From: Acidobacteriota bacterium
GTDB lineage: Bacteria; Acidobacteriota; Terriglobia; Bryobacterales; Bryobacteraceae
Direction: 5' to 3'
NCBI GenBank assembly: GCA_025353165.1
Contig: JANXRE010000136.1
Span: 62,001-126,000, forward strand
DNA: 64,000 bases
Under the pieces are notes generated by a model that ran no database searches, was not told the origin of the DNA, and saw only the letters and a program-made list of their open reading frames with translations. This document shows, piece after piece, positions 1 through 64,000 of this stretch. Position numbers and translations under genes: made by a program. The stretch's first letter is position 1. Every line of letters begins with the position of its first letter.

Positions 1-654
1 CGGATGCTGGTCGAATACAAGCCGTTCGAGCCGGCCTTCTACGCCACCGACATCGCGGACTGGGGGATGTCGTATATTTACTGCAAGCATTCCGGGCCGC
101 GGGCGAAGGTGCTGGTCGATACCGGGCATCATTATCAGGCGCAGAACATCGAGCAGATTGTTGCCTGGCTGCTCAGCGAGAACATGCTGGCCGGTTTCCA
201 TTTCAACGACCGCCGCTATGCCGACGACGACCTGACGCTCGGCTGCATGGATCCCTACCAGGTGTTCCGCATCTTCCACGAGATCTGCTATTTCACGTGG
301 GAGACGGGCCACGCTCCGGACATCGCCTACATGGTGGATCAGAGCCACAACCTGAAGAACAAAATCGAAGAGACCATCCAGACGTCCAACAACGCCCAGG
401 AAATGTTCGCGAAGGCGGCGCTGGTCGATCACGAGAAGATCGCCGCGCACCAGATGAAGGGCGATCTGATCGACGCCGAGGAGACCCTGCGCGACGCGTT
501 CTTCACCGATGTGCGGCCGCTGCTTCGGGAATGGCGCAGGTCGAAAGGCCTACCCGAGGATCCGATGGCCGCGTTTCGCGAGAGCGGCTACCTCCAGAAG
601 GCGGAACGGGATCGGGCGGAGAAGAACCGGGGCGCCGTCGCCAGCTACGCCTAG
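1..654 (+). CDS. rhaI: L-rhamnose isomerase (RhaI type), 3' part
   Basis: Interconverts L-rhamnose and L-rhamnulose in the cytoplasm as a divalent-metal TIM-barrel enzyme. The frame is open to the left window edge, so the ATG at position 4 is probably internal and about half of the usual roughly 420-residue protein is missing. The remaining 217 residues carry the metal-site segments expected for the Pseudomonas stutzeri RhaI type: VEYKPF (Glu ligand), LVDTGHH, GFHFNDRRYADDDL and MVDQSHNLKNK. The C-terminal helix cluster ends at a normal TAG. Six bases downstream begins a rhamnulokinase-like start (661), as in an isomerase-kinase operon, but that kinase is destroyed. Confident on family; the exact sugar preference is inferred. 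Confidence 0.88.
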   Translation, partial: RMLVEYKPFEPAFYATDIADWGMSYIYCKHSGPRAKVLVDTGHHYQAQNIEQIVAWLLSENMLAGFHFNDRRYADDDLTLGCMDPYQVFRIFHEICYFTWETGHAPDIAYMVDQSHNLKNKIEETIQTSNNAQEMFAKAALVDHEKIAAHQMKGDLIDAEETLRDAFFTDVRPLLREWRRSKGLPEDPMAAFRESGYLQKAERDRAEKNRGAVASYA

Positions 655-660
655 AGCGCC

Positions 661-1172
661 ATGTGCGAGCCCCGCGCTTTCGCCGCGATCGGCCTGGGCG
701 CCACCAGCGGGCGTGTCCTGTTGAGCGCTTCGATGGGGAGCGGCTCAGCCTGGAGGAGGATTACGAAGCCCTGTCCCGGCGCATGCAGGCCGCGTTCGAG
801 AAGAAATTCTTCCAGGCGGACAAAGCGATCTACCTGGGCGGCATCAGCGCGGACCCGGAGCGCCCGGGATTCGAGCGTTCGATCATCAAGCCGGTCATTC
901 CGAAGGCGCTGAAATTCGTGGACGCGTCGCATCAATCGATGTACGGGAAGATCGCTACGAGTTGGAAGCGCACCGGGCAGCAATTGTCGCCTCGCGTGAC
1001 GGTGCCGCCGAACACCACCGCGTTGGTGTACGTTCCGTCATCGGACGGGTCGGTGACGGAATCCGGCAAGGCAGCGGAGAAGGCCGCGGGCGTAAAGTTC
1101 CTGCGGCGCGAGGGGCAAGCGGCGGTGTTTGAGGTGGGCTCGGGCGACTACGCGTTCCAGTCGAGCCTCTAA
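661..1172 (+). pseudogene. Chimeric relic: rhamnulokinase start joined to an internally deleted alpha-L-rhamnosidase end
   Basis: From ATG 661 the frame reads MCEPRAFAAIGLGATSGRV, the FGGY-kinase N-terminal phosphate loop as in RhaB. About base 720 the frame slips by one and continues with ERFDGERLSLEE, also kinase-like. It then passes without a stop into GH78 sequence: YEALSRRMQAAFEKKFF matches the catalytic-domain helix (compare QAGRVRAAFQTAFF in the intact rhamnosidase at 10410-13025), followed directly by YLGGISADPERPGFERS and the C-terminal beta-sandwich with VPPNTTALVYVP, ending in FQSSL. Compared with the intact copy, about 130-150 residues, including the late catalytic segment, are missing between these two parts. 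I read it as at least two deletions and one frameshift; it cannot encode a working kinase or rhamnosidase. Confidence 0.85.
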
Positions 1173-1174
1173 TC

Positions 1175-2482
1175 CTACAAGAACAACTGCACCGCCATGA
1201 GCAGTCCAAATCCGCAGATGGACGTGACGATTTTCATCGCCGTCCAACTTCGCAGCGTCTGCGGCACCGTCAGTCCGAAGTATTGATTCACAAGCCAGAA
1301 GCCGGCATCGTTCACGTGCGACAGCATGGTGCCTCCGCAGCAGACCGCCAGGTACATCATCTCCGGACGCACTCCGGTCATGGTCTTCATCAGGGGCGCA
1401 ATAATGCCCGCGGCGGTGATGATCGCGACCGTTGCCGAGCCTTGCGCGGCGCGCATCGCGGCGGCGACCAAATAACCAACCAGCAAAGGCGAGATGGGCG
1501 AGCCGGCCAGAAGCTTCCCCGCATACGCGCCAGCGCCCGTATCCACGATGATCTGCTTGAAAGCGCCGCCTGCCCCCATCATCAACAGTAGCGATGCAAT
1601 TGGGGCGAGGGATCCGGTGGCGAGCTTGAGCAGTTGCTCCCGCCGCAATCCGCGCCGCCAGCCGAAGAAAATCATGCACCCAAGCAGCGTGACGGTCAAC
1701 GCCGTAAATGGGTGCCCCAGGAATTGCAGCGGCGGAGCTCCGGGCCCGGCCAACGTCGCGGCTAGAATCAGCGCGACCGGAAGCAAAAGCAGGGCCAGTA
1801 CGAGCGGAACGGGCGGGGCGCCCGCATGGGAGGGAATGTCGAACAGTCTGGGCGAATTCTCAGGCACCGGAATGTACATTCGGCGCGCGATCCAACCCCC
1901 ATATACAATGCCGCCGGCTATAGCCATGGGTACCGACAGCGCTGCGCCATAGAGAATCGCACGCCCCAAATCCGCGCCGAGCAATTGGGCCGCGGCGGCG
2001 GGCGCGGGGTGCGGAGGCACCAGCGCGTGAGTCACGGTGAGCGCCGCGGCCATCGGCAAACCGTAAAAAAGCAGAGAGCGCTTGGATTCGCGGGCCAAGC
2101 TCCAAACCAACGGAACCAGAATGATGAAGCCCACTTCGAAGAAGATTGGCAATCCAACCAGTAAGGCCGCGGCGAGCATCGCCCACGCGGCCCGTTCGCG
2201 GCCAAATTTGGACAGGAGCCAATCGGCCAGAACGCGGCCGCCGCCCGAATGCTCGAGATACCCGCCAATCATTGCGCCCAACCCGAGCACAATCGCGATG
2301 AAACCCAGCGCTTCGCCGAATCCGCCTTGGATGGATTTCAGTACGGCTGCCGGGGGCATGCCCGCTGCCAGCCCCAGGCCCATGCTGGTCAACAGCAGCG
2401 CCAAAAAAGCGTGCAGCTTGACAATCAGAATCAGGAACAAAAGAAAAGCGACGGCGGCCAACGTCAATATGAGAAGAGTCAT
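1175..2482 (-). CDS. GntP-family gluconate/sugar-acid:H+ symporter
   Basis: Inner-membrane permease of the GntP family, which takes up gluconate, 2-keto-3-deoxygluconate-like or related hydroxy acids with protons. The 435 residues are almost entirely hydrophobic, with about 12 membrane segments. Family segments include LGLGAMIGGYLEHSGGGRVLA, GLPIFFEVGFIILVPL and the TVTHALVPPHPAP motif with clustered prolines. ATG at 2482 is the natural start, 6 bp after the stop of the YVTN propeller gene on the same strand. The gene order dehydratase-propeller-permease suggests a sugar-acid uptake module. Substrate cannot be fixed from sequence alone; D-gluconate, D-mannonate or their dehydration product are the candidates. 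Confidence 0.92.
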   Translation of the reverse strand: MTLLILTLAAVAFLLFLILIVKLHAFLALLLTSMGLGLAAGMPPAAVLKSIQGGFGEALGFIAIVLGLGAMIGGYLEHSGGGRVLADWLLSKFGRERAAWAMLAAALLVGLPIFFEVGFIILVPLVWSLARESKRSLLFYGLPMAAALTVTHALVPPHPAPAAAAQLLGADLGRAILYGAALSVPMAIAGGIVYGGWIARRMYIPVPENSPRLFDIPSHAGAPPVPLVLALLLLPVALILAATLAGPGAPPLQFLGHPFTALTVTLLGCMIFFGWRRGLRREQLLKLATGSLAPIASLLLMMGAGGAFKQIIVDTGAGAYAGKLLAGSPISPLLVGYLVAAAMRAAQGSATVAIITAAGIIAPLMKTMTGVRPEMMYLAVCCGGTMLSHVNDAGFWLVNQYFGLTVPQTLRSWTAMKIVTSICGFGLLMAVQLFL

Positions 2483-2488
2483 TCAGAC

Positions 2489-3481
2489 TCAGCGCGAGAC
2501 CACGACGATCATGAATGTTCCCGGCCCGGACCCCGCGGTGGGTAGATAGATTCTATGGGTTGTTGGATCCACTCCCATGGTTCTCGCGCCCTGCGGCGTT
2601 TTCACCGTCTGCACGATTTCGAATTTTCCCGGCGAGGCTTCGCCGGCTACCGCGAGGGTGCCGTCGGCGCAACTGGCGAAGATCTGGCCGTTGTCGATTT
2701 TGACCGCATCCACGTGATCGCCGATAGGGAGGTCCGCCAGCACTTTGCCGTTATCGGTGCTCATCACGATTAACTTCCGAGGCTTCCGGCACCCGATGAG
2801 CAGCCGGTGTTTGGCCGTGTCTATGGTCATCCCAACCGGTGCGCCACCGGGCGCCACGGGCCAGCGTGCCACCACCTTCCTCGCCTTCATGTCGAAGACC
2901 GCCACCTCGTTTTTGTCCATCAGATTCACGTAGACCTTACCGGCTCCATCGGACGCGAGAAACTCCGGAGCTCCTCCGAGATCGACCGGCGCATCGATTT
3001 TCCCGCTCTTGGGATCGATGTCCGGTTTGATCGACATCAGCGTTCCCTTGTCTCCCGATACCACTACGACGCGACCGCTTGACCGGTCGTAAATGATTCC
3101 GTCGGCATCCGGCTGCGCGACAATCGAGCCCAGAACGGCGTTCGTCTTCAGATCGAAAATCACGATCGCGCCGTTGCCGCCGCCGTCCGTGATGAATCCA
3201 CGCCCGGCCTCGGGAACTATGGCGACACCATGAGCTATCTTCTGACCAGGGATGTCGGCAATCGTCTTGCCCGATTCGGAGTCGATCACCAAGGTGTGAG
3301 TGCTCCTCGGAACGTAGAGCCGGTGCGCTTGCGGGTCGACGGTGAGATAGTCCCACGCTCCCTGCCCGCCAACGTGAAATGTTTTCTCGACCCGCCAGTC
3401 CGTCTGCGCCTGAACCGGGAGCAGACTCGCAAACAGAAGGATCGGTAAAGACGTCAGGAAATGTTTAGTCGTTTGTTTCAG
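2489..3481 (-). CDS. Secreted YVTN/NHL-type beta-propeller protein
   Basis: Probable periplasmic or exported beta-propeller of about 330 residues. Repeated blades show the pattern G(T/S)-x-V-xxD-xxT-xx-hydrophobic-x-V, for example KTIADIPGQK, KTNAVLGSIVAQP, KARKVVARWPV and DNGKVLADLPIG. A start at TTG 3292 would remove the leader. Reading further upstream gives a classical signal peptide (KQTTKHFLTSLPILLFASLL, then PVQAQT) with CTG at 3479-3481 as the only reasonable initiator, immediately after the stop of the upstream dehydratase gene (TAA at 3485-3483). The two genes are therefore probably translationally coupled. Function is unknown; such propellers often serve as scaffolds or binding proteins. 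Confidence 0.75.
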   Translation of the reverse strand: MKQTTKHFLTSLPILLFASLLPVQAQTDWRVEKTFHVGGQGAWDYLTVDPQAHRLYVPRSTHTLVIDSESGKTIADIPGQKIAHGVAIVPEAGRGFITDGGGNGAIVIFDLKTNAVLGSIVAQPDADGIIYDRSSGRVVVVSGDKGTLMSIKPDIDPKSGKIDAPVDLGGAPEFLASDGAGKVYVNLMDKNEVAVFDMKARKVVARWPVAPGGAPVGMTIDTAKHRLLIGCRKPRKLIVMSTDNGKVLADLPIGDHVDAVKIDNGQIFASCADGTLAVAGEASPGKFEIVQTVKTPQGARTMGVDPTTHRIYLPTAGSGPGTFMIVVVSR

Positions 3482-3482
3482 A

Positions 3483-4568
3483 TTAGGCCTCGCTTCTTAC
3501 GGTTTGAATGATGGCTTGGATGTAACCAATCTCGAAGGCAAAGGCGAGCCCGGATTTGTCCCCTTCGATTTGCGGGGCGTGGTCCGGCATGAGCATACCG
3601 TCGTATCCGACTTCCCGGTATACACGGGCGCACTCGAGAAAGTCGATATCGCCTTCGTCGGGAAACGCCTCGCGGAAATTCAGGCGATGCCCCAGGATGT
3701 TGCGCAAATGCACGTTGAAAATCTTTTTACGCGAGCCAAAGTAGCGTATCACGTCCGGAATTTCCTTGGCCGGATGGTCCAGCATTTCGCAGACCGTACC
3801 CTGGCAGAAATTCAAGCCATGGTAGGGGCTAGCGGCGATGCCGACGAATTTCTTCAGGCCCTCCACGGAACTGAGAACGGAAGGAACGCCATGAAAGCCG
3901 CCTTTGGGCATTCCGGGATCGTTCGGGTGACAGGCAATTCTCACCTTGGCTTCCTCCGCAACCGGAACGATACGCTTGAGGAAGTACTCGATTCGTTCCC
4001 ACATCATGTCGTCGTCGCCCTGGACCATTTCGAATACCCGCGGATCGACTGTGGCCGTCTCGAAGACGAAGGTGCTGCTGCGCGCGCCGCCGCGGCCCGG
4101 CGTGTATCCCGAGCGAACGACCCCCAGGTAAGTCAGGTTGTACTTCATGGATGGAATGCCGGCCTTCCCGGCATTGCGGATCATGGCGCCGATTTCGTCG
4201 ATCTCGCGGTCGCGCTCTGGGCTCTTGCCGAGCAGGATATTCGGGTAACTGGCTTTATTGATGGTCACCGAAGGCATGGGAAGCGGGACCATCGCGAGAC
4301 TCAGACCGAAGGATTCGACCTGCTCGCGAAAACGCGACAAGCTATCCACGGACCATTTCTCATCTAGTCGCGCCGAAATCACGCCGCTGCAAATGTGCTT
4401 CAGTCCGAAAGCGGACATCGCGCGAAGCACGTCGGGAGAGTGGCCCTGCTGCGTGCCGGCGTGAAACAGGACAGAACGCGAGGGAGTGGTGGTTGGCGCG
4501 GCCCGGGCCGGGCGGGTTGCCGCGGCAGCGCCCGCCGCGGCAAATTGAAAGAAATTCCTGCGCTTCAT
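3483..4568 (-). CDS. Tat-exported mannonate dehydratase-like TIM-barrel enzyme
   Basis: Resembles UxuA mannonate dehydratase, which converts D-mannonate to 2-keto-3-deoxygluconate using a divalent metal. Family sites are present: ACHPNDPG (the HPDDP-type site), NFCQGTVCE (metal-ligand Cys), FNVHLRNI (the HxRN motif) and MPDHAP (Asp/His). The N-terminus MKRRNFFQFAAAGAAAA is a twin-arginine-like leader, so the enzyme is predicted to fold with its metal in the cytoplasm and work in the periplasm, unlike classical cytoplasmic UxuA. It heads a minus-strand run with the YVTN propeller and the GntP permease. Possible alternative: a related sugar-acid dehydratase or isomerase with a different substrate. 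Confidence 0.85.
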   Translation of the reverse strand: MKRRNFFQFAAAGAAAATRPARAAPTTTPSRSVLFHAGTQQGHSPDVLRAMSAFGLKHICSGVISARLDEKWSVDSLSRFREQVESFGLSLAMVPLPMPSVTINKASYPNILLGKSPERDREIDEIGAMIRNAGKAGIPSMKYNLTYLGVVRSGYTPGRGGARSSTFVFETATVDPRVFEMVQGDDDMMWERIEYFLKRIVPVAEEAKVRIACHPNDPGMPKGGFHGVPSVLSSVEGLKKFVGIAASPYHGLNFCQGTVCEMLDHPAKEIPDVIRYFGSRKKIFNVHLRNILGHRLNFREAFPDEGDIDFLECARVYREVGYDGMLMPDHAPQIEGDKSGLAFAFEIGYIQAIIQTVRSEA

Positions 4569-4581
4569 TAGGAGTCACGAC

Positions 4582-5750
4582 TCAGAAGATGACCTTCAGG
4601 GCAAGCTGCATCTGTCTTGGCAGGTAATCCGATATGATCTGTCCCAAGCGGCCATTCACCTGGGCGCCCGACTGGTCGAAGTGGGGATTGGTGTCAACCG
4701 CATTGAATTGAGGATGGTTAAACGTGTTAAATGTTTCCACGCAGAATTGCACGGAACGTTTCTCGCCCCATGGAATATTCTTGAACACGCTGATGGCGAA
4801 GTCCTCAACGCCAGGGCCGCGGACCACACCGGCAGCGGCATTTCCCGGCATTGCAGCAGTCGGCGGTTGGATCACGCCGGTATTGTAAAACCGATAGAAG
4901 GTCCGGTCGCCTCTGGACAAGTGCAAAGGAACTTCCGACCAGGAATAATTAGCGCTGATATCGAGGTTTGTGGAAAATCGATGCACCGCTGAAACCTGCA
5001 GGCCATTATAGTTCGAATTCACGAATTGCTGTACGGTGAGACTCGAATATCCCCGATACGGCCGGAAGAAATCGTCGGGCAACGGCAGGCCTGGATTGGT
5101 CGGATCCTGATTCTGCGGCAGAAACTGCGCTCCCGGCGGAACCGCGTTAATCGCGCTCTGCGGCTGGTCGAGGTGCCTGGTCAGCGTTCCGAAATATGCC
5201 ACGTCCACGCGGGTTCCCAAGCCGACGTGACGTTGCACTCCCAGGCTGTAGCTCATCACCGTCGGATACTTCATGTGAGGATTGATCGCATTAAACGAGC
5301 TGGGGCGGTTTGACTGGTGTTGAGAACGGTGCCCACGATCAAGCCCTGTTTGTCGTGGCCGCTATAGGCAATTCCAAAGCCGCCGCGCAGTACGGTCTTG
5401 TCGTCACCCGTCAGCGCGTATGCGAAGCCGAATCGCGGACCGTACTGCACCCCGCGATTGTCCATGAAACCCAGCGGCACGCCGGGCGCGTTCGCCGCGA
5501 TGAGGCCGTTTTTCAGATTGCCTGAGCCAACCACGATGGACCCGATAAAACCTTGTGGGAAGAGTTGCCCAGTTAGGGGGTTCTGCGCAACCTGCTGACC
5601 TTGTGCATTGAGTACCGGCCGATACAACTGAACCGCCTGGGCCGGGTCGAAAGTCGTCCCGTAAATGCCGCCCTTCATGGTATGCGTCCCGCGAACTACC
5701 GTTACGTGATCCGAGCCGGTGAACGTGGGCGACCCAAACGATTGATGTGA
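4582..5750 (-). pseudogene. TonB-dependent receptor remnant (C-terminal barrel only, frameshifted)
   Basis: Two minus-strand frames together encode the last roughly 390 residues of an Acidobacteria-type TonB-dependent receptor. The first part, about 5750 to 5300, contains FTGSDHVTVVRGTHTMKGGIY and YGPRFGFAYALTGDDKTVLRGG. The second, to 4582, contains FNAINPHMKYPTV, MSYSLGVQRHVGLGTRVDVAY and YSSLTVQQFVNSNYNGLQ, and ends in a typical C-terminal Phe (LALKVIF). The join lies in a C-rich stretch near 5305, where one base is lost or gained. The signal peptide, carboxypeptidase-regulatory-like domain and plug are absent; a normal protein would have about 1,000 residues. On its 5' side the sequence turns abruptly into an amidohydrolase fragment read on the other strand, so this is a rearranged fossil. 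Confidence 0.85.
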
Positions 5751-5909
5751 GCGACCGATTGGCCCATTATCGAGAATTCCGGGGCGGCGTACGCGCAGGC
5801 TCTGACGCTGGTCCGCGATGACATGGCCTTCCTGAATGAGGAAGACAGACAATGGATGTTGAGCAAGACAATTTCACAGGTCTGGCCGTTCGAGGGAGTG
5901 CAGGGTTGA
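5751..5909 (+). pseudogene. C-terminal scrap of an amidohydrolase (sugar-lactonase type)
   Basis: The plus strand between an in-frame TGA (5748-5750) and TGA 5907-5909 encodes 52 residues beginning ATDWPIIENSGAAYAQALTLV and ending TISQVWPFEGVQG. This matches the end of amidohydrolase-2 TIM-barrel hydrolases such as L-fucono- and L-rhamnono-lactonases, in which a (G)(T/S)DWP motif carries the last metal/catalytic Asp and the chain ends in a GGTAxRLWPF-like helix. No start codon or upstream barrel remains. The residues on the opposite strand that seem to extend the TonB receptor are only the antisense of this scrap. Assignment is by motif recognition only. Confidence 0.65.
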
Positions 5910-5936
5910 GTTGCCCTCTCTCATGGAGCAAGCCCA

Positions 5937-7073
5937 TCAGACCAGCGCGCTGGTGACTCCGAAGAGGCTGTCGTTCGGATAGTAGTGGTCCACGTTTTCG
6001 GGCGTGATCAACTGGTGCCGGGTGAAGCAGGCCGGCGGCAGGAGTTTTTGCGCCAGGATATCGAGCGCCAGGTGGATGAGTCCGTCGCCGTACTTTTCCG
6101 GGAAGTAGGCCACCGATCCGATCAGCCTCGTTCGCGGCTCGCGCATTTCGGCGCGCGCTTCCGGTTCGGCATTCTGGCCCACGACGGCACAGTGAGCGGC
6201 GCGGCCCGATTCCTCGAAGGCGCGCAGCGCTCCGAGAGCGCTGGGGTCGTTCACCGGTCCCACCAGAATGTTCTTCGATTGCGAACTGCGAAGGTGTTTC
6301 CGAACCACCTCGAGAGCCGTTTTGAACTGCCCGTCGCCGTCCAGCTTAATGACGGGCGTCGCATCCGGGATGCGCAGCACTTCCCGGATGCCCGCGACGA
6401 TGCCGCGGACCCGCGCCCGCGGAAGAGAGCCCGCGCGGGACAACTCGAGCAGCAGGATCTCGTCGACCGTGCCATACCAGTTCTTTTTGGCCCAGCGGCC
6501 GAGGTGACGGCCGGCGATCATTCCGGCTTCGTAATTGTTCGCTCCGAAATATGTGGCGCCCGGGTGGGGAATGTCGATGGCGATGAACGGAATGCCGGCC
6601 TCCAGGTACTTGGCGGCGATGGCCGGCGCGATGGCCTCGTCAGTCTGAAATTCGATGACCAGATCCGCCCGCTCATGGATAAGTTGGTCGGCGCTACGCA
6701 GGGCGGTTTTCGCGTCGTAGCGATTGTCCGCCACAATGAACTCGACGTGGGCCACTTCCGCCGCCCGGACCAAGCTCGCCAGCACTTCGCGGGTGAAGGA
6801 ACAATCCTGTCCTTGGGAAGCGTAACCGATGCGATACCGCTTGGTAGGCTGTTTCTGCGAGATGAGCCGGTACTGATTCTCGCCGACTTTATCCAGGAAC
6901 CCGCATTCGTGAAGCGTGTACAGGAACCGGAAGCACATGGACTTGTTCAGGCCGGTCCGGCCGGCAACCTCTCGAAGTCGAAGGATTTCGCCTGGTGCCT
7001 GGAAAGCGGACAGCACTTCGGAGGCGTGCACCACCGATTTCACAAGATAGCGGCTAGGTTGTGTCGTTTTCAA
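5937..7073 (-). CDS. IclR-type HTH fused to sugar-binding (LacI/PBP-like) regulator
   Basis: 378-residue transcription factor. Residues about 8-65 form an IclR-type winged helix (VVHASEVLSAF, LRLREVAGRTGLNKSMCFRFLYTL, ECGFLDKVGENQYRL). From about residue 78 the chain is a type I periplasmic-binding-protein fold (RYRIGYASQGQDCSFTREVL, IPFIAIDIPHPGATYFGANN, NILVGPVNDPSALGAL) as in LacI-family effector domains. Classical IclR proteins instead carry a GAF-like effector domain, so this is a domain swap. The start is TTG 7073; no ATG lies nearby in frame. The gene is divergent from the aldolase-mutarotase-glycosidase operon and is its likely sugar-sensing controller (inference). Two inverted repeats in the shared 244-bp gap are operator candidates. 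Confidence 0.88.
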   Translation of the reverse strand: MKTTQPSRYLVKSVVHASEVLSAFQAPGEILRLREVAGRTGLNKSMCFRFLYTLHECGFLDKVGENQYRLISQKQPTKRYRIGYASQGQDCSFTREVLASLVRAAEVAHVEFIVADNRYDAKTALRSADQLIHERADLVIEFQTDEAIAPAIAAKYLEAGIPFIAIDIPHPGATYFGANNYEAGMIAGRHLGRWAKKNWYGTVDEILLLELSRAGSLPRARVRGIVAGIREVLRIPDATPVIKLDGDGQFKTALEVVRKHLRSSQSKNILVGPVNDPSALGALRAFEESGRAAHCAVVGQNAEPEARAEMREPRTRLIGSVAYFPEKYGDGLIHLALDILAQKLLPPACFTRHQLITPENVDHYYPNDSLFGVTSALV

Positions 7074-7096
7074 GGCTACGTGGCCTGGTTAATTAC

Positions 7097-7109
7097 GCCC
7101 ATTATGGGC
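7097..7109. promoter_or_regulatory. Palindrome upstream of the IclR/PBP regulator
   Basis: GCCCAT-T-ATGGGC, a perfect 6-bp-arm palindrome centred about 30 bp upstream of the regulator start. Position and symmetry suit an autoregulatory operator for a dimeric HTH protein; no binding data. Confidence 0.4.
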
Positions 7110-7272
7110 CAATGGGAGCTTCGAAGCAAGGACATTTGTTTCGCAATGAGAATCGTGGCGTATTGAGGGAAACGATGTAGCTGCTAGTGAACAGCGCACG
7201 GACCAACTGATTCGACGGGGGATGGCATCCCGGACGAGTGGACCGGGTGTTTCGCATTATAAAACGGCAACG

Positions 7273-7301
7273 GCCCGTGCTTTTTGAGTTGTTCCACGGG
7301 C
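7273..7301. promoter_or_regulatory. Inverted repeat before the aldolase operon
   Basis: GCCCGTG and CACGGGC form perfect 7-bp arms 15 bp apart, ending about 25 bp before the aldolase ATG (7327). It could be an operator for the divergent regulator or a 5'-leader hairpin. The arm sequence GCCC/GGGC partly echoes the palindrome at 7097-7109. Confidence 0.4.
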
Positions 7302-7326
7302 GCCGCCCGAGTACACTGTGGTGCCG

Positions 7327-8619
7327 ATGCTGGGAAGTGAATACACCCATCCACGCGACGAAATCCTCCAGGTTATGGAGCGTATTTATCGCTACCGGAT
7401 GACGACCACGTCTGGCGGAAACATCTCGGTTCGAGAGCCCGGCGGCGATCTATGGATCACCCCGGCGCGCGTGGACAAGGGCAGCCTGCGGCGCGAAGAC
7501 ATCGTGCTGGTCGGCGCGGACGGCAGCGTGGAAGGACGGCACCGGCCCTCGTCGGAATTTCCGCTCCACGCGGCCGTGTACGCCGCGCGGCCGGACTACA
7601 CCGCCGTGGTCCACGCTCACCCGGCGGCATTGGTCGCTTTCAGCATGGCCCAGCAGGTCCCGGATACAAAACTGTTCCACCAGGCGCGGCACGTCTGCGG
7701 CACGGCGGGTTTCGCGAAGTACGAGCTGCCGGGCAGCGAGCAACTCGGGCGGACCGTGGCGGCCGTGTTCGAGAGCGGGCGGGACTGCGTCATTCTCCAG
7801 AACCATGGCGTCATTACCGGCGCGGCGGATCTCGCGCAAGCCTTCCACCGCTTCGAGACGCTCGAGTTCACGGCCCGGATCCTCATCAAGGCCCGGCTGC
7901 TGGATCGCCCCGAGTTCCTGAGCGAATCGGATCTGGCGCTTGCGGATGGAGCAGCTACGTCCCTGCCGCACTTCCAGCAGCCGGCGCCGTCGACCGCGGA
8001 AAAGGAAGTCCGGCGAACACTCTGCGATTTTGTCCGCAGGGCGTACCGGCAGCGCCTGTTCATCAGCACGCAAGGGAGTTTCTCGGCGCGTCTGGACGAG
8101 GCGTCGTTCCTGATCACGCCGTACGCCGTCGACCGCGGATTGATATCGCCGGAGGATGTCGTTCTGGTGCGCGATGGCGCGGCGGAAAGCGGGAAGCATG
8201 CCAGCCGCGCCGCCCACTTGCATGACGCCATCTACCGGGCACACCCGCGAACCGCCGCCGTCATCAACGCGTACCCCGTGAATGCCACCGCGTTCAGCGT
8301 CACCCGGCAAACTCTCGACAGCCGCACCATCCCGGAAAGTTACGTGGTGCTGCGCGAGGTGGGACGCGCGCCATTCGGCGTGCAGTTCCAGGAGCCGGAG
8401 GAAATTGTGCGGATGATTTCCGGCGACCGCCCCTCCATCCTTCTGGAGAACGACGGCGTGCTGGTGACGGGATCCAGCGTGCTGGATGCGTTCGACCGGC
8501 TGGAGGTTTTGGAATCGACGGCGGAAGCGATCATCAATGCCCGCGCTATCGGGCCGCTGTCCAACCTGCCGGCGGGAGTCATTGAAGAACTCGACCGGGT
8601 TTTCCTGGGAAAGGGGTAA
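7327..8619 (+). CDS. Tandem class II aldolase/adducin-domain protein
   Basis: Two class II aldolase folds in one 430-residue chain. The first (about 1-205) keeps the zinc-aldolase apparatus of L-rhamnulose- and L-fuculose-phosphate aldolases: catalytic Glu77 in SSEFPLH and zinc ligands His96, His98 (VVHAHPAA) and His160 (LQNHGVI). In the second (about 220-430) the aligned positions are Ala295, Asn314, Tyr316 (VINAYPVN) and Asp376 (LENDGVL), so that half cannot bind zinc in the same way. GTG codons at 7318 and 7321 are alternative starts; ATG 7327 is preferred. It opens an operon with rhamnose mutarotase and two glycosidases, so a role in cleaving rhamnulose-1-phosphate or a related compound is inferred. 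Confidence 0.88.
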   Translation: MLGSEYTHPRDEILQVMERIYRYRMTTTSGGNISVREPGGDLWITPARVDKGSLRREDIVLVGADGSVEGRHRPSSEFPLHAAVYAARPDYTAVVHAHPAALVAFSMAQQVPDTKLFHQARHVCGTAGFAKYELPGSEQLGRTVAAVFESGRDCVILQNHGVITGAADLAQAFHRFETLEFTARILIKARLLDRPEFLSESDLALADGAATSLPHFQQPAPSTAEKEVRRTLCDFVRRAYRQRLFISTQGSFSARLDEASFLITPYAVDRGLISPEDVVLVRDGAAESGKHASRAAHLHDAIYRAHPRTAAVINAYPVNATAFSVTRQTLDSRTIPESYVVLREVGRAPFGVQFQEPEEIVRMISGDRPSILLENDGVLVTGSSVLDAFDRLEVLESTAEAIINARAIGPLSNLPAGVIEELDRVFLGKG

Positions 8620-8626
8620 AGACAAC

Positions 8627-8947
8627 ATGCAGCGGATTTGTTTTGTTTTGCAGGTGAAAAAAGACAGGCTGGAAGAGTACAAGGAACGCCACAAAAAGGT
8701 CTGGCCGGAGATGCGGGACGCGCTTCGGGACACGGGCTGGCATAACTACTCGCTGTTCCTGCGCGACGATGGCATGCTGGTGGGTTATGTCGAAACGCCG
8801 GACTTCCAGAAGGCGCTCGACGGCATGGCGGGGCTGGAAGTGAACGCCCGATGGCAGCGCGAGATGCGGGATTTTTTTGAAGACGCCCAGGGGCGAGACG
8901 CGGATCGGCAGATGGCGCCGCTGGAGCCGGTGTTTTTTCTTGAGTGA
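8627..8947 (+). CDS. rhaM: L-rhamnose mutarotase
   Basis: Interconverts alpha and beta anomers of L-rhamnose so that isomerase and transport can proceed. The 106-residue length matches the family (about 104). Residues Tyr18 and His22 in the segment YKERHKKVWPEM correspond to the active-site positions known for E. coli RhaM; WHNYSLFL and the final LEPVFFLE are also typical. ATG 8627 is chosen because it follows a GGGG-containing ribosome site and gives the family length; in-frame sequence upstream of it is only the tail of the aldolase region in another frame. It lies 7 bp after the aldolase stop. Its presence is the strongest sign that the operon handles rhamnose. Confidence 0.95.
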   Translation: MQRICFVLQVKKDRLEEYKERHKKVWPEMRDALRDTGWHNYSLFLRDDGMLVGYVETPDFQKALDGMAGLEVNARWQREMRDFFEDAQGRDADRQMAPLEPVFFLE

Positions 8948-8958
8948 GGGTCACAATC

Positions 8959-10413
8959 ATGAAAGCTATTGCAATTTTGCTATTGTCAGCCGCCGCAGTG
9001 TCAGCGCAAAAGGTGGACGTGCAGTGGGACAAGGTCGAACGTGTGTCTAAGACCACTGCCACATTGCAGGTGGTGGTGAACCCGTTGCTGCGGCCCGGCG
9101 CGGCGATCCACGGCCGCGTCTATTCGGAGCTGCAAAAGCTGGGCGCCGACTACGTTCGCTACGTCCCCTGGGTGCCCTATCCGAGATTGGGCGTCGCTGA
9201 GCTGGAACCGCCCACGGCGGAGAAAACGTCCTGGGATTTCTCGGTGATCGACCCGATGACCATCGATTTTCTCAACGCCACCAAAGGGCATCCGGTAATA
9301 CTAAACTTCAGCACGATCCCGCAGTGGATGTTCAAGACGCCCAAGCCCGTCACGTACCCGGTGGACCCGGATCAAGTGTTTTGGGACTACACGCAGGGCA
9401 CCGAACTCCGCGATCCTACGGGCAAGGAAGTAGGCGATTACTACAAGCGGCTGGTGAGCTGGTACGTGAACGGCGGGTTCACCGACGAGCTCGGCAAACG
9501 GCATGCGTCCGGCCATCGATTCAAAGTGGACTACTGGGAAGTGCTGAACGAACCCGACATCGAGCACAGCACGACGCCGGAGCAGTACACGGCGCGGTAC
9601 GACGCGATTGTAGGCGCCATCCATGGGGTTGCACCGAAAATGAAGTTCGTCGGGTTAGGGCTCGCGTTCCCCTCGGACAACCCTCGCATGTTCGAGTATT
9701 TTCTCAACCACAAAAATCATAAGCCGGGCATTCCGCTCGACATGATCTCGTATCACTTCTACGCCTCGCCGACAGAGGACCAGACGCCCGAGATCCAGCA
9801 GTATACATATTTCGAGCAGGCCGATCGTTTTCTGTCGTCCGCGCGCTACATCGAATCGATCCGGCAGCGGCTTAGCCCCGCCACTCGGACGACCGTGAAC
9901 GAAATCGGTTCGATCCTGGCCGGAGATCCCAACCTCAAGACGCCGATCCCCGACTCCTATTGGCATCTTTCAGGCGCTACCTATGCCTACGTGTTCGGCA
10001 ACTTGGCCGCGATGGGGATCGACATCGCCGGAGAATCGCAGCTCGTCGGATATCCGACGCAATTTCCGAGCGTGTCCATGGTGGACTGGACGACCGGAGC
10101 GCCGAATGCCCGCTTCCGAATCCTGGAGCTGCTGAAGAACAACTTTGGTCCGGGCGACAAGATCGTTAAGACGGCGAGCGGCAACGCCTATGTCTACGCG
10201 CTCGGAACGATTAACTCAAAGGGTGAGCGCCGGCTCCTGCTGGTGAATAAACGCGATCGCGATATCGAGCTGACCTTACCGCAGCGTGCCACGGACATCC
10301 AGTTTGTCGACCAGACAACCAAGGCTGCGCCTCCCGCCAGGGAGCCTTTGAGCGGTGACAAGATTACCTTGCGCGGACTGAGCGTGGCGGTGGTGACCGT
10401 GGCTTCCGAATGA
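8959..10413 (+). CDS. Secreted GH39-like glycoside hydrolase
   Basis: 484-residue (beta/alpha)8 glycosidase related to GH39 (beta-xylosidase/alpha-L-iduronidase clan GH-A). A cleaved signal peptide is evident (MKAIAILLLSAAAVSAQ). Clan GH-A catalytic residues are Glu198 in VLNEPD (acid/base) and Glu315 in TVNEIG (nucleophile). A beta-sandwich follows (RRLLLVNKRDRDIELTLP). Start ATG 8959 is preferred over GTG 8944 because it gives the clean signal peptide and follows GAGGG. The stop overlaps the start of the next gene (ATGA). It probably trims glycans beside the GH78 rhamnosidase; substrate unknown. Confidence 0.85.
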   Translation: MKAIAILLLSAAAVSAQKVDVQWDKVERVSKTTATLQVVVNPLLRPGAAIHGRVYSELQKLGADYVRYVPWVPYPRLGVAELEPPTAEKTSWDFSVIDPMTIDFLNATKGHPVILNFSTIPQWMFKTPKPVTYPVDPDQVFWDYTQGTELRDPTGKEVGDYYKRLVSWYVNGGFTDELGKRHASGHRFKVDYWEVLNEPDIEHSTTPEQYTARYDAIVGAIHGVAPKMKFVGLGLAFPSDNPRMFEYFLNHKNHKPGIPLDMISYHFYASPTEDQTPEIQQYTYFEQADRFLSSARYIESIRQRLSPATRTTVNEIGSILAGDPNLKTPIPDSYWHLSGATYAYVFGNLAAMGIDIAGESQLVGYPTQFPSVSMVDWTTGAPNARFRILELLKNNFGPGDKIVKTASGNAYVYALGTINSKGERRLLLVNKRDRDIELTLPQRATDIQFVDQTTKAAPPAREPLSGDKITLRGLSVAVVTVASE

Positions 10414-13025
10414 AGACTATCGCCGTTCTTCTCGCGTGCGCCTGGCTTGCAAGCGCCGCGGGCAGCGACTTGACTGCTTACGAACTCGAGGTGGAAGCGC
10501 GCCGCAATCCGGTCGGCATCGACGCGGCGCACCCTCGCCTGAGCTGGAAACTTCGTTCGAACGCGCGGAGCGAGCGCCAGACCGCGTATCAGGTTTTGGT
10601 TGCGACGGCGCCGGACAAATTAGGTCCGGGCCAAGCAGACGCCTGGGATTCGGGCCGCGTCAACTCGGATGAGAGCGCGTGGATCCCATACGGCGGCGCG
10701 ACCGTGCGGCCGTTCGCCCGCTACTGGTGGAGGGTTCGCGTATGGAACGCATCCGGCGCCGCCTCGGATTGGAGCGTGCCGGCGGAATGGACGATGGCCG
10801 TTCTCTCCCGAGGCGACTGGAAAGGCGGCTGGATCTCGTATCCGGATACAAAACTCACGTCCGGCCCGTTGCCTATTTTCCGGAAAGAATTCAACATCGG
10901 CCGGCCCGTGAAGCGGGCGCTCGCGTTTGTGTGCGGCGCTGGTTTTCACGAGCTTCGGATCAACGGCGCCAAGGCCGGCGATCATGTGCTCGCGCCAGCC
11001 TGGACGAATTATCGCGATACCGTGCTCTACGAAGTCCTGGATGTCACATCGCAGTTGAAGCCGGGAGCAAACGCCATCGGGATCATGGTGGGGAACGGTT
11101 TCTACAACGTCGCCGGCGGACGGTACTCGAAGTTCACGGGGTCGTTCGGCCAACCGCGCCTGTACTTCCAGTTGCACCTCGAGTACGAGGACGGTTCCAG
11201 CACGGACATCGCGACCGACGACTCGTGGCGGGTGCGGCACGGCCCAATCTCGTTCTCCGACATTTACGGCGGCGAGGACTTCGACGCCCGCCTGGAGCCG
11301 GAAGGATGGGACCGGCCGGGCTTCGACGACTCCGGGTGGGTAAAGGCGAGCGGCGGGGAGGCCGCGGGTGGCGAATTCCGCGCGCAGTCCAGCCCGCCTA
11401 TCCGGGTGCAGGAGACCTTCCGGCCGGTCAAGGTTACACAGCCGAAGCCGGGCATTTTCGTTTATGACCTGGGCCAGAATTTTTCCGGCTGGCCGAAGAT
11501 CGAGGTCAGCGGCCCGGCCGGCGCGCAAGTCCGGCTCATCCCCGGCGAGTTGCTGGACGCATCCGGCCTTGTGAGCCAGGCTTCGTCTGGCGGCCCGCAG
11601 TCGTTCAACTATACTCTTCGCGGTTCGGGGCGCGAAACCTGGGCACCGCGCTTCAGCTACTACGGATTCCGTTACGTGCAAGTGGAAGGGCCGGTCCTCG
11701 ACGCGTTGGAGGGCCAGTTCATTCACCTGGATGCGCCGCGGGCCGGGCACTTCCGGACTTCGAATGAATTGTTCAATCGCATCCACACCCTGATCGACTT
11801 CGCGGTCCGCAGCAACTTGCAGCACGTGCTCACCGATTGCCCCCATCGGGAAAAGCTGGGCTGGCTCGAGCAGCTATACCTGATGGGGCCGTCGCTGCTG
11901 TACAACTGGGACCTCCGGACATTTCTTCCCAAGGCCATCCGCGACACGCGCGAGGCCCAAACGGCGCAGGGGCTCATTCCAGGAATCGCGCCCGAGTACG
12001 TCACCTTCGGTTGGGGGCTGGAGGGCTTCCGCGATTCGCCGGAATGGGGGAGCGCGGGTGTTCTCGTGCCCTGGCTCGACTGGCAGTGGTACGGCGACCG
12101 CGCACCGCTCGAAGAGTCCTATCGATGTATGAAGCGGTACGCGGAATATCTGGCCTCCCGGTCGCGGGACGGCGTGCTTTCCTACGGATTGGGCGATTGG
12201 TACGACATTGGACCCGCCGGTCCGGGCGCGTCGCAATTGACATCTCAAGGGATCACCGCGACGGCGACTTACTATGCCGACCTCCGCGCCATCGAGCGGG
12301 CGGCGCGCACGCTCGGGTACGAAGCCGACGCGAGCTCGTTTGCGGATCAGGCCGGCAGAGTCCGCGCGGCTTTTCAAACGGCGTTCTTCAAGCCCGCCGA
12401 AAACACATTCGACACGTCCAGCCAGACAGCCCTGGCAATGCCGCTCGCTCTGGGTCTCGCCCCGGAATTCGCGCGCGCGGCACTGGTCGAGAAACTGGTC
12501 GCCGACATCCGAAAGCGCGGAAATCATACGAGCGCCGGCGATATCGGATACAGCTACGTGATCCGGGCGCTGCTCGACGGCGGCCGCAGCGACGTGCTGT
12601 TCGACATGACGAATCAGGTCGAGCCGCCGAGTTACGGGGCGCAGTTGGCGGCCGGCGCGACGTCACTCACGGAGGCCTGGGACGCCAATCCGCACAGCTC
12701 GCAGAATCACCTGATGCTCGGGCATATCGAGCAGTGGTTCTACGGCGGGCTCGCGGGCATCCGGCCGGACACCGACCGGCCCGGCTTGCGGCGGATCGAG
12801 ATACAGCCCGAAGTCGTCGGCGACTTGACCTCGGTCGAGGCTTCGTGGGAAACGTTCCGGGGACCGGTGACGGTCCGATGGCGGATCGACGGCGATGTGT
12901 TTCGAATCGCCGTGGGCGTACCGCCGGGGATGACGGCCGGCGTTCATTTACCGTCATCGGGGGGAAAAATTATCGAGATCGATTCCGGATCCTACGAATT
13001 TGAAGTGCGCGGGTTTCGCCGGTGA
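10410..13025 (+). CDS. Secreted alpha-L-rhamnosidase (GH78)
   Basis: Releases terminal L-rhamnose from plant glycosides and polysaccharides. 871 residues with signal peptide (MKTIAVLLACAWLASAAGS). Order: N-terminal beta-sandwich modules (LEVEARRNPVGIDAAHPRLS; WRVRVWNASGAASDWS), then the (alpha/alpha)6 catalytic barrel with TDCPHREKLGWLEQ, FRDSPEWGSAG (general-acid region), GDWYDIGPAG and TEAWD (second catalytic Glu), then a C-terminal beta-domain. All family landmarks are intact, in contrast with the deleted copy at 661-1172. ATG overlaps the GH39 stop by 4 bp, so it is the last gene of the rhamnose operon. Liberated rhamnose would be taken up and processed by RhaM and presumably the isomerase at the window start. 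Confidence 0.95.
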   Translation: MKTIAVLLACAWLASAAGSDLTAYELEVEARRNPVGIDAAHPRLSWKLRSNARSERQTAYQVLVATAPDKLGPGQADAWDSGRVNSDESAWIPYGGATVRPFARYWWRVRVWNASGAASDWSVPAEWTMAVLSRGDWKGGWISYPDTKLTSGPLPIFRKEFNIGRPVKRALAFVCGAGFHELRINGAKAGDHVLAPAWTNYRDTVLYEVLDVTSQLKPGANAIGIMVGNGFYNVAGGRYSKFTGSFGQPRLYFQLHLEYEDGSSTDIATDDSWRVRHGPISFSDIYGGEDFDARLEPEGWDRPGFDDSGWVKASGGEAAGGEFRAQSSPPIRVQETFRPVKVTQPKPGIFVYDLGQNFSGWPKIEVSGPAGAQVRLIPGELLDASGLVSQASSGGPQSFNYTLRGSGRETWAPRFSYYGFRYVQVEGPVLDALEGQFIHLDAPRAGHFRTSNELFNRIHTLIDFAVRSNLQHVLTDCPHREKLGWLEQLYLMGPSLLYNWDLRTFLPKAIRDTREAQTAQGLIPGIAPEYVTFGWGLEGFRDSPEWGSAGVLVPWLDWQWYGDRAPLEESYRCMKRYAEYLASRSRDGVLSYGLGDWYDIGPAGPGASQLTSQGITATATYYADLRAIERAARTLGYEADASSFADQAGRVRAAFQTAFFKPAENTFDTSSQTALAMPLALGLAPEFARAALVEKLVADIRKRGNHTSAGDIGYSYVIRALLDGGRSDVLFDMTNQVEPPSYGAQLAAGATSLTEAWDANPHSSQNHLMLGHIEQWFYGGLAGIRPDTDRPGLRRIEIQPEVVGDLTSVEASWETFRGPVTVRWRIDGDVFRIAVGVPPGMTAGVHLPSSGGKIIEIDSGSYEFEVRGFRR

Positions 13026-13096
13026 AGTAGGCGCGCGATCTTCGCAAGTGGAAGTACGAATACGCCACGAGCGCGCCAATCATGTCGTCGCTCAGG

Positions 13097-13339
13097 CCAC
13101 AAGTGACGGTTCGCAAAAGCTCGTCCGGAGCCGGATTTCAAGTAGAGTTCGAACCGGGCCGCTTGTCCGCGCGGGTGGAGAACGCAATGTAAGTCCGTAG
13201 ATTCCAAGGTCTGAATTTGGAGGTGTGCGGGACTCCGCCTTCATTGTGTTTGGCGAGGCGGGCTTTGAGATCGCTTGTCTAAGCCGACGTAGCGCTGGTC
13301 TGGGCTGGATTGGCTTTGGAGGAGGTAGACGTGGTGCAT
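13097..13339 (-). pseudogene. GIY-YIG endonuclease-domain relic
   Basis: A small UvrC-like GIY-YIG domain is readable only by changing frame twice. ATG 13339 gives MHHVYLLQSQSSPDQRYVGL; a second frame gives DLKARLAKHNEGG followed by VPHTSKFRPWNL; a third gives QAARFELYLKSGSGRAFANRHL. These are the consecutive conserved blocks of short stand-alone GIY-YIG proteins (Y...YVG, KxRLxxHNxG, FExYLKSGSGRAF). No single frame is continuous, so the gene is dead or carries assembly indels. It sits 84 bp downstream of the tmRNA 3' end, a classic landing site for mobile islands. The 13026-13096 stretch shows nothing recognisable. Confidence 0.75.
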
Positions 13340-13422
13340 GTGGAGCCCTCCTTCGCTCTTCGATCTATGGCGGGCAGCCTTCTTCAATTCTCCGGCTTGC
13401 CAGCCGAAGCCTTGGCGAAGGC

Positions 13423-13773
13423 TGGTGGAGGCGGCGGGAGTTGAACCCGCGTCCGAGAAAGCCCGCCATGAAAAGAACTACGTGCGTGTCCGCTTCTGGA
13501 TTGTCGGCGGCCGCCTTAGAACCGGCGAAGAAAACAACCGCTTAGCCCGATTGATCTCGGCCCTCGGCTACGAGCAGAAGCCTACGGCCCAGACTGCCAT
13601 ATGACGCCGTACGACGGACATGCAGACCTGTCCGCCGGGGCGGCTACCTATTGACTAGGCAGCGTATGCAAACTGCGTGTTGGCAGTTGTGTTTTTCCGA
13701 TCGTTTTACGGGAGCTCGGAACCCGGCACGCCTTTCCACAACGATTCAATCCCGTCGAAGCCGTTACGCCCCC
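13423..13773 (-). ncRNA. ssrA: Transfer-messenger RNA (tmRNA)
   Basis: Minus-strand gene of 351 nt. The 5' end GGGGGCGTAACGGCTTCGAC shows the conserved tmRNA start with TTCGACGGGATT. The 3' end carries a T-arm (GCGGGTTCAACTCCCGC) and an encoded CCA (13425-13423), and 5' GGGGGCG pairs with the seven bases before ACCA to close the acceptor stem. The tag frame at 13684-13655 reads GCC AAC ACG CAG TTT GCA TAC GCT GCC TAG, that is ANTQFAYAA, ending in the expected hydrophobic AA. It rescues stalled ribosomes together with SmpB, whose gene is at 54810-55280. Plus-strand frames of the AGVEPASEK kind across this region are artefacts of the antisense. Confidence 0.97.
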
Positions 13774-13851
13774 ATTCGGGAATACTACACCTCCAGTGTA
13801 ACCCACCTCCATTCAAAATGCGCACGCAATTGAGCGGCCGGTGCGACGTGG

Positions 13852-14073
13852 ATGTCTATCGCTGACTCCGGGCGAGCCGCAATTCTTGCCACCGCGGAAA
13901 AGCACGGCGTTCGCCGCGTCCGCGTATTCGGTTCCTTTGCCCGAGGTGAAGCGCTGGTGGACAGCGGCCTCGATCTACTGATCGAGGCCGGCCCCCGAAC
14001 GCGCCCTGGTTCCCCGGCGGGCTACCGTTTACGATGCCGCCTTGCCGAACCGCTGCATGGGTGTTTCAATTAA
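13852..14073 (+). pseudogene. MNT-type nucleotidyltransferase relic
   Basis: Starts like a minimal nucleotidyltransferase (MntA/MNT antitoxin-type): EKHGVRRVRVFGSFARGEALVDSGLDLLIEAG contains the GSFARG motif and a D-x-D-like element, though the first Asp of the usual DSDLD is Gly here. After about residue 47 the frame no longer matches; shifting frame recovers WFPGGL, the next family block, so one indel has occurred, and the rest is missing. Normal length is about 100 residues. No HEPN partner follows; clpS starts 9 bp downstream. A dead remnant of a nucleotidyltransferase/HEPN module is likely. Confidence 0.65.
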
Positions 14074-14081
14074 GCTAAACA

Positions 14082-14408
14082 GTGCCCCAAACCGTAGCCA
14101 CCCCTGGGCTGGAAACTGCCGGACAGGAACAACGCGTACCCCAGTTCCACGCCGTCCTGCTCGACGACGATCAGCACACCTACGATTACGTCATCGAGAT
14201 GCTCCAAAAATTGTTCTGCTACTCCACAGCAGAAGCCTTCCAGCACGCGGTTGAAGTCGATACCACCGGCAGAACCGTCGTGATCACGTGCGAACTGGCC
14301 GCCGCCGAGTTCGCGCGGGACCAGATCCACGCCTACGGAGCCGATCCGAGAATGCCCGGCCGCTCAAAGGGCTCCATGCGGGCCATTCTGGAGCCCGCCG
14401 CGCTTTAG
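14082..14408 (+). CDS. clpS: ATP-dependent Clp protease adaptor ClpS
   Basis: Delivers N-degron substrates to ClpAP or ClpCP. 108 residues with the family core: FHAVLLDDDQHTYDYVIEML (the D-D/N-D-x-xT(P/Y) region that contacts the N-degron), CYSTAEAFQHAVEVDTTGR and the EFARDQIHAYGAD helix. The start is GTG 14082; no ATG is available at family length. Neither clpA nor clpC is in the window. The stop overlaps the stop of the convergent VWA gene by 4 bp. Together with the nearby tmRNA it forms a small cluster of proteolysis-targeting functions, possibly by chance. Confidence 0.92.
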   Translation: MPQTVATPGLETAGQEQRVPQFHAVLLDDDQHTYDYVIEMLQKLFCYSTAEAFQHAVEVDTTGRTVVITCELAAAEFARDQIHAYGADPRMPGRSKGSMRAILEPAAL

Positions 14409-15343
14409 TCCCCTTTATCGACGTAACCTGTCTTCGCGCGCACCACCAACCCGGGCCGCTTCGCGCGGACCACCAGCTTGTGGTAGCCGCCCGACGCCGG
14501 CTGGCTGGCCGCGTGATAGGCGAGTTCGTAGGAGGAACGGAGCTCTTCGCCGATCCGGCCGAACGACTTTGAAAGATCCTCTCTCCGGGCGTCGAAGTCG
14601 GCCCCGCCCGTGTCGCGCGAGATCCTTTCCATCACGCTGATTCCGTACTTATTCCGCGCCGTCAAGACCCCGTGCCGGCTCTCCGTGTAGCGGACACCGT
14701 AAACCACCACGTCGTTCAACTGGGCCGCTTCGATCGCCTCGAGCATATGATGCGCGCTGGAGTTGTCCTCGCCGTCGCCGAAAACGATGAGCGCTTTCCG
14801 GCCGTTCTTCACCGAGGCGAGCTTCTCGGTCGTCGAATAGTAAATCGCGTCGTAGAACGCCGTGCCGAGTTCCCGGTATTCGGAAGGACCGATCTCCGGA
14901 AATCGTTCCCGCCTATGTTCGAAGCGCCTCAGCCCGTCGAGGACCGGTGCGGCCGACGAGACGAAATCGCTGGCCAGCCGCAGGTGGTTTCCGAAGCACA
15001 GCAGGAACGCGCGATCATGGGCCGTCAGCACGCTGTCGAGAAAGGCTTCGAGGTCCCGCTGATGAGACTTGGCGAAGCTATCCTGGCTCCCGCTGGTATC
15101 GTCCAGCAGGCCAAGGGTGAGAGGAAGCTCCGCTGGCCGGGCGAAGAAAGCGATCGTTTGGGGAATCCCGTCTTCAAGAACCTCAAAATCGTCTTTCGTC
15201 AGGCCGGTCACGAGCGTACCCGCGGCGTCCCGGACGGTGAATGCGACGTTGATGAGCCGGACATTTACCCGGATGCGGGGTTGTTCCTGCGCGCCGGCGA
15301 GCGGAACACAAAACAGCAGCGCAAGCGTGAACGCCGTCCTCAC
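14405..15343 (-). CDS. Secreted VWA-domain protein (Acidobacteria VWFA-related type)
   Basis: 312 residues with a signal peptide (MRTAFTLALLFCVPLAGAQ) from GTG 15343. Residues 25-70 form the short beta domain typical of this family (INVAFTVRDAAGTLVTGLTKDDFEVLEDG). A von Willebrand factor A domain follows, with an intact metal-site motif Asp82-Thr-Ser84-Gly-Ser86 and a later ALIVFGDGEDNS segment. Such proteins occur in large numbers in Acidobacteria and are thought to be envelope or extracellular binding proteins; partner unknown. Separated by 97 bp from the divergent tRNA-Thr. Confidence 0.85.
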   Translation of the reverse strand: MRTAFTLALLFCVPLAGAQEQPRIRVNVRLINVAFTVRDAAGTLVTGLTKDDFEVLEDGIPQTIAFFARPAELPLTLGLLDDTSGSQDSFAKSHQRDLEAFLDSVLTAHDRAFLLCFGNHLRLASDFVSSAAPVLDGLRRFEHRRERFPEIGPSEYRELGTAFYDAIYYSTTEKLASVKNGRKALIVFGDGEDNSSAHHMLEAIEAAQLNDVVVYGVRYTESRHGVLTARNKYGISVMERISRDTGGADFDARREDLSKSFGRIGEELRSSYELAYHAASQPASGGYHKLVVRAKRPGLVVRAKTGYVDKGD

Positions 15344-15440
15344 AGTAACGTATACGCCGCCCCGCCGCCGCAGTACGCAAAATTGCTTGGTTGCGCCCCG
15401 AAAGGCCCGAATGCGATTATGTTTATGTAGCCCGCCCTAT

Positions 15441-15516
15441 GCCACGATAGCTCAGTTGGTAGAGCAGCGGTTTCGTAAACCGCAGGTCGTCGGTTCAATT
15501 CCGACTCGTGGCTCCA
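15441..15516 (+). tRNA. tRNA-Thr (CGT anticodon)
   Basis: 76 nt with encoded CCA. Acceptor stem GCCACGA/TCGTGGC, D-arm GCTC-AGTTGGTA-GAGC, anticodon arm GCGGT-TTCGTAA-ACCGC giving anticodon CGT, T-arm GTCGG-TTCAATT-CCGAC. All stems pair perfectly. Only 24 bp separate its 3' end from the PfkB start codon, so the two are probably co-transcribed. Confidence 0.98.
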
Positions 15517-15540
15517 GCCCTACTTGTACGATCGGAGTTT

Positions 15541-16458
15541 ATGTCATTAATTGTCGTGGGTTCCGTCGCTTATGATGCGGTGGAAACCCCTCACGGGCGC
15601 ATCGACCGCATGCTCGGCGGCGCCTGCACCTATATATCCCTGGCGGCGAGTTACTACACGAAGGTGGGAATCGTCGCCGTGGTCGGCGAGGATTTCGCGC
15701 AAGCCGACGTGGACCTGCTCGCCTCCCGCGCAATCGATCTCGAAGGGCTGGAACGCGCGCCCGGAAAGACGTTCTTCTGGTCCGGAAAATACTCTGACGA
15801 CATGAACGATCGCGAGACGCTTCAGACTGACCTGAACGTCTTCGCGGATTTTCAGCCGAAGCTGCCCGCCAGCTACCGCGCGGAGTCGTATCTGCTGCTG
15901 GGCAACATCCAGCCGGACCTTCAGCGCGCCGTCCGCGACCAAATGACCAACCCCCGGCTGGTGGGCGGCGACACGATGAACTACTGGATCGACGGATCGC
16001 GCGCCGCGTTGCTCGAAACGCTCAAGGGCTGGGACTTTCTGCTGATCAACGACAGCGAAGCCCGATCGCTCTCCGGCGAGTCCAATCTGAAACGGGCCGC
16101 GCGGAAGATCCTCGACATGGGCCCCAGCACGCTGGTCGTCAAGCGCGGAGAATACGGCGCGATGCTGTTCCGAGGCGACTCTTATTTCGTCGTGCCCGGC
16201 TATCTGCTGGAAGAGGTGTTCGATCCCACGGGCGCGGGCGACTGCTTCGCCGGCGGATTCGTGGGATACCTGGCGCAGTGCGGCTTCGACCTGCGGGATC
16301 CGAACCTCGATCCGAAGATTCTGCACCGGGCGGTGATCCACGGTTCGGTAATGGGAAGCTTCTGCTGTGAGAAATTCGGCGTGGACCGCTTCCGCACGCT
16401 CACTCGAGCGGAAATCGACGGGCGATTTGAAGAATTCAGGCGCTTCACGGAATTCTAA
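15541..16458 (+). CDS. PfkB-family carbohydrate/nucleoside kinase
   Basis: 305-residue ribokinase-fold kinase. Recognised by the N-terminal IVVGSVAYDAVETPHG, the MLGGACTYISLAASYY glycine motif and the C-terminal PfkB signature DPTGAGDCFAGGF, in which Asp is the catalytic base and GAGD forms the anion hole. Substrate is not obvious; the sequence is closer to acidobacterial 'sugar kinase' paralogs than to RbsK at 51129. ATG 15541 has GGAG a few bases upstream, and an upstream in-frame extension would run into tRNA-Thr. It is the first of four tightly packed genes (kinase, glycosyltransferase, dapF, UDP-sugar dehydrogenase). Confidence 0.9.
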   Translation: MSLIVVGSVAYDAVETPHGRIDRMLGGACTYISLAASYYTKVGIVAVVGEDFAQADVDLLASRAIDLEGLERAPGKTFFWSGKYSDDMNDRETLQTDLNVFADFQPKLPASYRAESYLLLGNIQPDLQRAVRDQMTNPRLVGGDTMNYWIDGSRAALLETLKGWDFLLINDSEARSLSGESNLKRAARKILDMGPSTLVVKRGEYGAMLFRGDSYFVVPGYLLEEVFDPTGAGDCFAGGFVGYLAQCGFDLRDPNLDPKILHRAVIHGSVMGSFCCEKFGVDRFRTLTRAEIDGRFEEFRRFTEF

Positions 16459-16483
16459 GCGGGTCCAACTGCCCTGGCTTGAA

Positions 16484-17968
16484 ATGCTGGCGGTATTGCC
16501 GCCGCTCGGTGCAGTGGTCTCCCTGGCCGCGTGGTTCTTCCTAAGCCACGGATACACTCTGTCTTACGGCGATGCCGAGGCGCACTTAAACATCGCCCGC
16601 GGCATCCTCGATTCCCGCACGCCGGGCCTCGATCAGCTCGGCACCGTCTGGCTGCCCGTCCCGCACTTGTTGATGATCCCGTTCGTAACGCGGGACGCCT
16701 GGTGGCACTCGGGCCTGGCGGGCGCCCTCCCGTCCGCGATCTGTTTCGCGCTCGCGGGAGTCTTCCTGTTCGGCGCGGTGCGGATAGCGCTGGAATCGCG
16801 CGCGGCCGCCTGTGTGGCCGTGGCCCTCTTCGCGCTGAACCCCAACGTGCTCTACCTGTCGTCGATCCCCATGACGGAACCCGTAATGTTCCTGGGCTTC
16901 TTCGGGCTCCTGTTCGCGACCGTGTGGTTCCGGCGCACGGGATCGTGGTGGGCCATATTGCTGGCTGCGTTCTTCTCGAACTGGGCCTCGCTGACGCGGT
17001 ACGAGGGCTGGTTCCTGATCCCGTTCGTCACCCTGTACATTTTCCTGGTAGCGCGCCGGGACCGGTGGTTCGCGGCTGGCCTGTTTGCCGCGCTCGCATC
17101 GCTGGGCCCCCTCGCCTGGATGGCGCACAATGGCTGGTACACGGGAAACCCGCTCGATTTCTACAACGGCCCGTACTCGGCGAAAGCGATCCAGGGCGGA
17201 AAGTATTATCCGGGCCAGAACGAGTGGCTGAAGGCGTGGTTGTATTTCCGGACGGCGGCGTGGTGGTGCGCGGGCGCTCCTCTGTATTGGATCGGCGCCG
17301 CGGGCATTTTAGCCGCGCTTTGGAAACGGGCGTTCTGGCCGGTCGCGCTCTGCGCGTTACTGCCGGTGTTCTACCTGCTGGGCATCCATGGCCAAGGCAA
17401 CCCCATCTTCCTGCCGGACCTCTGGACTAGGAGTTACTACAACACCCGTTACGGACTCGCAGCCATGCCGCTGCTCGTAATAGCGGGGGCGGCGATCGTG
17501 GCTTGCACCCCGCGCGCCGCGCGGACGGCGGCCGCCGTGGTTCTCATCGGAGCGGCGGTGGCGCCCTGGATCTACTATCCTCACGCCGATTCCTGGATCT
17601 GCTGGAAGGAGTCGCGGGTCAACTCCGACGCGCGCCGCGAATGGACCCGACAGGCCGCCGATTTTTTCCGCGACCGGTATCGCCCGCGCGACGGCGTGTT
17701 CCTGTCTTTCGGCGATCAGATCGGGATCCTCCGCGAGGCTCGCATTCCGCTTCGCGAGGTTCTTCACGTCGGCAACAACCCCGCCTTCCTGGCGGCGGTG
17801 AACCGGCCGGATCTGTTCCTGCGCGAACGTTGGGCCGTGACTTTGAACGGGGACGCGATCGATACCGCCATGGTGAGAACGTTCCTGCGCGGGCCGCAGT
17901 ATACGCTGGTAAAGACGGTTGTGGTTAAGGGCGCCGGCCCGGTTCAGATTTACGAGCGAACCCCATGA
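16484..17968 (+). CDS. GT-C-type membrane glycosyltransferase (GT39/PMT-like)
   Basis: 494 residues with about 10-12 membrane segments. The first extracytoplasmic loop holds SYGDAEAHLNIAR, fitting the acidic metal/lipid-sugar motif of GT-C enzymes that use polyprenyl-phosphate sugars. A soluble C-terminal part (about 400-494) follows. ATG 16484 is 25 bp after the kinase stop; the frame is open upstream but overlaps that gene. ATGA overlap couples it to dapF. Probably transfers a sugar to lipid, glycan or protein on the outer face of the inner membrane; acceptor unknown. Confidence 0.78.
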   Translation: MLAVLPPLGAVVSLAAWFFLSHGYTLSYGDAEAHLNIARGILDSRTPGLDQLGTVWLPVPHLLMIPFVTRDAWWHSGLAGALPSAICFALAGVFLFGAVRIALESRAAACVAVALFALNPNVLYLSSIPMTEPVMFLGFFGLLFATVWFRRTGSWWAILLAAFFSNWASLTRYEGWFLIPFVTLYIFLVARRDRWFAAGLFAALASLGPLAWMAHNGWYTGNPLDFYNGPYSAKAIQGGKYYPGQNEWLKAWLYFRTAAWWCAGAPLYWIGAAGILAALWKRAFWPVALCALLPVFYLLGIHGQGNPIFLPDLWTRSYYNTRYGLAAMPLLVIAGAAIVACTPRAARTAAAVVLIGAAVAPWIYYPHADSWICWKESRVNSDARREWTRQAADFFRDRYRPRDGVFLSFGDQIGILREARIPLREVLHVGNNPAFLAAVNRPDLFLRERWAVTLNGDAIDTAMVRTFLRGPQYTLVKTVVVKGAGPVQIYERTP

Positions 17969-18783
17969 ACATCCCCTACACCAAAGCGCACGGCGCAAAG
18001 AACGATTTCCTTCTAACCTGGCGCGACCACGTCGACGTGTCCGATTTCCCCGAGGCGGCGCGAGCCATCTGCGACCGGCACACCGGGGTGGGAGCGGACG
18101 GCTGGCTGCTGGTGGAGCGCGGGGCCGGGGGCGCGGACGGATCCATTCACCTCTACAACTCCGACGGAAGCGTCGCGGAGATGTCCGGCAACGGTACGCG
18201 ATGTGCCGCCGCCTTCCTGATTGAAGCCGGCGCCGCTCAAACGGACGTGCGAATCCAGACCGGAGCCGGCCTGAAGAGCTTGCGCCTTCTCGAGCGCCGC
18301 GGCCGCTGCTTTTTGTTCGAGATGAACATGGGCACGCCGCACTATTCTCAGGAGGACTTGCGTTTCCCGTTGGAGGTAATGGGCGGCGTACGCGAGGTCG
18401 CGATTCTGAACGTCGGGAATCCGCAGTGCGCCGTGTTCGTCAGCGATTTCCAATTCGAGTGGCGGGAACTGGGCCGCGAGATCGAATCCCACCGGCAGTT
18501 CCCGAACCGCACGAATGTGTCATTTATACGGTCAGTGGATGCCCACACGATCGACGTGCGCTTTTATGAACGGGGCGCCGGCGAAACCATGAGTTCCGGT
18601 ACGGGCTCCACCGGAGCGGCGGCGGCGGCGATGCTGCGCGGCCTGGCGACGAGTCCCGTGCGTGTACTCACGCCTGCCGGCCCGCTCGAAGTGAGCGACA
18701 AGAACGGCGAGCTTTATCTCTCCGGCCCGGCGGAGATCGTGGCCGGAGGCCAATTCTATATGGGAGTCATGAATGCAAATTGA
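17965..18783 (+). CDS. dapF: Diaminopimelate epimerase with a Cys-to-Ser active-site change
   Basis: Converts LL- to meso-diaminopimelate for lysine and peptidoglycan. 272 residues with the two-lobed DapF fold: HTGVGADGWLLV, EMSGNGTRCAAAF containing catalytic Cys80, and YERGAGETMSSGTGSTG. In standard DapF the last motif is GETxACGTG and supplies the second catalytic thiol; here the aligned residue is Ser211. The enzyme may thus work with a Cys/Ser pair, be slow, or act on another substrate. No other dapF is seen in the window. It overlaps the glycosyltransferase stop by 4 bp and the dehydrogenase start by 11 bp. Confidence 0.88.
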   Translation: MNIPYTKAHGAKNDFLLTWRDHVDVSDFPEAARAICDRHTGVGADGWLLVERGAGGADGSIHLYNSDGSVAEMSGNGTRCAAAFLIEAGAAQTDVRIQTGAGLKSLRLLERRGRCFLFEMNMGTPHYSQEDLRFPLEVMGGVREVAILNVGNPQCAVFVSDFQFEWRELGREIESHRQFPNRTNVSFIRSVDAHTIDVRFYERGAGETMSSGTGSTGAAAAAMLRGLATSPVRVLTPAGPLEVSDKNGELYLSGPAEIVAGGQFYMGVMNAN

Positions 18784-20065
18784 AGAGAAGATTGCGGCGA
18801 AAACGGCCCGCGTCGGTATTGTCGGGTTGGGTTATGTCGGCCTGCCCCTGGCGGTAGAATTCGCGAAGGCTGGGTTTACCGTCACCGGCATCGACGTGCT
18901 GGCGAACAAAGTCGAGATGCTGAACAAGGGCGAGTCGTACGTTCAGGACGTTCCCACTTCCACCCTCGCACCCCTCGTCGCCGAAAAGAAGTTCTCGGCG
19001 ACCACCGACTTCTCGGTCATTCGCGAGCTGGACACCATCAACATCTGCGTCCCCACTCCCTTGCGGAAAACCAAGGATCCGGACATGAGCTTCATCGTGT
19101 CCGCCGCCCAGGAAATCGCCAAATACTTCCATCCCGGACTGCTGGTGATCCTGGAATCGACTACCTATCCGGGTACCACGAACGAATTGCTGCTTCCGAT
19201 GTTCGAACAGTCCGGACTGAAGGTAGGCGAAGACTTCTTCCTGTGCTTCTCGCCGGAGCGCGTCGATCCCGGCAACCCTGTATACCAGACGTTGAACACG
19301 CCGAAGGTGGTCGGCGGCATCACGCCGGCCTGCACGGAGGTCGGCCGGCTGTTTTTCGCGCAGGCGCTCGAACACGTCGTCCCGGTTAGCGATACGCGCG
19401 TGGCCGAGATGGTGAAGCTACTCGAGAACACGTTCCGCATGATCAACATCGGGCTCGCCAACGAGATGGCGCTGATGTGCGACGGTATGGGGATCAATGT
19501 CTGGGAGGTGATCGACGCGGCCGCGACCAAGCCTTTCGGCTTCATGCCGTTTTATCCCGGCCCCGGCCTGGGAGGGCACTGCATCCCGATCGACCCGTTC
19601 TACCTATCTTGGAAGACCAAGCAATCCGGCATTGAGGCGAGATTCATCGAGCTGGCCGGCTACATCAACGGGAACATGCCGCACTTCGTGGTGGACAAAG
19701 TACAGCACGCTCTCAACGAACACACGAAGCCGGTGAAGGGCTCCCATGTTCACGTCGCCGGCATCGCGTACAAGCGCAACATCGACGATGTCCGCGAATC
19801 GCCGGCTCTCGACGTAATCATGCTGCTGGAGAAGCGCGGCGCCAAGGTGACCTACAGCGATCCGTTCATCCCGAGCGTGCGCCTGGATCACCGGACGGCG
19901 CAGTCGCAGGATCTGCTCGAAACCGCCGCGGAAGCCGACTGCGTAGTGATCATCACCGATCACTCCGACTTCGATTACCAGGCTTTGCTTGACGCGTCCA
20001 GCTTAATCGTGGACACGCGAAACGCCATGAAGAAATTCCAATCAAAGAAAATCGTCCGTCTGTAG
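18773..20065 (+). CDS. UDP-N-acetyl-sugar 6-dehydrogenase (WbpA/WecC family)
   Basis: NAD-dependent four-electron oxidation of a UDP-hexose (probably UDP-GlcNAc or UDP-ManNAc type) to the uronate for surface polysaccharide. 430 residues: Rossmann start VGIVGLGYVGLPLAVEFAKAG, ESTTYPGTT, catalytic Cys in PGPGLGGHCIPIDP, and a C-terminal UDP-binding domain (GIAYKRNIDDVRESPALDVI). The sequence favours the WbpA/WecC branch over UDP-glucose dehydrogenase because of SPERVDPGN and the KPFGFMPFYPGPG segment. Last gene of the tRNA-Thr-led operon; pairs logically with the upstream glycosyltransferase. Confidence 0.93.
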   Translation: MQIEEKIAAKTARVGIVGLGYVGLPLAVEFAKAGFTVTGIDVLANKVEMLNKGESYVQDVPTSTLAPLVAEKKFSATTDFSVIRELDTINICVPTPLRKTKDPDMSFIVSAAQEIAKYFHPGLLVILESTTYPGTTNELLLPMFEQSGLKVGEDFFLCFSPERVDPGNPVYQTLNTPKVVGGITPACTEVGRLFFAQALEHVVPVSDTRVAEMVKLLENTFRMINIGLANEMALMCDGMGINVWEVIDAAATKPFGFMPFYPGPGLGGHCIPIDPFYLSWKTKQSGIEARFIELAGYINGNMPHFVVDKVQHALNEHTKPVKGSHVHVAGIAYKRNIDDVRESPALDVIMLLEKRGAKVTYSDPFIPSVRLDHRTAQSQDLLETAAEADCVVIITDHSDFDYQALLDASSLIVDTRNAMKKFQSKKIVRL

Positions 20066-20104
20066 GATCTGCGGCTCATTCACAATTCCCGATCCGGCTC
20101 GCCT

Positions 20105-20485
20105 TTACGCCACCGCCTGCCGGCCAGAGCCCAGCGGGAGGGCCAAAGCGATTCCCGAGTAGGGAACCCTGGGAACAATCGTCCCGCCCTGTCCCTTCCG
20201 TAGCTGGACCAGACCATACCTCTCCATGGTTTTGAGCGTCCGGGAGAGGTTCGATTTGGCCCGGCCCGAGAGTTCGGAGAGTTCGGCCAGCGAGCCCGGT
20301 TGCGTTTCCGCGATGAGCGCCAGAAGGGCACGGTTGCGGTCGGAGAGGATTTTCGCAAAGCTCTCCATCGAGACGAACCAGATTTTCGGGTCGTCCCTGC
20401 GGGCAACGCGCTTGCCGCTGGCAACCGCAAGAGTGCGGGCCTTCATCTGTTCATACTTGGCAATTCCTACCCTTAGCGTCGTCAT
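20105..20485 (-). CDS. TumA-like HTH antitoxin of a TumE/TumA module
   Basis: 126 residues. The N-terminal part (YEQMKARTLAVASGKR) is followed by a winged helix-turn-helix (LSDRNRALLALIAETQPGSLAELSELSGRAKSNLSRTLKTMERYGLV), which should bind DNA and repress its own operon. It is encoded after the toxin and overlaps it by 4 bp (ATGA), the order seen for toxin-first modules. The family is the MarR-like/HVO_A0114 HTH type found beside DUF6516 (TumE) toxins. The C-terminal tail (VPYSGIALALPLG) probably contacts the toxin (inference). Confidence 0.8.
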   Translation of the reverse strand: MTTLRVGIAKYEQMKARTLAVASGKRVARRDDPKIWFVSMESFAKILSDRNRALLALIAETQPGSLAELSELSGRAKSNLSRTLKTMERYGLVQLRKGQGGTIVPRVPYSGIALALPLGSGRQAVA

Positions 20486-20850
20486 GGAATAACTCCTCGT
20501 TGTTTGAGCACTGCGTCCACCTCAGCCCAGAAATCCGCCAGGAGCGTCGCGGCGTCCTTGTAATCGTAAGGCCTCATCGTCCGCAAGCGATGTTTATGGT
20601 CGTGCCGCCTCCGCGATCTTCCGGCCGGCCCTGCCGTTGGCTGTACCGGATGAGCGTTATCGAATCCCACAAGGCGCTCGCCGCTTTCGGTATGTAGGGT
20701 CAGTGAATAGCTCAACCCGTGGGGCCGCTCGAGTGTCGGGTCAACGCGTCGGACCGCGAATCTCACCCAATGCTTCCCGTCGGGATCGACCACGAATACC
20801 TGGCCATCCAAGTCCAAGGGTGTCAAGGCTGCGGTCCCGGATCTGCTCAC
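20482..20850 (-). CDS. TumE-like toxin (DUF6516)
   Basis: 122 residues when started at GTG 20850. Core LDLDGQVFVVDPDGKHWVRFAVRRV, RPHGLSYSLTLH, RLVGFDNAHPV and DHKHRLRTMRPYDYKDAATLLADFW matches the TumE/DUF6516 toxin family. A TTG at 20889 would extend the frame, but that extension would translate the perfect palindrome at 20863-20881, which is better explained as an operator, so the GTG start is chosen. The ribosome site is weak (AGGTGG directly abutting the start). No internal stop or frameshift: the module looks functional, unlike the TA relics at 25.5-26.2 kb. Confidence 0.8.
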   Translation of the reverse strand: MSRSGTAALTPLDLDGQVFVVDPDGKHWVRFAVRRVDPTLERPHGLSYSLTLHTESGERLVGFDNAHPVQPTAGPAGRSRRRHDHKHRLRTMRPYDYKDAATLLADFWAEVDAVLKQRGVIP

Positions 20851-20862
20851 CCACCTGTTGAT

Positions 20863-20881
20863 GTTATCAGCCCGTGATAAC
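20863..20881. promoter_or_regulatory. Candidate operator of the TumE/TumA operon
   Basis: GTTATCA-N5-TGATAAC, perfect 7-bp arms, 13-31 bp upstream of the toxin start. Location over the expected promoter and the HTH fold of the antitoxin support autoregulation; not tested. Confidence 0.55.
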
Positions 20882-21429
20882 CAAGTCAAGGTCGCGCGCC
20901 ACTTGGTTTCCGAAAAGCCCAGGAGCTTGGGCCAGCCCCTCAGCGTCCTGGCGTCCGATCCTCCTCATGGAAAATCCGAAGCGATCCTAAAGCGATTCTC
21001 AGCCACCGCCCAGGACGTTTACTTCTTCGTCGACAAGCTGAAGAATTGCCAGAACCTGGTATGCGGTCTCGCAGACCTTGGATTCCGGCTGCCAACGCTA
21101 CACCATTAAAATGCGGAATATAGCCGGCCGGAGAGTGGCGCGCCTTATGAGGAATGCACGGACCGAAGGCTCTTGATTTTGGACAAAGCGGCTCAGGAGA
21201 TTGGTGGTCGACATTACAACCTCGGGGCTCATCGGATCCGTTATGCACGAGTATGGCTATCCGCCTTAACGGTCTGACGAGGCCTGGAAGCGGCGCGTCA
21301 CGTGAAGTTTGGCGGTAGTGTATCGAAGTTGATGCACTACCAGTTTGGCTGAAGAGAACGTCTGATTTTTGCCTCCCGGTAGTGCGCTAAAAGTTGGTTG
21401 ATCGGGAAAAGTGAAAAGTGGGACACCCC
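20882..21429. other. Intergenic region with one strong hairpin
   Basis: No convincing gene in 548 bp. Short frames here lack family resemblance and ribosome sites. The main feature is an 11-bp stem with a six-base GAAGTT loop at 21314-21341 (see repeat entry), followed near 21379 by a second, imperfect GGTAGTG half. This could be the decayed end of an insertion element. Confidence 0.5.
21314..21341. repeat. Hairpin-forming inverted repeat
   Basis: GGTAGTGTATC and GATGCACTACC pair over 11 positions (one G-T wobble) around a GAAGTT loop. No T-tract follows, so it is not a typical intrinsic terminator. A similar left half (GGTAGTGCG) recurs about 65 bp downstream. Origin unknown. Confidence 0.6.
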
Positions 21430-21654
21430 TTATAGAGTGCTCTCCAGGTATTCGAGGTACTTCTTCAGACTAGCTACGAATTCCTTGCGAAGATCGGCGT
21501 CAAACCGTACTCGCGCGAAAACCACCCTACCATCGGTTTCTTTGCCAACCGAGGTTGAGATTTCACCGGTTTGAAGGGGCTGTTTGGGCGCAAGCGCCGA
21601 CGCGGCACTCCCGGTCGATTTGGCCGAACCACGTTCCTCAACAACGCTCTCCAT
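21430..21654 (-). CDS. Small hypothetical protein (74 aa)
   Basis: Not recognised. ATG 21654 is preceded by a very strong ribosome site (AAAGGAGGGGGAG, about 5-6 bp spacing), which argues for real translation. The protein has a Ser/Ala-rich disordered N-terminal half and an amphipathic helical C-terminus (FDADLRKEFVASLKKYLEYLESTL) that could oligomerise or bind a partner. Neighbours are the TumE/TumA module and the NtrC-type regulator, neither of which clarifies its role. Confidence 0.5.
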   Translation of the reverse strand: MESVVEERGSAKSTGSAASALAPKQPLQTGEISTSVGKETDGRVVFARVRFDADLRKEFVASLKKYLEYLESTL

Positions 21655-21825
21655 CGTAGCTCCCCCTCCTTTGGCGGCTCGATCTCCTCGTCAACCTCGC
21701 CTAACCCGAATTCTTACCGCGAAGATAAGTTGGCCGCCTCGCCGAAAATAGCGGCGCTTAAGCATATGGGTTTTGACAAGGCCCATGGTGAAGCCGGGCT
21801 TTATCCCGGTTCAAGCTGCGGCCAA

Positions 21826-23190
21826 TTAATTCTCTTTATCGTTATCCAGCCCCATCTGGGACAGCCGGTAGCGAAAAGCATTCCGGGTCAGGCCGAGCAA
21901 CCGCGCGGCCTGGCTCTTATTCCCGCTCGCCCGCTTCAGCGCCTCCCGGATAATGGACTGCTCGTACTCATCGAGAGTCACCCCATCCGGCAGGAAGGAA
22001 CTGGCCACCGCAGACCGCGAAGACATCGGCGCCATGTCGAGCCGGATATCCTCCGGCCGCAGCGTCTCGCCCGCGCTCAACACCAGACTCCGCTCGATCA
22101 CGTTTTCGACTTCGCGGACATTCCCCGGCCAGTGATACGACATGAGCTTCTCGATGGCGGCATCGCTGATGCCCGTAGCCGCGCTGCCCAGTTCAGGGCC
22201 GAGCTTCACCACGAAATGCCGCGCCAGAAACGGAATGTCCTCCTTCCGCTCGCGCAGCGGCGGAATGTTAATCGGAAGCACGTTCAGCCGGTAGTAAAGA
22301 TCCTCGCGGAAACGCCCTTCTTCCAGCGCGGCCCGAAGATCGACATTTGTGGCGGCAAGCACCCGGACATCGATATGCCGCGTCTTGTTGCTGCCGAGCC
22401 GCTCGAACTCCCGCTCCTGCAGAATACGCAGCAGCTTCACCTGAATACCGGGCGGCACGTCCCCAATCTCGTCGAGGAACACCGTACCCGTATCCGCCTG
22501 CTCGAATTTCCCCAGCTTGGTCGTATTCGCACCCGTGAACGCTCCCTTCTCGTAGCCGAACAGTTCGCTCTCCATCAGGTTCTCCGGGAGCGCCGAGCAG
22601 TTGATCTTCACGAAGGGGCGATCCCGGCGGGGCGAATGATGGTGAATGGCGCGGGCGATCAGGTCCTTGCCCACTCCGCTCTCGCCGCACAGCAGCACCG
22701 TGGCCCGCGTCGGAGCGACCCGTACGACGGTGTGGAAGATCTCCTGCATATTCCCGCTCCGGCCGATGATGTTGTCGAACGCGTACTTGTGGTCGAGCGC
22801 TTCCTTCAGTTGCAGGTTCTCATCCCGTAGAGCGCGGACCTCCAGCGCCTTGGCGATCACGGTCGTCAGGTGATCCAGGGAAAAGGGCTTGATGAGGAAA
22901 TCGGCCGCGCCCGACTTCATCGCCGTCACGGCATTCTCGACGGTGCCGAACGCGGTCATCAGGATTACGGGAGTGTTCGAATTCTGCCGGCGCAGAGTAT
23001 CGAGCAGAGCCAAGCCGTCCATCGCCGGCAGCCGCAGGTCGGTCAGCACCAGTTGCGCCTGGTCGCATATCCGCAGCGCGTCCTCGGCCGACGCCGCTTG
23101 CAGAACGTCATAGCCCGCGCCCCGCAGCTGCAGCTCAATCACGCGGCGCAGCTTGTCTTCGTCCTCTACGACGAGAATAGAAGTTTTCAT
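21826..23190 (-). CDS. NtrC-family sigma-54-dependent response regulator
   Basis: 454 residues: receiver domain 1-120 with phospho-acceptor Asp51 ([12 protein letters not shown]) and the conserved IKPF Lys; AAA+ domain about 140-380 with Walker A GESGVGKD, the sigma-54-contacting loop [13 protein letters not shown] and Walker B VFLDEIGD; and a Fis-type HTH at the C-terminus ([20 protein letters not shown]). All motifs are intact, so it should activate sigma-54 promoters on phosphorylation. It overlaps the histidine-kinase stop by 4 bp (ATGA). Target genes are unknown; I saw no convincing GG-N10-GC promoter in the window. Confidence 0.97.
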
Positions 23191-24443
23191 TCGCCTCGCC
23201 CCTTCATCGGCAGATAGACCCGAAACACGCTTCCCTCTCCCGGCTGGCTCTCTACCAGCATCTTGCCGCCGTGCTCGTCGACGATCTTCGAAACGATCGC
23301 CAGCCCCAACCCCACTCCGTCGGGTTTGGTCGTGAAGAACGGATTGAAGACGCTCTCGACCTGTCTAGGATCGATGCCGGATCCCCGATCGATGACCGAG
23401 ATCTCGACCTCCCCGTCAGCCGGCCGCGTTTTCACCGTCACGGCGCCGTCCGGCGGCGAGGCCTGCACCGCGTTGAGCACCAGGTTATAAATCACGCGCT
23501 CCATCAGCTCCCCATCCAGCGGGAACGGGCGGATGTCGGGCGAGTAGTTCTTATAGATCGCCACGTTCGAGGGCGGCCGCTCGCGTTCGACCAGAGCGAC
23601 GGCCCGGTCGATCACGGCCCCGATATCGGTGGGATCCAGCCGCAGGCTCAGCGGCCGGGCGAATTCGAGGAACCGCGTGATCAGCGAGTTCGTGCGGTCC
23701 ACCTCGCTGGAGATATAGCCCGCCAGCTCGCGGGCCACCTCGTTGCCGGCGGGCAGCGTTCGGCCGAGCATCTCGGCCGAGGTGCGCATGGTGCTCATGG
23801 GATTCCGCAATTCATGGGCGAGGCCGGCGGTCAGTTGCCCCAGCGCGGCGAGCCGGTCGGCGCGGCGGACAGCTGCTTCGGCATCCTGCAAGCTGACGTT
23901 CGCCGCCGCCAGTTGCTCCGCGACCGCCTGGTACTTGCGGGCCCTTTCGCGCGTGGCGCCGGCAAGCTGGTGCGTCAGCAGTCCGACCACGGGCAGCAAA
24001 ACGAGCCGCAGCAACAGTTCCTTGATCTGGTCGGTGGGAATGAACTGCCGGTCCCAGTCGATGAACAGCAGAAAGGACAAGTATCCGAGCGATGCGATCA
24101 GAGTGACCGCGAATGCTCCGAGCGCGCCGAGCGTCGTGGTCGCGGACACGACGGGAACCAGCAGCACAAAGTAGTAGCTGCTCGCGATCCCATCGGTCTT
24201 CCCGATCAGCAGGTACGCCAAGGCCAGCTTGATCAGGATGGAAGCGATGTTGCCCCGGTCCGTGGCGAAGAAGGGGACCTTCGATTCGAGCACCTGAAAC
24301 ACGGCCAGCAGGGAGAGCAGGGCGATCGCCTCTGGCGTCTGCTCGCCGAAGAACGCGAGTGCCGCGAACAGGAACAGCCATACGACATCCTGCGGGCGGA
24401 TGATCAGCGCTTTCCGCCACTCTGTTCGGGAGCCCGGCGTCAC
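23187..24443 (-). CDS. Membrane sensor histidine kinase (NtrB/AtoS-like)
   Basis: 418 residues from GTG 24443. About six membrane helices occupy residues 20-170 with very short loops, so the signal is probably membrane or envelope state. A coiled coil (RERARKYQAVAEQLAAANVSLQDAEAA) links to the HisKA domain with phospho-His in LAHELRNPMSTM. The ATPase domain carries NLVLNAVQASP (N box), DRGSGIDP (G1) and GVGLGLAIVSKIVDEHGG (G2). The frame is open further upstream but would overlap the divergent amidase gene, so the GTG start is chosen. Cognate partner is the overlapping NtrC-type regulator. Confidence 0.93.
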   Translation of the reverse strand: MTPGSRTEWRKALIIRPQDVVWLFLFAALAFFGEQTPEAIALLSLLAVFQVLESKVPFFATDRGNIASILIKLALAYLLIGKTDGIASSYYFVLLVPVVSATTTLGALGAFAVTLIASLGYLSFLLFIDWDRQFIPTDQIKELLLRLVLLPVVGLLTHQLAGATRERARKYQAVAEQLAAANVSLQDAEAAVRRADRLAALGQLTAGLAHELRNPMSTMRTSAEMLGRTLPAGNEVARELAGYISSEVDRTNSLITRFLEFARPLSLRLDPTDIGAVIDRAVALVERERPPSNVAIYKNYSPDIRPFPLDGELMERVIYNLVLNAVQASPPDGAVTVKTRPADGEVEISVIDRGSGIDPRQVESVFNPFFTTKPDGVGLGLAIVSKIVDEHGGKMLVESQPGEGSVFRVYLPMKGRGE

Positions 24444-24485
24444 TGTGTTCCATGTTAGCCCCAAATCGTGTGATAGGTTCTTGGG

Positions 24486-25328
24486 ATGCAGATCTCCTGC
24501 GTGCAGATGCGCTGGGCCGCGAAGCTCGAACGCAACCTCGAGGTGACGCTTCACTACATCCGGCAAGCCGCGCGCGACGGCAGCCGCGTTGTGCTTTTCC
24601 CCGAAGCGAATTTGACCGGCTACTACTTCCCGCACCTGCTCGAATTGCCCGCCGAAGCAGTGCAGCGCGCGCTCGATCAAGTGTGCGCCGCGGCGGCGGA
24701 ATCGGGCCTGTGGGTCATCGCCGGCACGATCCGCAAAACCAGCGACCGCTTTCTCAACCTGGCGCATGTGATCGCGCCTTCAGGACGGATCGCGCACGAA
24801 TACGCGAAGGTAAACCTGGCCGGCCTCGACGAGAAGCAATACTGCCGCGGCGGAAACAAGTTGTCTCTATTCGAAATCGACGGAGTGCGCTGTACGCTGG
24901 TCATCTGCCGCGACGGCCGTCACCCGGAGCTGTACCGTATTCCCGCGATGGCGGGCGCGCAGATCCTGTTTCACCCATCGTGCAGCTCCGACGAAATCGA
25001 AGCCGTAGCGTGGAAACGCATGTCGGGCCGCGCGCAGCAGCCGGTTGGTCCGAACTCCAAAATCTTCCACTGCGTGGCCAACACCGTGGGGCAATCGCCG
25101 GACGGAAAGCAGACCTCGAGCGGCGCATCGTTCATTCGCGAGCCGAACGGCATCCCGCTCGCCGAAGCCGGCTATTACCAGGAGGAGATGATCACGGCAG
25201 TGCTGGATCTTAGCCGGGCCGACCGCTCGTATCCGCTCGACAGCCTGAAGAATCCTCCCTTTCTCCGGCAATACTGGCGCGACATGATCGCGGCGGTGGA
25301 AGCCCGCAAGGACGACAAGCCGGAGTGA
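24486..25328 (+). CDS. Nitrilase-superfamily carbon-nitrogen hydrolase
   Basis: Cytoplasmic amidase-type enzyme, 280 residues. The catalytic triad is visible: Glu40 (LFPEANLTGYY), Lys108 (YAKVNLAG) and Cys141 (VICRDGRHPE). Similar proteins include N-carbamoylputrescine amidases, omega-amidases and biotinidase-like members; the substrate is not determined by context. Divergent from the histidine kinase. A GC-rich hairpin follows the stop at 25334-25351. Confidence 0.9.
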   Translation: MQISCVQMRWAAKLERNLEVTLHYIRQAARDGSRVVLFPEANLTGYYFPHLLELPAEAVQRALDQVCAAAAESGLWVIAGTIRKTSDRFLNLAHVIAPSGRIAHEYAKVNLAGLDEKQYCRGGNKLSLFEIDGVRCTLVICRDGRHPELYRIPAMAGAQILFHPSCSSDEIEAVAWKRMSGRAQQPVGPNSKIFHCVANTVGQSPDGKQTSSGASFIREPNGIPLAEAGYYQEEMITAVLDLSRADRSYPLDSLKNPPFLRQYWRDMIAAVEARKDDKPE

Positions 25329-25333
25329 GTGGG

Positions 25334-25351
25334 GCGGTCCTCCCGGACCGC
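25334..25351. terminator. GC hairpin after the amidase gene
   Basis: GCGGTCC-TCCC-GGACCGC, perfect 7-bp stem with a 4-base loop, 5 bp after the amidase stop. No T-tract, so either a weak terminator, a 3'-end stabiliser or a REP-type repeat. Confidence 0.45.
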
Positions 25352-25493
25352 TGCCGACGTCCCCGTCAGCCCTCTCGGATAGTCGCCAGGCTGGACCGGT
25401 CGGTCATTGGTCGAGGGTGGTCATGGTTCTTGCTCCTTGCTCCACACTGCCGGGTCGCACGTCGAAACGACCATTCATCATCATTGAATCAAG

Positions 25494-25720
25494 ATGTGTA
25501 CGACGCTGGATGTTGAGAATGATGTCCTGGATGCCGCAAGGGTTTTGGCTGTCGCTCGCGGCCGGGTGTCGCGGCCCGAACGCCGTTGAGCGCCCGCAAC
25601 GGTTTCCCGGTGTTCCAGGTGCCGCCGGGCACGCCGGGTTTCGGTTCGGATGAGGTTGCGGCGGCCGCCAGTAGAGAGGATCTTGACGCGGCGCGGGAAT
25701 TCCTGGAGCCGGGACGGTAA
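25494..25720 (+). pseudogene. VapB-type antitoxin relic
   Basis: The first frame reads MCTTLDVENDVLDAARVLAVARGR, the start of RHH VapB antitoxins of the 'rTTLDIDDDVLxAAxxLA' type, then stops at 25589. A second frame recovers ARNGFPVFQVPPGTPGFGS, the C-terminal toxin-binding region of the same family, and runs to TAA 25720. The link segment around residues 30-45 is shortened and frameshifted. A PIN-toxin fragment follows 2 bp later. Confidence 0.7.
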
Positions 25721-25722
25721 CA

Positions 25723-25962
25723 GTGTCCGTTTCCCTGCTCGATGTCAATGTCCTGCTCGCTTTGGCGTGGCCGACACATGTCCACCATCTGGCGGCGCAC
25801 CGGTGGTATGCGGAGAATTACGAGGCGGGGTGGGCAACTTGTCCGCTGACGCAGTTGGGGGGTGTGCGTCTGGCGCTGCAGCCGGCGGTAGTGAAGATCC
25901 CGATTCTCTTCGGCGACGTGATGGAGGCGCTGGCCCAAATGACGGCCAACGGCGTCGATTAG
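25723..25962 (+). pseudogene. VapC (PIN-domain) toxin relic
   Basis: GTG 25723 begins SVSLLDVNVLLALAWPTHVHH, with the first catalytic Asp of PIN RNases (LLDVNVLLAL), and continues AAHRWYAENYEAGWATCPLTQ. After about residue 45 the family pattern is only partly kept and TAG at 25960-25962 ends the frame at 79 residues, against about 135 normally. The later Asp residues of the active site are missing. Its 3' end runs into an oppositely oriented hicA relic, so it was cut by a rearrangement. Confidence 0.72.
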
Positions 25963-26176
25963 CGCCACAAACTGCTTGATGTAGACCGGCTTAATTGGGT
26001 GGTTCGCCGGCACCGATACTATTTGCGCACACCGGGAGCGCTGAGAATCACGTGACTGCCGCCACGACCGGGCGTGCGCCACTCAACCAAATACGCTGCC
26101 GCTACGCATTGCAGGTCTTCGATGCGCCAGCCGATTTGATGCTTGCGATCTTCTGCAGCAATCTACCGGCAGCCAT
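25925..26176 (-). pseudogene. HicA/YcfA-like toxin relic
   Basis: Three minus-strand frames combine to a HicA-like chain: ATG 26176 gives [11 protein letters not shown]; a second frame gives [20 protein letters not shown] followed by [17 protein letters not shown], including the catalytic-His block GGSHVI; a third gives VSVPANHPIKPVYIKQFVAL, the typical C-terminal block. Two frameshifts inactivate it. A perfect palindrome sits just upstream at 26182-26205. No HicB partner is seen; the 3' end abuts the vapC relic tail to tail. Confidence 0.72.
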
Positions 26177-26181
26177 GCCGA

Positions 26182-26205
26182 AATGATACCGTATCCGGTA
26201 TCATT
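26182..26205. promoter_or_regulatory. 24-bp perfect palindrome, probable relic TA operator
   Basis: Arms AATGATACCG and CGGTATCATT are perfectly complementary over 10 bp with a TATC centre. It ends 6 bp before the start of the hicA relic, where a TA operator would lie. It is fully conserved although the toxin is broken. Confidence 0.55.
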
Positions 26206-26221
26206 GACGGTTCAGTGCCGC

Positions 26222-26362
26222 CCAAACCTGAACCTGTTGAGGGCTGAAGTGGGCGAGAAGGCCGTCGAGGCTATCCGCAAATGGAGATTCGACCCGGGGA
26301 TGAAAGACGGCGTGCCTGTAAACGTTTCCACCCAAATCGAAGTGAACTTCCGGCTGCTGTAG
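26222..26362 (+). pseudogene. TonB C-terminal-domain scrap
   Basis: From about 26246 the plus strand encodes [20 protein letters not shown] followed by [18 protein letters not shown] and TAG 26360-26362. This is the C-terminal energy-transducer domain of TonB-family proteins (xxxAxxAVxKWRFxPAxxDGxPVxVxxxVxVxF). No start codon, membrane anchor or proline-rich linker remains. It ends directly against the stop of the convergent aminotransferase. Confidence 0.75.
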
Positions 26363-27544
26363 CTACCGCGCCTGTAGGAACATCGCCAGCCGCGCCATCG
26401 CCTGGTCCAGAATCTCCCGCTCGGCCGCGTAGCAGATCCGCACCGAGCCTTCGCCGCCGGCCCCGAACGCCACGCCGGGTGCCAGCCCCACCTGCGTCTC
26501 CATTAGCAGCCGCTTGCAGAAATCGAACGAGTCCGTGAGCCCCTCGATCTTCGGGAACAGGTAGAACGCGCCCGCCGGTTTGGGCACCGTGACCCCGGGC
26601 ATCTTCGCCAGCGCCGCCAGGCACAGATCGCGATTCTCGCGCAGCCGCGTGAGCATCTCCCGCACCACCGTCTCTCCCCACAACAGCGCAGTTTCCCCCG
26701 CCCGTTGAGCGAAACTCGGCGCGTGCGACACGATGAACTCGTTCAGCACCGTCGCGCGCGCCGCCAGATCCTTCCTCGCCACCAGCCAGCCCAACCGCCA
26801 CCCCGTCATGCACCACGCTTTCGAAAACGATTGCACCACCACCACGGCGTCCTCGCGCGTAGCCTTGCGCAGAATCGACGGCGCGAACACCTGCGTCCTG
26901 GGCGGACCATCCGGGTAATACAGGCGGTCGTAAACCTCGTCCGCCATCAGCCAGAGGCCATGCCGCCTTGTTAACTCAAGCAACCGCTCCTGATCCTTCT
27001 CCGTCGCGACCCACCCCAGCGGGTTTGACGGCGAGGTGTACAGCAGCATCTTCGTGCGCGGAGATATCGCCGCCTCGATCGCATCGAAGTCGATCTCGTA
27101 ATTCGTTCCTCGCAGCGGATGGGGGATCTCCCGGACGACGGCATTGGCCATCTGCACGTTCGCCGGGCCGTTCGGCCAAGCAGGCGTCAGCACGATGGCT
27201 TCGTCGCCGGGGTCGAGCATGCACCGCATGGCGACATTCAGCGCTTGCACTCCTGACGCAGTGACGACGATCTCCGATTCCGCGTCGAGCCGCACGTCCT
27301 GCAGTTCTTCGTAGTAGCGGGCCAGCGCCTGGCGCGTCGAGCGCAGCCCCGCGTTCTCCGTATAGAACGTGAACCCGTCGGCCATCGCCTTCTGGGCCGC
27401 CCGCTTGATGTACTCGGGGGTCGACAGGTTGGATTCGCCGAAATAGAGCTTATAAACGCCATCCATCGTCATCGCGATTTCGGCAAGTTCGCGAATCCGG
27501 GAATGCGCGACATTTTGCGCGGAGGCTGCAACCGAGGCTGGCAT
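26363..27544 (-). CDS. Class I/II PLP-dependent aminotransferase (AspC-like)
   Basis: 393 residues. PLP-binding landmarks are YTENAGLRSTRQALA near the N-terminus, SPSNPLGWV (Asn that stacks with the cofactor), LMADEVYDRLYY (Asp) and the Schiff-base Lys in QSFSKAWCMTGWRLGW; GSVRICYAA carries the carboxylate-binding Arg. Family 1-gamma aspartate/aromatic aminotransferases are the nearest type; substrate is uncertain. Start ATG 27544. Not clearly in an operon: the O-methyltransferase on the same strand is 37 bp upstream and may be co-transcribed. Confidence 0.93.
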   Translation of the reverse strand: MPASVAASAQNVAHSRIRELAEIAMTMDGVYKLYFGESNLSTPEYIKRAAQKAMADGFTFYTENAGLRSTRQALARYYEELQDVRLDAESEIVVTASGVQALNVAMRCMLDPGDEAIVLTPAWPNGPANVQMANAVVREIPHPLRGTNYEIDFDAIEAAISPRTKMLLYTSPSNPLGWVATEKDQERLLELTRRHGLWLMADEVYDRLYYPDGPPRTQVFAPSILRKATREDAVVVVQSFSKAWCMTGWRLGWLVARKDLAARATVLNEFIVSHAPSFAQRAGETALLWGETVVREMLTRLRENRDLCLAALAKMPGVTVPKPAGAFYLFPKIEGLTDSFDFCKRLLMETQVGLAPGVAFGAGGEGSVRICYAAEREILDQAMARLAMFLQAR

Positions 27545-27581
27545 AGTGCGAAAAAACCAGTGTAGAACACGCCGCCCCGGT

Positions 27582-28244
27582 TCAAAGCTTCTTGAGCGTG
27601 ATTCCCAATCCGCCGCCCTGCATGTAGAAGACGGTCTCCAGCGTCGGGTTGCTGGTAACGGCCTTCACGTAATCCGCGACCATATCGATGTTGTGGGCCA
27701 GGATCAGCCCGCCTGGTCTTACCAGTGGCAGCACTGCCTGCAGGTATTCGACGTAGCCTCCCTTCTCGGCGTCGATGAAGACCACGTCAACGGGTGCGGT
27801 GACCTGCCGGACGTTCCGGTGCGCATCTCCTTCCACCACCTTGACCAGACCGGAAACGCCGCCCGCTTCGAAATGTTTCCGTGCCTGACCCGCCCGGCCT
27901 GCGTCCAGTTCGAAGGTGGTCAATCTCCCGTTGCTTCTCCGCAACGCCAGCGAGAACCACAGGCCCGAGTATCCCGTCGATGTTCCGAATTCGATTACCT
28001 GCCTGGCGTTCGCCGTCTCCGCAAGGACGCGCAGCATCCGACCGTCGACGACCGGGACTTCGAGGTAAACCTCGCCGCTTCTTCGCGCTCGGTCTATCAC
28101 CGCGAGGATTCGCTTCTCTCCATCGGAGCTGGCTAAGGGCAGCGTTGTGGCAGTTTCCGGCAGCGGCAAGGAGCGGGTTTGTCCGGAAGCCGGGATTGCG
28201 GCTCCCGCGGCAGCCAGCGATCCGCAGAACATTCGTCTCTTCAT
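27582..28244 (-). CDS. Exported SAM-dependent O-methyltransferase (family 3)
   Basis: 220 residues. Residues about 65-220 are a catechol-type class I methyltransferase: ARQVIEFGTSTGYSGLWFS (SAM motif I), VDVVFIDAEKGGYVEYL (metal Asp) and GGLILAHNIDM (where canonical proteins have DN, here HN). The N-terminus MKRRMFCGSLAAAGAAIPAS resembles a Tat leader, with Arg-Arg and a small hydrophobic stretch. An exported SAM enzyme would lack cofactor, so either the leader is uncleaved or degenerate, or the protein is a binding paralog. Divergent from the phosphatase gene. Confidence 0.83.
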   Translation of the reverse strand: MKRRMFCGSLAAAGAAIPASGQTRSLPLPETATTLPLASSDGEKRILAVIDRARRSGEVYLEVPVVDGRMLRVLAETANARQVIEFGTSTGYSGLWFSLALRRSNGRLTTFELDAGRAGQARKHFEAGGVSGLVKVVEGDAHRNVRQVTAPVDVVFIDAEKGGYVEYLQAVLPLVRPGGLILAHNIDMVADYVKAVTSNPTLETVFYMQGGGLGITLKKL

Positions 28245-28329
28245 CGTGGATCCCCTCGTCCGCCCATTTTATAGTTGCGCCGGGAGCGGAAGCCAATCTG
28301 ACGCGATAATCGAAAGGGACGGAGTGAAA

Positions 28330-29757
28330 ATGAGGGCTTTACGTAGGTATTCACATTTCGGCCTGGGCCTGTCGCTCGCAATCGGTGTGACCCTGGCCAT
28401 TCTTCTCTTTGTCGAGTGCGTGCGAACATACTACTACGTCGATACTGTGCTGGTTCCGCAGGAAGCGGAACGCGAGGCTGAACGGCAGGCGGGAGCGCTG
28501 ATGAGCAGCGTGCGAGTGGCGGGAGTAACAGACCCGCACGCTCTCGGTCCGGTGATGGAGCGGGCAATAGAGGCTGGCTCACGCAGTGCGATCTGGATGC
28601 GGCTCTTGGACCAGGACAGTGCGGTTCTGGCGGAGGCGGGAGCGCCTGTGGGCCAGGCAAAGGTTCCGCCAAAATGGTGGGAGCGTGTGGAAAAGCACGA
28701 AAGCCTCGGGCGTGTGCTCGACACGCCTGGCGGTAAGGCTTATGGCGCGCTGCTGCCGTTTCGCATGCCGAGGCCCTCGCGCCCCGCCCCGCCGAAAGCG
28801 CAGGCCGGTTCGCCCGATGTTCGCGAACGCCCGCCGCAGGGTATCCGGCGATCGCCGGTTTATGTGCTCGATCTGGCCATCCGCATCGATGCCGTAACTG
28901 GGGCTTTTAGCGGACTGCGCCAGAACCTTGTTTTCGGGGTTTTCGCTTCTCTGGCATTGCTGGCGTCGATGGCCGTCATCGGATTGCGTGCGCCGAACTA
29001 CCTCCGTGGGAAGTACCTGGAGCGCGAACTTCAACTGGCCAGGCGCGTACAAAACGACCTGCAGCCGAAGGCGGTGTCCGTATCGCCGCACATTGACTTT
29101 GCGGCCACGGCCGCTGCGGCCGATCACGTGGGCGGCGACTTTTACGACATCTTCGAAACCGACTCCGGCAGGATCGCAATTGTGCTGGGCGATGTGTCGG
29201 GAAAAGGCGTATCGGCCGCGTTGTTGGTGAGCGTAGTGCAGGGTGCTATCCGCTCCTCGAGCGCAGTGCAGCATGAAACCGCCTGTGAACGGATGAACCG
29301 CATGCTGTGCGAGCGAACGGCCGCGGAACGCTTCGTCACTCTATTCTGGGGCGTGTTCGATCCGCTGACCGCGACGCTCAGATACGTCAATGCGGGACAT
29401 GCCGCTCCCCTACTGCTGCGCGCTGAGGGTGGAAGCGAGAGACTCGGTGAAGGCGGACCTGTCCTCGGACTGCTGCCGGCAGCTAAATACTCGGCGGGCG
29501 CTGTCCAGGTTGAAACCGGCGACTTGCTGATCGTTTACTCCGACGGGATCAACGAGGCTGCCAACGAAAAGCAACAGGAATTCGGCGAGGAGCGTGTCAC
29601 GGAGATCGTTTCGGCATCATCCCGGCGCCTTCCGCGCGAAATATGCGACGAGATCATGACGCAAGTCTCTTCCTTCGCACGGGCCGGCACGTCCCCGGAC
29701 GATCGCACCCTAATGGTTGTCAGGTTCCTTCGGTCCCGGGCGGCAATGACGGCATGA
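28330..29757 (+). CDS. Membrane-anchored SpoIIE-type PP2C phosphatase
   Basis: 475 residues. A membrane helix (about 12-30), a periplasmic sensor region of about 160 residues rich in Pro/Arg at its end, a second helix (LVFGVFASLALLASMAVIGL), then a short linker and a PP2C/SpoIIE domain. Metal-binding motifs are VGGDFYDIFE, LGDVSGKGVSAALL, YSDGINEA and SPDDRTLMVV. It resembles RsbU/RsbP-like phosphatases that dephosphorylate anti-anti-sigma factors in partner-switching. ATG 28330 is preferred to GTG 28324 because GGAG lies at the right distance. No STAS or HATPase partner is adjacent. Confidence 0.93.
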   Translation: MRALRRYSHFGLGLSLAIGVTLAILLFVECVRTYYYVDTVLVPQEAEREAERQAGALMSSVRVAGVTDPHALGPVMERAIEAGSRSAIWMRLLDQDSAVLAEAGAPVGQAKVPPKWWERVEKHESLGRVLDTPGGKAYGALLPFRMPRPSRPAPPKAQAGSPDVRERPPQGIRRSPVYVLDLAIRIDAVTGAFSGLRQNLVFGVFASLALLASMAVIGLRAPNYLRGKYLERELQLARRVQNDLQPKAVSVSPHIDFAATAAAADHVGGDFYDIFETDSGRIAIVLGDVSGKGVSAALLVSVVQGAIRSSSAVQHETACERMNRMLCERTAAERFVTLFWGVFDPLTATLRYVNAGHAAPLLLRAEGGSERLGEGGPVLGLLPAAKYSAGAVQVETGDLLIVYSDGINEAANEKQQEFGEERVTEIVSASSRRLPREICDEIMTQVSSFARAGTSPDDRTLMVVRFLRSRAAMTA

Positions 29758-29836
29758 CCAGGTCCGCTGCGCGCCGCGCACGCAAAGGGGAGCCACAGCA
29801 ACAGTTCGGTCTTCGGCTGACATTTCTCTTTGCTAT

Positions 29837-29866
29837 TATCGGATTTAGACGTACTTATATCCGATA
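29837..29866. promoter_or_regulatory. Inverted repeat upstream of adk
   Basis: TATCGGAT and ATCCGATA, perfect 8-bp arms 14 bp apart, lying 19-48 bp before the adk ATG in an AT-rich stretch. Likely overlaps the promoter; candidate operator. Confidence 0.5.
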
Positions 29867-29884
29867 TATAGCAAGAGGGTCAAA

Positions 29885-30541
29885 ATGGTCATTCTAATGT
29901 TCGGTCCCCCAGGCTGCGGCAAGGGTACACAAGCCCGACTGATCGTCGATACCCTGCACATTCCCGCGATCTCCACCGGAGACCAACTGCGCGCCGAGAT
30001 GGCGGCCGGATCGCCCCTCGGGAAGCAGGCCCAGGAGGTGATGGCCTCCGGCGCCCTGGTAAGCGACAACCTCGTCAACCAGATGCTGGTGAACCGTATC
30101 GGACAGCCCGACTGCCGGAACGGCTTTCTTCTGGATGGCTATCCGCGCACGCTGGAGCAAGCCGTATTCGTTGACAAGCTATTCAAGCGAAGGGCGATTA
30201 CGCCGGTACTGGCCTTCCACCTCGACGTCGACGATGAAATCCTGGTGGAGCGCGTCTGCGCCCGCCGCTCGTGCCCGCAATGCGGCCGGATCTACAACCT
30301 CGTCTTCCAGAAGCCGAAAACCGAAACGCTATGCGACGACTGCGGGTGTGAACTGAGCCGCCGCAAGGACGATTGTTGTACCGTTGCGAGGGCCCGGCTG
30401 GAGGCCTATCGCATCCAGACCGGCCCGGCGGTCGACTACTTCCGGAATGAGCGCTTTCACCCGCTCGACGGCGCGAAGGCCCCGAAAGAGATCTTCGCCG
30501 AACTCGAAAAATCACTCGAAGCCGAACTCGCGCTCGCCTAA
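29885..30541 (+). CDS. adk: Adenylate kinase, zinc-LID type
   Basis: Catalyses ATP + AMP to 2 ADP in the cytoplasm. 218 residues: P-loop MFGPPGCGKGTQA, AMP site ISTGDQLRAEMAAGSPLG, GFLLDGYPRTLEQA, and a LID with two Cys pairs (RRSCPQCGRIYN and LCDDCG) that form a structural Zn site as in Gram-positive-type enzymes. Stop overlaps the convergent GADEF/EAL gene by 4 bp. Not in the usual secY-adk ribosomal context. An AT-rich promoter region with an inverted repeat precedes it. Confidence 0.95.
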   Translation: MVILMFGPPGCGKGTQARLIVDTLHIPAISTGDQLRAEMAAGSPLGKQAQEVMASGALVSDNLVNQMLVNRIGQPDCRNGFLLDGYPRTLEQAVFVDKLFKRRAITPVLAFHLDVDDEILVERVCARRSCPQCGRIYNLVFQKPKTETLCDDCGCELSRRKDDCCTVARARLEAYRIQTGPAVDYFRNERFHPLDGAKAPKEIFAELEKSLEAELALA

Positions 30542-32175
30542 GGTCTACCGAACAACTTCTCCACCTCGGCCGCCGGCAGCGATCCGCCAAAATAGTGACC
30601 CTGCGCTTTGTCGCATCCCACCAGACGCAGGATGCCGAGCTGTTCCTTCGTTTCGACGCCCTCCGCCGTGACCGTCATGCCGATGCTGTGCGCCATCGTT
30701 ACGATGGCCTGCACCAACGGAACGGATGTGCCATTCGCGTCCAGATCGGAAAGGAACGACTGGTCGATTTTAAGCGCGTTCACCGGCAGCCGCCTCAAGT
30801 AGCTGAGCGACGAATATCCAGTTCCGAAATCGTCGATGGCGAGACTGACGCCCAACTCGCGCAACCGCGAGAACGACTGGGCGGTGTCGCCGACGTCCAG
30901 CAGGATGGTGCTCTCCGTCACCTCGAGTTCCAGAAGGCTCCCTGGCAGGCCGGTTTCCCGGAGAACGGCCGCTACCGATTCCACAAAATCGATGCGCGCA
31001 AACTCCAGCCCCGATACGTTCACGGCAATGCGGATGGGGCGCCCCTCGCCCATCCACCGAGCCCCCTGCTCGCACGCTTTCCGCAGCACCCACGGTCCGA
31101 TCGTCACGATCATGCCGGTCTCTTCGGCTATGTTGATAAACTGCGCGGCAGGAAGCCTGCCCAGGCGCGGGCTGTTCCAGGTCAGCAGAACCTCCAGGCT
31201 GTCCAGCTCGCCGCTGACGCGAAGAATCGGCTGATACAGCAGTTCGAGTTCGCCGCTGGTCAGCGCCCGCCGGAGCTGGTTCTCCAGCTCAAACCGGTTG
31301 AGCGCGTGGGCGATCAGTTCCGAGGAAAAAATGCGGTAATCGTTCCGGCCCTGCTTCTTGGCGCGATACATGGCCGCGTCGGCCGCCTGCAGGAGCGACT
31401 TTTCATCCCGCCCGTGATCCGGGTACAGACTGACGCCGATGCTCGCGGTGATAAAGAGCTCATAGCCGAACAGCAGATAAGGCTGCCGCAGCGTCTCGAT
31501 CAACCCGCCGGCGATTCCCGCAGCTTTCTCCGGCGTTGAGATGTCGCGGACAATGATGACGAACTCATCGGCCCCCAGCCGCACCGCCCGGTCCCCCGGC
31601 GCCAGCGAATTCTGCAGGCGGGCGCCCACGGCCACCAGAATCTCGTCGCCCACCGCGTGGCCCAGCGTGTCGTTGACCGGCTTGATGCGGTCCAGGTCGA
31701 TGAACACCAGCGCCATTCGCCCGCCGGTCTGGTTCGCTTTTGCGATGGCGCTTTCAATCCACTTGCCGAGGCGCGCGCGGTTCGGAAGCCGTGTGAGCGG
31801 ATCGTGCCACGCCTGCCATTTCAGCTTGTTCGAAAGTCGTTTCTGTTCTCGCCGGGAGCGAATTTCGAGCACTCCGTGGGCGAGACCGCGCCCCATCATT
31901 TCCGCGACTTCGGAATCCATCTCGGAGGCCGGCGCCCCGCCGAACGCGATGGTCCCCATAGCGTGCCCGTTTAAAGCGACTGCCGCCCGGAGAGAAGGTT
32001 CGAAGCCCGCATCGCCGTGGAGCAGAGCGCCGTCCAGCCCGAACGCGGCGCCAAATGGCATCGCGAACGCATGCTTGCCGCCGGCCAGATAGGCGAAGTA
32101 AAGATCGCCCTCGGATTCGTACACCGAAGTGCTGAGACGATGCAATTCCCGCAACTGCCGGGCCAGGGTGCTCAA
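30538..32175 (-). CDS. GAF-GADEF-EAL cyclic-di-GMP protein
   Basis: 545 residues. The N-terminal about 115 residues look GAF-like ([20 protein letters not shown]). The diguanylate-cyclase domain has a changed signature RLGADEF (GADEF instead of GGDEF). The EAL domain keeps EVLLTW (E-x-L), the NVS segment, [15 protein letters not shown] and GVET. This argues for phosphodiesterase activity with the GADEF half weakly active or regulatory. TTG 32175 overlaps the stop of glpX (TTGA); extending the frame further would only translate glpX antisense-frame sequence, so it is rejected. Confidence 0.9.
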
Positions 32176-33161
32176 TACAGCCGGACCCCCCGCCCGCCCG
32201 GCGCTTTGCTCATGTGCACCGTATCGACGAAACGGACCTTTCTCGATGCCGAGGTCAGCACCAGAGAGTGCGTTCGCGCGCCCTCGCCCCAGAACCGGAC
32301 CCCGTGCAGCAGCGCGCCGTCGGTAACGCCGCAAGCCGCGAAGATAACCTGCTGGCCCGGAGCGAGGTCGTTCACCGTGTAGATCTTCTTCGGGTCCCGA
32401 ATCCCCATGCTCGCGACGCGCTCGTGAAGTTCGGGCGTGTTGACGACGAGTCTCCCGACCATCTCGCCGTGCAGGCATTTCAGCGCCGCCGCCGTGATCA
32501 CACCCTCCGGCGCGCCGCCGGTCCCCATCACCGCGTGTACTCCCGCGCCGCGGACCGCGGCTGCGATGCCCGCCGAAAGATCGCCGTCGCCAATCAGGCG
32601 GATGCGCGCTCCGGCGGTTCGAATCTGCTGGATTAGCTCCTGATGGCGGGGCCGGTCCAGCACCATGATCACCAGGTCCTTAACCTGGCGGTCCAGGCAG
32701 TGGGCGATGGCCTTGAGGTTGTACTTGACCGGAGCATCCAGGTCCAACGCGTCCTTGCAGGCCGGCCCGGCGATGATCTTCTCCATGTAGCAATCCGGCG
32801 CGTGCAGCAGGCCGCCCGGCTCGGAAGCCGCCAGCACGGCGATGGAATTAGCGGCGCCGGTCGCGCAAAGATTCGTGCCTTCGAGCGGGTCGACCGCGAT
32901 GTCGACGGCGGGGTATTCGAAGCCCGGTTGCGCCGGCGCGCCGACAACCTCGCCGATATACAGCATCGGCGCTTGGTCCCGCTCGCCTTCGCCGATCACG
33001 ATGGTGCCGCGAATCGGAATCTGTTCGAACGCCGCGCGCATGGCCTGCACCGCCGCGCGATCCGCGGATTCGCCGTCGCCCTGCCCCATGGTGCGCGCCG
33101 ACTCGAGCGCCGCCGATTCCACCACCCTTACGAATTCAAATGCGAGCGATTCTTCCACCAT
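32172..33161 (-). CDS. glpX: Fructose-1,6-bisphosphatase class II
   Basis: Gluconeogenic hydrolysis of fructose-1,6-bisphosphate, Mn/Mg dependent. 329 residues with family signatures [67 protein letters not shown] and the C-terminal [11 protein letters not shown] 33161 chosen ([13 protein letters not shown]); TTG 33173 is an alternative. Translationally coupled to the downstream c-di-GMP gene by a 4-bp overlap, an unusual pairing of central carbon metabolism with signalling. Confidence 0.96.
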
Positions 33162-33203
33162 ACTTTTATCCAAGTGTACTGCCTCTGTTAGAGTGGGTTT
33201 GAA

Positions 33204-33938
33204 TTGCTCATCCCGGTGTTCGTCACTCTGGTTGCTCTCGCCGGCGTAGCAGTCGGCGTGTATCTCACCGGCGTCGCGAAATGGTCGAGCCGGGCGGTGC
33301 CATTCAGCGGCGGCGTCCTCGTGGGCGTGGCGCTCTTTTTCGTTATGCCCGAGATGGCGAGTCTGTTCAGTTGGCCGCTAGCCCTAGCGTGGGCCGCTGC
33401 CGGATTCCTGGCGCTCTGGGCCGTCGACCGCTACGTCTATTCGGTCTGCCCAACCTGCTCGCACAACCACGATCACGATCACTGCGCCACCCGGCTGCAC
33501 GGATTCGCCGGGCCGCTGCTCACTGCCGCCGCGCTGCACAGCGTGCTCGATGGCTGGACCCTGGCCGCTTCGCGGGAAACCCACACCCTCGGCACGGCGC
33601 TCTTGTTCGGCATCGCCATCCATAAACTGCCGGAAGGGATCGCTCTCGGCGTGATCGTGCGCGCCGCTACGCAGTCGCGCGTTTCCGCGCTGGTGGGCTG
33701 TTCGCTCGCCGAAGCGGCGACACTGGCCGGCGCCGCGCTGGAGATCGCCCTCTACCCTTACGTCGGCCTGACCTGGATTTACGGCCTGCTCGCCCTGGCG
33801 GCGGGCAGCTTCCTGTACCTCGGGTATCACGCCATTCACGCCGAGTACCGGCGCCGGGGCGTGCTGCCCGCGTTGCTGCCGGCATTCGCCGGCGTCGCCG
33901 GATCCTCGGTCATCCGCCTGTTCGGCGGATTTCATTGA
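33204..33938 (+). CDS. ZIP-family divalent metal transporter
   Basis: 244 residues with eight likely membrane helices. Transport-site helices IV and V read [11 protein letters not shown] and [15 protein letters not shown], with the conserved His and Glu of the binuclear site. A cytoplasmic or periplasmic His-rich loop ([15 protein letters not shown]) follows helix III, typical for Zn binding. Starts at TTG 33204, 42 bp from the divergent glpX. Likely takes up Zn or Fe; specificity not determined. Confidence 0.9.
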
Positions 33939-34808
33939 TCAGATCTTGAACGAACGCAGGTTCTTGTAGCTGATCCGCAGGCTGGCAATCGGATCGCCCG
34001 GCGTCTGATCCTGCTCGACATACACGTGCTGGACGCCGGCTCTCTCCGCCGCCCGCAGTACCGCCGGGAAATCGACCACGCCGGTGCCCACTTCCTTGAA
34101 CGAATACCCCGGCATGTTCTGGTCGTAGTGAACAGGCGTGCCAAAGGCTTTGTCTTTCAGGTGCAACTGCACGGCCCGGCGCCCGAACTTGAGAATTTGC
34201 TCCGCCGGATCCTGTCCCGCCACGCTCATCCAATACACGTCGATTTCCAGCGCCACCAGTTTCGGATCCCAGTACTGCAAGTAGTAATCCCAGGCGCGCT
34301 TGCCGGGCTCGCCCCCGAATTCGTAGGCGTGATTGTGATAGAAGAACTGCATCCCGAGCTTTTGCACCGCTTCTCCCGTGCGGTTCATGGCTTCCGAGAT
34401 TCGCTTGTAAGCGTCGGCATACTTCTGCGGTCCGCTGTACGGGCAGCCGACAAACTCGATGCCGTGCGACTTCAAGTCGTCGAGCGCGCTTTCCAGAGTG
34501 ACGCCTTCCGGCTGGGTTCCCTCGCCGGTAATCAGCGGGGTCTCCAGGTGAACGCTGCGGCACTTCAGGCCGTACTTGTCGAACAGCGGCGACAGCTTGT
34601 CCACATCCGCGCGGCCGGCCTCCACTTCCTTGTAGCCGATCTCGGAGATGGCCTTCAGGGTGGCGTCGGGGTCCTTCGGAAGCACGTTCCTGACGGTGTA
34701 TAGCTGCGCACCGACCGGTTTATCGTAGCCGGGCTTCTTCTTGGCGCTGGCGAGCGATGCGGCGATTGCACCCGCGCCCAGCAGGCCGCGGCGGGAAATG
34801 TCTGGCAT
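33939..34808 (-). CDS. Tat-exported sugar phosphate isomerase/epimerase-like protein
   Basis: 289-residue xylose-isomerase-like TIM barrel (AP endonuclease 2 superfamily). The Tat-type leader MPDISRRGLLGAGAIAASLA contains the SRRGLLG consensus. The metal site residues are visible in RSVHLET, FFYHNHAYEF, ALEIDVYWM (Glu/Asp), HLKDK and VEQDQ. Similar exported members are common in Acidobacteria and Planctomycetes, where they may act as 3-keto-sugar epimerases/hydratases. Its stop directly abuts that of the ZIP gene. Confidence 0.9.
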   Translation of the reverse strand: MPDISRRGLLGAGAIAASLASAKKKPGYDKPVGAQLYTVRNVLPKDPDATLKAISEIGYKEVEAGRADVDKLSPLFDKYGLKCRSVHLETPLITGEGTQPEGVTLESALDDLKSHGIEFVGCPYSGPQKYADAYKRISEAMNRTGEAVQKLGMQFFYHNHAYEFGGEPGKRAWDYYLQYWDPKLVALEIDVYWMSVAGQDPAEQILKFGRRAVQLHLKDKAFGTPVHYDQNMPGYSFKEVGTGVVDFPAVLRAAERAGVQHVYVEQDQTPGDPIASLRISYKNLRSFKI

Positions 34809-34836
34809 GGCCCAACCAGCATATCGCGCCGCCGCC

Positions 34837-37773
34837 CTACTTCCCAGTGCCGGTCAGGGTAATCTTCTGCGGCGAGGTCGGGTCGGAATCGTTGATGCTC
34901 ACCGTGGCAGTCCTGGTTCCTGTCGCCCGGGGAGTGAACGTTATGTTGACCGTGCAATTGGCGCCGCCTGCCAGCGCGGTGGAGCAGGTGGATGTTTGGC
35001 TGAAGTCTCCGGCATTCAGCCCGGTGAGGGTGATCGAAGCGACGGAAAGCGCGACCGCGCTCAGGTTCGTCAAGGTCGAGACCTTCGGGTTGCTGGTCGT
35101 CCCGACCGTCTGCGAAGAGAATGTGAATGTCTTCGGTGAGAGTAAGACGGCCGTGACCCCTGCCCCCGTCACTGAAACAGTTTGGGGGCTGCCGCCGGCG
35201 TTATCGGTCACGCTGATATTCGCAGTTTCTTTCTTCGTCGTGGATGGCTTGAACACCACGGTTATCACGCAACTCGCGTTCTGAGTGAGTGAACTGCCGC
35301 AGGTATTCGACTGCGTAAAATCGCCGGCATTTGTGCCGGTGGGCGCGATCGACGATAGGTTCAGCGTTGCCGTGCCATTGTTTGTCATCGTGGTGCTGAG
35401 CGGCGGGGAACTCTGATTGAAAAACTCATTCCCGAAAAACAGTTGCGTCGGATTAAAGGACACACCCGGCGCGCCAAGGACCGTGCCCGTGAGGGCCACC
35501 ACTTGAGGGCTACTAGGGTCGCCATCGTTGATGGTCAAGGGCCCGGTGTACGATTGGAGGCTATGGGGTGAAAACGTTACACTTATGGTGCAGCTTTTGT
35601 TGGCCGCGAGCGACAGGCCGCAAGTGTTCGTCTCGGTGAACCCGGCAGTCGTCGTGATGGCGCCAATGTGCAGAGCCTGAACCTTACTCAAATTGGTCAA
35701 CTTGACTACCTGCGCCTTGCTGCTGGTGTTGATGACCTGATTGGGGAAATTGAGGCTCAACGGCGTCAGCCGTATCGTCTGCGTGGGAACAGTCACTGAA
35801 AGCGCTATTGTTCTCGTCACGCTTCCGCTATTCGACAGCACCGTGAATAAGTATGTTCCGGGAGGCGTTGTCGTCGCAGCGGTGAACGTGAGCGCCGCGG
35901 AACCGCCGGCCGCCACGGGGTTGGCGCTGAATGTAGCCGTCGCGCCCCGTATGGCAGACACCCCGTCGAAAGAAAATGAAACATTCCCGGTAAACCCGGC
36001 CAGCGCAACTGTTTGGAGATTGAAAACAGTGGCGCCGGAGAGGTCGATCGTATTAACGCCGCTGTCAACCAGAAGAAAGTAGTCGGGTGGGGTTGCGCTC
36101 GCTCCGTGGCGAACCGGCGCCGTGAAGGTGACGGCACAGGCTACGGCTGGATCCGTCGCGGGAGCGGCAAAACTGGAGTTCGCATCTTGCCCCGAAGTCG
36201 ACTGCCACTGGGCGAACGTCTCAGCCGTGCCCGCGCTAGGCGTGGGAACCGTAAACGGCGTTGAGTTCGAGGCATTCCACCAATCGTTGAAATCTGAATG
36301 GAGCGTAGACTGAAACTGCGTCCAGTCCGTTCCTCCCAGGTACCCATCCTTAAAGACCTGCTGAGACGCCCCGACCCCTACTATCGTGTTGTTGGTGATC
36401 GTCACATTCTGGGTGAGGAGGTTATAATTCTGCCCTGTCTCCCAGTTCGTAACAGCGATTCCGCCAGCCACGCCAGTGACGAGAATTTGCGATACCGCGT
36501 TGTTGTAAAACAGGTTGTTATGAATCGTCGTCTGATCCGAATTCCTCAGGACGAAACCGGCATAGCCGCTGGCGGAAAAGCTACTGGAGCAGAACTTGCT
36601 GTTGGTGACTGAAAGCGGTCCTTCGTTCTTCTCGTTCAGCGCGGATACTAAATTCTGGGCCGAGAATACGGAATCCGCGGAGGCGTTCTGCGTATCGGTA
36701 TCCCAATGGATACTGAACGTCTGGTTGTAGACAGCCGTGTGTCCCGCGATAGCGTCGTTATGATCCGAGAACAGGTGCATTCCCCCGCTGTTCCAGGTGT
36801 AATATGCTCCCTGAGCGCCGCGCCAATTGTTGTAGGAGCTCTCGTTATGCTGCCAGAGAATATTCTTCAACTGGAAGGCTTGGAATCCGGCTGCGCCATC
36901 GTGATCGGCGATGCTGCTGGTGACCGTGATGTTCGATGTGGGGTTGTTCAGGGCGATTCCCTGTCCGTTGTTCCAGATAAACGAATCCGTATCGAAAAGA
37001 ATATTCGTGATCTGCCCTGAAACGTTCACCGCCGCGGCGTCGTGACACGGATTGCCATACTGGAAGGTAAGGCCCCGGAACACAATTCCATTGATCGGCT
37101 TCCCATTGTTGCTAACGACATTCAGCAGCGTTGGATTGGTGGCCACCTCAACATCCGCCGTTTGCATGTCCGTCGCCGCCGGAGGCCAAACGTAAATCGT
37201 CGAGTGGGTTTCATCGACGAAGAAGCTGCCGGGGTAGATCATCTCGGCAAGGCTCAGCACCTGCGTCATTTGGGCGCCGTTGACGAAAACCATCTCCCGG
37301 CGCAGCACGATCTGCGGTTCATATGGCGCGCCGTTCCCATCGGCGGCGCAGTAACCCCACTGGTTAGGCCACGAGGCGGTAAAGATACTGGAATTGCCGG
37401 TATAGGCGCTCCAGCCGGTATACTGGACAGCACCCGAAATCAGGACGGTGCCGTTCGTCGCCGCCTGAAAGGTCATCGGCATCGAGCCCTGGTTCGGTGC
37501 GGATGCGACCGTAAGCACCTCGCGGTAAGTGCCCGGATTGACGATCACGCGGGTGCCGATTCCGGCGACGTTATTAGCCGTCGCGATTAAGATGCTTGCT
37601 CCGATCGTCTTCAGGGGCAGCGTCTGCGTCCCAGGGTTCGAATCGGATCCATTGGTTCCATCCACATAGATGAATGCAGTCTCTAGACTCTCGTTGACCG
37701 TGGCCTGAGCCCAGGCCGATGCCGCGAATAGAGACAGTGCGGCGACAGTACGGAATACGATCCTAATGAGCAT
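34837..37773 (-). CDS. Secreted right-handed beta-helix protein with three ASPM/choice-of-anchor repeats
   Basis: 978 residues with signal peptide MLIRIVFRTVAALSLFAASAWAQ. Residues about 30-640 form a DUF1565/pectate-lyase-like beta-helix (AFIYVDGTNGSDSNPGTQTLP, then NPGTYREV, repeated N-ladder motifs such as NSGGMHLFSDHND). The last about 310 residues contain three ASPM-SPD-2-Hydin-type beta repeats, each with NxG-x-F and a Cys pair (SNTCGSSLTQNASCVITVVFKP). The upstream in-frame ATG at 37803 gives no signal peptide; ATG 37773 follows GGGAG. Probably binds or cleaves an extracellular polysaccharide; catalytic residues were not identified. Confidence 0.88.
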   Translation of the reverse strand: MLIRIVFRTVAALSLFAASAWAQATVNESLETAFIYVDGTNGSDSNPGTQTLPLKTIGASILIATANNVAGIGTRVIVNPGTYREVLTVASAPNQGSMPMTFQAATNGTVLISGAVQYTGWSAYTGNSSIFTASWPNQWGYCAADGNGAPYEPQIVLRREMVFVNGAQMTQVLSLAEMIYPGSFFVDETHSTIYVWPPAATDMQTADVEVATNPTLLNVVSNNGKPINGIVFRGLTFQYGNPCHDAAAVNVSGQITNILFDTDSFIWNNGQGIALNNPTSNITVTSSIADHDGAAGFQAFQLKNILWQHNESSYNNWRGAQGAYYTWNSGGMHLFSDHNDAIAGHTAVYNQTFSIHWDTDTQNASADSVFSAQNLVSALNEKNEGPLSVTNSKFCSSSFSASGYAGFVLRNSDQTTIHNNLFYNNAVSQILVTGVAGGIAVTNWETGQNYNLLTQNVTITNNTIVGVGASQQVFKDGYLGGTDWTQFQSTLHSDFNDWWNASNSTPFTVPTPSAGTAETFAQWQSTSGQDANSSFAAPATDPAVACAVTFTAPVRHGASATPPDYFLLVDSGVNTIDLSGATVFNLQTVALAGFTGNVSFSFDGVSAIRGATATFSANPVAAGGSAALTFTAATTTPPGTYLFTVLSNSGSVTRTIALSVTVPTQTIRLTPLSLNFPNQVINTSSKAQVVKLTNLSKVQALHIGAITTTAGFTETNTCGLSLAANKSCTISVTFSPHSLQSYTGPLTINDGDPSSPQVVALTGTVLGAPGVSFNPTQLFFGNEFFNQSSPPLSTTMTNNGTATLNLSSIAPTGTNAGDFTQSNTCGSSLTQNASCVITVVFKPSTTKKETANISVTDNAGGSPQTVSVTGAGVTAVLLSPKTFTFSSQTVGTTSNPKVSTLTNLSAVALSVASITLTGLNAGDFSQTSTCSTALAGGANCTVNITFTPRATGTRTATVSINDSDPTSPQKITLTGTGK

Positions 37774-38057
37774 GAATTTACTCCCAGATACGTGAATACG
37801 CATCTTGTTTAAGAACATGTACAACCCCCGCGGGCCGCCGTGGATGCTCCACGTTGCGGAGGGGATTGCGAGCGACACCATTACTGTGCCGGTGGTTGCC
37901 GTCTGAAAGCCTTTTACCGGCGTCGACCTGCGGGAAAGTGCTTTCCAGGATCGCATTGGTCGCAATTGGGTCCGGGTCGCTGGGAAGGTCCCGGATCGAT
38001 GTAAAACTCCCTCTTATAATACTAATACTACTCTTATTTAATAACCTTAGTCAACTT

Positions 38058-38083
38058 AATTTGTGGCATATGTCGCACAAATT
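38058..38083. promoter_or_regulatory. Inverted repeat in the beta-helix/LysR gap
   Basis: AATTTGTG-N10-CACAAATT, perfect 8-bp arms, in the 482-bp gap between the divergent beta-helix (start 37773) and LysR-type (start 38256) genes. The T-N-A spaced dyad fits a LysR-type box. The same gap has an unusually AT-rich stretch (38010-38045) likely to hold promoters; nothing else recognised. Confidence 0.5.
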
Positions 38084-38255
38084 TGAGAGCTTCAGGACTT
38101 GCGCGGGCTTGCCCAGGCTCGCCTCGTCCGGTACCATCGGATCGACGGTCTGCTGTTGATACAATAAACAAGATCCGGCAGTCTCCCGTCGAACGCGCGC
38201 GCGCCGGAGTGCTGGTGCGTTGCACAGTGGCGTGCGGGGAGAAGAGCGCCCCATT

Positions 38256-39218
38256 ATGGATCTTGACCAACTTCACACGTTCCTGGAAATTGTCCGGCTG
38301 AAAAGCTTCTCGAAAGCCGCTCAGACATGTTACCGGACGCAGCCCGCTATCAGTGCGCAGGTGCGCCAGCTAGAGCAGGAAATGAACACGGCACTGTTCG
38401 AGCGGCTGGGAACCCGCATCGCGCTCACAACGGCGGGTAAGATCTTCGCGGAATACGCCGAGCAGATCCTCGACTTGCGCCGGCGCGCGCAGGACTCCAT
38501 CAACGAGCTCGCCCGCACGCCCCGGGGCGAACTGGTCATCGCGGCCAACGAGGCCACCTGCATCTACGTTCTGCCCCGGGTCTTCTCCGAATTCAAGAAA
38601 GAGTTCCCGGCGGTGCAGCTGCTCGTCGACCGTTCGTACGGTTCGCGGGTGGTTCAGGCGGTGGTCGATAATCTCGCCGATTTCGGGATCACCCAGTTGC
38701 CGGTTCAGGAGAAGCGGCTGCAAGTCGCAAAAATTCACTCCGACGAGATCAAGCTGCTGGCGCCGGCGGATCACCGGATCGCGGCCCGGGCTCAGGTTCT
38801 GCCGCGCGATCTGGTTGGCATGCCGCTGCTCCTGCCGAAGTCCGGCACGACGCGCGCGAGGCTAAACCACTGGATGGAAACCATCGAGGACTCCATCCAG
38901 ATTTCGATGGAACTGGATTCCACCGAGATGATCAAGCGTTTCGTCATGGCCGGACTCGGGCTGTCGTTCCTCGCCGGTTCTCATTGCCAGGAGGAAATCT
39001 CCGCCGGGAAACTGGCCGCCATTTCGCTGGGGCCGGAACCAATGATCCGGCACCTTGGGCTAATCTATAGGAAGGACAAGGCGCTCTCCAAGGCGGCTTT
39101 GGGGTTTATCCAGGTGACCCTGGCGCACGCCGGCGAGGAACAATCCGCGGGCGCAGGAGTTGGAACAAATGGACCGCGTTACAGTCAAAACGTCGACCAT
39201 CTTCGTGTCGGTCGGTGA
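38256..39218 (+). CDS. LysR-family regulator (CysB/CbbR-like)
   Basis: 320 residues. N-terminal HTH: MDLDQLHTFLEIVRLKSFSK, AAQTCYRTQPAISAQVRQLEQ, LFERLGTRIALTTAG. Effector domain 90-300 (GELVIAANEATCIYVLPRVFSEF, LPRDLVGMPLLLPKSGTTR, GLGLSFLAGS). ATG 38256 gives the exact LysR N-terminus; the upstream TTG 38220 extension has no family match. The C-terminus is extended by about 20 residues where the next gene overlaps. Target is unknown; a palindrome lies about 175 bp upstream. Confidence 0.93.
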   Translation: MDLDQLHTFLEIVRLKSFSKAAQTCYRTQPAISAQVRQLEQEMNTALFERLGTRIALTTAGKIFAEYAEQILDLRRRAQDSINELARTPRGELVIAANEATCIYVLPRVFSEFKKEFPAVQLLVDRSYGSRVVQAVVDNLADFGITQLPVQEKRLQVAKIHSDEIKLLAPADHRIAARAQVLPRDLVGMPLLLPKSGTTRARLNHWMETIEDSIQISMELDSTEMIKRFVMAGLGLSFLAGSHCQEEISAGKLAAISLGPEPMIRHLGLIYRKDKALSKAALGFIQVTLAHAGEEQSAGAGVGTNGPRYSQNVDHLRVGR

Positions 39219-39513
39219 TGAGACGCGCGTGTACCGGTCGCTCGGCGACATTCCGCCGACCCTGCGGAAAAAGCTGGAGCAATCCACGACCGGCATCAAC
39301 GCGGCCACCATTTTCATTGCGGATAAGAAGGGCCGGGAGGAGATTGTCCGCGCCGTGCGCGGCCTCCCGACCGGACTCGAAGGCCGCGTGAAGACGGAAT
39401 TGCGCGCCAACGCGCAACCGCCTTCTCGTTTGATGAACTGGAATGCGTGGCTGGAGTTGCTGTTGCCCGGCGTTGTCGGCCTGCTGATCTGGCTCGCGTT
39501 TACCGCGCGGTAG
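39169..39513 (+). CDS. Small C-terminally membrane-anchored hypothetical protein
   Basis: 114 residues, family not recognised. Basic/hydrophilic N-terminal domain (VSVGDETRVYRSLGDIPPTLRKKLE, IFIADKKGREEIVRAVRGLP) and one C-terminal membrane helix (WLELLLPGVVGLLIWLAF) with a positive tail, a tail-anchored layout. Start ATG 39169 has AGGAG about 10 bp upstream; it overlaps the end of the LysR gene by 50 bp in another frame. Located between LysR and ileS. Confidence 0.65.
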   Translation: MDRVTVKTSTIFVSVGDETRVYRSLGDIPPTLRKKLEQSTTGINAATIFIADKKGREEIVRAVRGLPTGLEGRVKTELRANAQPPSRLMNWNAWLELLLPGVVGLLIWLAFTAR

Positions 39514-39540
39514 TGGCGGCCCCAGTTGAGATGGAATTCA

Positions 39541-42366
39541 ATGGATCCCGATAATTTTGACTTGAAGACGACCGTAAACCTCCCGCGCACAGCTTTCCCG
39601 ATGAAGGCCAACCTGCCGGAGAGCGAGCCGCGGACGCTCTCGCGATGGCGAGAGATGGACCTCTATGCACGCATCCGGGCGGAGCGCGCCGGGGCTCCGC
39701 TGTACGTGCTGCACGACGGGCCGCCCTACGCCAACGGCAACATTCATCTGGGGCACGCGTTCAATAAGATCCTGAAGGACTTCATCGTCAAGACGAAGAC
39801 CATGGCGGGCTACGATTCGCCGTACATTCCCGGATGGGACTGCCACGGGCTGCCGATCGAGATCAAAGTGGACAGCGAACTCGGAGCCAAGAAGGCTTCG
39901 ATGAGCGCCGCCCAGATCCGCGGCGAATGCCGCAAGTACGCCGAGAAATACGTGCGGCTTCAGGCCGCCGATTTCCAGCGGCTAGGGATTTTCGGGCGCT
40001 GGGACAAGCCGTACGTGACCATGTCGCCAGACTTCGAAGCCGTCATCGCGGGAGCGTTCGTCGACTTCCTGGAGAAGGGCTACGTCTACAAAGGCCTGAA
40101 GCCCGTCAACTGGTGCATCCATTGCCGCACGGCGCTGGCCGAGGCGGAAGTCGAGTACGAGAACCACACCAGTCCGTCGATTTGGGTTCGTTTCGCACTC
40201 ACCTCGGACCCGGCCGGAATCAGCCCGGCGCTGGCGGGGAAGCGGGTTTACGGGCTGATCTGGACGACGACGCCCTGGACGATTCCCGCGAACGTGGCGA
40301 TCGCGTTTCATCCAACATTTGTGTACGCTGCCGTGGAAACGGGCGGCGATACTTACATCGTTGCCGAGGAACTGGTGGACGCGACCGCCAAAGCTGCCGG
40401 CTGGGCCGAATACCGGATCGTGGCGAAGTTCCCCGGATCGCAAATGGAAGGCGCGATTTTCCGGCATCCGCTCCTGGAGCGCGATTCCGTGGGCGTGCTC
40501 GCCGATTACGTGACGCTCGACGCCGGCACCGGTGCGGTCCACACCGCACCGGGCCACGGCCAGGAGGATTTCCTGACCGGGCGGAAGTACCAGATCGAGC
40601 CCTACACCCCGGTGGATAGCCACGGCCGATTTTTCCATGCCGAGGGCGCGGCCGGCCACCTGCCGGAGGAACTGATCGGCAGGAACGTGTGGCAGGGCAA
40701 CCCGATCGTGATCGATCTGCTGAAGCAGCATGGAGCTTTGCTGGCACAGCAGGACCTCCGGCACAGCTACCCGCACTGCTGGCGATGCCACCACCCCACG
40801 ATCTTCCGCGCCACCGAACAGTGGTTCATCGGTATGGACCGTCACAATCTTCGCGGCGCGGCGTGCGACGCCGCGCGCAACGTGAAGTGGGTGCCGGCCT
40901 GGGGCGAGGAGCGAATGCTCGGCATGGTGAACACCCGCCCGGATTGGTGCATCTCGCGCCAGCGGGTGTGGGGCGTGCCCATCACGGTCTTCTACTGCGA
41001 AACATGCACCGAAGCGATGACCGACCCCGCGGTCCTGCGGCGCGCGGTGGACAAGTTCCGGACGCATTCGTCGGACGCCTGGTACACGATGAGCGTCGCG
41101 GAGCTGATTGGCGAAGACGTCCGCTGCTCGAAATGCGGCGGAGCGGAGTTCCGCAAGGAAAACGATATTCTCGACGTGTGGTTTGAATCGGGATCGAGCC
41201 AGTTCGCGGTGTTGACTCCCGAGAACGGATTGCCGTGGCCCAGCGAAATGTACCTGGAAGGCGGCGATCAGTATCGCGGCTGGTTCCAGAGCTCGCTGCT
41301 GGTGGGCGTGGGTCTTCGCGGAGCTGCTCCATATCGCGAATGCCTCACGCACGGATTCACGCAGGACGCCAACGGCAGGGCGATGTCGAAATCGCTCGGC
41401 AACACGATCGAACCGGAGAAGATCATCAAGCAGTACGGCGCGGAGGTGATCCGGCTGTGGGTCGCGTCGGTGGAGTTCAGCGACGACGTCCGGCTCTCCC
41501 CGGTGATCCTGACGCGGCTGGCGGAGGCGTACCGGAAATTCCGCAACACGTTCCGGTATGCGCTGGGCAACCTGTCCGACTTCGACCCTGCAAAGCACGC
41601 GGTGCCGGCGGACGAGCTGGTCGAGATCGATCAGTGGATTCTGGCCCGCGCGGAAGACCTGGTGCGGAAGTGCCTCGACTGGTACCGGGAATACGCCTTC
41701 CACAAGGTGTATCGCGCGGCCTACGATTTCGCGACCATCGACCTGAGCTCGGTGTACTTCGACGTGCTGAAGGACCGGCTGTACACGTCGGCGCCGAATT
41801 CAAAGGCCCGGCGGAGCGCCCAGACCGCGCTCTACCGGATCAACGACGCGCTCGTGCGTCTGCTCGCGCCGGTGATGGCGTTCACGACGGACGAAGTCTG
41901 GCAATACATGAAGCACCCCGAGGGTGCGCCGGCCTCCTCCGTGCACCTGACACTGTTCCCGAAGCCCGAGGAGTTGACCGCGGGCATCCCGGCGAGCGCT
42001 CGCGAAAGGCTGGCCAATTGGGACACGCTGCTGCCGCTTCGCGATCAGGTGCTCAAGAGCCTGGAAGCGGCGCGAATTGACAAGTTCATCGGCGCGTCGC
42101 TGGAGGCGAAGGTGCACGTGGATGCCGGCGCGGAGACGTATTCCCTGCTCGACGAGTACGCGGCCGACCTGCCGGCGCTCTTTATCGTTTCGCAGGTCTC
42201 GATCGGCAACGGCCTGGACGGCATTGGCGTGCGGGTGGAGAGAGCCGACGGAACCAAGTGCGAGAGGTGCTGGAAATACACCACGGATGTGGGCAGCGAT
42301 CCCGAATTCCCGACCGCTTGCGCGCCGTGCGCGGCGACCGTGAAGGAAATGCGGAACGAGGGTTGA
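39541..42366 (+). CDS. ileS: Isoleucyl-tRNA synthetase
   Basis: Charges tRNA-Ile. 941 residues: class I HIGH motif as HLGH in YANGNIHLGHAFNK, the CP1 editing domain (WTTTPWTIPANVAIAFHP, GTGAVHTAPGHGQEDF), the GWDCHGLPIE segment, KMSKS as AMSKS in NGRAMSKSLGN, the anticodon-binding domain and a C-terminal zinc finger (CERCWKYT and CAPC). ATG 39541 chosen; the upstream TTG 39526 has no support. It directly precedes lspA with overlapping stop and start (TGATG), the well-known ileS-lspA arrangement. Confidence 0.98.
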   Translation: MDPDNFDLKTTVNLPRTAFPMKANLPESEPRTLSRWREMDLYARIRAERAGAPLYVLHDGPPYANGNIHLGHAFNKILKDFIVKTKTMAGYDSPYIPGWDCHGLPIEIKVDSELGAKKASMSAAQIRGECRKYAEKYVRLQAADFQRLGIFGRWDKPYVTMSPDFEAVIAGAFVDFLEKGYVYKGLKPVNWCIHCRTALAEAEVEYENHTSPSIWVRFALTSDPAGISPALAGKRVYGLIWTTTPWTIPANVAIAFHPTFVYAAVETGGDTYIVAEELVDATAKAAGWAEYRIVAKFPGSQMEGAIFRHPLLERDSVGVLADYVTLDAGTGAVHTAPGHGQEDFLTGRKYQIEPYTPVDSHGRFFHAEGAAGHLPEELIGRNVWQGNPIVIDLLKQHGALLAQQDLRHSYPHCWRCHHPTIFRATEQWFIGMDRHNLRGAACDAARNVKWVPAWGEERMLGMVNTRPDWCISRQRVWGVPITVFYCETCTEAMTDPAVLRRAVDKFRTHSSDAWYTMSVAELIGEDVRCSKCGGAEFRKENDILDVWFESGSSQFAVLTPENGLPWPSEMYLEGGDQYRGWFQSSLLVGVGLRGAAPYRECLTHGFTQDANGRAMSKSLGNTIEPEKIIKQYGAEVIRLWVASVEFSDDVRLSPVILTRLAEAYRKFRNTFRYALGNLSDFDPAKHAVPADELVEIDQWILARAEDLVRKCLDWYREYAFHKVYRAAYDFATIDLSSVYFDVLKDRLYTSAPNSKARRSAQTALYRINDALVRLLAPVMAFTTDEVWQYMKHPEGAPASSVHLTLFPKPEELTAGIPASARERLANWDTLLPLRDQVLKSLEAARIDKFIGASLEAKVHVDAGAETYSLLDEYAADLPALFIVSQVSIGNGLDGIGVRVERADGTKCERCWKYTTDVGSDPEFPTACAPCAATVKEMRNEG

Positions 42367-42881
42367 TGAACACCCGCCTGACGCCGTTTCTCTTCTCGAT
42401 CGGCGTGTTCGTCCTCGACCGGCTGACCAAGCATTCAATCCGGTCCGGTGTCTCGTTGTGGGAAAACATCACCGTCGTCCCCGGCTTCTTCTACATCGTG
42501 CACGCGGAAAACCGCGGGGCGGCCTTCGGCTTCCTGTCGGATTCGGCGAACCCGCTGCGCACGTTCTTCCTCATCGGGCTTTCCGCGGTAGTGATGCTTT
42601 TCATCTGCGGCCTGCTGTGGAACCCGGTTCGAGCCGGGCTGGGCAACGGCTGGTTATCGCGCTGCGGGCTGGCGTTTGTGCTGGGCGGGGCGGCCGGCAA
42701 TCTCTACGACCGGGCGATTCGCGGCACGGTCACGGATTTTCTGGAGTTCTACTTCGGATCGTACGTGTTCCCCGCCTTCAACGTTGCCGATTCGGCGATC
42801 ACGATCGGGGCGGGCCTGCTGCTGATCGAGATGTGGCACACGAGGACTGGGCGAGAGGGGGCGCATAACCGTGCTGCCTAA
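42366..42881 (+). CDS. lspA: Lipoprotein signal peptidase (signal peptidase II)
   Basis: Inner-membrane aspartic protease that removes the signal peptide from diacylated prolipoproteins. 171 residues, four membrane helices, catalytic Asp pair in GNLYDRAIRG and FNVADSAI, and the conserved N-x-G-x-A-F segment (ENRGAAFGF). It overlaps ileS by 1 bp and lgt by 11 bp, so both lipoprotein-maturation enzymes are co-transcribed. Confidence 0.97.
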   Translation: MNTRLTPFLFSIGVFVLDRLTKHSIRSGVSLWENITVVPGFFYIVHAENRGAAFGFLSDSANPLRTFFLIGLSAVVMLFICGLLWNPVRAGLGNGWLSRCGLAFVLGGAAGNLYDRAIRGTVTDFLEFYFGSYVFPAFNVADSAITIGAGLLLIEMWHTRTGREGAHNRAA

Positions 42882-43647
42882 ACTGATCACCATTGGCGGT
42901 TTCTTCATTCCGACCTACGGCGTGCTGACCGCGCTGGCGTTTCTGTCCGCGCTGTGGGTGATCGTGAAACTCGGGAAACGGACCGGGCTCAATACGGACC
43001 GGCTGACGAATCTCGGCATCTACTGCGCGCTCGCGGGGATGGCGGGCGCGAAGCTCGCGATGTTCCTGTTCGATTGGACGTATTATACGGCGCATCCCGG
43101 TGAGGTGTTCTCGTTCACCACGCTGCAGGCGGCCGGCGTCTTCCAGGGCGGATTGGTACTGGCGATCCTCACCGCGTATCTGTACACGCGGCACTTCCGG
43201 ATGCCGGGACTGCTGACGGCGGACGCGTTCGCCCCGGGCATCGCTCTGGGCCACGCCATCGGACGGCTGGGATGTTTTTCGGCGGGCTGCTGCTGGGGCG
43301 CTCGCACCAACGTGCCATGGGCGGTCACGTTCATGAATCCCGAAGCGAACACGATGTTCGGCACGCCGGTCGGCATTCCGCTGCATCCGACGCAGTTATA
43401 CGAGAGCGTCGCGGAGCTGTTCGTTTTCGCGCTGCTGTGGTGGCGTTTCCGCAAGGCCCACCGGCCGGGGGACATTATCGGGCTGTACCTGATCGTTTCG
43501 TCGGTGCTGCGATTCTGGATCGAGTTTTACCGGGCCCACGAGCAGCCGCTCATCGCCGGGCTGTCGCTGACGCAGTGGATTTCAATGGTTCTGATTGTCG
43601 CGGGCGCGCTGGTCTTATACGCTCGCCCGCGGCGTGAATTGATATAG
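42871..43647 (+). CDS. lgt: Prolipoprotein diacylglyceryl transferase
   Basis: Transfers diacylglycerol from phosphatidylglycerol to the lipobox Cys of prolipoproteins, the step before LspA. 258 residues, seven membrane helices, signature GHAIGRLGCFSAGCCWG with the essential His/Arg/Gly, and HPTQLYESV near the C-terminus. GTG start at 42871 overlapping lspA. The ileS-lspA-lgt order is sensible for co-regulation of envelope lipoprotein synthesis. Confidence 0.96.
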   Translation: MLPKLITIGGFFIPTYGVLTALAFLSALWVIVKLGKRTGLNTDRLTNLGIYCALAGMAGAKLAMFLFDWTYYTAHPGEVFSFTTLQAAGVFQGGLVLAILTAYLYTRHFRMPGLLTADAFAPGIALGHAIGRLGCFSAGCCWGARTNVPWAVTFMNPEANTMFGTPVGIPLHPTQLYESVAELFVFALLWWRFRKAHRPGDIIGLYLIVSSVLRFWIEFYRAHEQPLIAGLSLTQWISMVLIVAGALVLYARPRRELI

Positions 43648-43654
43648 TCGAGGT

Positions 43655-44905
43655 TTGGCCAAGATCTATCCTTTTCAACCGTACCGGTATGCGCATTCCG
43701 CAGGCGATATTGGTCTCCTCGTGACGCAGCCTTACGACAAGATCAGCCCCGCGATGCGGAGCCGCTATCTGTCGCAGAGCCCGCATAATCTGGTGCGAAT
43801 CATCCTGGGCGAGCGGAAGGAATCCGACAGCGATTCAGACAACGTGTATACGCGCGCGGCGGGACACCTGGAGGACTGGATTGCCAAAGGCATTCTCGCG
43901 CGCGAAGATTCGCCGAGTCTTTACGTGTACTTCCAGGAATTCACGGTGCCCGATACCGGCGAGCGGATGACCCGCAAGGGTTTCATCGGGCTGGGGGCGG
44001 TGGAGGATTACTCCGCGAACGTGGTGCACCGGCACGAGCAGACGCTGTCCGGCCCGAAGAAGGACCGCATGGAGGTGTTGAAGCACACGCACGCTCACTT
44101 CGGGCAGATCTTCATGCTTTATCCCGACGCGGACCGGGCCGTCGATCGCATCCTCGACGAGGCGGCGCAAGCCAAGCCGGACGTTGTGCTGACCGACGAG
44201 TATGAGGCCGTGCACCGGCTGTGGCGGATTTCGGATCCGGCTCGCGTCGCGCAGATTCAGAAGCTCATGGGCGCCAAGAAGCTGCTGATCGCCGACGGCC
44301 ATCACCGCTATGAGACGGCGCTGAATTTCCGCAACGCGAATCCCGCGCTCGACGACGCCGGCAAGGTCATGATGACCTTCGTCAACATGTACTCGGAGGG
44401 GCTGAAGATCCTCGCGACTCATCGCGTGCTGCGGAACCTGGAGGACTTCGATTTCGAAGGGTTCCTTACGACGGCGCGCCGCCGGTTCGAGATCTCTGAG
44501 ATCGATTCGGCGGACGAGTTTCGCACTGCGCTGGAGCAGGTTGAACCTTCTCTCGTCAAGGTCGGCGTGGTGTCGAGTTCTTCGGCTGTGTGTTTCCTGC
44601 TGAGCGCAAAACGGGAGCCGGGTGAAATCGACGTCCGGATTCTTCACGGGACGCTGCTCGGCGAGATGCTGGGGATCAGCGAAGAGGCTGTCCGCGATGA
44701 ACGGCATATCTCGTATGTGCGCGGAATCGATCCGGCCATCGCGGCCGTGCGGGAGGGGGGCGCTCAGATCACATTTCTTCTGCAGCCCCCGCCGATCCAG
44801 CAGGTTGCAGATCTCGCCTTCTCGGGCGGAGTGATGCCGCAGAAATCGACCGATTTCTATCCCAAGCTGCTTTCGGGCCTGACGATCTACAAGCTGGAGC
44901 GCTAA
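43655..44905 (+). CDS. DUF1015-family protein
   Basis: 416 residues starting at TTG 43655, 7 bp after lgt. Family features: IYPFQPYRY near the start, VTQPYDKISPAMR, LADGHHRYETALNF (an HxxYE-like invariant motif; here ADGHHRYET) and C-terminal VADLAFSGGVMPQKSTDFYPK (MPxKSTxFxPK). Such proteins are widespread, often linked to serine or 2-hydroxyacid metabolism; biochemical role is not settled. End of the ileS operon. Confidence 0.92.
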   Translation: MAKIYPFQPYRYAHSAGDIGLLVTQPYDKISPAMRSRYLSQSPHNLVRIILGERKESDSDSDNVYTRAAGHLEDWIAKGILAREDSPSLYVYFQEFTVPDTGERMTRKGFIGLGAVEDYSANVVHRHEQTLSGPKKDRMEVLKHTHAHFGQIFMLYPDADRAVDRILDEAAQAKPDVVLTDEYEAVHRLWRISDPARVAQIQKLMGAKKLLIADGHHRYETALNFRNANPALDDAGKVMMTFVNMYSEGLKILATHRVLRNLEDFDFEGFLTTARRRFEISEIDSADEFRTALEQVEPSLVKVGVVSSSSAVCFLLSAKREPGEIDVRILHGTLLGEMLGISEEAVRDERHISYVRGIDPAIAAVREGGAQITFLLQPPPIQQVADLAFSGGVMPQKSTDFYPKLLSGLTIYKLER

Positions 44906-44922
44906 CGTGATTACACGCGCCG

Positions 44923-45479
44923 CTATTCTTCCACTGCCTGGAATCCGATGCGACGCTTCGGTGGCACGGGTTCGGGTGCCATGAGTTCCCGGATCGCCTC
45001 GAAAATCTGATGAAGTTCGCTGTCATGCTTCTCGAATTTGCGTTCCAGGTCGTCAAGGCGGTACGAGAGTTCCTGGTGTGCGGAGAGGATTGCCCGCAGC
45101 TTCACAAACACCCGCACAATGCCGATCGAAACTTGAACCGCCCGCGGGCTGGTAAGGACGCTGGCGAGCATTGCGACGCCCTGCTCCGTGAAGGCGTAAG
45201 GAAGATATCGCCGGCCGCCGCGGCCCTTGTTTGAGATGCCAGTTTGGAATCTCAAATCAAAGCATCGATCTCGTCGCCAGTGAGCTGGAAGGAGAAGTCC
45301 TCCGGAAAGCGGTCGATATTGCGCTTCACCGCCCTGTTCAGATTGCCGGTTGGCACTTCATAGAGCGACGCCAAGTCGGAATCGAGCATCACCTTATGCC
45401 CGCGAATGAAGAGTATGCGCTGCTGGATGAGCTCGGCCGGCAACGTGATTTCCTGCCCTGTCGGGTGCTTTTTCTCCAT
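44923..45479 (-). pseudogene. ORF6N-domain DNA-binding protein, frameshifted
   Basis: ATG 45479 reads [42 protein letters not shown] and [21 protein letters not shown] (the ORF6N/KilA-N-like domain), then stops at 45252. The family continues LRFQxGIS, and exactly this appears in the next frame from TTG 45255 ([40 protein letters not shown], then a coiled coil to 44923). Four extra bases (ATTT, in TTGATTTGAG) break the frame. All parts are otherwise intact, so either a recent mutation or a sequencing/assembly insertion. Phage-derived family, often mobile. Confidence 0.85.
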
Positions 45480-45505
45480 GAATGCCCGCTCGGGCCTCTC
45501 CTTCC

Positions 45506-46759
45506 CTAGAACTGCATCGTCGACAAATCGACGTGCGACCGGTGGCCCTCCACCACGACGATTCCCGTTTCGGTCACGTGGTGGTATTTGCGATCCCGCT
45601 CGAGGTCGTACCCGATCGTCGCGTCCGCCGGGACCTTTACGTTCTTGTCCAGGATCGCGCGGCGAACCCTCGCGTGGCGCCCGATGTCGCAATTGTCGAA
45701 GATCACGGAATCCTCGATGCTGGCGCCGGTATGAACCTTAACACCCCGGCCGATGATCGAGTTCTTCACTGAGCCGCCAGAGAGAATCGCTCCCCCGGAT
45801 ATGATCGAATCGACGGCCGTGCCGCGCCTGCCCTCCAGGTCGAACGTGAACTTCGCCGGAGGATCCTGATACCCGGCCGTGCGCAGCGGCCATTGCCGGT
45901 TGTACAGATTCAGTTCCGGCTTCACCGACCGCAGGTCCATGCTTGCCTCATAATACGCGTCGATGGTCCCGACATCGCGCCAGTATACCGGCTGCTCCGC
46001 GGGGTCTCCGGGGATCCGGTTGGTCTGGAAATCGTACGCAAACATCTCCGCCTGCCCGATCAGGCCCGGCAGGATATCGCGCCCGAAATCGTGCGAGGAG
46101 TCTTCCCGCTCGGCATCGGCGTACAACTCCCGCAGCAGAAGTTCGGTCGAAAAAACGTAGTTGCCCATCGACGCATACACGCGGCTAGGATCGCCGGGCA
46201 TGGTCGGCGCGTCGGCCTTCTTCTCGTGAAATCCTACGATTGCGCCTTCGTTATTGGTCTCGATGACGCCGAATTCCCTGGCCTCCTGCTTCGGAGCCGG
46301 GATCGCCGCGATGCTGACCTTGGCGCGCTTCGCGACGTGGAACTCGATCATGTCGCGGATATTCATGCGGTAGATGTGGTCGGCGCCGAAGATGATGACG
46401 ATATCGGGGGCGGCCTGTTCGATCAGATTGATGTTTTGATAGATGGCGTCGGCCGTGCCCCGGTACCATTCCTCGCCCGGCATCCGCATCTGCGCCGGCA
46501 CCGGAATTATAAAGTGGCTCTTCAGCAGCCCGCCCGTTTCCCAGCCCTCCCGGATGTGCTGGAGCAGAGACTGGCTCTTGAACTGGATCAGCACGTAGAT
46601 GGAATGAATCTCGGAATTGATCAGGTTGCTCAGTACGAAATCGACAATGCGGTACCTGCCGCCGAACGGAACCGCGGGCTTGGCTCGCTCCTTCGTCAGT
46701 GGGTAAAGCCTAGTCCCCTTACCGCCTGCCAGCACGAATGCAAGGACGCGAAGTTGCAT
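45506..46759 (-). CDS. glgC: Glucose-1-phosphate adenylyltransferase
   Basis: Makes ADP-glucose for glycogen. 417 residues: [28 protein letters not shown] (nucleotide site), [11 protein letters not shown] (metal Asp), REFGVIET and HEKKADAP, and a C-terminal left-handed beta-helix ([20 protein letters not shown]). ATG 46759 chosen, as it gives the family N-terminus. No other glg gene is in the window. It reads toward the broken ORF6N gene, and its upstream gap contains the 27-bp inverted repeat. Confidence 0.96.
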
Positions 46760-46818
46760 GAGAGCCTCCCAGCTCAAGTGCCATCGTACCAAGCACGGCT
46801 TGCTTCACGCCTATTGAT

Positions 46819-46904
46819 AAATGGGGACAGACACCCTTTTCCGCCGCTCTGACGTGTCGATTCTGAGTTCGAACGCAGGCGGAAAAGGGTGTCTGTCCCC
46901 ATTT
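46819..46904. repeat. 27-bp perfect inverted repeat
   Basis: Left arm 46819-46845 (begins AAATGGGGACAGACACC, ends TTCCGCC) and right arm 46878-46904 are exact reverse complements over 27 bp, separated by 32 bp. Core GGGGACAGACACC is of the type seen in REP/RAYT-linked repeats. It lies between the TonB receptor stop and the glgC start; no transposase is adjacent. May act as terminator of the TonB receptor transcript. Confidence 0.85.
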
Positions 46905-46916
46905 CTCAGCGAGCCG

Positions 46917-49505
46917 CTAAAAAACGTAGCCGATTTCAGCCCGATAAGACCGCGGCGTCAAGAAATGCGTTCCGCTGAAGGTCGAGAGAAAGTTGTATAG
47001 TCCGACGTGGTTCGTGAGATTCAGAGCGGACAGTTGAAGCGTCCAGTGGTGGCTGTCCTTGGAGTGGAACAGGTTGTCGTTCCCAACGCCCAAGTCAAAC
47101 AGGTTCCGCGCCGCGACGCGCGCGGGGTTATGATCGGGGTCGAACGTCCCCGGAGCCGGGATGTGGACCAAAGTCGAGCCGAACGGCTGGCCCGATGGGC
47201 ATCCGGTGATCGGCGCGGCGGGCGTCGCCACCTGGGTTCCGCAGTAAACGCCGATGGAGGTCTGCTGATTGGGAGTTAGAGCGAGGGCGTCCGCGGCCGT
47301 GGAAACTCTGCCCACGACCAGTCCGCTATCGAAACGCCACGTGAAATTAATCCACGAGCCATCTTTTCCGCGCTGGTAGCGCAGGTTCGTCGTTTGCTCG
47401 AAAGCCTGATCGTGATCGATACGGAATACATCGAACACCAGCGGAGAGTTGAAAAGAATCCCGCCGTTTTCCGGCCCGAAGAAGCGCGCGCGAGTGTGGC
47501 CAAAAACCGTATAAGCGCTGAACCCGTGCACCGGAGCCAGATTCACTCTCACGGACACGCCGTCGATCTTGGATTTCCGCCATTCGATCGGGAACTGGAT
47601 CGGCGAATTAAAGAGCGTGTCGAAGTCGAATGCGTTGTGCGTGTATTTCCAGAAATAGTCGGCGTCGATGACGACTGATTTCTTGATTCCCTGCTGGAAG
47701 CCGGCGTTGTACTGGTCGCGTCGCCCTGGTTTGAGCGGGTTCACTCCGAAAGCGCCGAACTGGTTCTGCGAGAGTCCACCGACCCCGGTCGAGCTCGAGA
47801 GGATGAGGTTCTCGTTATACGGAGTCTCGAAGAACCGCGAGTACGAGATTCGAAGAACGGTCGAGGTCGGCTTGAACAGATAGGAGAGGCCCACTCGCGG
47901 CTGCCAGCCGGTGTCTCGAACCAGGCCGTTGTACCAATCCCACCGCAGGCCCACATTCGCGGTGAGGCCGCCATAGGTGATGGAGTCCTGCGCGAACACC
48001 GCCGCTTGGTCGACGTCGCGCCGCCCGAAGAAATGGAACAGCGAGCCTCCGCGGGTCAGATCCAGGGGAAGCAGGCCGGGCAGAAAGCCCTGGTTGGGCA
48101 CGAAGCCCGCAGTGCCGCAATTGCCGGGGTCCGTTATCCCTGGGGCGGCGGACGGCTGACCTTGCGCGTCCACACACACCGCGTTAAATGCGGGGTCGGT
48201 AACGCCCAAATCGAAACTCTCGCGGAGGAAGTAGCGCCCCGCTTGAACGCCCACTTTCACGTTGTGGTGGCCCTTCACCACCGAGACGTCGGTCTTGGCG
48301 CCGAGATTCATCAGCCTGCGTCTCTGCGCGACCGTTGCCGGAAGATCGGAGAAGGGATTATCGCTGGGGTAGTAACTCACCTGGTCCTGCCGCAAATAAG
48401 GGCTGAACGTAACTACCATGGCGGCGCCGAAAGTGTGGACCCAACCGGGAGCGATGTTATAAGACAGCAGTTTCTGCCGCTGGTCCTGCCCGGTTACCGC
48501 CTGGTCCCAGGTATTCGGAATTTGAAACCACGTCCGCGCGAGGAACAGGTTCAGATGGAAGCTGTCGTTCTGGTCCGGCTGAATATCGAAGCGGTTGAAG
48601 AATTGCTGGTTGTTCCCGACATCGTGCAGCGGTGTGAATTCGGGAGTATCCAGATACCGTCCCGAACGGGTGGAGTTGAACGCCACGAATTCCCCGTAAT
48701 GCTTGCCGCCCCAGCCCAGCGAACTCTCGAGGGCGGGCGTGCCGAACGATCCGTAGCTGGTGTGGAAGTCGCCAAATGGCTTGGTGGAACCGAGGCCCGA
48801 TCGAGTGACGGCGTTGATCACCAGGCTTGCCTTGTCGCCGTACTCCGCCGGCGCCGCGCCCGAGATCACCTCGAAGGACTGAATGATATTCAGAGGCATC
48901 TGGTTGGAAAACTGTTTGCTCTGCTGGTCCGTAATGGGCTGATTGTCGATGGAAAACCCGGTCTCGGCGTGGTCGCCCGCCGGGTGAAACATGCCGTTCG
49001 AATCGGCGGCCACGCCGGGCGCAGCAATCGTGATCACGTCGCTCATACCGGCGCCCGGCGACTGCCGGGGCAGATCGGCGAACAGGGAGCGGTCTACGTC
49101 GACGTGCGCGGTGGGCACGCTTTCCACCAGATCGGCGGCATCGGAATGAACCTCCACCTCTTGGGTGGCCGCCGCCGCGAGCTGCAGCGAGACACTCAAC
49201 GTGACAGGCACCGTGCCGCGCACCGCGACGTCCTGCGTGTAAAGTTGGAAGCCGGACGCGGATACCTCCAGGTGGTACTGGTTCGGCGGAAGATTCGTAA
49301 GCCTGCCGGCGCCGGCCGCGTCGGCTTGCACGGAACGTTTGAAGCCGGAGACCTTATTCGACAACGTGACTTGCGCGTTGGAAACCGCCGCGCCGCTCGG
49401 GTCCAGCACGGTGACATCGATTGTCCCGCCGGTCCCGGAAGCCTGCGGGCCCGCTCCGGCCGTAGCCAGGGCCCCCACCATCAGCAAATAGATAAAACTG
49501 CGCAT
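46917..49505 (-). CDS. TonB-dependent receptor with N-terminal regulatory-like domain
   Basis: Outer-membrane active transporter, 862 residues. Signal peptide MRSFIYLLMVGALATAGAG; carboxypeptidase-regulatory-like domain about 25-105 (GGTIDVTVLDPSGAAVSNAQV, LTNLPPNQYHLEVSASGF); plug about 120-230 (GFSIDNQPITDQQSKQFSNQ, IQSFEVISGAAPAEYGDKAS); then the barrel ending in a C-terminal Phe. ATG 49505 follows GGGAGGG. The gene just upstream encodes a small CxxC/His membrane protein, so a metal or metallophore substrate is possible. Unlike the relic at 4582-5750, the frame is intact. Confidence 0.93.
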   Translation of the reverse strand: MRSFIYLLMVGALATAGAGPQASGTGGTIDVTVLDPSGAAVSNAQVTLSNKVSGFKRSVQADAAGAGRLTNLPPNQYHLEVSASGFQLYTQDVAVRGTVPVTLSVSLQLAAAATQEVEVHSDAADLVESVPTAHVDVDRSLFADLPRQSPGAGMSDVITIAAPGVAADSNGMFHPAGDHAETGFSIDNQPITDQQSKQFSNQMPLNIIQSFEVISGAAPAEYGDKASLVINAVTRSGLGSTKPFGDFHTSYGSFGTPALESSLGWGGKHYGEFVAFNSTRSGRYLDTPEFTPLHDVGNNQQFFNRFDIQPDQNDSFHLNLFLARTWFQIPNTWDQAVTGQDQRQKLLSYNIAPGWVHTFGAAMVVTFSPYLRQDQVSYYPSDNPFSDLPATVAQRRRLMNLGAKTDVSVVKGHHNVKVGVQAGRYFLRESFDLGVTDPAFNAVCVDAQGQPSAAPGITDPGNCGTAGFVPNQGFLPGLLPLDLTRGGSLFHFFGRRDVDQAAVFAQDSITYGGLTANVGLRWDWYNGLVRDTGWQPRVGLSYLFKPTSTVLRISYSRFFETPYNENLILSSSTGVGGLSQNQFGAFGVNPLKPGRRDQYNAGFQQGIKKSVVIDADYFWKYTHNAFDFDTLFNSPIQFPIEWRKSKIDGVSVRVNLAPVHGFSAYTVFGHTRARFFGPENGGILFNSPLVFDVFRIDHDQAFEQTTNLRYQRGKDGSWINFTWRFDSGLVVGRVSTAADALALTPNQQTSIGVYCGTQVATPAAPITGCPSGQPFGSTLVHIPAPGTFDPDHNPARVAARNLFDLGVGNDNLFHSKDSHHWTLQLSALNLTNHVGLYNFLSTFSGTHFLTPRSYRAEIGYVF

Positions 49506-49541
49506 CAACCCTCCCAATCAACGTTTATTTTTGGACAGACG

Positions 49542-49850
49542 TCATATGAGGATCGATGCGGGAGGGGCTCGCGGTGGTGCGTTGGATCGGACTCCGTCCC
49601 TCGCGGGAACGGATTCCAGGGGTTCGGTCTGGATAGAAACGGCTTCGGAGGACGAAACAACGCTGACCGCGCACGGCTGAATCGCCGGCAGGTGCGCCAA
49701 TTGACAGATCGCGCAAGGCTGCGACCGGGCATGCCCGTGTCCCGTCTCAGCGGCCATGAAAGTGATGGCCGAGGCGCCAACCAACACTACGACGGCGAAC
49801 AAAACCGTCAGTCTTCGGAAATGTGTACGCGCCGGCACGCCTCTACTCAA
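49542..49850 (-). CDS. Small membrane protein with HxH and CxxC motifs, upstream of TonB receptor
   Basis: About 100 residues. A membrane helix or uncleaved signal (RLTVLFAVVVLVGASAITFM) is followed by ETGHGHARSQPCAICQLAHL, a cluster of His and two Cys suited to metal binding, then a Pro/Ser-rich tail. It resembles DUF2946-like small proteins often found beside TonB or copper genes, but I am not certain of the family. TTG 49850 is used; GTG 49838 is an alternative. Same strand and 36 bp upstream of the TonB receptor, so probably one operon. Confidence 0.6.
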   Translation of the reverse strand: MSRGVPARTHFRRLTVLFAVVVLVGASAITFMAAETGHGHARSQPCAICQLAHLPAIQPCAVSVVSSSEAVSIQTEPLESVPARDGVRSNAPPRAPPASILI

Positions 49851-49922
49851 TTATCCCCGAAGTAGTGCGGTAGCATCAAATATCTGACGAACGCGCGGGA
49901 ACGTTCGTTCCTTGAAACCAAC

Positions 49923-50363
49923 ATGTCTCGCTACTTCCGGATAGAAGAGGCCGAGCGTCTGCTGCCCGACGTCCAAACAGCGATTGAAAAGGCCATCCGC
50001 CTTCGCCGGGAGCACGAGGTCTCCGAGCGTCGGCTTCAACAGGTGTTGCAGCGCATCACCATGCTGGGCGGCTCTTTCGTGGACCGCGACGCCATCCTCG
50101 CTGAGCGGGAACGCCGGGACGCCAGCGCCGTGGCATTCGAGGCCGCGATCGAAAGTATTCATTCTTACGGTTGTCATGTGAAGGACTTAGATGTAGGCAT
50201 GATCGACTTCCCGACTCGCCTCCACGGCCGCGAAGTCCTGCTGTGCTGGAAACTCGGCGAGAATGGAATTCGCTGGTGGCACGGCGTCGACGAGGGGTTT
50301 CGTGGGCGAAAACCAATAGACGACGATTTTCTAGCGAATCACGAGGGAGAACGCCCTTCTTGA
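49923..50363 (+). CDS. DUF2203-family protein
   Basis: 146 residues. Starts SRYFRIEEAERLLPDVQTAI, with a long coiled helix (IRLRREHEVSERRLQQVLQR) and C-terminal block VGMIDFPTRLHGREVLLCWKLGENGIRWWHGVDEGFRGRKPID, the DUF2203 hallmark. Cytoplasmic; function unknown. Lies 28 bp upstream of a DUF507 gene on the same strand. Confidence 0.9.
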   Translation: MSRYFRIEEAERLLPDVQTAIEKAIRLRREHEVSERRLQQVLQRITMLGGSFVDRDAILAERERRDASAVAFEAAIESIHSYGCHVKDLDVGMIDFPTRLHGREVLLCWKLGENGIRWWHGVDEGFRGRKPIDDDFLANHEGERPS

Positions 50364-50391
50364 GGGCATCTGTTACACTGATGTCTCAAGG

Positions 50392-50988
50392 ATGCTTCTA
50401 GCTCGAGAGTTTATCAGCTATTTATCGCGCCAAGTTGTTAGCCGCTTAACTCCCAAGGTCATCGAGACCACTGACGAACAGGCTGCCTCCGCCATCATCG
50501 CAGGTATTATCGAAGAGGAACTGGCGGTCGAAGACCGGCTGAACGACGAGGTGCGCGACCTTCTCGGCCAGTATGAAGACTACATGCGGCAGAACGAGAT
50601 CTCGTATCAGGAGATGTTCCGCCGCATCAAGAACACGATGATCACCCAGCGCAAGGTCATCCGGGCGTCCGGCCGCGATACTGGCGATGCGATGAAGCTT
50701 TCGCGGGATAAAGTGAACGACATCTCGCACAAGATTGTCACGAATATCCGCAAGTCCCGCGATTTTCGCCTGAAAAAAGACCCCAACGACGTTCGCCTGG
50801 AAATCGTCAAGCACATGACCGAGTTCCTGACCATCGAGGAGCGTGTGGACAAAGCCTCCCGCCTGAAGATCCGCACGCAGAAGCGCGAAGTCCCCGAAGG
50901 CACCGAGGAATGGGACCTTTTGCACCGGCGTTACTATGCCGAAGAGTTGAAGAAACTCGGCATCGACCTCGGCCGCGATAATCGCTAA
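50392..50988 (+). CDS. DUF507-family protein
   Basis: 198 residues, mainly helical and charged (FISYLSRQVVSRLTPKVIET, VEDRLNDEVRDLLGQYEDYM, RRYYAEELKKLGIDLGRDNR). DUF507 proteins are usually about 90 residues per repeat; this one contains two related copies (1-95 and 96-198). No membrane segment. Role unknown. Start ATG 50392. Confidence 0.85.
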   Translation: MLLAREFISYLSRQVVSRLTPKVIETTDEQAASAIIAGIIEEELAVEDRLNDEVRDLLGQYEDYMRQNEISYQEMFRRIKNTMITQRKVIRASGRDTGDAMKLSRDKVNDISHKIVTNIRKSRDFRLKKDPNDVRLEIVKHMTEFLTIEERVDKASRLKIRTQKREVPEGTEEWDLLHRRYYAEELKKLGIDLGRDNR

Positions 50989-51021
50989 GTCGGCGAAACG
51001 AATCACGTCTGACATGAGACC

Positions 51022-51049
51022 CGTGGCGCACGCACTTCTGCGTGCCGCG
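51022..51049. repeat. REP-like palindrome, copy 1
   Basis: CGTGGCGCACGCACTTCTGC continuing GTGCCGCG: GCACGCA-CTTC-TGCGTGC hairpin with GGC/GCC flanks. A close relative lies at 58586-58615. Sits in the gap between DUF507 and ribokinase. Confidence 0.65.
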
Positions 51050-51128
51050 TCGCCACTCATGGCGACGCCTGTCTTCCGTGCGAAGGCGTCGTGTACGAAG
51101 CGTCCCCCGTGCATGTAGAATCGCAGTC

Positions 51129-52049
51129 GTGGACCACTCCATCGTCGTACTCGGCAGCTTGAACATGGATTTCGTGGTGCGCGTGGCGCATTTGCCCGCG
51201 CCGGGCGAAACCGTGCTGGGCGAAAATTTCCGGATGATCCCCGGCGGAAAAGGCGCGAATCAGGCTTGCGCGGCGGGCAAACTCGGCGGCCTGACACGCA
51301 TGGTCGGACGCGTCGGGTACGACGTCTTCGGCGACCAACTGAAGGCCAGCCTGGCGGCGGCCGGCGTCGACGTCGCCTTCGTGCATGCCACCCGATCGCA
51401 GCCGACTGGAGTAGCGCTGATCTGGGTCGATAGCTCGGGCCAGAATTCGATTGTCGTCGCTTCGGGCGCGAATCATGCGCTCCTGGCGTCCGAAATCGAG
51501 GGTACCCGGCCCGCGTTCCGCGGCGCTCGTTTCGCGCTGTTCCAACTGGAGACGCCGCTTGATGCAATGGAGGCGGCCGTCACACTGGCCCGCGAAGAGG
51601 GCGCTCGCATTATTCTGGACCCCGCTCCGGCGCAACCGCTGCCGCCGGACCTGCTCGCCCGCATCGATATTCTGACCCCCAATGAGACGGAGGCGTGCAT
51701 CCTTCTCGGACGGATGCCGTCGAATGTGTCTGTGGCGGAAGCGCCGGAGATGGCGCGCGCGGTCCGGAATATGGGGCCGGCCGCGGTGGTGCTGAAACTT
51801 GGTAGCCAGGGCTGTTTTTACTCCGATTCGACGCGCGAACTTCACGTGCCTGGGTTTGCGGTGGAGGTGTGCGACACGACCGCGGCGGGGGACACCTTCA
51901 ATGCCGGTTTGGCGGTGGCGCTCGCCGAAGGCCGCGAATTGGAAGCCGCATTGCGATTCGCGAACGCCGCCGCGGCGATCTCGGTTACGCGTGCCGGCGC
52001 CCAGGCGTCACAACCCACCCGCGCGGAGGTCGTAAACTGGGTGGAATGA
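51129..52049 (+). CDS. rbsK: Ribokinase (PfkB family)
   Basis: Phosphorylates D-ribose to ribose-5-phosphate. 306 residues from GTG 51129: VVLGSLNMDFVVRVAHLPAPGET, MIPGGKGANQACAAGKLGG and the signature DTTAAGDTFNAGLA with the catalytic Asp. This is the typical ribokinase pattern rather than a general sugar kinase. Its stop overlaps the start of the next gene. No ribose transporter is nearby. Confidence 0.9.
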   Translation: MDHSIVVLGSLNMDFVVRVAHLPAPGETVLGENFRMIPGGKGANQACAAGKLGGLTRMVGRVGYDVFGDQLKASLAAAGVDVAFVHATRSQPTGVALIWVDSSGQNSIVVASGANHALLASEIEGTRPAFRGARFALFQLETPLDAMEAAVTLAREEGARIILDPAPAQPLPPDLLARIDILTPNETEACILLGRMPSNVSVAEAPEMARAVRNMGPAAVVLKLGSQGCFYSDSTRELHVPGFAVEVCDTTAAGDTFNAGLAVALAEGRELEAALRFANAAAAISVTRAGAQASQPTRAEVVNWVE

Positions 52050-52405
52050 AAACAGCACTGGGACTGTGTTGTGCGACCGCCGTCGCATCGTCCTTTCTCA
52101 CGTTCGTTCTTGCTCGAGCGGACTCGCTCCCGGCGCGGATCAGGCTAGAGAACGCCAGAGTGAAAGTGAGTGAGGTCACCTACCCGGCTGGCGTTCCGCG
52201 CGACAGGTTCACACGCCCGACCGACGAGGTGATCGTTTTCCTCGACGATTGCAAGTATCGCCGGACCGATTCGAACACCGGCGAAAAGACAGTTCGCGAG
52301 CGGAAGTCCGGCGAAGTCCTCTGGCATAACAAGGGCGAGGATGCGCCCGTTCTGGAAAACCTGGGTACGAAGCCTTACCGTACCCTGGTGATCGAGTTAA
52401 AATGA
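52046..52405 (+). CDS. Secreted small cupin-like protein
   Basis: 119 residues with a signal peptide (MKTALGLCCATAVASSFLTF, then VLARADS). The mature part RIRLENARVKVSEVTYPAGV and EVLWHNKGEDAPVLENLGTKPYRTLVIELK has the beta pattern of single-domain cupins, but the usual metal His residues are largely missing (one His remains). Overlaps rbsK and the next gene by 4 bp each, so it is translated in between. Function not known. Confidence 0.7.
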   Translation: MKTALGLCCATAVASSFLTFVLARADSLPARIRLENARVKVSEVTYPAGVPRDRFTRPTDEVIVFLDDCKYRRTDSNTGEKTVRERKSGEVLWHNKGEDAPVLENLGTKPYRTLVIELK

Positions 52406-53322
52406 CTTTCCAAAAAGCAGCGGTACTGGGCACCGGACAAATGGGTCCCGGCATCGCCTCGACCATCGCCCTGGGCGGTGTTCCCGTGACGATTCTCGGA
52501 AGGACCGCCGATTCGGCGCGCCAGGGTTTAAGCATGGCACGCAAGGCGATCCTCTCGCTTGAAGAGAACGGGCTCACGCCCACCGCACGCGCCAACTGGG
52601 CGCTTGAACACCTGGACGAATCCACCGAATTCGAAAAAGCCTTCGCGACGTGCGACCTGGTCATTGAATCGACTCCGGAGGACATGGCCTTCAAGCAGGA
52701 TCTGTTCCGCCGGATGGACGCCATCGTAAAACCGGATGCCGTGCTCGCTTCCAACACCTCGGGGTTGAGCATCACCGCAATCGCATCGGCGGTGAACCGG
52801 CCGGAGCGAGTGCTCACTACGCACTTCTGGAATCCGCCCCACCTGATGCCGCTGGTCGAGATCGTGCGCGGCGAAAAGACGGACCCCGCGGTGGCGATCC
52901 GGCTGCGCGATTTTCTGCGTTCCTGCGGTAAGGTCCCGGTGCTGGTGAAGAAGGACCGTCCGGGCCAGTTGGGAAATCGCCTGCAGATGGCGCTCGTGCG
53001 CGAGGCCATGTTTATCGTGCAGGAGGGAATCGCCGACGTCGCGGACGTCGACCTCGCCGCGCGCACCGGCTTCGGTCTGCGGCTGCCGGCGTACGGGATC
53101 TTCGAGCACGCCGACAACGTCGGCCTGCCCATGGTGGGCTCCATCGTCGATTACGTTTCGAAGGATCTGTGCAACCAGACCGGCGTGCCCGGGATCCTGC
53201 GCGAGAAGATCGAGGCGGGGGCCAGCTTCTACGATTGGAAAGCTCGCGACATCGGCGCCATGCGCGCACGCCGCGATGCCTTCCTGCTCGATTTCCTGAA
53301 GCGCTACACGCCGGGTTGGTAG
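52402..53322 (+). CDS. 3-hydroxyacyl-CoA dehydrogenase-family protein
   Basis: 306 residues: Rossmann domain VLGTGQMGPGIASTIALGGV, ESTPEDMAFKQDLFRRMDAI, SNTSGLSITAIA and a HFWNPPHLMPLVEIVRG block with catalytic His; C-terminal dimer domain (GNRLQMALVREAMFIVQEGI). Resembles monofunctional FadB-type dehydrogenases or L-carnitine/gulonate dehydrogenases; substrate open. Coupled to the cupin-like gene by a 4-bp overlap. Confidence 0.9.
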   Translation: MTFQKAAVLGTGQMGPGIASTIALGGVPVTILGRTADSARQGLSMARKAILSLEENGLTPTARANWALEHLDESTEFEKAFATCDLVIESTPEDMAFKQDLFRRMDAIVKPDAVLASNTSGLSITAIASAVNRPERVLTTHFWNPPHLMPLVEIVRGEKTDPAVAIRLRDFLRSCGKVPVLVKKDRPGQLGNRLQMALVREAMFIVQEGIADVADVDLAARTGFGLRLPAYGIFEHADNVGLPMVGSIVDYVSKDLCNQTGVPGILREKIEAGASFYDWKARDIGAMRARRDAFLLDFLKRYTPGW

Positions 53323-53325
53323 GCC

Positions 53326-54798
53326 CTACCAGCTCATCGCGAGCTCGACCAGCGTTCGCACGGGAATCCCGCTCGCGCCTTTCGCGGCCCAAGGCTTCCC
53401 ATCGTCGTACGAAGCCGTGCCGGCGATGTCGAGATGAATCCACGGGGTGTCCTCGGCAAATTCCTTGAGGAAGTACGCCGCGGTGATCGCTCCGCCCCAG
53501 CGCCCGCCGATGTTGGCGATATCGGCGAACGGCGATTTCAGAAGCTCCCGAAACTCATCGTCCACGGGAAACGGCCACATCTTTTCGCCCGCTGTTTTTG
53601 CAAAAGAAAGGAATCTGTCTTCGAAAGTAGAATTATTCGAAAACACGCCGGTGTAAATGTGTCCGAGAGCTACCACGCAAGCGCCCGTCAGCGTCGCGGC
53701 GTCCACCAGGTGCGTGCAGCCCTGCCGCTTCGCGTAAGTGATCGCGTCGTTCAGAATCAGCCGCCCCTCGGCGTCGGTGTTCAACACCTCGACGGTCTTG
53801 CCGGAAAGCGAGGTCACGATATCGCCGGGACGCATGGCCGCGCCGCCCGGCATATTCTCCACGGTCGGGATGAAGGCGGTGACGGGAATCCGCGGCTTCA
53901 ACTGCGCCAGGGCCCGCATGGTTCCGATCATGGCCGCGCCCCCGCACATGTCGTACTTCATCTTGTCCATGTTTTCGGCGGACTTGATCGAGATGCCGCC
54001 GGTATCGAACGTGACGCCCTTGCCCACCAGGCCGAGGTGATCCTGGGAAGCGGGCTCGTTCGCGGGCCGGTAGCGGAGAATGATCAGCGCCGGCGGGCGG
54101 ACGCTGCCGGCGGCGACGGCGAGAAGCGAACCCATGCCAATCTCGCGCATCTGCTCCTGGTCCAGGACCTCGCACTGGAGGCCCTGCTCCGCGGCCATGT
54201 CCCGCGCGCGTTGCGCCAACTCCTGCGGACCCAGCACGTTGGGCGGTTCGGTGGCGACATCGCGCGTGAAATTCGCCGACTCGGCGATAATCCGGCCGCG
54301 CTCCAACGCGGCTTCGATGGCATGCCCGTCGCTGCTTGGCGACACCACGATCAACGCCTCAATTGGCTTCGTTTCGTCTTTGGTGCGGTACCGGGTGGGC
54401 TCCCATTCTCCAAGTACCGCGCCCTCGGCCGCCGCCTTCCCCTGTTCGGGCGTCGCGTCGGGCAGATAGAGCGCAAAGGAGGCATTCTTGCGGGCCGCCC
54501 GAATGGCCGCGCCAGTGGCCCGGCTCAACAGCGCGTCGTCGAACTTGTCCGCCGGGCCAGCGCCCACCACCAGCAGGCGCTTCGCCTTCAGGCCCTGCGG
54601 CCGGTGCAGTAGCGCGGTTTCGTACGCTTTACCGGAGAACTCGCCGGAGGCATAAATCTCGTCCAGCCAGCCGCCGGTCGCCTGGTTCAGGCCGGCCAGA
54701 TGGGCGGCCAGCGGCTGCTCCTTTTTCTCGGGCGCGAAGGCGATGAGAACGTCGGCTTCAACCGTTTCAATGGACGCGGAAGAGAATGAGATTCGCAT
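53326..54798 (-). CDS. pepA: Leucyl aminopeptidase (M17)
   Basis: Cytosolic dizinc aminopeptidase, 490 residues. Metal and catalytic residues lie in LVGKGVTFDTGGISIKSAENM (Lys, Asp), MKYDMCGGAAMIGTM (Asp) and the M17 signature NTDAEGRL (Asp, Glu, Arg). In PepA of E. coli the family also binds DNA; that is not predictable here. ATG 54798, 12 bp after smpB on the same strand. Stop lies 3 bp from that of the convergent dehydrogenase. Confidence 0.96.
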   Translation of the reverse strand: MRISFSSASIETVEADVLIAFAPEKKEQPLAAHLAGLNQATGGWLDEIYASGEFSGKAYETALLHRPQGLKAKRLLVVGAGPADKFDDALLSRATGAAIRAARKNASFALYLPDATPEQGKAAAEGAVLGEWEPTRYRTKDETKPIEALIVVSPSSDGHAIEAALERGRIIAESANFTRDVATEPPNVLGPQELAQRARDMAAEQGLQCEVLDQEQMREIGMGSLLAVAAGSVRPPALIILRYRPANEPASQDHLGLVGKGVTFDTGGISIKSAENMDKMKYDMCGGAAMIGTMRALAQLKPRIPVTAFIPTVENMPGGAAMRPGDIVTSLSGKTVEVLNTDAEGRLILNDAITYAKRQGCTHLVDAATLTGACVVALGHIYTGVFSNNSTFEDRFLSFAKTAGEKMWPFPVDDEFRELLKSPFADIANIGGRWGGAITAAYFLKEFAEDTPWIHLDIAGTASYDDGKPWAAKGASGIPVRTLVELAMSW

Positions 54799-54809
54799 GG
54801 TTTGTCGGT

Positions 54810-55280
54810 TTACTCTCGCTGGTGGCGTGCGATGGCGGCGCGCACCTCAGCCTCGGTCTCGCGCTTGCGCTCGGACTCCCGCTTGTCGTGCAGTTTCTTG
54901 CCTTTACCGACCGCCAATTCGCATTTCACGAGGCCGTCTTTCAAGTAGATCTTCGTCGGGATGACGGTCAGCCCTTTCTCCTGTGTTTTCTTCGCCAGCT
55001 TGTCGATTTCGGCGCGGTGCAGCAGCAGCTTGCGGCGGCGCACCGGCTCGTGATTCTGCCGGTTGCCGTGCGAATACTGGCTGAAATGGGCGTTCACCAG
55101 CCACGCCTCGTTGTTCAACACCTCGGCGTAGGCTTCCTTCAGCTGTATCTTTGCCTCCCGGGCGGCCTTCACCTCGGTGCCGGTCAACACGATGCCCGCC
55201 TCGACCCGGTCGGAGAGGTGGTAATTGTGCCCCGCCTGCCGGTTGTCGCTGAGGATCTTGACCTTGATGTCCGTCGGCAT
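54810..55280 (-). CDS. smpB: SsrA-binding protein
   Basis: Partner of tmRNA in trans-translation; 156 residues. OB-barrel landmarks [47 protein letters not shown] and [13 protein letters not shown], then the basic, disordered C-terminal tail ([21 protein letters not shown]) that enters the ribosomal mRNA channel. Its RNA partner gene is also in the window (13423-13773). Same strand as pepA downstream. Confidence 0.98.
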
Positions 55281-55399
55281 TTTGTCCTACACGCTTCCAA
55301 GCCAGGGAACGTCACTTGTTATGTGGTGTCCCGAACTTCGAGGGTCCACCGTGTGGCGGGCAACACCAGTGTAGCACGCCATGTTCGGAACTTAAATCG

Positions 55400-57739
55400 A
55401 TGCGCAGCAATCATTTACGTACTTTCCTGGCGTCTCTCCTGACCCTCTTTCTCATTGCTCCGCCCATCCAGGCGAAGGACAAGAAAGCGGAGAAGTCTTA
55501 CAAGGCCGGCCTGGAGGCTGAGGCTCGGAAAAGCTGGGACGAGGCGCTGGAACTGTACGAGAGAGCCGCCGCGACCGATCCCGTGGACGCCCGCTTCATG
55601 ATGGGAGTCCAGCGCAGCCGCTTCCAGGCGGGGGCGGTACACGTCGACGGGGGCAGGAAACTCCGCAAGGAGGGACAGCTCGATGCCGCGCTGGCTGAGT
55701 TTCAAAACGCCATCGCTAAGGACCCCTCCTCCGCGATCGCGTTGCAGGAGTGGAAGCGCACGGCGGAGATGCTGGAGCGGGAAAAGAAGACCGGCAAGGT
55801 GGACGATCCGGACCGCGGGCTGACACCCGCCGAGAAGTCGCAGAAAGAAGGGCAGCAGCGTCTGGATTCGATGCTTCCGCCGCCCGAGCTGAAGCCCATC
55901 ACCCGGGTGATCTCCAACCTGAAGATGAACAATCAGCCGCCAAAGGTGTTGTTCGACACGGTAGGCAAGCTGGCGGGGATCAACGTCGTGTTCGACCCGG
56001 CGTACCAAAGCCAGGGCAAGATGTTCAACATCGACCTCAATAATTCGTCTCTGGAGCAGGCGCTCGATTACCTGGGTGTGCTCACCAAGACGTTCTGGAA
56101 GCCGATCTCGGGGAATACCATCTTTGTGACGGAAGACAACGTCACGAAACGGCGGGATTACGAAGATAACGTCGTCAAGGTGTTTTATATCAAGAACGCG
56201 ACCAGCGTTCAGGAATTCCAGGAAATCGCGACCGCGGTCCGCAGCCTGGTCGAAATCCGCCGGGTGTTTACCTACAACGCGCAGAAGGCCGTTGTCATGC
56301 GCGGCACGGTGGACCAGATCGCGCTGGCTGAGAAGGTGATCAACGATCTGGACAAGCCCAAGGGCGAGGTGGTGGTGGAAATCATTGTCATGGAAGCGAA
56401 CAGTTCCCGAACGAAGGACCTGGCCGCGGCGATCATGTCCGGCGGGTCTCCGGGACTCAACCTGCCGCTCCAGTTTACGCCGCGGAATCCGGTCCTGTCC
56501 GGCACCCCGCCACCGGCAACCACCGGGGGAGGCACTACGACACCGGCCGCTACCACGAGTACGGCGGTTTCCCTGCAACAGCTGGGGCATGTTTCCACCA
56601 ACGACTTCTCCACCACGCTGCCGGGCGCTCTGTTGAAACTTCTTGTATCCGACACGCGGTCGAAAGTGTTGCAGCACCCGTCGGTGCGCGCGTCCGACGG
56701 GCAAAAAGTCACGCTGAGGATCGGCGATAAGATCCCTTACGCGACCGGCAGCTTCCAGCCCGGCTTCGGCGGGGTCGGCGCGGGCATCAGCCCGCTGGTG
56801 AGCACGCAGTTCAGCTTCGCCGAGGTGGGAGTCAACGTGGACATCACGCCCCAGATCCATGGAACCGACGAAGTGACCTTGAAGATGGCGGTCGAGGTTT
56901 CGCAGGTCCGATCCAACGTGGAGATCGGCGGTGTCAGCCAGCCGATTATCGGGCAGCGGAAGACCGAGACGGAACTCCGGATGCGCGAGGGGGAAGTGAA
57001 CATACTAGGCGGGCTGTCGCAGAATCAGTACACAAAGAGCTTATCGGGAATTCCCGGACTCGTGGATGTGCCGGTGCTCGGCGCGCTGATGGGGAGCCAG
57101 CATACCAGCCGGGAAATTGGGGAACTGCTAATCGCGGTGATTCCGCACATCGTGCGCACCCCCGGTTACACGGCGGAGAACCTGAAGGGCGTGTTCGCGG
57201 GGACCGATCAGGTGCCGCACGTCAGCTATGCGCCAAAACCCGAGACCGACATCGTCCCGCCGCCGGCGGAGAAGGTCGTGCCGGCTAATCCGGCGCCGGC
57301 GGCCGCTCCCGCGGCGCAGACGCTGCCCCGGCTCTCATTCATTCCGCCCGCCACCCAAAGCGGTGTCGGGAATAAGATCGCGCTCACGCTCCAGGTCGAT
57401 AGCGTCACCGATCTCTCGTCGCTGGCGCCGATCCGGATCAAGTTCGATCCGAGAGTGCTTCGCCTGGACGACATCGTTCCGGGGAGCTTCCTGGCCAGCG
57501 ACGGCCAGCAGGCGACGGTGGCCAAGGACATACGCAACGATACCGGAGAAGCAACCCTCAGTGTCTCCCGGGTCGCCGGCACGCAGGGCGTCAACGGGTC
57601 TGGACCGCTGGCGACCTTTTCCTTCTCGGCAATCTCGAAAGGCAACGGGGCAGTGATGCTGACGGAATTCGGATTGAAGAACTCGCAGAATAGTCCGATC
57701 ACCATCGCGCCGCCCCAGGTCGCCGTCACTATTCAGTAA
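55400..57739 (+). CDS. Secretin with C-terminal cohesin domain (type II secretion/pilus-like)
   Basis: 779 residues. Signal peptide (MRSNHLRTFLASLLTLFLIA, PPIQAK); TPR region about 30-115; an STN/secretin N-domain about 170-300 (LFDTVGKLAGINVVFDPAYQ); secretin domain about 330-605 with DVDITPQIH-like NVDITPQIHGTDEVTLKMAVE and VPVLGALMGSQHTSREIGELLIAVIPHIV. A Pro/Ala linker joins a final about 130-residue cohesin-like beta domain (IALTLQVDSVTDLSSLAPIR, VRLDD...SFLASD, GSGPLATFSFSAIS). Start ATG 55400 gives the signal peptide. Two pseudopilin genes follow at 2 bp and by overlap. Confidence 0.9.
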   Translation: MRSNHLRTFLASLLTLFLIAPPIQAKDKKAEKSYKAGLEAEARKSWDEALELYERAAATDPVDARFMMGVQRSRFQAGAVHVDGGRKLRKEGQLDAALAEFQNAIAKDPSSAIALQEWKRTAEMLEREKKTGKVDDPDRGLTPAEKSQKEGQQRLDSMLPPPELKPITRVISNLKMNNQPPKVLFDTVGKLAGINVVFDPAYQSQGKMFNIDLNNSSLEQALDYLGVLTKTFWKPISGNTIFVTEDNVTKRRDYEDNVVKVFYIKNATSVQEFQEIATAVRSLVEIRRVFTYNAQKAVVMRGTVDQIALAEKVINDLDKPKGEVVVEIIVMEANSSRTKDLAAAIMSGGSPGLNLPLQFTPRNPVLSGTPPPATTGGGTTTPAATTSTAVSLQQLGHVSTNDFSTTLPGALLKLLVSDTRSKVLQHPSVRASDGQKVTLRIGDKIPYATGSFQPGFGGVGAGISPLVSTQFSFAEVGVNVDITPQIHGTDEVTLKMAVEVSQVRSNVEIGGVSQPIIGQRKTETELRMREGEVNILGGLSQNQYTKSLSGIPGLVDVPVLGALMGSQHTSREIGELLIAVIPHIVRTPGYTAENLKGVFAGTDQVPHVSYAPKPETDIVPPPAEKVVPANPAPAAAPAAQTLPRLSFIPPATQSGVGNKIALTLQVDSVTDLSSLAPIRIKFDPRVLRLDDIVPGSFLASDGQQATVAKDIRNDTGEATLSVSRVAGTQGVNGSGPLATFSFSAISKGNGAVMLTEFGLKNSQNSPITIAPPQVAVTIQ

Positions 57740-57741
57740 TT

Positions 57742-58206
57742 ATGAAAAGGCGATCGGAACGCGGATTCACCCTGGTTGAAATGGTCGTGGCGTTCACGAT
57801 CCTCGCGCTGCTGTGCACGATGGCGGTCCCGCTGGCCCGCTACAAAGTGAAGCGCGACAAGGAGCGCGACCTGCGCTGGGCGCTGCACGAGGTGCGAAAC
57901 GCGATCGATAAGTACAAGGACGATGCCGACGCGGGGAAACTCGCGCCGGGCAAGATCGAAAGTTACAACTACCCCGAGAGCCTGGAGCAACTGGTCGAAG
58001 GCGTGAAGGCCGCGGGGAAGGTCGACGTGAAGCTGAAATACTTGCGCCGCGTTCCCAAGGATCCCATGACCAACTCCACGGACTGGGGTAAACGGAGCAT
58101 GCAGGACGATCCGAAATCGACGAGTTATGGCGGGCAAAATGTCTTCGACGTTTTTTCGAAGAGCACCAACACAGGAAGCGATGGCACGCCCTACACGGAG
58201 TGGTAA
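57742..58206 (+). CDS. GspG-like pseudopilin 1
   Basis: 154 residues. Type IV pilin leader MKRRSERGFTLVEMVVAFTI (cleavage after Gly, Phe first, Glu5) and a hydrophobic N-helix. The C-terminus GSDGTPYTEW resembles the calcium loop end of GspG. Two bases after the secretin stop. Expected to polymerise in the inner membrane as a piston of a secretion system. Confidence 0.92.
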   Translation: MKRRSERGFTLVEMVVAFTILALLCTMAVPLARYKVKRDKERDLRWALHEVRNAIDKYKDDADAGKLAPGKIESYNYPESLEQLVEGVKAAGKVDVKLKYLRRVPKDPMTNSTDWGKRSMQDDPKSTSYGGQNVFDVFSKSTNTGSDGTPYTEW

Positions 58207-58585
58207 TCGCGGATTCACGCTGATCGAGCTGATGATCGTCATGGCGATCATGGGGATCATCATTTCGATGGCGGTCCCGATCTATCAGAAGTCGATCATC
58301 CGCTCGAAGGAGAGCGTGCTCAAGCAGAACCTGTTCACGCTGCGCCAAGTGATCGACGAGTACACCTACGACAAGCAGAAAGCACCGCAATCGCTGCAGG
58401 ATATCGTCCAGCAGGGCTATCTGCGGGGGATCCCGGTGGATCCGATGACCGGAACGGACAGTTCGTGGCGGATCATCATGGAAGACGCGATGAACTCCAC
58501 CAGCCAGAACGAGCCGGGAATATTCGACGTGCGCAGCGGGTCCGAGTCCAAGAGCCTGGAAGGCACTCCGTACTCCGACTGGTAG
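58181..58585 (+). CDS. GspG-like pseudopilin 2
   Basis: 134 residues from ATG 58181, overlapping the first pseudopilin by 26 bp. Leader RGFTLIELMIVMAIMGIIIS with Glu5; C-terminus GTPYSDW parallels its neighbour. Upstream in-frame codons from 58127 precede the leader only and are rejected. Two related pseudopilins with one secretin form a minimal cluster; ATPase and platform genes are not in the window. Confidence 0.93.
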   Translation: MARPTRSGNRGFTLIELMIVMAIMGIIISMAVPIYQKSIIRSKESVLKQNLFTLRQVIDEYTYDKQKAPQSLQDIVQQGYLRGIPVDPMTGTDSSWRIIMEDAMNSTSQNEPGIFDVRSGSESKSLEGTPYSDW

Positions 58586-58615
58586 CGTGGCACACGCACT
58601 CGTGCGCAGTGCCGC
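58586..58615. repeat. REP-like palindrome, copy 2
   Basis: CGTGGCACACGCACTCGTGC continuing GCAGTGCCGC; relative of 51022-51049. Begins 1 bp after the second pseudopilin stop, so it could also act at the transcript's 3' end. Confidence 0.6.
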
Positions 58616-58724
58616 AAGCTTTTCCCACAGGCGGCGACTCTGCATGGGCGGTCCTGGAACATCCCACACGAGTAATTTTCGGGACGCGCCGGTCCAGGGG
58701 CGAGCAGTGGCATAAGATGAGATT

Positions 58725-59006
58725 GTGCCGGAACTCAGCCGATTTTTCGGCATCGTAATTAGACTGTTCTCGGAACCCGGTTCGCCTCACCACGGGCCTC
58801 ATTTCCATGCCTATTATCAGGACCAAGTGGCAGTCGTCGGGATCGACCCAGTGGATATGCTCGCCGGCGGGCTCCCTCAAAGGCAGCGGCGTCTCGTCGA
58901 AGTTCTCCGGTTTCTCCGGTTGACAGGTCGCGTTTGTTGTCGGCCTCGTCCAACGTGGGATCGCGTATTTACACCAAGGCGCCGATCCTGTAGATCCAGG
59001 CGGTGA
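58725..59006 (+). pseudogene. DUF4160 protein, truncated
   Basis: GTG 58725 encodes PELSRFFGIVIRLFSEPGSP, then HHGPHFHAYYQDQVAVVGID, the DUF4160 core with the PxxHFHxxY motif. From about residue 55 the sequence turns into a low-complexity basic stretch unlike the family C-terminus (LVLEWxxLHxxEL), so a frameshift or recombination has occurred. DUF4160 genes are normally paired with DUF2442 in a TA-like unit; no DUF2442 is seen. Confidence 0.65.
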
Positions 59007-59280
59007 TCGGATGCCAGCGTCCCCGCCTGATTAAATTAATCGGCATTTTCCAGAGCCGTGCTCTGGCCTCACGAGCCCCATAATGGGAACACTATCAAGG
59101 ATGCCCCATTAGAGACATCGGAACCGCAGTCTCGTTCCGGATAGCCGGTATGGTAGAACCGGAAAGAGTGAGCGAGACCATGCCAGCTTACTCTATAATT
59201 TCGGTCCACTTGGGCGTGAGACGGTTCCAGGTTGGCGCTCGTCCTGCCTCATTTAGCCGAGAGCTGGCGGAACCTGTGAC
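59007..59280. other. Intergenic region
   Basis: No gene recognised. A perfect hairpin CCAGAGC-CGT-GCTCTGG lies at 59050-59066, and CCCCATAATGGG is a second small dyad just after it. No T-tract. Confidence 0.5.
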
Positions 59281-61230
59281 TCATCGCGGACAGGAGAGGA
59301 TCAGGGCCTCATTCCGCACGCGATCGCTGGTGGCGATCGGAATGGCATATCGCGCAGTGTCCGCTCCCGCCTCCACGCGATGCTTGTGTTCATGCCGCTG
59401 GCCGGATTGCGTCCATACGTGCGTGATCTCCAGCGCGGAAGAGCCCAGTGCCGCGCTGGTTGCGCTCAGCCGAATGTCGTCCAGGGCCAGGCCGCACAGG
59501 CGGTAGCGCACCCACACAGTCTTCGTGCCGGGCGGCAACGATGGGACCGCGCGATCCACTTCGGGCCAGCGCAGCAGACGATCGATGCGGTCGCCGTCGC
59601 GCCACTTCACCGTGGGCCGGTAGGTCCACAAAGGCATGAACGGACCGTCTGGCGCGACGGACCACTCGATGACGGCCGACGGATCGGGGCACGGCGGAAA
59701 TGGGTGCGAGGCGGTGCGGACCTCCGCGGTGAGCTTGTCCGGCGCCAGGCCGTCGCGAATGTCGAGGAAGCGGCCTCCGGCGGTGAAACCGTTGCGGGCC
59801 TGAAGCTCGAACAGCAGCGTGGCCGCGCCGTTCGCTTTTGGACGCACGAAGCTCTGGCCGCTTTCTTCGATGTATTCGGCGTTTGAAAGTTTTGCCGCGC
59901 GCGGGGCCGTCAGCGGATGCCGCTCCTCCTTTGGCCCGGCCGAGTAGAGGAGGTTGTTGTCGCCCGTTTGCAGGTCGGGCAACGTTCGGGGGTTTAGTTG
60001 AAAGCGAGTGGTGACGCGCAGACGCGCGATTGCGCCGCCGTTGCGGGTGAGGCGGAGAAGGTAGCCATAGGTTCCACTCACCGCCGTGCGACGGCCGTGC
60101 TCCGAACGGGTGAGGGTGGCCGCTTCGGTTTTCCATGCGCCGGAATAGGGGCCGGCGGCGCGGCCGGCTTCGCTCCACGTGCGGCCGTTATCGACTGACG
60201 TGGCGGCGGTCAGACTCTGGCCTTTCGCCAGTTGCAGGCGCATTTCGGCTGAGGCATCGATGATCACGTATGGACTGGGCATGTCGATTACGATCTCCGC
60301 GGGTGCGCCGGCGAGGTCCGGCTCGTACTCAATCCGGCCCGTGGCCCATAGCCGCGCGTCCTTCTGACTGCGCGGTCCATCTGCGGTGCGGATGCCGTAT
60401 TGCGCGATTTCTTGCGGGAATTCGCTCCACGTCTTTCCGTCGAACTTGTACGGCAAGTAATAGAGCTCTGGTTCCTCCGGCTGGTAATACCGGATGATGC
60501 GCTCGCCAGGACGCAGCACGTAATCCATGGCATGTCCCAGCGAATAGCGGCGCCCGGAGTACAGACGGTTGTCCGAGGCCGTGGTGAACAACTCGGCGAG
60601 GTCGCCGATGGCCGCTTCGCCCACGTCGGCCGGATACCATGGCGGATCGACCAGCGCCGCGTTCACCTCGCGCGGCGATTTCAGACGGCTGGTGAGGACG
60701 GTGGCGTTCCGCTCGATGTCGCGCACCGACGCCACGACCGATTGCCGGGGCGGGCCGTCGCCGAGCGTGGTGTAGCCCATCATGTCGGAATCGTAGTAGT
60801 GGTAAGCGCCGTCGTAGAACACTTCGGCGACGGTATGGCCGGTGAGAAACCAGACGCGCGAATCCTCGAAGCCCGCGGCGTCGAACATTGCTTCCAGCAG
60901 CGGCGCGATGTGATAGCAGAGGCCGAAGCCGTAACTGTTGAGGAGCTTCAACGCATCGAGCACTTCGCCTTTAGGCTCCTCATAGGTCCAGCCCGCGATG
61001 TGATACCAATAGCCCGGGCGAACGAACCGGCCGTCGGTGAGAAAGAAGCGCCAGATCGCTTCGGCCTTCTCGCCCGGCGTTCGAGCGTTGGCGCAGATGG
61101 TGCGCGCGAAGCTTCGCACGTCGGTGGGATCGGGTTGACCTTCCTTCAATACCCGGGGCGAGTAAACTTGCGCCGGCAGCGGCGGGGTCAGCGCGAGTAA
61201 GAGCGCCAGCTTAGCGATCGATGAGGGCAT
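59281..61230 (-). CDS. Secreted transglutaminase-like protein
   Basis: 649 residues with signal peptide (MPSSIAKLALLLALTPPLPA). Residues about 35-155 form a transglutaminase-like fold with a candidate triad Cys105 (GFGLCYH), His132 (TGHTVAEVFY) and Asp147 (YHYYDSD). The rest is mostly beta: two or three domains that may bind carbohydrate (LWATGRIEYEPDLAGAPAEI; DLQTGDNNLLYSAGPKEERH). Its start overlaps the stop of the esterase gene upstream by 20 bp, indicating one operon. Could be a peptidase or amidase acting on cell-wall or plant material; substrate unknown. Confidence 0.8.
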   Translation of the reverse strand: MPSSIAKLALLLALTPPLPAQVYSPRVLKEGQPDPTDVRSFARTICANARTPGEKAEAIWRFFLTDGRFVRPGYWYHIAGWTYEEPKGEVLDALKLLNSYGFGLCYHIAPLLEAMFDAAGFEDSRVWFLTGHTVAEVFYDGAYHYYDSDMMGYTTLGDGPPRQSVVASVRDIERNATVLTSRLKSPREVNAALVDPPWYPADVGEAAIGDLAELFTTASDNRLYSGRRYSLGHAMDYVLRPGERIIRYYQPEEPELYYLPYKFDGKTWSEFPQEIAQYGIRTADGPRSQKDARLWATGRIEYEPDLAGAPAEIVIDMPSPYVIIDASAEMRLQLAKGQSLTAATSVDNGRTWSEAGRAAGPYSGAWKTEAATLTRSEHGRRTAVSGTYGYLLRLTRNGGAIARLRVTTRFQLNPRTLPDLQTGDNNLLYSAGPKEERHPLTAPRAAKLSNAEYIEESGQSFVRPKANGAATLLFELQARNGFTAGGRFLDIRDGLAPDKLTAEVRTASHPFPPCPDPSAVIEWSVAPDGPFMPLWTYRPTVKWRDGDRIDRLLRWPEVDRAVPSLPPGTKTVWVRYRLCGLALDDIRLSATSAALGSSALEITHVWTQSGQRHEHKHRVEAGADTARYAIPIATSDRVRNEALILSCPR

Positions 61231-63280
61231 GATAGTATTCAGCTCCGCGGGGGTGCGCCAGTTCGGAGTGAGATACCGGGGTTCCGTTGGGCGTCACGGG
61301 ATCCGAGATCCATACCTTGCGCGGCGCGATGGCGCGGGCGAGATCCGGCAGATCAAACTCGAGTAGCGCGCCGGGCACGATGTCTTCGAAGACCCTCCGC
61401 TGCATGGCCGTCGTGGCCACCGCGTGGTAAGAGACGATCATGTTTTCCAGCGAGACGAACTGCAAGCGCGGGTCGAACACGGCGGCGTACAGCAGCGGCA
61501 CCGCGCCTCCGTTTCTGCCGATGCCGCCGATGCGGGCGGGATCGACCTCGGGTTGGGACGCCAGCAGATCGACTCCCCGGACGATGTCGCGCGCGCGCAT
61601 GGCGGGGAGCGTGCGGTTCATGAGGATGGCCGTCATGGCGTCTTCGTAGTCGCCGAAGTAGCGGTAGAACTCGGAGTCGTTCAGGTCGGGCGTGACGCGG
61701 GTCTCGCCCATACCGCGCAGGTCCACCGACAACACGACGACACCGGCGCGCGCGAGTTGCTCAGCCACCATCGCAGGCGCCGACTTGCCGTTCCCGTCGG
61801 CGATAACGGCGGCCGGTTTTCGGGCCGCGCCCGAGGCGGGAACATACAGCAGGGCGGGGATGAGAATGCCCGGCTCGCTCTCGTACACCAGCTTGCGAAT
61901 GCTGTAGCCGTCACGCGCAATCACGCCGTATGGAGTCACAGGGACGGGACCGGACGGGGGTTCGTATCCGCTGAGACGGCGGGCGGCGGCGCGCACTTGG
62001 TCGGCGCCGCCGGGTTGACGGCTACCGCGAAGGCGCTCGGCGCGCGCGCGGTTCAGCGTGAATACCGTTTCGCCGCCGAGCGAAGTGGCGATCTGGCCGG
62101 TGGCGGCGCAGTCGAGTGTTTCGGCCGATTCGGGCTGGATGGGAATCTCAGGCGCGGTGTCGGGTTTGCCGCGCAGTTGGCGGGACAGCCAGTCGTAGGC
62201 GGCCATGCGGCGCGGTTGGTTATAGCCGTGGCCGTCGTCGGCTTCGAACATGGCGATGTCCGCGCCTCGGCCTAACTTTTCGTAGACACCGTGCGCTTCC
62301 TGAAACGTCTCGCGCGCGCCGTCGATCGGGAAGAAGTCGCGGATGGCCGTGAGCATCAGATACGGCTTGGGGGAAGCCGCGTAGATGAAATCGGGATAGT
62401 CGAGGCCGTTGCCCAGCCAGCCGGGAAACACCTGCTCGGCGTCCTGCGGGCCGATGGTCTTTAGCATCCAGTGCCAGGAAGTGATGAAGCACGAGGGAGC
62501 GGCGGCTTTGAAGCGGTCATCCAGAGCGGCCAGGTACGCACTGTGGGTTCCGCCGCCGGAGTTGCCGGTGACGGCCACGCGTGACGGGTCGACTTCCTTT
62601 CGCGAGAGAAGATAGTCGAGCGCGCGGATGCCGTCCCAGATGGTGTAACGCGCGATGTGTTGTCCGGTGAGCCAGGACTGGATGCCGTTGATGGTGTGCT
62701 CCGTGGTGGAGCTGCGCACAAACGAGCCGTTCAACTCGGGGCTGTAGAGCTGTATGCGTTCGCCCTGGCCGACGGTGTCCCAGGTGAGCGCCACGTATCC
62801 GCGGCGCGCCAGGGTTGCCAGCATCTGCTGCCACGCGTCGTGCGCCTTGCCGCCGGTTTCGTGGCCGAGCGGGTACAACACGGCGGGCCAGGGCCCCTGG
62901 CCTGTCGCCGGCAGATAAAGATTGGCGGTGACGTAAAACTTCGGCTGGCTTTCGAAGACGACCTTTTCGATGCGGTAGCCGTCGCGCTCCAGGGTGGCGA
63001 CGGTGCGCGCGTTCAGCGGTGTGCGCTCGGGCAGGCCGCCGATGGCCTGCAGGATGCGCTCGCGCACGAACTGGCGGCGGCGGGCGAGATCTTCCGGCGT
63101 GTGGATGGCGAGCGTCCGCTTGCGTTCCTGGACCAGCGATTCGCCCCTCCGCTGCATGTAGTCGGGCAGCATGCGGCGGATATTTTCGTATTCGTCGAGG
63201 CCGTGCAGGAAGTCGAGGCCGTCCTGCGCGGCGGCACTGCCGGCGAGGGCGAGGAGCGTTAGCAGCAGGTGTCGCGGCAT
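61211..63280 (-). CDS. Secreted tandem alpha/beta-hydrolase (acetyl-xylan-esterase-like)
   Basis: 689 residues with signal peptide MPRHLLLTLLALAGSAAAQ. The first domain (about 85-370) has nucleophile Ser241 in VTGNSGGGTH, Asp320 (FFPIDG) and His351 (DGHGYN), a complete triad. The second domain (about 450-680) has the same fold start (YVPASGAARKPAAVIADGNG, SVDLRGMGET) but the elbow reads GRNGG, so the Ser is Asn590. Thus one active and one degenerate half. AXE1/CocE-like esterases are the nearest families. Overlaps the transglutaminase-like gene. Confidence 0.85.
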   Translation of the reverse strand: MPRHLLLTLLALAGSAAAQDGLDFLHGLDEYENIRRMLPDYMQRRGESLVQERKRTLAIHTPEDLARRRQFVRERILQAIGGLPERTPLNARTVATLERDGYRIEKVVFESQPKFYVTANLYLPATGQGPWPAVLYPLGHETGGKAHDAWQQMLATLARRGYVALTWDTVGQGERIQLYSPELNGSFVRSSTTEHTINGIQSWLTGQHIARYTIWDGIRALDYLLSRKEVDPSRVAVTGNSGGGTHSAYLAALDDRFKAAAPSCFITSWHWMLKTIGPQDAEQVFPGWLGNGLDYPDFIYAASPKPYLMLTAIRDFFPIDGARETFQEAHGVYEKLGRGADIAMFEADDGHGYNQPRRMAAYDWLSRQLRGKPDTAPEIPIQPESAETLDCAATGQIATSLGGETVFTLNRARAERLRGSRQPGGADQVRAAARRLSGYEPPSGPVPVTPYGVIARDGYSIRKLVYESEPGILIPALLYVPASGAARKPAAVIADGNGKSAPAMVAEQLARAGVVVLSVDLRGMGETRVTPDLNDSEFYRYFGDYEDAMTAILMNRTLPAMRARDIVRGVDLLASQPEVDPARIGGIGRNGGAVPLLYAAVFDPRLQFVSLENMIVSYHAVATTAMQRRVFEDIVPGALLEFDLPDLARAIAPRKVWISDPVTPNGTPVSHSELAHPRGAEYYHALIDR

Positions 63281-63326
63281 GGGGACAGCATATCGAAAAT
63301 TCAGCTAGCGGTATAATCACGTGCTG

Positions 63327-64000
63327 ATGCGTACCGGTTGCGTCATTGTCCTCGCTTCGGCGTGCGCGTTCAGCGCGGAGCTGGTTCTTCCGTCCCTGGC
63401 GCTTGAGCGCGAAGGGATGGTTCATGCCGTCTTTCGGACCGCTCCGCTGGCTACCGGACATGGGAAATTGTCGATCGAATGGACCGATGTCCACGGACGC
63501 GTCGTGGACCGCCGCACGATTCCCATCGAGATGAAAGACGAGACGGACGCGGGCTTCGACATCGACCTGCGCCGCGCGAAGGCGATGCAGAACGAGCTGC
63601 GCGCACATTTTCTTTTCGACGGCCGGGACATGCAGGGCCGGCCCGATCACCGGGATCAGGAAGCGCGGATTTCGTTCGTGGCCAAACCGCCGGCCCACAC
63701 CTGGTGGGACTACGACGTCATCATGTGGCAGCACTACAGCCCGGAGCTGTTTCGAAAGCTGACGGCGCTGGGCATCGATGGCGGCGAATCCACTGGCCGC
63801 GGCGGCGGACTGCCGGATTTCCTGCTGAAGAACGACCTGCGCTGGTACGCGGAGAACATCGCCACCGACTTCTTTTCGGCGTATCACCGCGCCTATCCCG
63901 ACCGGAACAACGGCTACGAATTCATCCAGGCGAGGCAGGCTCACAAGAACGATCCGGCGAGCCTGGAACCGTTCAAGCGGCATCCGAGTTTGAGCGACCG
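63327..64000 (+). CDS. Putative secreted glycoside hydrolase, 5' part
   Basis: Frame from ATG 63327 to the window edge, 224 residues, no stop. Signal peptide (MRTGCVIVLASACAFSAE), then a beta domain (LVLPSLALEREGMVHAVF, IEWTDVHGRVVDRRT) and PPAHTWWDYDVIMWQHYSPE followed by YAENIATDFFSAYHRAYPD, which resembles GH42/beta-galactosidase-like TIM barrels of Planctomycetes and Acidobacteria. The catalytic residues would lie beyond the edge, so the family is tentative. Divergent from the esterase gene with a 46-bp gap; probably the same carbohydrate locus. Confidence 0.55.
   Translation, partial: MRTGCVIVLASACAFSAELVLPSLALEREGMVHAVFRTAPLATGHGKLSIEWTDVHGRVVDRRTIPIEMKDETDAGFDIDLRRAKAMQNELRAHFLFDGRDMQGRPDHRDQEARISFVAKPPAHTWWDYDVIMWQHYSPELFRKLTALGIDGGESTGRGGGLPDFLLKNDLRWYAENIATDFFSAYHRAYPDRNNGYEFIQARQAHKNDPASLEPFKRHPSLSD

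Follow-up and report, generated by a model that had tools for sequence, protein, structure and literature searches.

A secretin gene from an Acidobacteriota bacterium carries, behind its pore domain, what sequence and predicted structure identify as a cohesin. Together with two pilin-like genes it probably represents the outer-membrane half of a split machine, which is a variant T2SS-like system and not a canonical one by the curated cut-offs. By computation we obtained the domains, the fold, the split of the operon, the conservation and the lack of a dockerin match in the bacterium's own genome; from these we infer the joint working of the two halves and, for the cohesin, a periplasmic place, a collar and a bracing or assembly role. 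We put the probability of the whole explanation, a split machine with a periplasmic cohesin module, at about 0.65. The fusion is usual in relatives, and the usual cohesin partner seems to be unused. Cohesins are best known from cellulose-digesting complexes, where cohesin and dockerin are textbook partners.

Genomes and loci

The window, as used below, is the whole 64,000-nucleotide stretch analysed (GCA_025353165.1, contig JANXRE010000136.1, positions 62,001-126,000; GTDB Terriglobia; Bryobacterales; Bryobacteraceae). The source organism is a soil bacterium, and its assembly is 98.4% complete in 200 contigs. It was compared with the genomes of its phylum (396 in all, including 47 of the source class, its own among the 47). 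Gene neighbourhoods were read at 12 class loci. The domain scan covered the window protein and 31 relatives, 29 of which were the best genome-search matches, all from the source class. Twenty-five out-of-class loci were picked, not drawn: 8 were good matches of the genome search and 17 had a cohesin match inside an ORF 706-1020 aa long. The secretin is present at every one of the 25, and the set is uninformative on genomes without the cohesin.

The secretin-cohesin gene and its neighbours

The features are collected in Table 1. The initial annotation had placed a cohesin behind the pore domain of a secretin, with two pseudopilins following. The Pfam order bears out the first point, with the coordinates confirmed, and each of the two following genes has the N_methyl prepilin motif.

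Table 1. Features of the secretin-cohesin locus (positions in the window)
Feature	Position	Strand	Evidence
smpB, divergent neighbour	54810..55280	-	Pfam SmpB 1.3e-54
Secretin-cohesin gene (779 aa), putative subunit of the outer-membrane pore in a split T2SS-like machine	55400..57739	+	ORF, Pfam
Signal peptide, A-x-A-like end, no Cys	55400..55474	+	Judged by eye from sequence
N-terminal TPR region, residues 34-114	55499..55741	+	Pfam TPR_11 and TPR_14 above cut-off
N0 and N1 periplasmic domains, residues ~172-321	55913..56362	+	Secretin_N at 259-321 (1.8e-6)
Secretin pore domain, residues 415-586	56642..57157	+	Pfam Secretin 2.4e-34; PDB type II secretins
Conserved S-domain-like stretch, residues 591-612	57170..57235	+	Conservation 0.60 (linker 0.43); named by position only
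Variable Pro/Ala-rich linker, residues 613-648	57236..57343	+	Sequence, conservation
Cohesin domain, residues 649-779	57344..57736	+	Pfam, model, Foldseek, structural alignment, profile against PDB
Pilin-like gene 1 (154 aa), pseudopilin	57742..58206	+	N_methyl 1.7e-8
Pilin-like gene 2 (133 aa)	58184..58585	+	N_methyl 4.4e-10; start from place of motif

The window protein scored 118.8 bits for the Secretin superfamily (PF00263; cut-off 27.5). N0 was assigned from its position, its conservation and, in a low-confidence model only, the order of strands and helices. Secretin, Secretin_N, a TPR family and Cohesin were all found by Pfam at E<=0.01 in 32/32 proteins of the domain scan. Conservation was 0.66 in the pore, 0.61 in the cohesin and 0.60 in the TPR region, and lower, 0.43, in the linker. 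A 608-residue model was poor (pLDDT 53) and does not give the position of the cohesin.

Pilin-like gene 1 had GspG (TIGR01710) as its best NCBIfam match, at 39.4 bits below the cut-off of 88.85. Pilin-like protein 2 also stayed below the cut-offs, both for Myxococcus PilA (NF041775, 46.1 bits against 400) and for GspG (TIGR01710, 42.8 against 88.85), and its best PDB matches are pilins. Judged from the sequence, the most probable start of its gene is 58184 rather than 58127, which gives a 23-base overlap with gene 1. The smpB gene adjoins the secretin gene in 11 of the 12 class loci read; it lies outside the machine and marks the conserved location that the split-off half has in the class.

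The C-terminal domain

Pfam Cohesin (PF00963) matched residues 652-749 with an E-value of 1.7e-6 and 28.7 bits, above the curated cut-off of 24.1. The model of residues 639-779 was predicted with a pLDDT of 85.2 and a pTM of 0.80, and in a Foldseek search with this model cohesins took ranks 1-40, other folds appearing from rank 41. The predicted cohesin aligned with the cohesin 1ohz at Z 16.5 over 132 residues. At E<=0.01 a profile of 32 related domains matched 13 different PDB sequences, all of them from cohesin or scaffoldin entries. Two of the 13 are labelled 'Endoglucanase', and both entries hold a scaffoldin cohesin in complex. When the single C-terminal domain was searched against PDB by phmmer, there were only two weak matches (E 0.75 and 0.92), both scaffoldins; they are weak because the single sequence is too distant. 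The initial annotation had named a better fit to another beta fold as the result that would speak against it, and structure prediction gave cohesins first. A chance match or another beta fold is ruled out by Foldseek, the 1ohz alignment and the PDB profile, and by model and profile the domain is a genuine cohesin with the cohesin fold.

The ATPase and platform genes

A lack of ATPase and platform genes had been reported for the cluster. This holds for its neighbourhood in the window but not for the genome, which has T2SSE and T2SSF genes on contigs C118, C60 and C58. Contig C60 carries GspE, GspF and PilM/N/O-like genes, so that the search for GspE/F homologues agrees with the type II-like machine proposed in the initial annotation. 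ATPase, platform, secretin and pilin-like genes, all part of a canonical T2SS, are present across the window and C60. The proteins themselves miss the canonical equivalog cut-offs for GspD, GspE and GspF. The window secretin scored 141 bits for GspD (TIGR02517; cut-off 351), and the C60 GspE and GspF passed Pfam but scored 531 against 630 and 327 against 424 in NCBIfam. For PilB the C60 GspE reached 536 bits, below the cut-off of 676 and close to its GspE score. On C60, the resemblance to PilM and GspC is weak or positional only; GspC and GspL were judged by position and weak likeness, and the GspC-like protein had no Pfam family above the cut-off and no useful PDB match.

Outside the class, ATPase and platform homologues lie in one operon with the secretin-cohesin gene in 23/25 loci; the remaining two, L094 and L115, extend past the end of their contigs. 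In the source class the operon is split. The C60-type gspE was found in 47/47 genomes searched, and GspE is 72-84% identical in 46/46 other class genomes (among the matches listed). The distance from gspE to the secretin gene is 0.9-2.6 Mb in five single-contig class genomes and only about 15 kb in G084 and 32 kb in G171. An orphan three-gene cluster is ruled out by the C60 genes, the one-operon homologues and the presence of gspE in all class genomes. The window secretin and the C60 genes would work together as one machine.

In a tree of the ATPases, which leaves out L115 (none found) and L116 (partial), the C60-type branch stands alone with support of 92/96 and few references, apart from E. 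coli GspE and the GspE of the genome's own C118. The latter two were not grouped together either, and the E. coli rows are long branches. The C60-type ATPases were not grouped with T4aP-type PilB. The Burkholderiales rows did not fall cleanly outside those of the Acidobacteriota (64/55).

Distribution of the fusion, the dockerins and the lipobox

The cohesin is in the secretin ORF in 47/47 source-class genomes, as shown for 30 of them by Pfam matches within a single protein, for 16 by agreement in strand, place and open-frame length, and for 1 (G321) by tblastn. Across the phylum, 129/396 genomes had no match to the secretin-cohesin profile (among the matches listed), and in Cupriavidus CH34 a related secretin (734 aa) has a Pro-rich tail at its end, as read by eye; the cohesin on the secretin can thus be absent or diverge. 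Genome G084 has a second secretin-cohesin copy (L085) without smpB and pilin-like genes. Outside the phylum, where the initial annotation had suggested a survey, the fusion was found in Burkholderiales too, for example on Janthinobacterium lividum plasmid NZ_CP139977.1 (WP_070257939.1, annotated 'cohesin domain-containing protein').

The genome-wide count of cohesins and dockerins gave one and none, respectively. Both Pfam and the secretin-cohesin profile found a single match in the own genome, on the secretin, and dockerin (PF00404) had 0 matches in this 98.4% complete assembly. Dockerins were found in 4/47 class genomes and none in the other 43 (among the matches listed). With neither dockerin-bearing enzymes nor a multi-cohesin scaffoldin in the own genome, we reject a cellulosome-like tether, given the missing dockerins, the single cohesin and the 43/47 dockerin-free class genomes.

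A lipobox precedes the TPR region in 25/25 out-of-class secretins, as read by a motif script (L119 and L121 by eye); a Cys inside the signal peptide of L039 was not counted as a lipobox. By its sequence, this out-of-class lipobox looks like a built-in pilotin. The window secretin has no Cys at the signal end and no lipobox, and is not a liposecretin. Its lineage seems to have lost the lipobox after the operon split, according to a tree that omits L085. The likely order is fusion, then operon split, then loss of the lipid site.

No description of a secretin-cohesin fusion was found in the open-access literature searched (titles and abstract openings, partial coverage), nor in that on T2SS in Acidobacteria within the same scope. 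In the parts available, PMC2386152 mentions GspD and cohesin separately, PMC8787282 merely lists T2SS genes for acidobacterial cells, and PMC10066038 and PMC8542988 concern other phyla.

Comparison with known systems

Like the T2SS secretin GspD (PulD, ExeD, EpsD), the window protein has N domains, a pore and a C-terminal tail behind the pore, and its best PDB matches are type II; unlike GspD it has an extra N-terminal TPR region and the C-terminal cohesin. HxcQ of Pseudomonas aeruginosa is described as a self-targeted liposecretin in the part of PMC3542185 consulted. The out-of-class relatives resemble HxcQ in having the lipobox on the secretin itself, but differ from it in that a TPR region directly follows the lipid site and the opposite end carries a cohesin, and the window protein lacks the lipobox. 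PilF and TadD are TPR pilotins (PMC10499894, in part), lipoproteins that serve a secretin; here the TPR region is fused to the secretin N-terminus, and our guess is that it might bind its own secretin's C-terminus.

The fold is common to the window cohesin and to cellulosomal and non-cellulosomal cohesins (1ohz; Archaeoglobus fulgidus 2xdh, Foldseek rank 2), but the former is on a secretin, in a single copy, in a genome without a dockerin match. Contig C118 of the same genome encodes a canonical-type T2SS (GspE 642, above the cut-off of 630; secretin 341 against 351 as GspD), and by these scores the contig does not hold a type IV pilus locus. It shares gspE, gspF, pilin-like genes and a secretin with the machine of the window and C60, but has no cohesin match. 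The J. lividum cohesin secretin has TPR, N0/N1, secretin and cohesin regions, followed by three pilin-like genes, gspF and gspE; it differs in its single operon, its lipobox (by eye) and its 24.1% identity to the window protein.

Discussion

Our proposal is a T2SS-like machine from the type IV filament superfamily that has been split, with its outer-membrane half in the window. Its secretin would form the outer-membrane ring and the two pilin-like proteins a short periplasmic filament (endopilus), driven by the GspE, GspF and PilM/N/O-like proteins of C60. Solved secretin structures insert no more than the beta-lip and a short helix into the outer membrane and keep the rest in the periplasm; the C-terminal S-domain is the site to which pilotins bind (PMC6532946, as far as available). 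Since secretin C-termini are periplasmic, a domain behind the S-domain should face the periplasm, and not the pore exit where the initial annotation had put the cohesin. Hung from their flexible linkers, about 15 copies of the cohesin would form a periplasmic collar against the inner side of the outer membrane, the place at which pilotins attach to other secretins. That it is a dockerin-independent module for protein binding or for bracing and assembly has, in our view, not quite an even chance; this judgement concerns the last step alone, and the rivals have the remaining steps in common with it. The analysis turned up no binding partner for the domain.

Cohesins are protein-binding modules, which together with the flexible linker fits an unlikely but plausible reading, a periplasmic dock that concentrates folded exoproteins at the channel mouth before the endopilus pushes them out. 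Two related Burkholderiales operons adjoin genes for very large proteins, with GH2-like, Ig and F5/8C domains next to the P. largidicola operon and FG-GAP and RHS repeats next to that of J. lividum; these, however, are the only two annotated Burkholderiales neighbourhoods, and export of their large proteins is a guess. Somewhat less likely again, the cohesin could anchor the secretin ring to peptidoglycan or the outer membrane in place of a pilotin or GspA/B. It sits at the site where pilotins bind elsewhere (PMC6532946, in part), and the window's lineage is without the N-terminal lipid site of its relatives; but the cohesin is kept in lineages both with and without this site, and so does not appear to be a replacement for it. 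The dockerin-bearing cargo or surface proteins that the initial annotation saw held at the pore exit are very improbable. The fold is that of dockerin-binding cohesins and dockerins occur in 148/396 phylum genomes (among the matches listed), but the fusion is in 47/47 class genomes and dockerins in 4/47, none in the own genome, and the C-terminus should be periplasmic (PMC6532946, in part).

Whether the machine is a pilus, with the cohesin secretin as its portal, is a separate question whose odds do not add to those above; we consider it doubtful. Separate PilM- and PilN-like proteins, a pilus trait, are present, the C60 GspE scores PilB and GspE alike and passes neither, pilin-like protein 2 is slightly more pilin- than GspG-like, and the genome already has a canonical-type T2SS. 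Against a type IVa pilus stand the missed PilB cut-off, the tree, and the three PF00437 ATPases, the family to which PilT belongs: those on C118, C60 and C58 read as GspE, GspE-like and TadA, and none is left to be PilT.

A bolder and more tentative extension of the split-machine explanation is that Acidobacteriota and some Burkholderiales might share a separate, undescribed type IV filament lineage that exports proteins through a self-piloting pore. A lipidated TPR region would replace the pilotin and a 15-fold cohesin collar would grip a non-dockerin partner; in the class the operon would have broken and the lipid anchor later disappeared, so that of the accessory domains mainly the cohesin remained.

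The split explains why such machines appear incomplete in single windows, and tools that need adjacent genes may miss them, as was the case for the T2SS of Legionella, spread across five loci (PMC4793230, in part). The probable sequence of fusion, split and lipid loss makes the targeting of the secretin to the outer membrane testable by comparing relatives. Across much of a major soil phylum, the cohesin has been retained as a permanent component of a secretion pore, where it apparently does without its textbook partner.

Identity of the C-terminal domain

The C-terminal domain of the secretin is a real cohesin. The window protein scored 28.7 bits with Pfam Cohesin (cut-off 24.1). A model of the domain, built from three sequences, had a pLDDT of 85.2 and a pTM of 0.80; its first 40 of 40 rows in Foldseek were cohesins (top 2.3e-11), and VIA-align placed it on 1ohz (Z 16.5, rmsd 2.2, 132 aligned). 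With a profile of 32 such domains, 13 PDB sequences reached E<=0.01, and every one belonged to a cohesin or scaffoldin entry. Secretin, Secretin_N, TPR_2 and Cohesin were all matched at E<=0.01 in the 32 proteins scanned (the window protein, those of loci L019 and L020, and the 29 top matches of the whole-protein phylum search). The fusion behind the pore and the cohesin fold proposed in the initial annotation are thus confirmed.

Each of the two small genes downstream has a prepilin motif; the second most likely starts at 58184. Behind them lies a small DUF4160 gene (58725-59006, 2.7e-12).

Features of the window locus and of the second half on contig C60 of the same genome
Feature	Location	Strand	Details
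Secretin-cohesin gene	55400-57739	+	779 residues
Signal peptide	N-terminus		by eye
TPR repeats	residues 34-114		
N0 + N1 domains	between TPR and pore		
Secretin pore	residues 415-586		
S-like stretch	behind pore, before linker		short, conserved
Linker	between S-like stretch and cohesin		Pro/Ala-rich
Cohesin	residues 649-779		C-terminal
smpB + M17 aminopeptidase gene	upstream		divergent from secretin-cohesin gene
LolA-like gene	C60, first in order		
gspF	C60, second		
gspE	C60, third		with MshEN domain
PilM-like gene	C60, fourth		TIGR01175 16 of 133 bits
PilN-like gene	C60, fifth		19.0, below cut-off 22.8
PilO/GspM-like gene	C60, sixth		19.5, below cut-off 22
GspC/PilP-like gene	C60, seventh		basis: position only
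Pro-rich protein gene	C60, last		pilin-like start

Distribution of the fusion and of dockerins

Among 396 genomes of the phylum, whole-protein matches were found in 391 (other secretins can produce such matches), Pfam cohesin matches in 227 (over cut-off in 209), matches to a secretin-cohesin profile in 267 (some outside secretins) and dockerins in 148. The window's class accounts for 47 of the 396, its own genome included. All 47 contain a cohesin within the secretin ORF, assigned in 30 by Pfam, in 16 by agreement between the whole-protein and cohesin matches in strand, position and open-frame length, and in G321 by tblastn. The window's own genome has one cohesin, that of the secretin, and profile search found no dockerin in it. 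Dockerins occur in 4 of the 47 class genomes whereas the fusion occurs in all, which argues against the cargo or surface protein held by a dockerin that had been proposed. Very large cohesin ORFs, possibly scaffoldin-like proteins, occur in genomes G157, G299, G105 and G291 (up to 3583 aa in G299, 7 to 11 matches per genome); G157, G299 and G291 also have dockerins.

In a search of plasmid records, 804 matched the protein, mostly via its secretin part, and one match, from Janthinobacterium lividum, covered at least 80% of it. Pfam cohesin was found on the secretins of J. lividum (8.8e-10) and Paraburkholderia largidicola (5.4e-11), whose genes stand together with pilin-like genes, gspF and gspE, but a Cupriavidus CH34 relative (734 aa, Pro-rich end by eye) seems to be without it. 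Very large genes beside these operons, L119:21101-26028 in J. lividum (FG-GAP/RHS type) and L120:1-3993 in P. largidicola (GH2-like, Ig and F5/8C domains), possibly encode cargo.

The J. lividum record labels its secretin 'cohesin domain-containing protein', and the architecture is therefore visible to databases. A later study identifies additional systems, many of them 'generic' (PMC6668835, main text); 'Acidobacter' and 'cohesin' are absent from that main text, figures apart. No description of the fusion was found in the open-access literature among the matches listed, and it is apparently undescribed there.

A machine in two halves

Rather than being incomplete, the machine is split. The initial annotation had described a cluster lacking ATPase and platform genes, which is correct for the window but not for the genome: its three T2SSE genes lie on contigs C118, C60 and C58, each of which also carries T2SSF. 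With the C60 proteins in tblastn, gspE and the secretin-cohesin gene were found in one operon in 23 of 25 loci outside the class; the other two, L094 and L115, run off contig ends. In the 12 class loci read, no gspE was found in the stretch around the secretin-cohesin gene, and smpB and both pilin-like genes adjoin it in 11. The exception, L085:9532-11769, is a second secretin-cohesin gene of G084, away from smpB and pilin-like genes. C60-type GspE is present in all 47 class genomes (identity 72-84% in the 46 others). As their homologues are joined in one operon elsewhere, we infer that the two halves work together. They lie 0.9 to 2.6 Mb apart in five single-contig class genomes, and only about 15 kb apart in G084 and about 32 kb in G171.

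LolA is a carrier of lipoproteins. The LolA-like gene directly upstream of gspF (L015:7130-7834, 6.1e-20) is found alongside the lipoprotein-like look of the relatives' secretins; in the loci searched by tblastn, LolA had no match.

Type of machine

NCBIfam scores cannot settle the type. The C60 GspE scored 536 as PilB and 531 as GspE, each below cut-off. The first pilin-like protein matched GspG best (39 of 89 bits); the second matched Myxococcus PilA (46 of 400) slightly better than GspG (43 of 89), and its top PDB matches were pilins. The genome also has a Tad-type locus on C58 and a canonical-type T2SS on C118 (GspE 642, over cut-off; secretin as GspD 341 of 351), whose operon (L016) holds gspE, gspF, several pilin-like genes and GspK-, GspL- and GspD-like genes. 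A second secretin without cohesin lies on contig C189 (L017:7273-8841, 522 aa, weak TPR match); no pilus or secretion genes were recognised by eye in 18 kb around it.

In a midpoint-rooted tree of 42 ATPases, the C60 ATPase, 22 from joined operons and three from Burkholderiales were set apart together by a branch supported at 92/96, slightly short of the program's mark of 95. Another group (98/89) held E. coli GspE and HofB, the C118 ATPase and class paralogues, including PilB-type ones (L124 758 and L125 729 bits, cut-off 676). The separate branch of C60-type ATPases is not a firm reading, given the rooting, few references, long E. coli branches and the failure of the C118 and E. coli GspE, both of known type, to group together.

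The lipid site and its probable loss

Each of the 25 out-of-class secretins read has, directly before the TPR, a Cys that follows Ala, Gly or Ser; by eye, so do the three from Burkholderiales. Within the class 1 of 34 rows has it, L037 of genome G376 (family f3); in L039 a Cys lies further inside the signal peptide, not at the lipobox place. In the secretin tree the class forms one group (100/100), and f3 is sister to 11 class rows without lipobox (99/96). Since f3 keeps the lipobox yet has smpB beside its secretin gene and no gspE on its 13-kb contig (L089), the operon appears to have split before the lipid site was lost.

HxcQ, itself a lipoprotein that does not need a pilotin (PMC3542185, in part), likewise has the lipid site on the secretin. 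Separate TPR-lipoprotein pilotins are PilF and TadD (PMC10499894, in part), whereas in the present proteins the TPR is on the secretin itself. The TPR behind the lipid site may represent a fused pilotin, whose lipid site seems to have been lost in the window's lineage.

Proposed role of the cohesin

Solved type II secretins are periplasmic except for a beta-lip and a short helix, and their C-terminal S-domain binds pilotins (PMC6532946, in part). The cohesin had been placed at the exit of the pore, which does not agree with a periplasmic S-domain; because of that location, a cohesin behind it should form a collar in the periplasm. Column conservation was 0.61 for the cohesin, 0.60 for the TPR, 0.66 for the pore and 0.43 for the linker. 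Being conserved about like the TPR and nearly like the pore, unlike the linker, the cohesin is under constraint. Ranking cargo capture second and anchoring third, we favour bracing or assembly, in which the cohesin would act with a partner other than a dockerin.
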